A DNA stretch of 22,239 nt, taken from the IMG/VR virus record IMGVR_UViG_3300047121_000229, positions 1 to 22,239 of that record, one strand, 5' to 3'. Shown piece by piece: positions 1 through 22,239 of this stretch. The translations under genes and the position numbers were made by a program. Position 1 is the stretch's first letter; every line of letters begins with the position of its first letter. Source of the stretch: a virus. A model generated the notes under the pieces. That model had not been told where the DNA came from, did not search any database, and saw only the letters and a program-made list of their open reading frames with translations.

Positions 1-1
1 T

Positions 2-76
2 CCCGGCATAGGTAGATATTTTGAAGTATTCAATGAAAAACAAATGTGGAAAGATGCTAACGAAGATTATTTTTAA
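2..76 (+). CDS. C-terminal end of an unidentified upstream gene (partial)
   Basis: An open frame enters from the left edge and ends at a TAA directly before the helicase ATG. The visible 24 residues end in WKDANEDYF and carry no recognisable motif. The zero-base spacing to the helicase suggests one operon. In related phages the gene before a helicase/nuclease pair is often a DNA-binding or recombination protein, but nothing here proves that. The function is unknown. Confidence 0.55.
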   Translation, partial: PGIGRYFEVFNEKQMWKDANEDYF

Positions 77-1489
77 ATGATACAATTAAGAGATTATCAA
101 GAAGAAATAGTTAATGGCATTAGAAAATCTTTTGCCAATAAAAACAAACGTGTTATTCTTTGCGCTCCAACAGGAAGTGGTAAAACTGTGATGTTTACAT
201 ACATGGTTAAATCTGCTATTGATAAAGGTGGCAGGGTACTTATATTTACTCACAGAACTGAACTTTTAAAGCAATCATCAAATACATTTGCCAACTTTGG
301 ATTGGTTCCAGAATTAATAAAAGCAAATTCAACACCAGACCTCACCAAAAGTTTGCATGTATCAATGGTTGAAACTTTTAACAGAAGATTGAACGATTAC
401 TTAATGTTTTTGAAATCACGCACTCTTATTATTATTGATGAAGCACATTTAGAACCATTTACAAAGCTATTGCCACATTTTTCATTGAACACCTATGTTA
501 TAGGAGCAACTGCAACACCTTTTAGAAAAGGAAAACAAAGCAGTTTAAGTGATTTTTATACCGATATGATACAATTAGTAGATACTCCAGATTTAATAAA
601 AAAAGGATATTTAGTTGATTGTATCAGTTATGGTGTTAATATTAATATGCAAAAATTAAAGCGTATAGGCGATGATTATGATACAAAGCAATATTATACA
701 GATAACAAAATATTCGAGGGTGTAGTAAGCAATTACAAGCGTTTAACATTAGGAAAGAAAGCTATATTGTTTGCAAGCAATGTAAAATCATCAATAGAAG
801 TTTGCAATGAATTTAATATTAATGGCATTAAAGCAATGCACATTGATGGCGAAACACCAGAAAAAGAAAGAGAACAAATATTAAATTGGTTTGCCAACAC
901 ACCAAATGCAATAGTTTGTAATTGCGGTATATTAACCGCAGGATTTGACCAAGCAGATATTGAAGTAATAATATTATACAGGGCTACAACATCACTTCCT
1001 TTGTTTTTGCAAATGTGTGGTCGTGGCTCCAGATTAAACCGAGGAAAAGATAAATTTATTATACTTGATTTTGGCAACAATATTAGCCGACACGGTTATT
1101 GGGAAGATGCAAGAATATGGAGTTTAGAAAAGGAAGTGCAAAAAACAAAAAAAGCAGAAGCTATGAAGTCCTGCAAGAATTGTGAAGCATTAATACCTAT
1201 TCGTTCAAAAGAATGTAAATTTTGTGGCTATATTTACAAACCAAAATCTAAAATTGAAGGACAAATGGCCGAACTTGTTTTGATGCCAAAAAAAGAAATA
1301 AATGCTTATGCAATGAAACAAGATTTAATTACTCTTGTTGAAATGTGCAAGGAAAAATTGATTAAACCTGCATTTGTACTTCACACAATGACTGACAAAC
1401 AAAAAGCACTTGATTTTGTTAAATTAATGGGTTATAAAAAAGGTTGGCTATTTTTTAATAAAGATAGATACAATGTGTTCCGAGGATAA
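77..1489 (+). CDS. DEAD/DEAH-box (SF2) DNA helicase with C-terminal zinc ribbon
   Basis: This is a cytoplasmic ATP-dependent helicase of superfamily 2, of the kind phages use in DNA replication or recombination. A complete motif set is visible in 470 residues: Q-motif-like RDYQEE (5-10), Walker A APTGSGKT (30-37), motif Ia FTHRTELLKQ (57-66), motif II DEAH (121-124), motif III GATATP (143-148), motif IV-like AILFASN (229-235), motif V LTAGFD (286-291) and motif VI QMCGRGSR (312-319). After the helicase core there is a four-cysteine zinc ribbon, C366-x2-C369 and C380-x2-C383, probably for nucleic-acid binding. The ATG follows the upstream stop directly and the 3' end overlaps the nuclease gene by 17 bp, so translation is probably coupled. 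Codon use is more AT-rich than in the virion genes. The family assignment is firm; the precise role (replication, recombination or restart) is inferred. Confidence 0.93.
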   Translation: MIQLRDYQEEIVNGIRKSFANKNKRVILCAPTGSGKTVMFTYMVKSAIDKGGRVLIFTHRTELLKQSSNTFANFGLVPELIKANSTPDLTKSLHVSMVETFNRRLNDYLMFLKSRTLIIIDEAHLEPFTKLLPHFSLNTYVIGATATPFRKGKQSSLSDFYTDMIQLVDTPDLIKKGYLVDCISYGVNINMQKLKRIGDDYDTKQYYTDNKIFEGVVSNYKRLTLGKKAILFASNVKSSIEVCNEFNINGIKAMHIDGETPEKEREQILNWFANTPNAIVCNCGILTAGFDQADIEVIILYRATTSLPLFLQMCGRGSRLNRGKDKFIILDFGNNISRHGYWEDARIWSLEKEVQKTKKAEAMKSCKNCEALIPIRSKECKFCGYIYKPKSKIEGQMAELVLMPKKEINAYAMKQDLITLVEMCKEKLIKPAFVLHTMTDKQKALDFVKLMGYKKGWLFFNKDRYNVFRG

Positions 1490-1805
1490 ATTACATCAAG
1501 ATTGCTACGTTTGGTTTCACAACACCTACCCAAATTTAAGAGGGTTATTGTGCTACAACCTCAACAATTCAAAAAACCGAATTGATGGCGCAAGAAACAA
1601 AGCAAAGGGATTGGTGGCGGGCAGAAGTGATATGGTGCTTTACTATCAATCAAAAGCGTACATGATTGAGTTTAAAACACAGGATGGAACGCAAAGCATT
1701 GGGCAACGTGAATGGGAGTTGCTAATTTGCAATCAAGGTTTTGAATATCACATCATCCGTTCGCTTACCGAGTTTCAAACACTGATATTTGCAATTCTAA
1801 ATTAA
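1473..1805 (+). CDS. VRR-NUC domain nuclease
   Basis: This small 110-residue protein has the VRR-NUC fold signature of PD-(D/E)XK-type nucleases: a glycine-rich GLVAGRSD (46-53) giving the catalytic Asp53, a beta strand, then E-F-K at 66-68 giving the Glu-x-Lys pair, and a following Q-x-x-W segment (about 78-81). Stand-alone phage VRR-NUC proteins are typically this size and are thought to act on branched DNA in replication, recombination or packaging. It overlaps the helicase gene by 17 bp, which suggests that the two act together as a helicase-nuclease pair. Its 3' end contains the -33 element of the next promoter, and the transcript probably changes here from early to late genes. The family call is confident; the substrate is unknown. 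Confidence 0.88.
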   Translation: MCSEDKLHQDCYVWFHNTYPNLRGLLCYNLNNSKNRIDGARNKAKGLVAGRSDMVLYYQSKAYMIEFKTQDGTQSIGQREWELLICNQGFEYHIIRSLTEFQTLIFAILN

Positions 1806-1817
1806 TTTGTATCTTTG
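1788..1817 (+). promoter_or_regulatory. Bacteroidota-type promoter for the terminase/late genes
   Basis: TTTG at 1788-1791 and TATCTTTG at 1810-1817 are separated by 18 bp, matching the Bacteroidota sigma-ABfr pattern TTTG-N(about 19)-TAnnTTTG. It lies across the end of the nuclease gene and 42 bp before the chosen small-terminase ATG at 1860. It is the best candidate start of the packaging/late transcript. Confidence 0.75.
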
Positions 1818-1859
1818 TGGGGTGAAAAACGTGAAAAATACACGAAAATACACTTAAAA

Positions 1860-2126
1860 ATGGGTTTTACTAAAGGAAATAGCGGCAAACCGAAAGGAGC
1901 GCAAAACAAACTGACCAAATCGGTTAAGGAAGCGTTTGAGATTGCATTCAATGAACTGCAAGGCGATAAGAATGCGAACCTTGCAACTTGGGCAAAGGAA
2001 AACACAACCGAGTTTTACAAGTTAGCTGCGAAGTTAATACCGACATCGGTTAATGCTGATTTAACAACACAAGGTGAGAAGTTACGCTTGTGGAAAGTTG
2101 AATTTATAGAAAATGAAAATAAATAA
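1860..2126 (+). CDS. terS: Terminase small subunit (DNA-packaging, predicted)
   Basis: This 88-residue protein begins MGFTKGNSGKPKGAQNK, the basic F-x-K-G-N-S-G-x-P-K-G motif common at the N terminus of small terminase-type proteins in Bacteroidota phages, followed by helical segments suited to DNA binding. It directly precedes the large terminase gene, which starts at 2113 within its last codons. The small subunit would recognise phage DNA and regulate the large subunit's ATPase and nuclease during packaging. A longer reading from TTG at 1815 is possible, but that TTG is part of the promoter -7 box, so ATG 1860 is preferred. The family is divergent and the call leans on gene order as well as the N-terminal motif. 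Confidence 0.78.
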   Translation: MGFTKGNSGKPKGAQNKLTKSVKEAFEIAFNELQGDKNANLATWAKENTTEFYKLAAKLIPTSVNADLTTQGEKLRLWKVEFIENENK

Positions 2127-3482
2127 CTGCTATCGCCCCGCACTTTTAAGCCAACATAGATACTTGGTATTGAAAGGCGGGGCGGGCTGATTGGCTCTGG
2201 CAAATCAATCGCAGCTATTCAAAAGATAATACTGCGAACCACAACAGAGCGCAATCATCGTATATTGTGTATTCGTAAAGTAGCCACAACGATACGTAAT
2301 TCAATATATCAGTTGTTGATTGATAAGTTACTTGAATACGATATTTATTCAGAGTTTGTCATCAACAAGTCCGAAATGCGCTTTACTCATACGCCAACAG
2401 GCAACGAGATACTTTGTGCAGGTATGGATGATGCCGAGAAAATCAAATCAATTGCAGGTATTACTTCGGTATGGTGTGAGGAAGCAACCGAGTTAGATGA
2501 ATTGGACTTTAACCAATTAGAGTTAAGGGTAAGGGGCGAAACAAGTAACTACAAACAATTCATAATTACATTCAACCCAATATCGGAGCAACATTGGTTA
2601 AAGCGCAGGTTCTTTGATGCGCCCGATGATGATACCTATGTGTTGCATACCACGTACAAGGACAATGCGTTCCTTGATGCTGATTACATTAAGCACTTAA
2701 CCGAGCGAGTAAAAGCCAACCCGAACTTGCACAAAGTTTATGTCCTTGGCGAATGGGGCAAAGTTGATTTCGGTGGCGAGTTTCTTAAAAGTTGGTCCAC
2801 GGTTAAGCATACCGGGATTGTTACTTACGATCCATCATTAGCCGTTTGGCTGTCCTTTGATGAAAACGTTAACCCATACTTCCCTTGTGGTGTGTTCCAA
2901 GTGAGTGATGACAATGAAATACGAATGATTGATTGCATTGCGCTTAAAAACCCCGACAATACGGTCAAAGCAATGGGCAGGGCAATACTGCAACGGTTAC
3001 GGCATTGGAAGCACAACGGCCATGTTTATGTTTGTGGCGATAGCACCTCACAAAAGGATGATGTTAAGCAGGAAAAGGGATTTGACCTATTCCGCTTGCT
3101 AATTAACGAACTTGATGAAGTGAAACCGATAAGGCGAGTAGCCAAGTCAAACCCGAATGTGCGCCCGAGTGCAGATTTTTTCAATGCGATACTTGCCTAC
3201 AATGAGCAGGGCATATCGTTTACAGTTGATGAAACTTGCAGAGTAGCAATATTAGACTTTGAGAATACCAAAGAAGATAAGAATGGTAAAGTTGATAAGA
3301 AAACCGTAACCGACCCAGTGACCAAAGTAAGTTATCAACCGTATGGTCACATTGTTGACTTAACACGCTACTTAATAACATCCGTATTCCCAACACAATA
3401 CACACGCTTTCAAACAGGCATCATCAAACCGCTTGTTGTTGTTGGTCGGGATGCGGAATGGAAATCGGCATCAAGATTTTAG
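2113..3482 (+). CDS. terL: Terminase large subunit, frameshifted at the Walker A motif
   Basis: The large terminase is the packaging ATPase and headful/cos nuclease that docks on the portal. The reading frame opens at ATG 2113 (MKINNCYRPALLSQHR...), overlapping terS, and reaches KGGAG before a TGA at 2188-2190. The rest of the protein, from GSGKS onward to 3482, is in the -1 frame, open from 2160. Later signatures are intact: Walker B-like SVWCEEA, coupling motif FNP (near 2571), nuclease aspartates in SFDEN (near 2855), VCGDS (near 3040) and the C-terminal VDLTRY (near 3355). Removing the 8 bases 2188-2195 restores a canonical GGAGSGKS P-loop; smaller 1-2 base changes also restore the frame, giving GLIGSGKS. 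It is therefore either a sequence or assembly error or a real lesion that would disable packaging. Residue identity and position beside terS make the family call firm. Confidence 0.88.
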
Positions 3483-3695
3483 TTCTTCACCAGTTAATGC
3501 GAAATAAAGGTTTTGGAGTTGGTGGATGTAAAGTATTTTATAAGGCAAAGTATAATTCTCATTTGAGCCAATATCACAATTCCCGTTTAATGATAGATAA
3601 ATATTAGTAAAACTGTTCTTTAAAATAAACCATCCATTAAATTTAATAAACCCAAAGTTAATTAGGGCTTGTTCTGTGATGAGGGTGTTATTCAT
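3471..3695 (-). CDS. Small minus-strand accessory (moron-like) protein, 74 aa
   Basis: I do not recognise a defined domain. The protein has a short N-terminal helix (LITEQALINFGF), a central beta-rich segment, and a C-terminal amphipathic stretch IHQLQNLYFALTGEEL that resembles the ends of many small uncharacterised Bacteroidota phage proteins. Its ATG overlaps the stop of the preceding minus-strand gene as ATGA (3692-3695), so the two are translationally coupled. Its 3' end overlaps the convergent large-terminase end by 12 bp. It is transcribed against the late operon, and its base composition is more AT-rich than that of its neighbours, which suggests separate acquisition. The function is unknown. 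Confidence 0.72.
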   Translation of the reverse strand: MNNTLITEQALINFGFIKFNGWFILKNSFTNIYLSLNGNCDIGSNENYTLPYKILYIHQLQNLYFALTGEELKS

Positions 3696-3877
3696 GATTT
3701 TGACAATACAAACTGTTTAAATTCCTCTTTTAGTTCGATTTCTTTTTGTTCATTCCAAACTTCAATAGGCAAATGGTATGGTTGTGAAGTCCAAGTGTCA
3801 CCATTGTATTCAGTAATAAATGACACGTTAATAAAATGCCCATCCATTGCAGGGCTTGTGGTTGTTATGATTTTCAT
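3692..3877 (-). CDS. Small minus-strand accessory (moron-like) protein, 61 aa
   Basis: This is the first gene of a two-gene minus-strand unit. The 61 residues begin MKIITTTSPAMDGHF, contain a probable beta-strand half and finish with a charged helix (NEQKEIELKEEFKQFV). No domain is recognised, and there is no signal peptide or membrane segment. It starts 22 bp after a minus-strand -7 box (3899-3906) and overlaps the next gene by 4 bp. Opposite-strand small genes with a private promoter inside a late operon are the usual form of phage morons, expressed independently of lytic genes. That this one is expressed from the prophage state is inference. Confidence 0.7.
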   Translation of the reverse strand: MKIITTTSPAMDGHFINVSFITEYNGDTWTSQPYHLPIEVWNEQKEIELKEEFKQFVLSKS

Positions 3878-3898
3878 AGTTATTCGATTTGGTTACCA

Positions 3899-3906
3899 CA
3901 AACATA
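3899..3906 (-). promoter_or_regulatory. Minus-strand -7 box for the two accessory genes
   Basis: Read on the minus strand the sequence is TATGTTTG, a full match to TAnnTTTG, 22 bp before the ATG at 3877. No convincing -33 TTTG at the right spacing was found, so confidence is moderate. The region 3878-3962 is otherwise non-coding and holds a TTAGTTAC (3914-3921) and a GTTACCAC (3892-3899) motif. Confidence 0.5.
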
Positions 3907-3962
3907 ATTAATTTTAGTTACATATTTGCCCAATATCGAAATTATTTTTATTATTTCGCATC

Positions 3963-4637
3963 ATGGCACGATTTCTTAAAACCTCCGACTATCTTTCAAT
4001 AATTCAAACGGTTGACCTCAATCAAATTACCGAGAACACACCGCAGAATTTGTACGATAGCGAGGTTAAGGCCATAAGTAGAATGAGGACAAAATTAGTC
4101 CAAAGGTACATGGTTGACATTGAACTTGGCACGATGGATGCCTATTCAAACAGCCGCCACTACCGTACACGTGACCGAGTGATAGCAGGCGAAGTGATTA
4201 CACATGTTAAGGACTTCAACAGATGGGATAAGACAACCGAATACGCAAAGGATGATATTGTTACCGATAACAACGGCTTTGTTTACACGGCATTGGTAGC
4301 AAGCACAAACAAGGCATTGACCTTAACAGCATTCTGGACACCGATGATTGGATATGTAACAAGTAATGCTTTTTATTGGACAGTTGGCGATAATAGATAC
4401 CCGATGTTTGTTGAGTTGGCAATGGATATGACCTTGTATAACTTGCATGCACGAATTAACCCGCGCAATATTCCCGATTTAAGAATAGAACGCAACAGAG
4501 AAGCATTGGACCAACTTGATAGATGGGCAAGTGGCACAGATACAGCAGAGGTGTTGAACATCAACACAGCAGATAGTGAGGGCTTTAGCATCCGTTACGG
4601 TAACAGTTTAGATAAACAAGATAATTTCTTTAAGTAA
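3963..4637 (+). CDS. Head-tail connector, Mu gp36-like (DUF1320), with inserted CBM5/12-like module
   Basis: The predicted connector sits between portal and tail. The N-terminal part (YLSIIQTVDLN... to about residue 70) and the C-terminal part (PMFVELAMDMTLYNLHARINPRNIPD, 147-171, then ERNREALDQLDRWASG) fit the DUF1320/Mu gp36 helical pattern. Between them, residues about 88-128 form a separate module with the pattern W-x3-TxYAxxDxV...VYxxxV...FW, like carbohydrate-binding modules 5/12. The same pattern recurs in the gene at 8899. At 224 residues it is longer than a usual gp36 (about 140), which the inserted module explains. The gene stops one base into the portal ATG (TAATG), so expression is coupled. 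The family call rests on pattern and gene order, and sugar binding is untested. Confidence 0.72.
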   Translation: MARFLKTSDYLSIIQTVDLNQITENTPQNLYDSEVKAISRMRTKLVQRYMVDIELGTMDAYSNSRHYRTRDRVIAGEVITHVKDFNRWDKTTEYAKDDIVTDNNGFVYTALVASTNKALTLTAFWTPMIGYVTSNAFYWTVGDNRYPMFVELAMDMTLYNLHARINPRNIPDLRIERNREALDQLDRWASGTDTAEVLNINTADSEGFSIRYGNSLDKQDNFFK

Positions 4638-5908
4638 TGGCTTGGTATAACGATATATTCAACTTTAGTAAACCTCAACCTCAAAAGGCCAACATCCGCA
4701 AAACGATTGACTTTGAGCAACAGTTGCAACGTGTTAGGCAAGATGCAACACGCTTTAATATAGCTTTGCAATCAGCAGAGTCACCGATGTACCCTAACAG
4801 ATTTCTGTTGATGCAAACGTATCAACAAATCGTGTTAGATGGGCAGGTTCAAAGTGCCATGCTGCAACGTAAGTCAAAGATATTGTGCAAGAAGTTTATG
4901 GTTTATGGACCAGATGGCGAATGCGATGAAGCTAAAACTGCATTGTTTAACCAAAAGTGGTTTTATGACTTTCAAAATTTGGCTTTAGACAGTATCTTTT
5001 GGGGATTTTCCTGCGTACAATTTGGCGCAATCGTTAACGATAAGTATTCAAGTGTTGAATTGATACCGAGAATTTACGTAGTACCCGAATTTAGTTTGGT
5101 ACGCACCAACACAGCAACCGTTACCGAGGGCAAGCACTTTGATGAAGCACCGTATAACAATTGGTGTATTGGAGTTGGTGAAAAAAGAGACCTTGGTTTA
5201 ATGATGTACCTTGCACCATACGTTATTTGGAAGAAAAACGCAATGGCAGCATGGGCAGAGTTTGCAGAGGTATTCGGCTCACCAATTAGAGTTGGCAAAA
5301 CCGATGTTCGTGATGAAATGACCCGCAAGAACATGGAAAACATGCTCAAAAACATGGGTGTAGCATCGTGGGCAGTGTTAGACTTAAACGATAACATTGA
5401 GTTGATGCAGGCAAGCAGGACAGATGCTTATGCTGTGTTTGACAAAATGGTTGAGCGTTGCAATAGTGAAATTAGCAAGATTATTTTAGGGCAAACAGGA
5501 ACAACCGATGAAAAGGCGTACAGTGGCAGTGCAAACGTACATGAGAACGTGGCCGATATGATAGCCAAACAAGACACGTTAAAGATGCAGTTTGTGATTG
5601 AGAACCAACTTGTGCCGATGATGATCCGAAATGGGTTCGATTTATCCGGTTGCACATTCAAGTACGATGATAGCGAAAGTTTACCGTTAGCAGAGCAGGC
5701 CAAGATTGATGCTTCATTCATGCCGTATGTTAAGTTTGACCACGAATATTTGCAACACAAATACGGTATTGAGTTGCAGGATGAAATGGGCATGGATGAA
5801 GAAGAAGAACCGAATGGAAGTGAAGTTGAAACCGAAACGGACACCGAAACAGACACCGAAAGCCAACTTGAAAACATTGCCAAACGATTAAGAAGCATAT
5901 ACAGCTAA
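4637..5908 (+). CDS. Portal protein, Mu gp29-like (DUF935)
   Basis: The portal forms the dodecameric ring at the capsid vertex through which DNA enters and leaves. The 423-residue sequence has the DUF935 hallmarks: FWGFSCVQFG (121-130), FAEVFGSPIRVGK (209-221), a VLDLNDNIEL segment (247-256), and SKIILGQTGTTDE (280-292) followed by the GSANVHENV region (297-305). The C terminus (about 393-413) is strongly acidic and carries an E-T-x-T-D repeat encoded by a short 12-bp-like repeat (about 5826-5861). It begins at the TAATG overlap with the connector gene and ends at a TAATG overlap with the gpF-like gene, consistent with a tightly coupled head operon. The family call is firm. Confidence 0.9.
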   Translation: MAWYNDIFNFSKPQPQKANIRKTIDFEQQLQRVRQDATRFNIALQSAESPMYPNRFLLMQTYQQIVLDGQVQSAMLQRKSKILCKKFMVYGPDGECDEAKTALFNQKWFYDFQNLALDSIFWGFSCVQFGAIVNDKYSSVELIPRIYVVPEFSLVRTNTATVTEGKHFDEAPYNNWCIGVGEKRDLGLMMYLAPYVIWKKNAMAAWAEFAEVFGSPIRVGKTDVRDEMTRKNMENMLKNMGVASWAVLDLNDNIELMQASRTDAYAVFDKMVERCNSEISKIILGQTGTTDEKAYSGSANVHENVADMIAKQDTLKMQFVIENQLVPMMIRNGFDLSGCTFKYDDSESLPLAEQAKIDASFMPYVKFDHEYLQHKYGIELQDEMGMDEEEEPNGSEVETETDTETDTESQLENIAKRLRSIYS

Positions 5909-6819
5909 TGTGCGGCTACTGCGACATATTGAATATAGATAAGGAAGTTGACCCACCAACACCGTTTGATGAAAACGATTTTAACCGTTTCACGAATGAT
6001 GTTTGGATTGGCGCGGTTAATAATCAAGTGTTGCCAGAGGGGATATATCTTAAAACAGCGAAATACCTACGTGACGGCATTGATTTAGCACCTGTTGTTG
6101 ATGAGGTATTAACTGCGGACTTAACGAATAACATTTACATATTTTCGGGAGCGAAAACATACCAACAGACACGGACAATGACTGCGATGTTAGCAGACCC
6201 CGAATTAAAATCGAACTTTTACAAGTTTAAGGAAGCCGTTAAGCCGATGTTTAAGCTATACAATGAAGATTACTTACAAGCCGAATACCAAACAGCCAAA
6301 GCATCAGCACGTATGGCTTCCGATTGGAAGCGAATTGAAGCCGATGCCGATGTATTGCCATTATTGCAGTATCAAACGGTTGGTGATGGCAGAGTAAGGC
6401 CAACGCATCAAGCACTTGACAACATTATAAGACCTATCAATGACCCCTTTTGGAAGCAATACTATCCACCAAACGGTTGGCGTTGTCGTTGTACCGTAAT
6501 ACAACTATCCGAGGGGGAATTGACAGATATGAGCAACTTTACACCGCCCGATGATGTACCGCCCTTGTTTCGTATGAATGCGGGCATTGATGGCTATGTG
6601 TTTAAAGAAAAGGGCAAGGGCAAGCACCCCTACTTTGACATTGCAAAGGGTGACAAAGAAATGGCAAAAAAGAATTGGAATTTACCGATACCACAAGCAC
6701 CAAGACCTGCGCCTGTTATGCCGACACCCGAAGCACCAACACTTCCACCAGCACCGACACTTCCACCAGCACCGACACTTCCACCAGCACCAACACTTCC
6801 ACCAGCACCAACAATATGA
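5908..6819 (+). CDS. Phage head morphogenesis protein, Mu gpF/SPP1 gp7-like
   Basis: This minor head protein is packaged with or bound to the portal. The diagnostic segment is YQTVGDGRVRPTHQALDN followed by PFWKQYYPPNGWRCRCTV, the conserved core of the Mu gpF / SPP1 gp7 family. The protein opens with MCGYCDILN, a small cysteine pair. Its last 30 or so residues are a low-complexity tail, four copies of APTLPP plus a partial copy, encoded by an 18-bp tandem repeat. The stop overlaps the next ATG as ATGA (6816-6819). Family members vary in length because of C-terminal fusions, and 303 residues is ordinary. The proline tail could be flexible or a docking arm; that is inference. Confidence 0.87.
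   Translation: MCGYCDILNIDKEVDPPTPFDENDFNRFTNDVWIGAVNNQVLPEGIYLKTAKYLRDGIDLAPVVDEVLTADLTNNIYIFSGAKTYQQTRTMTAMLADPELKSNFYKFKEAVKPMFKLYNEDYLQAEYQTAKASARMASDWKRIEADADVLPLLQYQTVGDGRVRPTHQALDNIIRPINDPFWKQYYPPNGWRCRCTVIQLSEGELTDMSNFTPPDDVPPLFRMNAGIDGYVFKEKGKGKHPYFDIAKGDKEMAKKNWNLPIPQAPRPAPVMPTPEAPTLPPAPTLPPAPTLPPAPTLPPAPTI
6733..6813 (+). repeat. 18-bp tandem repeat, 4.5 copies (codes APTLPP)
   Basis: The unit GCACCAACACTTCCACCA runs in copies at 6733-6750, 6751-6768, 6769-6786 and 6787-6804, with a half copy to 6813. Copies differ only at one base (CAAC/CGAC). It keeps the frame of the gpF-like gene, so copy number can change by slippage without breaking the protein. Confidence 0.93.
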
Positions 6820-7277
6820 GCAAGTCAAATAAATTCAACCTAAAACAAGCGGAGCAGAAAGCACGTAAGGCAATGGAAGCGGCCATAGTTGATGTTGGTA
6901 ACACGGCCAAGGTTTTCTTTGTGGCATCATTCCGCAAGCAGGGATGGGATGATAAGAGTGTGCAGAAGTGGAAGCCGAGGAAACGCACAACTTACAAAAC
7001 GAAAAGCGGTAAAACGGTTGATGATACAACAAGGGCAACGTTAGTTAAGACAGGCGATTTAAGGCGTTCAATTATCCGTGACCCCGCAAACAGAGCAGCG
7101 TTGAGTATTAAGATACATAGTGATTTAATTTACTCAAGGGTTCACAATGATGGGTTAAGAGCAGGTCGCGGCAAAGGTTTTATTATGCCCAAACGCCAAT
7201 TCATGGGTGATAGTTACAACTTGAATGAGCAGGTAAAGAAAGTTATAGTTAAACGATTAGATAAGATATTTACATAA
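6816..7277 (+). CDS. Virion morphogenesis protein, Mu gpG-like
   Basis: The 153-residue basic protein matches the Mu gpG/phage virion morphogenesis (Phage_tail_S) pattern: KTGDLRRSI, then YSRVHNDG, and MPKRQFMG near the C terminus. Such proteins take part in head or tail completion. The ATG at 6816 overlaps the gpF-like stop (ATGA); an open frame extends upstream through the repeat, but that N-terminal extension reads as low-complexity T/S and is a shadow of the repeat. The stop at 7275-7277 overlaps the next ATG (TAATG). The assignment is good; its exact assembly step is not settled for this group. Confidence 0.83.
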   Translation: MSKSNKFNLKQAEQKARKAMEAAIVDVGNTAKVFFVASFRKQGWDDKSVQKWKPRKRTTYKTKSGKTVDDTTRATLVKTGDLRRSIIRDPANRAALSIKIHSDLIYSRVHNDGLRAGRGKGFIMPKRQFMGDSYNLNEQVKKVIVKRLDKIFT

Positions 7278-7852
7278 TGCAATTAGCAATTTATAACGCA
7301 TTAAAGGCACGAATTGAAACACTTGCAGCATTGAAGTATGTTGCCTTGTGGAATAATCAATTTGAGCGCGAGGATGTGAACGTACCATTTAATTATCCGT
7401 GTTGCTTTATTGAGTTTGCCAATGCCGACTATATCGAAAACTTACAAGGTCAGCAACAAGGCACGTTAAGTATTGCATTGCATTTAGGTTTTGAAAGCTA
7501 CAAGACCGAGGACACGGCAGTATTGCAATTAAAACAAGACTTAAATGCTTTGATACATGGTTGGTCAACACCGTATAATAGCAGGTTCTTGCGCAGAAGT
7601 GAGATACAATCGGTTGACCATACCAACGTGCAAGAATTTATCATTACTTACACAATGCAGGGCTTTGACTATTCGGCATCAAGTTTACCAACAACCGAAG
7701 CATTGGTTACAACGTTAATCACTAACAACGCACCGCAATTAGAGGATGATACTATCCGAAGCGGAGCGATACCCGAAGCGGTGGCATTGGCAAGTCAATT
7801 AGGTTATCAATTAACAACAGAAACAGGTTATACACTAATAATACAACAATAA
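7277..7852 (+). CDS. Probable tail terminator / tail completion protein
   Basis: The 191-residue protein starts MQLAIYNALKARIETL, has a strand-rich middle (PCCFIEFANADY, GTLSIALHLGFE, then a helix VLQLKQDLNALIHG) and a later strand VQEFIITYTMQGFDY. This order is like Mu gp37-type/tail terminator proteins, which cap the tail tube and bind the head connector. About 60 C-terminal residues after the core (from YSASSL) have no counterpart that I recognise. Its position after the gpG-like gene, in a chain of overlapping genes, supports a head-tail joining role. The call is by architecture and context, not by a decisive motif. Confidence 0.5.
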   Translation: MQLAIYNALKARIETLAALKYVALWNNQFEREDVNVPFNYPCCFIEFANADYIENLQGQQQGTLSIALHLGFESYKTEDTAVLQLKQDLNALIHGWSTPYNSRFLRRSEIQSVDHTNVQEFIITYTMQGFDYSASSLPTTEALVTTLITNNAPQLEDDTIRSGAIPEAVALASQLGYQLTTETGYTLIIQQ

Positions 7853-7853
7853 A

Positions 7854-8063
7854 ATGGCAGAGCAAAAAATTTCCGAGTTACCAGCAGCAACGGCACTCGA
7901 TGGAACTGAAGAAGTACCGGTAAACCAAAACGGCATTACATCAATAACCGATGTAGATGCTATTGTTACTTATACACTTACAAATGGTGTTAGTGGAACG
8001 TTTACCACCGTTGATAACAAGACAGTAACGGTTACCAATGGCTTAATAACAGCAATAGTATAA
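7854..8063 (+). CDS. Short fibre-anchor-like structural protein, 69 aa
   Basis: The N terminus (KISELPAATALDGTEEVPVNQNG) closely parallels the N terminus of the tail fibre gene at 20466 (KISGLTSAGALAGTEPVPIVQGG). This K-I-S-x-L motif followed by GTE-x-VP is commonly seen at the start of fibre-like proteins in Bacteroidota phages and is presumably the part that docks to the virion. Here the motif is followed only by about 45 beta-strand-rich, Thr/Val-rich residues and no fibre shaft. It may be a stand-alone virion decoration or a reduced fibre. It starts 2 bp after the preceding gene and overlaps the baseplate J start by one base. Confidence 0.6.
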   Translation: MAEQKISELPAATALDGTEEVPVNQNGITSITDVDAIVTYTLTNGVSGTFTTVDNKTVTVTNGLITAIV

Positions 8064-8902
8064 TGGCCCGCACAGTACAACAAATCAAACAACAGATGTT
8101 GGATGCGAAAAACGCAGACCCAACATTGTCGACTTTGACCTCAACAAGTCAAACGGCAAAGTGGAACTTATACTACTTCATTGTGGCATCATGTATTGCA
8201 GTGTTTGAGCAGTTGCAGGACTTGTTCAAGGTTGATTTAGAAGCCATCGCAAGCACCGCAGCACCAAGCACACCACAATGGACACGTAACAAGGTGTTGA
8301 AGTTTCAAACAGGCGATGTTGCCGAGTTAAATACAACTACATTCGTTATTGAATATCCAACGGTGAACGTGGCCAATCAAATCTTAACACGATGCGCAGT
8401 GGTAACAGCACCAAATAGAACGGTATTGATTAAGGTTGCAAAGAATGACCCGCCCGAACCTGTATCAGTTGGTGAGTTAGCCGAATTGCAAACGTATGTT
8501 GAAACATTCAACCCCGCAGGCATAGCGTTTACTTTGATTAATGAAGATAGCGATAAAATGGAAGTGGCAGCAACGATATACTTTAACGGTCAGTATTCAT
8601 CAGTAATAGATGCCAACGTTAAAGCAGCATTGAACGCATACATGGCCAACTTGCCGTTCAATGGCCGTATAACTACGCAGGCCGTTGTCGATGCGATACA
8701 AGGTGCAGAGGGCGTTATTACAGCATCATTGACACGTATATTAGTAAGGCGTGACACCGTTGCTTATGGTGCAGGTGTAACATTGTTTAATTTATCAACA
8801 GGTGTGGATAGTGTTACTTATGATACCTATTCGGGTTACGTTGTTGAGGAAACCACTACCAACCACACCTTTGATGATACATTAACTTACATTGTGCAAT
8901 GA
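8063..8902 (+). CDS. Baseplate wedge protein, J-like (Mu gp47/P2 gpJ family)
   Basis: This wedge protein surrounds the baseplate hub of a contractile tail. In 279 residues the sequence has the J-family layout: N-terminal helices (TVQQIKQQML... WNLYYFIVASCIAVFEQLQDLF), a beta domain (FQTGDVAELNTTTFVIEYP), then the AELQTYVETFNPAGIAFTLI segment and the strand-helix repeats VAATIYFNGQY with VKAALNAYMANLPFNGRITTQAVVDAIQGAEGV, which is typical of the conserved C-terminal half. It overlaps the following gene by 4 bp (ATGA). Its location ahead of the capsid genes, far from the other baseplate genes at 17232-20466, is unusual. The family call is good. Confidence 0.8.
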   Translation: MARTVQQIKQQMLDAKNADPTLSTLTSTSQTAKWNLYYFIVASCIAVFEQLQDLFKVDLEAIASTAAPSTPQWTRNKVLKFQTGDVAELNTTTFVIEYPTVNVANQILTRCAVVTAPNRTVLIKVAKNDPPEPVSVGELAELQTYVETFNPAGIAFTLINEDSDKMEVAATIYFNGQYSSVIDANVKAALNAYMANLPFNGRITTQAVVDAIQGAEGVITASLTRILVRRDTVAYGAGVTLFNLSTGVDSVTYDTYSGYVVEETTTNHTFDDTLTYIVQ

Positions 8903-9600
8903 GTAGCATAATCAATACAGACTCGTTTGCGGTAAACTTCCTGCCACCAAAGAAGCGGTTGCCGATATACAAGGCATGGGTTAAGACACTTGTGAAACCG
9001 TTACAAGTGCTATACAACACAATGTTTGGCACGTTTAAAGATGGCAACACAGCACCGTTATGGGTAACAGCCACAGCGTATGCAGTTGGTGACCAAGTGC
9101 AATATGAGGATAAATCAGTGTATGAATGTTGGGTAATCAACACAGGCATGTTACCAACTAATACAGATTATTGGTTTAAGATACAAGATAAATTCGTAGG
9201 CATTGAGCCAAGATGCAAGTATAACGCACAGCACTTGTTGTTTGAATGGGCGTTAAACGAATGGTTTGGTACTACGTTTGTGAATGTGCCGGGAGCGAGT
9301 GACATTTATATTGATATAACAGGAGCCAACACAGGTGCTTTTTTAGTTGGCTACACACCAACAGAAAGCAGTTATGTTGTTTTTGATGAACCCGAAGCGA
9401 GCGGTTACATTCAAGCCGAAAACCTTACAACGGTTGCAATATCATTCACAATACATGTACCGCTTGCCGTTGCTAATGCACTAACAAATGAAACCCCAAA
9501 CACAGTGCCAAATATAACCGCAAACAGAGAGAATATTATTAGGCAGATAGCCGATTTGTACACATACGCAGGAATTAATTATAACGTAATAACATACTAA
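8899..9600 (+). CDS. Baseplate/tail protein (gpI-position) with CBM5/12-like module
   Basis: It follows baseplate J, the place held by gpI/gp48-type tail proteins that link wedge to fibres. Residues 1-50 (LPPKKRLPIYKAWVKTL...) are helical, and residues 110-125 (QHLLFEWALNEWFGTTF) introduce a second beta-rich domain. Between them, at 55-95, lies a module W-x3-TAYAVGDQVQYEDKSVYEC...YWFKI, the same pattern as in the connector at 3963 and like carbohydrate-binding modules 5/12. The gene overlaps its upstream partner by ATGA and the downstream gene by TAATG. A link between baseplate and receptor-binding proteins is inferred from order; sugar binding is untested. Confidence 0.6.
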   Translation: MSSIINTDSFAVNFLPPKKRLPIYKAWVKTLVKPLQVLYNTMFGTFKDGNTAPLWVTATAYAVGDQVQYEDKSVYECWVINTGMLPTNTDYWFKIQDKFVGIEPRCKYNAQHLLFEWALNEWFGTTFVNVPGASDIYIDITGANTGAFLVGYTPTESSYVVFDEPEASGYIQAENLTTVAISFTIHVPLAVANALTNETPNTVPNITANRENIIRQIADLYTYAGINYNVITY

Positions 9601-10436
9601 TGAAAAAAATAAAAACAACAGACATCATTGCAGGAAGCGCAATGCCTTTGAAATCGGGTAGTTTAGACCACTTACAATCAGCGTATCAAGAGCCGTTAAT
9701 AGATATAATTCAAACCTTTGAAGCAAAGAACGATACAGAGGCATTTCCTAATTATAGCACACCTATTATTATGTATGGTTGCCGTTGGACAGGAACAGGT
9801 GTATCACAAGGAGTTGTGGTTTATGGTACTGAAATATACAGATGCCAAGCGGTTAATATTACTCTTGGCGTTGGTCAAGTTGTTATTGGTACAATTACAA
9901 CTACATACTTAACGGCAACCAATGCCGACCCTGTTATATTCAGCGATAGTACAAGTAATAACTTGCACGAGATTAGACAAATCGTTTGGAGCGCAGGAAC
10001 AACAGGAAGCGGTGATTTTGACCTTGATGATTGCCTTATGTGGGGCAGATGGCAAGATGTAACGTATAGTGCAAGTTATTTAACTGCTGCAACAGGTAAT
10101 TGGACATTGCCAGGTGGGGCATCAGATTGGCAAGTTAGATGGAAGCAAGTAGGTAGAACAGTTATTATTGATTTTTATGTGTTTAATTCTACTTTATCGG
10201 CATCGCCTGCCAATATTAAATTAACACTGCCTTTCAATGCTAATTTTTTAAAAGACCATCATGCAATTTGTTATTATCAAAATCCTGCTGCAACACCAAC
10301 AGCAGGCGCATGCAGAGTGATAGCGTTAGCTGGAACAACTAATTTGCAATTTATACCCGCAACAACTACATGGGTTGCAGATACAGGAACGGTTGATGTT
10401 TACGGGCAGATTACAGTTGAATTAGATAAATTCTAA
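9600..10436 (+). CDS. Putative tail fibre / receptor-binding protein
   Basis: The 278-residue protein starts with a helical KKIKTTDIIAGSAMPLKSG...LDHLQSAYQEP segment that looks like a virion-binding head, followed by entirely beta-rich, Thr/Gly/Val-rich sequence with many aromatic residues and a C-terminal strand-turn repeat (GRTVIIDFYVFNST, IKLTLPF, LQFIPATTTW, VDVYGQITVELDKF). This is the usual build of a trimeric fibre or knob. It ends the upstream baseplate block (J, gpI-like, fibre). Its stop overlaps the stop of the minus-strand RHH gene, so the two genes converge. Codon use in the last two thirds is more AT-rich than in the J gene, as expected of exchanged receptor-binding parts. The receptor is unknown. 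Confidence 0.6.
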   Translation: MKKIKTTDIIAGSAMPLKSGSLDHLQSAYQEPLIDIIQTFEAKNDTEAFPNYSTPIIMYGCRWTGTGVSQGVVVYGTEIYRCQAVNITLGVGQVVIGTITTTYLTATNADPVIFSDSTSNNLHEIRQIVWSAGTTGSGDFDLDDCLMWGRWQDVTYSASYLTAATGNWTLPGGASDWQVRWKQVGRTVIIDFYVFNSTLSASPANIKLTLPFNANFLKDHHAICYYQNPAATPTAGACRVIALAGTTNLQFIPATTTWVADTGTVDVYGQITVELDKF

Positions 10437-10612
10437 AACCTATGCTTCCCATAATGCTCCGAGATTATCTCTTTGAGCAGATATGACTCTTTGGTTCCTG
10501 TACGTTCCACCTCATCAAAGAATTTCTTTTTTAATTCGCCTGTTAAGTGAGCGGTAACGCGTGCTTTAGCAGCTTGTTTCTTTGTGTTTATATCGCTTTT
10601 TGGATTAGCCAT
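10433..10612 (-). CDS. Ribbon-helix-helix (RHH) DNA-binding regulator, 59 aa
   Basis: On the minus strand an ATG at 10612-10610 opens 59 codons to a stop at 10435-10433. The protein has a basic N-terminal arm (MANPKSDINTKKQAAKA), then RVTAHLTGEL as the beta ribbon, KKKFFDEVERTG as helix A, and TKESYLLKEIISEHYGK as helix B. This is the classic Arc/CopG-type layout and length for a dimeric repressor that reads its operator with the ribbon. It converges with the fibre gene (stops overlap) and diverges from the prohead protease gene. A 9-bp inverted repeat flanks its own -7 box, which suggests autorepression and perhaps control of the capsid genes. The domain is assigned by pattern; the target is inferred. 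Confidence 0.78.
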   Translation of the reverse strand: MANPKSDINTKKQAAKARVTAHLTGELKKKFFDEVERTGTKESYLLKEIISEHYGKHRF

Positions 10613-10623
10613 TGTTAGATATT

Positions 10624-10652
10624 AGTTACTAAACATGCCAAAATTAGTAACT
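10624..10652. promoter_or_regulatory. Inverted-repeat operator candidate for the RHH regulator
   Basis: AGTTACTAA (10624-10632) and its exact reverse complement TTAGTAACT (10644-10652) are separated by 11 bp, giving a 20-bp centre-to-centre spacing, about two helical turns. The spacer and the right arm contain the -7 box of the minus-strand RHH gene. Such spacing suits two RHH dimers on one face of DNA. A further GTTAC lies at 10676-10680. Confidence 0.6.
10639..10646 (-). promoter_or_regulatory. Minus-strand -7 box of the RHH gene
   Basis: On the minus strand this reads TAATTTTG, a full match to TAnnTTTG, 26 bp before the RHH start codon. A TTTA about 22 bp further upstream may serve as a weak -33 element. 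The box lies between the two arms of the inverted repeat, so repressor binding would block it. A plus-strand promoter for the protease gene is less clear: CACTTTTG at 10681-10688 matches TAnnTTTG with one mismatch, with TTTG at 10655-10658. Confidence 0.5.
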
Positions 10653-10692
10653 TATTTGGATTAAACCCTAAATATGTTACCACTTTTGCAAT

Positions 10693-11799
10693 ATGAAAAT
10701 CACAAACATATCTAACGACACGGCAACGATGCTTATATATAAGCATATTGGTGATATTGACGATATGGGCATGGGCATCAACGGTGCTTGGATAGCAGAG
10801 GATATTCAATACTTAAATGATAACTATGCAGAGCAAGTAAAGTGCATCAATGTACGCATCAATTCAATTGGTGGCAGTGTTGCCGATGGACTTTCTATTG
10901 TGAGCGCAATACTAAACTCAAAGATACCTGTAAACACATACATTGATGGCATGGCTTATTCAATGGCGGGTGTGATTGCGATATGTGGCCAAAAGAAATA
11001 CATGGCCGATTACGGTACTTTTATGATGCACAACGCTAACGGTGGCAGTGATGAAGAAGTGTTGAGTTTAATCACCAACAGTTTAGCAAAGATATTCGAG
11101 CGCAATACCTACCTCACACTTGACAAGTGCAAAGATTTGATGGCCAAAGAAACATGGATGACTGCCGAGGAGTGTATGAGTTTAGGCATTGTTGATGAAA
11201 TTATACAAACAAAGAAAATGAAGCCAGCGATGAACGCAACCGTGCGAGAATTGCATGCTATCTACAATAAAGTAATAATCAAAACAGAAACCAAAATGAA
11301 TAAATTAACTGATTTATTAAAGCTAACCAATGAAGCATCAGAAGAAGCTATCATTGAAGCAGTATCGGCCAAAGATGCAAAGATTGCTGAATTAGAAGCA
11401 AGTATTGAAGCGCAAACAGCAGAGTTGAACGCATTAAAAGAAGCCGCCACCGAAGCCGAAAACGCTATCAAAGCGGAACTAATTGAGAACGCTGTAAAAG
11501 AGGGCAAGATTGATGCTGCAACAAAAGAAATTTACTTGACAAGCAACAAGTCAAATGCAGAGTTGAAAGACCTTATCGGTAAATTGAAACCTGCATACAC
11601 TCCGATATTCGACAATGCAAAGAAACCCGAAGCAGTTGTTGGTCGTGAAAATTGGACTTTCAATGATTGGTCAAAGAATGACCCGAAAGGACTATTAGAG
11701 ATGAAAGAAAACGATGCAGTTGCTTTCAGTGCTTTAATCAGCAAGTTACCAAGCAACTTATCACCGAATTACAACCCGGCAACCGATAAACAATTCTAA
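10693..11799 (+). CDS. Prohead maturation protease (ClpP-like) fused to scaffold-like domain
   Basis: The N-terminal 170 residues form a ClpP-type serine peptidase: oxyanion segment SIGGSVADG (58-66), nucleophile Ser90 in DGMAYSMAG (85-93), general base His113 in MMHNANGG (111-118), and a final LGIVDEI (164-170) that ends the fold. Residues about 222-262 are a charged heptad-rich coiled coil (IAELEASIEAQTAELNALKE...), and the C terminus (to 368) contains RENWTFNDWSKNDPKG. This protease-then-scaffold order is known from phages such as Mu and lambda. In them the protease clears scaffold and trims head proteins inside the procapsid. An internal ATG at residue 202 (11296) could give a separate scaffold product. 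It sits just before the capsid genes. The call is firm for the protease and good for the scaffold. Confidence 0.88.
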   Translation: MKITNISNDTATMLIYKHIGDIDDMGMGINGAWIAEDIQYLNDNYAEQVKCINVRINSIGGSVADGLSIVSAILNSKIPVNTYIDGMAYSMAGVIAICGQKKYMADYGTFMMHNANGGSDEEVLSLITNSLAKIFERNTYLTLDKCKDLMAKETWMTAEECMSLGIVDEIIQTKKMKPAMNATVRELHAIYNKVIIKTETKMNKLTDLLKLTNEASEEAIIEAVSAKDAKIAELEASIEAQTAELNALKEAATEAENAIKAELIENAVKEGKIDAATKEIYLTSNKSNAELKDLIGKLKPAYTPIFDNAKKPEAVVGRENWTFNDWSKNDPKGLLEMKENDAVAFSALISKLPSNLSPNYNPATDKQF

Positions 11800-11801
11800 T
11801 C

Positions 11802-11993
11802 ATGGAAGCAATTTGGAACGCAAACCCGAACATCAACACGCTATTCTGCTTTGAAGATGGCAACTGCTTTGTAAAGTTAAGTGATGCAGCAAGTCACGCA
11901 AAGACAACAGGCGCAACTTACAAGCAAGTGAGCAGACCGACAGAGGAGCAAGCAACAGAAGAAACTAAACCAACTAAAAAATCAAATAAATAA
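11802..11993 (+). CDS. Small conserved head-operon protein, 63 aa
   Basis: No domain is recognised. The first 45 residues (MEAIWNANPNINTLFCFEDGNCFVKLSDAASHAK) look like a compact alpha/beta unit of a kind often found between protease and capsid genes in Bacteroidota phages. The rest is a charged Glu/Thr/Lys tail (EEQATEETKPTKKSNK) that is probably disordered. It lies 2 bp after the protease gene and 2 bp before the next. The place suggests a head accessory role, but nothing in the sequence proves it. Confidence 0.62.
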   Translation: MEAIWNANPNINTLFCFEDGNCFVKLSDAASHAKTTGATYKQVSRPTEEQATEETKPTKKSNK

Positions 11994-11995
11994 CA

Positions 11996-12331
11996 ATGGC
12001 AACTATTAACAACCCATTTGGCGCAGCAGGCACGTTAACGATTGCTGCAACAGGCACAACAGCCGCAACCATCAGCAACAACGAAACCGTTGTATCTACG
12101 TTAACAACACTTACAGGCAACGCCACACTTGACTTAACTTTATCAAGCGAGTTGAAAGCAGGCGCACAATTGCACATTAAAGTAAAAACCACCGCAACTG
12201 AAACATTTACCTTTGGTACAGGCATTGATGCGCCCGTTGTTACAGGTGTAGCAGGTAAAACATGGTGTCAATCTTTTTGGTTTGACGGAACTATTTTCTT
12301 GCCTTGTGGAGCAAAAATTCAAATTGATTAA
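11996..12331 (+). CDS. Putative capsid decoration or head accessory protein, 111 aa
   Basis: The protein is Thr/Ala/Gly-rich and predicted to be nearly all beta: TLTIAATGTTAATISN, NATLDLTLSSELKAGAQLHIKVKTTATETFTFG, then KTWCQSFWFDGTIFLPCGAKIQID. It has no charged domain, signal peptide or membrane segment. The place directly before the major capsid gene is where phages often carry decoration proteins, and the composition fits a small virion beta protein. No family motif is recognised, so the role is inference from order and composition only. Confidence 0.45.
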   Translation: MATINNPFGAAGTLTIAATGTTAATISNNETVVSTLTTLTGNATLDLTLSSELKAGAQLHIKVKTTATETFTFGTGIDAPVVTGVAGKTWCQSFWFDGTIFLPCGAKIQID

Positions 12332-12355
12332 TAACTAAAAAACAACTAAAATAAA

Positions 12356-13291
12356 ATGGCACTAATAAAAGAAATTTGGGTACAAGATGTTCAAGAAGCA
12401 TTGAACAGAAATGCGGACTTTTTACCGTATTCAGTTGACCACTCTGCGTATATCGCATTCGGAATTGTACACGTTCCTCAATCGGGAGCGAACCCTACAA
12501 TTGTTAAGAACCCTGCAACATTCCCGCTAAACATCAGCGAGCGTACAGATACCGACCGTACTTATTCACTTAATCAATTCGCTTTAGAGCCAACATTGAT
12601 TACTAACTTGGATGAGTTACAAATCAGCTACGATAAGCGTCAAAGTGTACTTGGTCAACAAATCAGCTCATTAACGCAAAGAATTGGTGATGAGGTTGCT
12701 ATCAGTTGGTCAGCCACAGGTGCTTCAAACATCGTAAGCACAACAGGTTCTGCTGCTGCAACTGCTTTAGCACCGGGAGCGACAGGAACACGTAAACAGG
12801 TAGCACTTGCCGACATCGCGGCATTGGCTTCTAAACTTGATAAGGACAATGTACCACGCGGTAACAGAAAGTTGTTAATGTCAACTGATATGTTTTGGGA
12901 GTTGTTCCAAATCAGTGATGTTATCCGTGCTTCTTACAATGGCTTCCAAAATCAAGGCAATGTATTGCAAACAGGAACCATTGCTCAATTGTATGGCTTT
13001 GATATTATGATGCGCCCTGTTGTGTCTGTTTACGCAAACAGCACAACCGTTCCAAAGGCATTCGGTGCTGCAACTGCAACAACTGATAACTTGGCTTGTA
13101 TCGCATTCCATTCAACATCAGTTGCTCGCGCGCTTGGAAGCATGAACCCTCTTTATGATAGTGGCTCAAACGGTAACGGTAAGCCAGAGTATTTGGGTTC
13201 AATATTCAACATGGAAGTAATGTTAGGTTCTGCTATCTTGAGAGCCGATATGAAAGGTGTTGCCGCTCTTGTTCAAACTTGGGTATCTTAA
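12356..13291 (+). CDS. Major capsid protein (HK97-type fold expected)
   Basis: The 311-residue protein is the best candidate for the capsid subunit. It begins MALIKEIWVQDVQEALNRNADFL, then has a beta-rich N arm, a long helix region typical of the spine helix (QISSLTQRIGDEVAISWSAT), A-domain-like segments (ADIAALASKLDKDNVPRGNRKLLMSTDMFWELF), and a C-terminal HSTSVARALGSM...MEVMLGSAILRADMKGVAALVQ. Size, position after protease/scaffold and accessory genes, and the strong terminator directly behind it all fit. No N-terminal cleaved delta domain is obvious, so scaffold is probably supplied by the protease-linked domain or an internal start product. Confidence 0.85.
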   Translation: MALIKEIWVQDVQEALNRNADFLPYSVDHSAYIAFGIVHVPQSGANPTIVKNPATFPLNISERTDTDRTYSLNQFALEPTLITNLDELQISYDKRQSVLGQQISSLTQRIGDEVAISWSATGASNIVSTTGSAAATALAPGATGTRKQVALADIAALASKLDKDNVPRGNRKLLMSTDMFWELFQISDVIRASYNGFQNQGNVLQTGTIAQLYGFDIMMRPVVSVYANSTTVPKAFGAATATTDNLACIAFHSTSVARALGSMNPLYDSGSNGNGKPEYLGSIFNMEVMLGSAILRADMKGVAALVQTWVS

Positions 13292-13310
13292 TAAAATCAA
13301 TCGTTTAACT

Positions 13311-13346
13311 AAAAAGCCCTGCTCAACAAATGGGTGGGGCTTTTTT
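13311..13346 (+). terminator. Rho-independent terminator after the capsid gene
   Basis: A 15-bp stem (13311-13325 pairing with 13331-13345, including three G-U pairs) encloses loop ACAAA and ends in a run of T to 13346. The GC core is GCCC/GGGC, with A-run and T-run outside, so it could work in both directions. It separates capsid from sheath, and no strong promoter was found before the sheath ATG at 13361. Confidence 0.85.
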
Positions 13347-13360
13347 AATACCAAATAATA

Positions 13361-14908
13361 ATGGCATTACCAAATATAAATTTTGTAAAATCAACAAGCG
13401 GTTTAGGCCGAGCGTTACCCGGCACTGATTACGTGAGCGGGATGCTTCATTACTACGCTTCTGGTGCAACACTACCAACAGGGTTCACAGCAAATGACAG
13501 AGTAAAGAAGATTTTTTCCGTAGCCGATGCCGAGAATTTAGGCATCACAGGTGACCATTTGGGCGAAACCAAAGCCGTTGCAAAGGCGGTTATTGGTGGA
13601 ACACCCGCAGCAGGCAATACCGTTGCAATTACTTACACAGGCATTTTAGGAATTGAAACTGTATTAGCAACTTATACATTAACAAGTGCCGATGCAGTAA
13701 GTGCGACAACAGCAGCAACAGCATTAAGGGCGGCAATCAACGCGGGAACACAAACACATGGCTTCATTGCATCGGGTTCAACTACCGATTTATTAATTGC
13801 AACCAAAGCAGGTGAGGGTATATTCCCGAATAGTGGCACTCCATACGCATCAACTGTAACAGGCGGTGGTGTTACAACTACATGGACACAACCAACAGGT
13901 AGCGGTTCAACCGTATTAGGGATTGCATCATGGATTGACACGCTTTACTACCACATTAGCGAGTATTTTCGTATTCAGCCCAAAGGTGAGTTGTACGTTG
14001 GTTTATACGTTGAAGAAGCTACATATACCTTTGCTGCAATAACATCAATGCAGAATTACGCAAGTGGTGCTATTAAGCAGATTTCAGTGTTTGAGAAAAA
14101 CGTTGCATTTAGCACCGCTCAATTATCGGCATTACAAGCAATAGCCAACGCTAACGAAGCCGTTTATAAGCCGTTGCAAATCATGTTGAATGCTGAAATC
14201 AGCGCAACTGCAAGCGTGGCAACATTGGTTGACCTATCTACCTCAACAGCTCCGAATGTATCGGTATGTATTGCACAGGATGGCGCAAACAACGGATATT
14301 ACATTTACAAAGCAACTGGCAAATCAGTTGGTGCTATCGGTGCAATGTTAGGTGCTGTTTCATTAGCAGTTGTTAGCGAGTCAATTGCATGGGTGAGCAA
14401 GTTTAACATGGCATTAGGTGCAGAGTTAGACACGATTGCATTCAGCAACGGTGAAGTTTACACAGCCCTTGCAGATAGTCAATTTGAAAGTTTGAACAAC
14501 TACTCTTATGTGTTCCTGCGCAAGCTAACAGGCATCACGGGTAGTTATTGGAGCGATAGTAAGACAACTGTATCACCAACAAGTGACTATGCAACAATTG
14601 AAAATAACCGTGTTTACCAAAAGATTACACGTGTGGTTCGTGCCAATATGTTACCTGCTTTAAGTTCACCATTGAAAGTGAATGCAGATGGCACGTTGAC
14701 TGCGGCCACAATAGGTTACTTTGAAACATTGGCGAATAACCCATTGGTACAGATGGAAGCCGATGGCGAGTTATCAGCGCATAAAGTTATCATCAATCCT
14801 GCGCAGGATGTACTTGCAACAAGCACATTGGAGTTAACATTGCAGAATGTACCATTGGGCGTTGCAAGAATTATTAAAATTAATGTTGGATTTGTAAAAT
14901 CAGTATAA
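13361..14908 (+). CDS. Contractile tail sheath protein with an inserted beta domain
   Basis: The sheath contracts around the tail tube to drive injection. In 515 residues the N terminus (LPNINFVKSTSGLGRALPGTDYVSGM) and C-terminal half (helix TAQLSALQAIANANEAVY, then VSVCIAQD, IGAMLGAVSLAVVSESIAWVSKF, NNYSYVFLRKLTG, and the last domain NNRVYQKITRVVRANMLPAL...) follow the DUF2586/phage sheath layout. Residues about 70-185 are a Thr/Ala/Gly-rich beta domain, inserted between the first strand region and YHISEYFRI, of the type found as exposed decorations on phage sheaths. The gene lies after a terminator and 4 bp before the tube gene. The assignment is strong from pattern plus gene order. Confidence 0.82.
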   Translation: MALPNINFVKSTSGLGRALPGTDYVSGMLHYYASGATLPTGFTANDRVKKIFSVADAENLGITGDHLGETKAVAKAVIGGTPAAGNTVAITYTGILGIETVLATYTLTSADAVSATTAATALRAAINAGTQTHGFIASGSTTDLLIATKAGEGIFPNSGTPYASTVTGGGVTTTWTQPTGSGSTVLGIASWIDTLYYHISEYFRIQPKGELYVGLYVEEATYTFAAITSMQNYASGAIKQISVFEKNVAFSTAQLSALQAIANANEAVYKPLQIMLNAEISATASVATLVDLSTSTAPNVSVCIAQDGANNGYYIYKATGKSVGAIGAMLGAVSLAVVSESIAWVSKFNMALGAELDTIAFSNGEVYTALADSQFESLNNYSYVFLRKLTGITGSYWSDSKTTVSPTSDYATIENNRVYQKITRVVRANMLPALSSPLKVNADGTLTAATIGYFETLANNPLVQMEADGELSAHKVIINPAQDVLATSTLELTLQNVPLGVARIIKINVGFVKSV

Positions 14909-14912
14909 AAAC

Positions 14913-15341
14913 ATGGCACAAAATGGACTTCCGTTAATTAACGGCAAAGCGTATGAGTTTGCAGACATTACTTGCATCATACTTGGAACACCAATCATAG
15001 GCGTTACCGCAATCGAATACGGTGAAGAAGATGCGACCGAGAATATCTATGCAACAGGGCGTTATCCTGTATCGCGTGGTTACGGTCAAATTACACCGAG
15101 CGCAAAGGTTACAATATTGATGAATGAGGTAATGAACATTGTATCAGCCGCACCAAATGGCCGCATACAAGACATTCCCGAATTTGACATCATTGTTACC
15201 TTTACAGATGTTAACTTGTTGCCAGTGGTTCATAAAATCCGCAACTGCAGATTTATGAAGAACATGATTGCTTCGGCAACAGGTGACACTTCAATACCAA
15301 TGGAATTAGATTTAATTGTTTCACATATCGAATTTGTTTAG
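14913..15341 (+). CDS. Tail tube (major tail) protein
   Basis: This 142-residue protein directly follows the sheath gene. The pattern INGKAYEFADITCIILGTPIIGVTAIEYGEEDATENIYATGRYPVSRGYGQITPSAKVTILMNEV, with its final strands NCRFMKNMIASATGDTSIPMELDLIVSHIEFV, fits the tube-fold beta sandwich of contractile tails, where the tube monomer is about 140-170 residues. It would polymerise into stacked hexamers inside the sheath. The stop codon (15339-15341) is directly followed by the -7 box of the next promoter. Confidence 0.82.
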   Translation: MAQNGLPLINGKAYEFADITCIILGTPIIGVTAIEYGEEDATENIYATGRYPVSRGYGQITPSAKVTILMNEVMNIVSAAPNGRIQDIPEFDIIVTFTDVNLLPVVHKIRNCRFMKNMIASATGDTSIPMELDLIVSHIEFV

Positions 15342-15349
15342 TAAATTTG
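15316..15349 (+). promoter_or_regulatory. Bacteroidota-type promoter before the tail chaperone genes
   Basis: TAAATTTG at 15342-15349 is a full match to TAnnTTTG, with TTG at 15316-15318 (23-bp spacing) as a weak -33. It starts right at the tube stop codon and is 23 bp before the chaperone ATG. It would give tape measure and baseplate genes their own transcript. Confidence 0.5.
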
Positions 15350-15371
15350 CCGAAACCAAATCAATAAACAA

Positions 15372-15674
15372 ATGAATAACATTGAAGAATTAAAATCAAA
15401 GTTCCCGGGTGTTGAAATCTACACCTTAACCGTAAACAACAGGCAAGGCGCACCCATCACGGTTCACTTACGTGAAATGGACAGAATTGCTTACAAAACC
15501 GTAAGCGGTTTAATTGCAAAAGATGAATTGATGGGCGTGGAGTCGTTTTTAAGAACACTTTGCGTTGAGGGCGATGTAAACGCTATCATCAATGACTTTA
15601 AAGCGTTACGCAGCGCAGCAATGACTATCTTACCCATGTTGACATCGGAAGCAGGTGAATTAAAAAAAAATTAG
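15372..15674 (+). CDS. Tail assembly chaperone, short product (gpG analogue)
   Basis: The 100-residue protein is acidic to neutral, mostly helical after an N-terminal beta segment (VEIYTLTVNNRQGAPITVHLREMDR), and sits between tube and tape measure, the universal place of tail chaperones that coat the tape measure during tail assembly. It ends GELKKKN at a TAG at 15672-15674 just after nine A residues (15662-15670). The family varies so much in sequence that position, size and the frameshift signal are the main evidence. Confidence 0.8.
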   Translation: MNNIEELKSKFPGVEIYTLTVNNRQGAPITVHLREMDRIAYKTVSGLIAKDELMGVESFLRTLCVEGDVNAIINDFKALRSAAMTILPMLTSEAGELKKN

Positions 15675-15844
15675 ACACCGCAAAAAAGTTATTGGAAACG
15701 GATGAGTTTGCGCGTCAAAATGCACTCATCCGTTTTTATTTAAAAGTCGACCCCGACACGTTAACGGATGATGAATGGGCAATGCGGTTTGAGGAAATTA
15801 TGTTTGTATTAAAGTTTAATGGTACAATTCAAGAAAAGAAATGA
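15372..15844 (+). CDS. Tail assembly chaperone, -1 frameshift fusion (gpGT analogue)
   Basis: A ribosome slipping back one base at A-AAA-AAA (15662-15668) avoids the TAG at 15672 and reads 58 more codons to a TGA at 15842-15844, making about 157 residues. The extension reads LDTAKKLLETDEFARQ..., with aromatic and acidic residues (IRFYLKVDPDTLTDDEW, FEEIMFVLKFNG). It is open without any good start codon at its beginning, fills exactly the gap to the tape measure, and ends in an ATGA overlap with its start. This is the G/GT arrangement known from lambda and many long-tailed phages, in which the long form binds the tape measure. The frame and slip site are seen; the efficiency is unknown. Confidence 0.78.
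15662..15670 (+). other. Slippery site for -1 programmed frameshift
   Basis: Nine A residues follow TT and precede TTAG; in the zero frame the codons are TTA AAA AAA AAT TAG. The heptamer A-AAA-AAA at 15662-15668 fits X-XXY-YYZ with tRNA-Lys in both sites. A stop six bases further limits the zero-frame product. Confidence 0.78.
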
Positions 15845-17235
15845 GCAACAATAGTGTTGAATACATATTAAGTTTAAAGGATAAGTTTAGCAGCGGTATT
15901 AAGTCGGCAACTACTAACACTGAAAAGTTAAACAAATCGGTTAATGTAGCACAGAAATCATTAAGCAATTTAGGTGGTGCTTTAGGCATTGGTTTAGGTG
16001 CTGCTGGTGTTGTATCATTTGGCAAAGCAGTTGTTGATAGTTTAGTAAATTACGAATACTTTAGTACCTCGTTAAGAACATTGATGAAAGGCAATGCGCA
16101 AGCGGCAAAGGCCTTGGAAAATCAATTGGTAGAAACAGCCAAAACAACACCGTTTAGTTTAGTTGAGGTACAAGATGCCACAAAGCAATTGTTGGCTTAT
16201 GGATTTAGCGCGGGAAGTGTTGTTAAGAACATACGCATGCTGGGTGATGTGGCAAGTGCGTTAAAGATACCATTTGGCGATATTGCATACTTGTATGGAA
16301 CGCTTAAAACACAAGGGCGAGCGTTCTCAAAAGATATTTACCAATTTACAGGGCGTGGTATTCCTATCGTTAAAGAATTAGCTAAACAATTCAATGTTAC
16401 CGATGGCGAGGTGATGAAACTTGTTGAAGATGGCAAGGTTGGATTTAAGGAAGTTGAGAAAGCGTTTCAATCAATGACCACAGAGGGCGGCATGTTCTTT
16501 AACATGATGGCAGAGCAAAGCAAAACAACAGGCGGTCAAATATCAATGCTTGGTGATAGTTGGGAGCAGTTAAAAGTAAACATTGGTAAAAGCCAAACGG
16601 GGATAATTGCGGGAACGGTATCGTTTGCAAACCGATTAGTTGGTTACCTTGCCAATAGTTTTAAGGTAGGTAATTCAATGGTTGAGAATTTTACAAAATA
16701 CAATGCTCAACAATTTACATGGTACGAGTCATTTTTTGAGTCAAAATCTTATTCATTAGTAAAAAGTTTTCAAAAGTTTACCGATGCTATGTTTAGCGAA
16801 AAACCCGCGCAAACATATACACAAGCAGCAGAGCAATTGCGCCAATTGATTAAAATGTCGGAAGCAAACAAAGGTATGCTTTCGAGTGGTGCAATAGATT
16901 TAACTGATTATATTAGAAATCAAGCAGTGATTAAAGGCGGTTTTGAAGCCGTTAAAAATCAAATGCAATTACTTAAAACACCTGTCACAACAACACAAAC
17001 GGCAGCCAAAGGAATGGGTGCTGCAACAACTGAAACAGCCAAAGCCAAAGGCGGTACTTCGACATCCGTTGTTGAAAGTAGGGGAGTGCAAAACTTCAAC
17101 ATATCAATCAAAGAGTTTGGCAATATAGTGTTGAACACTACCAACATCAAAGAGGGTGCAACACAAATAAAAGAAACAATCACACAAGCGTTAATCGAAG
17201 CGGTTAATGACTTCCAACTTATGGCAACTAAATGA
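15841..17235 (+). CDS. Tail tape measure protein (short)
   Basis: The tape measure sets tail length and is later ejected. The 464-residue sequence is almost all helical, with a Gly/Ala-rich hydrophobic stretch near residues 44-68 (LGGALGIGLGAAGVVSFGKAVV), and the region FSTSLRTLMKGNAQAAKALE...TPFSLVEVQDATKQLLAYGFSA...MLGDVASAL that is typical of tape measure N-terminal domains. It also has GRAFSKDIYQFTGRGIPIVKEL and MLGDSWEQLKVNIGKS. The length is short for the family; at about 1.5 angstrom per residue it would suggest a tail near 70 nm. The start overlaps the chaperone fusion stop (ATGA), and the end overlaps the next gene by 4 bp. The call is firm. Confidence 0.87.
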   Translation: MSNNSVEYILSLKDKFSSGIKSATTNTEKLNKSVNVAQKSLSNLGGALGIGLGAAGVVSFGKAVVDSLVNYEYFSTSLRTLMKGNAQAAKALENQLVETAKTTPFSLVEVQDATKQLLAYGFSAGSVVKNIRMLGDVASALKIPFGDIAYLYGTLKTQGRAFSKDIYQFTGRGIPIVKELAKQFNVTDGEVMKLVEDGKVGFKEVEKAFQSMTTEGGMFFNMMAEQSKTTGGQISMLGDSWEQLKVNIGKSQTGIIAGTVSFANRLVGYLANSFKVGNSMVENFTKYNAQQFTWYESFFESKSYSLVKSFQKFTDAMFSEKPAQTYTQAAEQLRQLIKMSEANKGMLSSGAIDLTDYIRNQAVIKGGFEAVKNQMQLLKTPVTTTQTAAKGMGAATTETAKAKGGTSTSVVESRGVQNFNISIKEFGNIVLNTTNIKEGATQIKETITQALIEAVNDFQLMATK

Positions 17236-17921
17236 GTTTAAAGTTTTACATACCATCACCCGCAGCAAAGACAAACTTTCGTACCTTATCAAAGGGCTTC
17301 GGGCTTCCTTTAGTACAACGTGCGATAGTGGCTGCAAACAACTTCAATATCAAAACAGACCCACCAGATGCAACAAGTTTATTGGGAACACCTGTTTACG
17401 ATACGCTATTCATTGAACGACCTAATTATACTACGTTTGAATTTAATGATTTTACAAACAAATATGTTCAAACACCAAGCGGACTTGACTACAATAAACC
17501 CGCAGGGCAGGCAATAACCAATGACACGCCAGATAGCACTATTGGCCTATTCCTTAACGGTGTTATCATTGATGCAACTATTGTAAAGAATATCATTAAA
17601 ACAGAATTAATCGACCATGTTGGAACAGTTAAAGAGTATATCGGACAAGGTGATATTGACTTAACTATACGTGGCTACGTGGCTACACAAAACCCCGATG
17701 AATACCCCGATGTTGAAGCGAGGTTGATTAAGGCATACGCATCTGCTCCTGTGGCATTGAATGTAACATCAAGATTTTTGAATGAGATATTAGGGGTAAA
17801 CAAAATAGTTGTTGATAGCTTGAACATGCAACAGCAACAAGGGATGCGTAATGTGCAATACTTTCAACTTAACTGTTCAAGTACAGTTGATTACACCATA
17901 GCAGAAAAAAAGAATGTTTAG
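17232..17921 (+). CDS. Baseplate/hub-associated protein (DUF6046-like)
   Basis: The 229-residue protein follows the tape measure. A central FLNGVIIDATIVKNIIKTELIDHVGTVKEYIGQGDIDLTIRGYVATQNPDEYPDVEARLIKAYASAPVALNVTSRFLNEILGVNKIVVDSL resembles the DUF6046 family of Bacteroidota phages. The pattern of a strand pair, GTVKEYIG, then strand, helix and VxSxxLN is similar to hub or LysM-partner proteins in other contractile tails. The N-terminal 90 residues are less ordered. It overlaps the tape measure and gpD-like genes (4 and 8 bp). A tail-tip role is from gene order; the domain name is recalled by pattern and not checked. Confidence 0.62.
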   Translation: MSLKFYIPSPAAKTNFRTLSKGFGLPLVQRAIVAANNFNIKTDPPDATSLLGTPVYDTLFIERPNYTTFEFNDFTNKYVQTPSGLDYNKPAGQAITNDTPDSTIGLFLNGVIIDATIVKNIIKTELIDHVGTVKEYIGQGDIDLTIRGYVATQNPDEYPDVEARLIKAYASAPVALNVTSRFLNEILGVNKIVVDSLNMQQQQGMRNVQYFQLNCSSTVDYTIAEKKNV

Positions 17922-18897
17922 GATAGTTTGCCGTATAATATTAGAACAGCAGGGCAATGACCGAAATCAAACGTTTATCTTTGATAAGGTCAACAAGGTA
18001 ACGGTAACACGCTCATTTGATAAGCAAACGCAAACGGCATCAATCACTTTACCGCGTAATGTGATATACAACAGCAAGAACATATACGAGGGTGCAAATG
18101 CATTGATGCGCAGGGGTGATAAGGTTACAATCATTGGGGCATATTACCCAAATGAAACCGTTATATTCACAGGGTACATTGCAAAGATTAACAACAATGT
18201 ACCTATCGAATTATTATGCGAGGATGAAATGTTTTTATTAAAGCAGGCCATAGCACCGAACTTAACTTTTAAGTCAGTTAATTTGCGCACGTTTTTAGAG
18301 AAGATGCTTGAAAACACATCAACACCATTCAAGGCCATCAATGCTGAATTAGGACAGATAAGGTTACAAGGTGCAAGCATAGGTAAGGTGTTGCAAGTGT
18401 TACGTGACCAATACGGTTTATATTCATTTTTTGTTGATGGCGTGTTAAAGGTAGGGTTGCCATTCTATAAAGATACAGCGCAATCGGCAGTGTTTCTATT
18501 TGAGAAAATGATATACGATGGTATGGAGTTGACATACTTAAAAAAGGATGATGTTAAGGTCCAAGTCAAAGGTATATTGATTAAAAACAATGACCGAGAG
18601 GAGTTTACTTATGGTGACCCCACAGGTGATATTCGCACGGTGTTTCAATATGGTGGAACGAAAGCCGATTTGGATGTTAAGTGCAATTCGTTTTTAGAGC
18701 AGGCGAATTACACAGGTTATTATGGCAGTTTCAAAACATTTTTAGAGCCGAAAATGATACCCGGTGATTATGCAGTTGTTGATAGTTGGAAGTACCCAGA
18801 GAGAAAAGGAACGTACCTTATCAAGTCAGTAACAACAGAGGTAAGTGTTGATGCAGGTGGCAAGCAGACAATTGAATTAGAACGTAGAATATTATGA
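17914..18897 (+). CDS. Baseplate hub, gpD/late-control-like (Mu gp44 type)
   Basis: This hub protein forms the trimeric end of the tail tube that carries the spike. In 327 residues the layout matches the gpD/gp44/gp27 fold: an N-terminal beta domain (KVNKVTVTRSFDKQTQTASITLPRN...RRGDKVTIIGAYYPNETVIFTGYIAKIN), then IELLCEDEMFLLKQA, a helical insert (LRTFLEKMLENT), the VLQVLRDQYGLYSFFVDGVLKVGLPF segment, and a second beta domain ending in FLEPKMIPGDYAVVD...KGTYLIKSVTTEVSVDAGGKQTIELERRIL. It overlaps its neighbours upstream by 8 bp and downstream by 4 bp. Good confidence from architecture plus place next to a spike-like gene. Confidence 0.78.
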   Translation: MFRIVCRIILEQQGNDRNQTFIFDKVNKVTVTRSFDKQTQTASITLPRNVIYNSKNIYEGANALMRRGDKVTIIGAYYPNETVIFTGYIAKINNNVPIELLCEDEMFLLKQAIAPNLTFKSVNLRTFLEKMLENTSTPFKAINAELGQIRLQGASIGKVLQVLRDQYGLYSFFVDGVLKVGLPFYKDTAQSAVFLFEKMIYDGMELTYLKKDDVKVQVKGILIKNNDREEFTYGDPTGDIRTVFQYGGTKADLDVKCNSFLEQANYTGYYGSFKTFLEPKMIPGDYAVVDSWKYPERKGTYLIKSVTTEVSVDAGGKQTIELERRIL

Positions 18898-19409
18898 GCA
18901 AGGAAGTAACAGACATAAGGCAAGCAATACAAGCGTTAAGCGGTATCACTGATTTAACTTATGAGGGTGTAGCGTGCAAGGTGAGCGACATTGATTTGGC
19001 TACGTTCACCTGCACATGCACCCCAATAAACGGTGATGCAGAGTTCTTTGATGTGCTACTCAATGCCGATGCCGACAAAGGATTTACATTGATACCCAAA
19101 GATAATAGCGTTGTAATCGTGCAACAAACATCACAGGCAACGGCCTATGTTTCAATGGTGAGCAAGGTTGACCAAATATACTTGGCAGGCGATGCGAATG
19201 GTGGGTTGGTTAAGGTGCAGGTGTTGAATGCAGCATTAAATAACTTACAAACAGAGATTAATACGTTGAAAATAGCAATAACGGCACTTATGGCAGGTTA
19301 TGCTCCTATTGATGGCGGTGCTGCGCTTGGGGTGTTTACATCACTTGTATTGCCACAGATAAATATTACACAAATAGAAAACACAAAAGTTAAACATGGC
19401 AACGGCTAA
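18894..19409 (+). CDS. Baseplate spike-like protein (gpV/gp45 position)
   Basis: The 171-residue protein has an OB-fold-like core: YEGVACKVSDIDLATFTCTCTPINGDAEFFDVLLNADADKGFTLIPKDNSVVIVQQTSQATAYVSMVSKVDQIYLAG, the set of strands with P-KDNS-VVIV seen in phage spike/gpV proteins. After it comes a helix (NNLQTEINTLKIAITALMAGYAP) and a short beta tip. The spike pierces the host outer membrane. The last five residues KHGNG and stop are encoded by an 18-bp sequence that recurs 293 bp downstream; it also contains a remnant ATG GCA ACG GCT of the displaced next gene. The start overlaps the gpD-like gene by ATGA. Confidence 0.7.
   Translation: MSKEVTDIRQAIQALSGITDLTYEGVACKVSDIDLATFTCTCTPINGDAEFFDVLLNADADKGFTLIPKDNSVVIVQQTSQATAYVSMVSKVDQIYLAGDANGGLVKVQVLNAALNNLQTEINTLKIAITALMAGYAPIDGGAALGVFTSLVLPQINITQIENTKVKHGNG
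19392..19409 (+). repeat. 18-bp direct repeat, left copy
   Basis: AAACATGGCAACGGCTAA occurs here and, identically, at 19685-19702. The flanking bases differ. Here it forms the last codons and stop of the spike gene. It holds a dead ATG GCA ACG GCT that in the right copy is the true start of the gene at 19689. Confidence 0.95.
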
Positions 19410-19414
19410 TTAAT

Positions 19415-19422
19415 TATATTTG
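19415..19422 (+). promoter_or_regulatory. -7 box inside the inserted segment
   Basis: TATATTTG matches TAnnTTTG fully and lies 4 bp before the accessory ATG at 19427, so a transcript from it would be leaderless or nearly so. No good -33 is seen. It lies in the 17 bp between the left repeat and the gene. Confidence 0.45.
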
Positions 19423-19426
19423 CGAT

Positions 19427-19702
19427 ATGGAAAAACAACTATTAGAAAACAGATTTGCCAAAGTAAACAATGATGAACTTGGCTTTGTGTATCAATATGC
19501 CGATACTGATTATGTCTTTAAACATGGCAACTTTATACTTTCGCCAAAGTTTGAATATTGTGTTGAAAGTGATAATAAAATAATACCAATATCCGAACCT
19601 TTTACAGATTTTGAAGATATTAAGATGTTGTTTTATTTGTTGACCAAAAGAGAAGATATTGAAGAACTATACTCATTAATTGACAAACATGGCAACGGCT
19701 AA
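19427..19702 (+). CDS. Small accessory (moron-like) protein, 91 aa
   Basis: I do not recognise a domain. The sequence is acidic and mixed alpha/beta: an N-terminal LLENRFAKVNNDELGFVYQYADTDYVFKHG, strands FILSPKFEYCVES and IIPISEPF, then a helix FEDIKMLFYLLTKREDIEELYSLI. The layout (short N-terminal part, strands, final amphipathic helix) is loosely like the minus-strand protein at 3471. It has its own -7 box, is more AT-rich than its neighbours, and is bracketed by an 18-bp direct repeat whose right copy provides its last residues KHGNG. It therefore looks inserted between spike and wedge genes that once overlapped. A baseplate role is unlikely; function unknown. Confidence 0.72.
   Translation: MEKQLLENRFAKVNNDELGFVYQYADTDYVFKHGNFILSPKFEYCVESDNKIIPISEPFTDFEDIKMLFYLLTKREDIEELYSLIDKHGNG
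19685..19702 (+). repeat. 18-bp direct repeat, right copy
   Basis: Identical to 19392-19409. It codes the last KHGNG-stop of the accessory gene at 19427 in one frame and the first MATAK of the baseplate gene at 19689 in another. The 293-bp unit between equivalent positions holds one promoter and one gene. Confidence 0.95.
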
Positions 19703-19994
19703 AGATTTCTTGCAAAACAACGATAACGATTTGCTAATTGAAAACAATGATTTTGTTATCGGCAACAGTGATGAAGATCACATTGTTGACATTATCAATT
19801 CAGCGCAGGGCGATTGGAAAGAATACGTGCTTTGTGGTGTGAATATTGATAATTACCTCAACAGCAGTGGTGCGCAGTTGCAATTGAAGAAACAGATACT
19901 ATCACAACTTGCGCAGGATGGTTATTCATCAATAACGGTTAACTTCAGCGATAACAATTCAACTAACTTCGAGGTCGATGCAATACGTAGTTAA
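19689..19994 (+). CDS. Baseplate wedge-like protein (gp25/gp46 position), 101 aa
   Basis: The protein reads MATAKDFLQNNDNDLLIENNDFVIGNSDEDHIVDIINSAQGDWKEYVLCGVNIDNYLN..., then helix KKQILSQLAQDGYSSITVNFSD. The helix-strand order DDDLLI...HIxDII...KExxLxGV...QIxxxLxxDGY resembles GPW/gp25 and Mu gp46-type wedge proteins. Its place after the spike gene supports this. The start is ATG 19689, inside the right 18-bp repeat; a longer frame from 19680 uses a TTG and would add only three residues. The 3' end overlaps the LysM-like gene by 17 bp. Assigned by pattern and order. Confidence 0.6.
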   Translation: MATAKDFLQNNDNDLLIENNDFVIGNSDEDHIVDIINSAQGDWKEYVLCGVNIDNYLNSSGAQLQLKKQILSQLAQDGYSSITVNFSDNNSTNFEVDAIRS

Positions 19995-20466
19995 ACAAGG
20001 TCAAGTGATATACGATGTTGCCGTACAACTTTACGGTGATGCTCAATACTCGGTTAAGCTATGTACGGATAACAACATAAGCATAACAGATGCAATTGAG
20101 GGCCTTACATTGACTTATGATGAATTTATTAAGAAGAACATCATAGCCGCAGCGATAAAGCAACAGAACACACCACAGCAACCCGATAACAGCTATTACA
20201 TTAAGCAAACACAATCTGTTTATGATTTAGCGTTGCAGTTTGGTTACGGCATTGATGAAGTTGCCAATTTTTGTCAACTCACAGGGTTAAATATTACTTC
20301 GGATAGCGTGGGCGGACAAATAATTCAAGTTACTAAATTGCCTAATAATTTACCTCTTAATAGTATATTTGCCACACAGTTTTTTGAGGAGCAAGTGGTG
20401 GGGTATATACTTATGGAAGATGGTTTTTACTTGTTGCAGGAAAACGATAATAAATTACTACTATAA
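19978..20466 (+). CDS. LysM-like baseplate/tail protein (gpX-like), two repeats
   Basis: The 162-residue protein has a LysM-like repeat at 3-40 (YVVKQGQVIYDVAVQLYGDAQYSVKLCTDNNI) and a second at 72-107 (YYIKQTQSVYDLALQFGYGIDEVANFCQLTGL), joined by a Gln/Pro/Asn linker. Each begins with the Y-x-V/I-K-Q pattern and a helix-strand order like LysM. Tail proteins of the gpX and gp53 type use this fold to link baseplate parts or to bind peptidoglycan. The last 40 residues form a beta-hairpin-like end (GYILMEDGFYLLQE). It ends at a TAATG overlap with the tail fibre gene. The fold call is by pattern; peptidoglycan binding is not shown. Confidence 0.65.
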   Translation: MQYVVKQGQVIYDVAVQLYGDAQYSVKLCTDNNISITDAIEGLTLTYDEFIKKNIIAAAIKQQNTPQQPDNSYYIKQTQSVYDLALQFGYGIDEVANFCQLTGLNITSDSVGGQIIQVTKLPNNLPLNSIFATQFFEEQVVGYILMEDGFYLLQENDNKLLL

Positions 20467-21587
20467 TGGCTGATAAGAAAATAAGTGGCTTAACATCCGC
20501 AGGTGCGTTAGCAGGCACGGAGCCAGTGCCAATTGTGCAAGGTGGTGTAACGGTTAAAACAACCGTTCAAGATATTGCAGACCTTGCAAGCGGTGGCGTT
20601 GCATCAGTTAGCGCAGGAACAAACATATCGGTAACAGGTACATCAACTAACCCTATCATTAATTCATTATCGGATAGGTATAAGACATCATCGTTAACAA
20701 GTAACACAATAGGCAATGGCTCAAAGTCATTTACAGTGGATTTGAATTTAAGCTACATTCCATTGCAAGAAGTGTTAGTGGTTTATAACGTATCAAATCA
20801 TATGCACGGAAGTGTAACAAGTTATAATCCTGCAACGGGTGCTTTGGTAGTTGACATTAAACATAATACAGGAAGCGGCACTTATAATCTATGGAGTATT
20901 AACCTTGATGGAACACCTGTTGATGCTATTACAGGTAGTGGAACTGCTAACAGATTGGCATACTTTACGGCAGCACAAGTGATTGATGATGCAGCAGCAA
21001 TAACAGCATCAAGGGCATTGATTAGCGATATCAACGGAATACCAACACATTCAGCAACAACATCAACTGAATTGGGTTATGTTAGTGGCGTTACAAGCAG
21101 TATTCAAACGCAGATAAATACATTGTCAAGAATTGCAACAACTGGCAATGGCACTGCGGTTACTGGAACAACTAACAATACACTATGTAAAACATTGACG
21201 TTATCAGCAAATGCAAGAGGGGCAAATGATGCTCCAATTGTATTTTTTCAAACTACAAAAACAGGTGCAGCAGGTGGTGCAACTGTTAGACTTTATTGGA
21301 ATACAACTGCATCATTAACAGGAGCTATATTGCTTGCAAGCACAGCATCAAACAATACTGCAACGCAATTTACAATTAGGCATTTAGGAATTGAAGTTGC
21401 TAATGGTACGGGCAATGGAACACAAGTATTTAACGCAACAACTGCGGCAAATAATCCTTATGGTGCAGTTGCAGCAGCCTTAACAACTGCTGCAATTGAT
21501 TGGACTGTTTCGGGATTTTTAATTGTAGCCATACAAAACACTTCAACTGCTGACAGTTCAAATTGCAATATAATTTCTTTAACATGA
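20466..21587 (+). CDS. Tail fibre protein
   Basis: The 373-residue protein is the main fibre candidate. It starts KISGLTSAGALAGTEPVPIVQGGVTVKTTVQDIADLAS, the virion-attachment motif shared with the 69-residue protein at 7854. Then come Ser/Thr/Gly-rich beta segments (SAGTNISVTGTSTNP), a helical stretch (SIQTQINTLSRI) that suits a trimer coiled coil, and a C-terminal beta domain rich in Thr, Ala and Asn (LYWNTTASLTGAILLAS...NCNIISLT) likely to bind the receptor. The C-terminal third has more AT-rich codons than the first part. It lies after the last baseplate gene and couples to the next ORF by ATGA. The receptor is unknown. Confidence 0.75.
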   Translation: MADKKISGLTSAGALAGTEPVPIVQGGVTVKTTVQDIADLASGGVASVSAGTNISVTGTSTNPIINSLSDRYKTSSLTSNTIGNGSKSFTVDLNLSYIPLQEVLVVYNVSNHMHGSVTSYNPATGALVVDIKHNTGSGTYNLWSINLDGTPVDAITGSGTANRLAYFTAAQVIDDAAAITASRALISDINGIPTHSATTSTELGYVSGVTSSIQTQINTLSRIATTGNGTAVTGTTNNTLCKTLTLSANARGANDAPIVFFQTTKTGAAGGATVRLYWNTTASLTGAILLASTASNNTATQFTIRHLGIEVANGTGNGTQVFNATTAANNPYGAVAAALTTAAIDWTVSGFLIVAIQNTSTADSSNCNIISLT

Positions 21588-21742
21588 TAATATACGATTT
21601 AAAAGTAACAAGCAACTACTTTGAGCAAGTTGATGATGTTGGATGCCATATCGAACTTGAACATTCAATTAGATATGTTTACCTTGCCGATACCGAATAT
21701 AAAACAATGGAAGAACTTAAAAAAGCAGTTGAAATTTTATGA
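21584..21742 (+). CDS. Small protein after the tail fibre, 52 aa
   Basis: An ATG overlapping the fibre stop (ATGA, 21584-21587) opens 52 codons ending in another ATGA overlap with the next gene (21739-21742). The protein reads MIIYDLKVTSNYFEQVDDVGCHIELEHS..., then YVYLADTEYKTMEELKKAVEIL: strands first and a terminal helix. It is acidic and has no membrane segment. Perfect overlaps at both ends argue for a real gene. Possible roles are fibre chaperone or accessory factor; that is guesswork from position, and no family is recognised. Confidence 0.65.
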   Translation: MIIYDLKVTSNYFEQVDDVGCHIELEHSIRYVYLADTEYKTMEELKKAVEIL

Positions 21743-22017
21743 ACCAAGATATAGCGCAAGCGCATAGCACAGTTACCGACTTGTTTGGCGGTACTATTAT
21801 GGGTGCTATACTGCAAGTAATTATAGGAACAACTACTTTATTTGTTGAACTTTATACATCGGGAGTTGATATGGATGAATTTACCAAATGGGCAATTAAA
21901 ATCGGTTCGTTAATCGTAGTTATTCTCGGTATTGTTAACGGTTGGCTTGCGTACAAGAAGAACAAGATTGAGTTACAAAGATTGCAGAATGAGCAACGAA
22001 CTAATAACAATAGTTAA
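21739..22017 (+). CDS. Putative holin, two membrane segments
   Basis: The 92-residue protein has hydrophobic segments at about 16-37 (FGGTIMGAILQVIIGTTTLF) and 52-71 (AIKIGSLIVVILGIVNGWLA), separated by a short acidic loop (SGVDMDEFTK), followed by a basic and polar tail (YKKNKIELQRLQNEQ). This is a common small holin layout: two transmembrane helices with a charged C terminus. It lies after the fibre gene, where lysis genes are expected, and overlaps the next small membrane-protein gene by 29 bp. No holin family is recognised by sequence, so the call is by topology and position. Confidence 0.6.
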   Translation: MNQDIAQAHSTVTDLFGGTIMGAILQVIIGTTTLFVELYTSGVDMDEFTKWAIKIGSLIVVILGIVNGWLAYKKNKIELQRLQNEQRTNNNS

Positions 22018-22138
22018 GCCATTCATTGCGGGTATCATTGTAGCCGTTGCCTTTGTTATCGTTATGCGAGCCGAGTATCGCAAGGCTGTAAAAACGGTGC
22101 TTGGGGCGGTATTGGTTTGGTTAGGTTTGCGAGATTGA
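21989..22138 (+). CDS. Small membrane protein, 49 aa (lysis accessory candidate)
   Basis: The reading frame from ATG 21989 encodes MSNELITIVKPFIAGIIVAVAFVIVMRAEYRKAVKTVLGAVLVWLGLRD. A hydrophobic segment lies at about 8-25 and a shorter one at 34-46, separated by a basic stretch (MRAEYRKAVK). It overlaps the putative holin in a different frame. A longer frame from 21932 is open but reads basic non-hydrophobic residues and is a shadow of the holin tail. It could be a second holin, an antiholin or a small inner-membrane spanin-like part. Its last bases carry the -33 of the next promoter. Confidence 0.58.
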   Translation: MSNELITIVKPFIAGIIVAVAFVIVMRAEYRKAVKTVLGAVLVWLGLRD

Positions 22139-22156
22139 ATTTAATTACTATCTTTG
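22126..22156 (+). promoter_or_regulatory. Bacteroidota-type promoter before the right-edge gene
   Basis: TTTG at 22126-22129 and TATCTTTG at 22149-22156 are 19 bp apart, the ideal spacing for this promoter class. The -7 overlaps a perfect 12-bp palindrome TTTGCCGGCAAA (22153-22164) that covers the expected transcription start, a possible operator. The next ATG is at 22181. Confidence 0.72.
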
Positions 22157-22180
22157 CCGGCAAACTAAAACAAAAAACCT

Positions 22181-22239
22181 ATGAGCCGAAATCAAAAAAA
22201 ATTATTCCAAGCTACCGTATTTGCGGTCGTTTCAGTTGT
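22181..22239 (+). CDS. Truncated gene at right edge, hydrophobic N terminus
   Basis: An ATG 24 bp after the -7 box opens a frame that runs off the window. The 19 visible codons read MSRNQKKLFQATVFAVVSV: a short basic start followed by a hydrophobic stretch, as in a signal peptide or membrane anchor. An exported enzyme or membrane protein would suit the lysis region, but too little is visible to decide. The dedicated promoter suggests regulation apart from the late operon. Confidence 0.5.
   Translation, partial: MSRNQKKLFQATVFAVVSV

Follow-up and report, generated by a model that had tools for sequence, protein, structure and literature searches.

What lies at the head of the head-gene block in this phage, between an open reading frame at 9600-10436 and the head maturation protease gene, and does it act on the genes that follow? 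The stretch of DNA analysed here (the window) is a virus record of 22,239 bases. It encodes a Mu-like portal, a head protease, a major head protein, a DUF2586 sheath and a tape measure, a set that identifies a myophage. The protease gene, of the ClpP/S49 type, is located at 10693-11799 on the plus strand (PF00574, E 4e-21; phrog_2976, E 1.6e-39) and is the first gene of the head block. The initial annotation had proposed that a self-regulated ribbon-helix-helix (RHH) repressor gene was embedded in the late operon, flanked by fibre, protease, scaffold and capsid genes. The gene was found instead in front of the protease and divergent from it. The names protease, capsid (major head protein), sheath and portal are backed by matches, whereas the ORFs called fibre (9600-10436) and scaffold (11996-12331) showed no match to such families in Pfam or PHROG, which leaves these two names unsupported. 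In the same window, the gap from the major head protein gene to the sheath gene holds AAAAAGCCC and its complement, 17 bp apart (13311-13345), which may form a terminator.

Judged by portal and protease, the nearest cultured relatives are Flavobacterium phages of the Winoviridae, at 27-35% identity. To our knowledge, little is known about gene timing in Bacteroidota phages, and the promoters of Bacteroidota differ from the E. coli type. A 35.5-kb relative (G001) is probably near complete, since both of its ends seem to fall in the baseplate-hub gene. The RHH gene is the sole convincing minus-strand gene of G001; another relative, G003, has further minus-strand genes near its ends. Also in G001 (L011 contig, oriented), the stretch 10770-11090 encodes 106 aa that include an RNA polymerase alpha C-terminal domain (PF03118, E 3.9e-11); the protein may be a transcription factor of the phage.

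The gene under study occupies 10433-10612 on the minus strand, starts with ATG and encodes a protein of 59 aa, MANPKSDINTKKQAAKARVTAHLTGELKKKFFDEVERTGTKESYLLKEIISEHYGKHRF. A scan of IMG/VR yielded 62 loci (viral contigs) carrying it, with full-length copies 86-100% identical and one copy frameshifted. A true frameshift in the latter (L061) was rejected in favour of sequencing error, because many ORFs are broken across that contig. Among 46 distinct coding sequences, most of the variation fell at third codon positions and pN/pS was 0.12, indicating strong purifying selection. The frame was intact in 46 distinct full-length copies, and stop codons interrupted each other frame in 39-46 of these. 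Hence, the 59-codon minus-strand gene that had been predicted is borne out by the 62 contigs and by its pN/pS, and its frame is conserved in relatives. No homologue of the protein was detected among phage records by tblastn. In the contigs of 84,980 genomes, no relative of either the RHH gene or the protease was found, nor was a prophage. The gene and the convergent ORF 9600-10436 overlap at their stops, and there is no neighbour on the same strand; it is a single gene, lacking the adjacent co-transcribed toxin gene by which a type II antitoxin would be recognized.

No Pfam or PHROG model matched the 59-aa protein or its alignment, and for this reason automatic annotation is likely to miss the gene. 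When PDB was searched by sequence, only unrelated matches were obtained (stilbene synthase, portal), which were taken as chance. A first AF2 model, built from a shallow alignment (A1), had a pLDDT of 68 and was discarded. The model from a wider alignment had a pLDDT of 71, i.e., medium confidence, and placed two helices (residues 25-38 and 42-55) where an RHH protein would have them. A beta strand is placed at about residues 17-23 (ARVTAHL); no strand was assigned in the AF2 monomer. Members of the RHH (MetJ/Arc/CopG) superfamily share a beta-alpha-alpha fold and form an intertwined dimer whose strands enter the DNA major groove. The model matched almost solely RHH proteins (CopG, Arc, CdbA, Reg576, KacA, AtaR, VapB, PutA, and MatP), none of them significantly when taken singly (Foldseek E above 1; VIA Z at most 5.5). 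The positional homologue in L207 matched RHH_1 (E 0.0038) and RelB (E 0.0017), both below the curated cut-offs. It is the agreement across the list of structure matches, and not any single match, that makes the protein probably of the RHH type. The RHH layout noted initially is thus supported, though short of proof, given a pLDDT of 71 and the lack of a family model.

More distant relatives were gathered using the protease and its alignment as queries, reaching down to 24% identity. Wherever DNA upstream of the protease was available and protease identity was 36% or more, a minus-strand RHH homologue stood divergent from the protease. The profile for these homologues included L192, L193, L203, L201, and L207; loci outside it (L268-L271, L273, L277, L280, L283, L286, and L296) scored E 3e-31 to 4e-11. 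Distant representatives were 28-56% identical to the window protein. No RHH homologue was seen in L208, L209, and L297, whose proteases are 24-32% identical. Two of the relatives carry additional sequence. In L277, a 94-codon gene on the same strand (2132-2416), which could be a partner or cargo, separates the RHH gene from the conserved operator. In L296, a 38-kb relative, the homologue (2040-2465) bears a helix-turn-helix-like extension at its N-terminus, before the RHH part.

Upstream of the gene, the inverted repeat described earlier was found as AGTTACTAA-N11-TTAGTAACT: AGTTACTAA at 10624-10632 and its exact reverse complement TTAGTAACT at 10644-10652. It spans 10624-10652, with arms 20 bp apart from start to start and a spacer of 11 bp. 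The window, which is AT-rich, has eight 9+9 inverted repeats, while shuffled versions have 2.6 on average and up to 8; significance from the sequence alone was rejected, the number being within the shuffle range. What raises the repeat above chance is its conservation: across 38/38 distinct upstream regions both arms are exact, whereas the centre of the spacer is variable. The arms belong to two candidate operator sites to which no strand is assigned, both invariant in the 38 distinct upstream regions. Site 1 (TTAGTTACTAA, 10622-10632) would cover about +3 to +13 of the RHH transcript; site 2 (TTAGTAACTTA, 10644-10654) pairs with site 1 as the 9+9 repeat and has its GTWAC core at -17 to -13 of the RHH promoter. 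The repeat at the gene's own promoter had been recognized at the outset, but a third site, equally conserved, was overlooked. This site 3, likewise without strand, reads GTTAC in the window (GTWAC in relatives) at 10676-10680, i.e., -17 to -13 of the protease promoter. All 38 distinct upstream regions retain it, and the central A/T is the sole position to change (32 counted by script, plus 6 printed as exceptions, in which GATTTTTG comes after GTAAC).

In F. psychrophilum, the sigma-A -7 box is TAnnTTTG at -12 to -5 (PMC9723704). Such a box, TAATTTTG, is present by sequence match at 10646-10639 on the minus strand, where it had been noted before, and the repeat, with arms exact in 38/38 distinct upstream regions, flanks it, so that a conserved operator overlaps the gene's own promoter. 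A second, -7-like box, CACTTTTG, is located at 10681-10688 on the plus strand, 4 nt before the protease start codon, and occupies the same place across clades. Each representative examined had a TAnnTTTG-like box 4 nt (sometimes 5 or 6) upstream of the protease start codon, where the chance frequency of such a box is about 1 per 1000 positions. It reads [CG]AnnTTTG in the window clade, mostly TAnnTTTG in other clades, and TAAATTTT in L207. The two promoters of the window overlap, with their boxes back to back and about 35 bp apart. Under the box-position rule of PMC9723704, the RHH transcript would start at 10634, with a 22-nt leader. The protease start codon has its first base at 10693, and by the same rule the head transcript would begin there. 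The head-gene mRNA would then be leaderless; only 5.5% of mRNAs in F. psychrophilum are (PMC9723704). As the window-clade box lacks the first T of TAnnTTTG, the head promoter may be weak or require an activator. A -33 TTTG element was set aside as variable within the clade. A scan for E. coli-type promoters and terminators stayed at shuffle level and showed no clear terminator, so read-through from upstream genes could reach the head genes; Rfam gave no match.

The distribution of the sites among relatives bears on what they bind. GTWAC was present in all clades whose protein retains RVT in the beta strand, and such sites lay upstream of every RVT-bearing relative; with the frame also conserved, the computational refutations proposed at the outset did not come true. 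The L207 protein lacks RVT, and the L207 intergenic stretch lacks GTWAC. From this joint presence and joint absence, we infer that the RHH protein binds GTWAC half-sites. Sequence-specific binding to repeated operators as a dimer or higher oligomer, a trait of the RHH superfamily, would agree with the conserved, repeated GTWAC. In the window clade, GTWAC lies at -17 to -13 in both promoters, and in the L268-L273 clade at -5 to -1 in both; such a joint shift is what would be expected if one protein acts on both promoters. Site 3 was not found in several clades (L212, L280, L277, and L286), so lineages may vary in how the head promoter is controlled.

The exact composite GTWAC[CT]AnnTTTG occurred solely at this locus in the window and in relatives G001-G010 (the near-complete ones), against a chance expectation of 0.08-0.23 per genome. 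This confinement points to a local switch, and a late regulon with many operator copies at late promoters was rejected on the same ground. A general late-gene repressor is also argued against, since read-through could still supply the head genes. Elsewhere in the window, TTAGTTACATATTTG at 3914-3928, in the intergenic gap before ORF 3963-4637, may be an extra weak site or promoter; it is common to G001 and was not found in the other relatives checked.

Conservation shows that the gene is real, that it has an operator where its own promoter lies, and that a conserved promoter-like box stands where the protease gene starts. On these grounds autoregulation by the RHH protein is well supported, and repression of the divergent head promoter would be its second action. 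We favour, with moderate confidence, a reading in which the protein is a small RHH repressor whose gene, together with the head-gene promoter, makes up a self-regulated divergent switch. Host RNA polymerase would transcribe the RHH gene from its consensus sigma-A-type promoter, probably early in infection, and RHH dimers would occupy the GTWAC half-sites. Since sites 1 and 2 straddle the gene's -7 box and transcription start, their occupation would shut the RHH promoter; the protein thus probably shuts itself off. Site 3, at the matching position in the weak leaderless head promoter, would hold back transcription of protease, capsid, and sheath. Late-gene repression is plausible and has indirect support: site 3 is invariant and takes the same position in the protease promoter (in the window clade, a conserved site stands in a structural-gene promoter in 38/38), and sites are placed alike in both promoters of L268-L273. 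The head genes could be released later as the amount of RHH protein per genome copy falls during DNA replication, or alternatively by antisense read-through across the RHH gene from upstream genes. In this manner, the RHH protein may time or limit head production.

There is an appreciable minority chance that the protein is purely an autorepressor, which would act on its own promoter via sites 1 and 2 and have its useful targets elsewhere (e.g., host genes), site 3 being a minor extension that leaves the head genes unaffected. The perfect repeat consists of sites 1 and 2, site 3 is a single half-site that several clades are missing, and the near-complete relatives have no other composite site, all of which would fit. 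This is opposed by the retention of site 3 in 38/38 window-clade sequences with the central A/T alone exchanged, by the like placement of sites in both promoters of the L268-L273 clade, and by a gene invariably divergent from the protease. A slightly smaller chance goes to a late activator: bound at sites 1 and 2, the RHH protein would silence its own promoter and so free, or help, polymerase at the weak head promoter. Activation through relief of promoter competition is possible given the sub-consensus box ([CG]AnnTTTG) of the window clade, and another viral RHH protein, AvtR, is both an activator and a repressor of the promoter next to it, according to its dose (PMC5569661). However, site 3 at -17 to -13 should obstruct polymerase at the head promoter, and other clades have the consensus TAnnTTTG box there. 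That the protein is a lysogeny (immunity) repressor, or the antitoxin in a toxin-antitoxin pair, is very unlikely. RHH folds are frequent in antitoxins and phage repressors (Arc, Mnt), and VapB, KacA, and AtaR appear among the structure matches, but the window clade has no second gene beside the RHH gene, no prophage was found in the 84,980 genomes, and in the part of the G001 ORFs scanned by eye no integrase or transposase was evident. A spurious ORF with a chance repeat, which a repeat near chance in an AT-rich window and the lack of a family model might suggest, is ruled out by conservation (pN/pS, 46 intact distinct copies with the other frames stopped, and a repeat invariant in 38/38).

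How does the divergent switch that we favour compare with known systems? Arc (phage P22) and CopG (plasmid pLS1), the top fold matches of the window protein, are short autoregulated RHH repressors. They showed no sequence similarity to it in the PDB sequence search, and unlike it they act on ant in the immI region and on plasmid copy number, respectively. The closest functional precedent that we found is SvtR of the archaeal virus SIRV1. This Sulfolobus virus protein represses its own gene, binds most tightly at a structural-gene promoter, and was proposed to prevent early structural-gene expression (PMC5569661). Like SvtR, the window protein is small, viral and probably of the RHH type, and would have its own gene and a virion structural gene as targets. 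SvtR differs in belonging to an archaeal virus, in having several genomic binding sites, and in its target, gp30, which is tail-fibre related; no sequence match was found. AvtR of the Acidianus virus AFV6 is a repressor of its own gene and, from the intergenic stretch that the two genes share, also acts on gp30 next to it (PMC5569661), an arrangement resembling the one predicted here. Unlike the window protein, it has two fused RHH motifs per chain, and its neighbour is a predicted RHH gene, not a head gene. In the limited collection of literature searched, we found no tailed phage with an RHH repressor directed at its head genes, which does not prove that none exists.

The Winoviridae have a comparable slot, represented by pippi81_gp033 of Flavobacterium phage pippi8-1 and by an ORF of FPSV-S1 (L218:3643-3837). 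As in the window, a short minus-strand gene and the head protease gene point away from each other, and a conserved repeat lies between the two. The product differs, being helix-turn-helix-like by eye (..FLSEDTIWKDF..); a second gene comes after it, and TAAAGACAAA-TAAAGAC takes the place of GTWAC as the repeat. In L217 (4655-4837) and L218, the helix-turn-helix-like gene and a second gene of about 168 aa precede the protease, with the common repeat TATAAAGACAAA-TAAAGAC; the slot of L208 resembles these. In the pippi isolate, no genes for lysogeny were found by the authors who reported it (PMC7077304). With the DNA-binding assignment in Winoviridae made by eye, a helix-turn-helix-like gene in the same place suggests that the slot, rather than the protein, is conserved. 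Tentatively, and as something more possible than probable, the head block of broad Bacteroidota-type myophages may begin with a dedicated slot, in which overlapping divergent promoters, one of them leaderless, are served by a local regulator that binds DNA, of the RHH type in one lineage and replaced in Winoviridae by an unrelated helix-turn-helix protein.

Beyond the initial annotation, the locus now has a third GTWAC site, a -7-like box for the head genes and, by implication, a leaderless head mRNA. The 59-aa candidate repressor and its 80-bp control region are small enough for full in vitro testing, and the RHH switch could reveal how these phages delay or limit head production.
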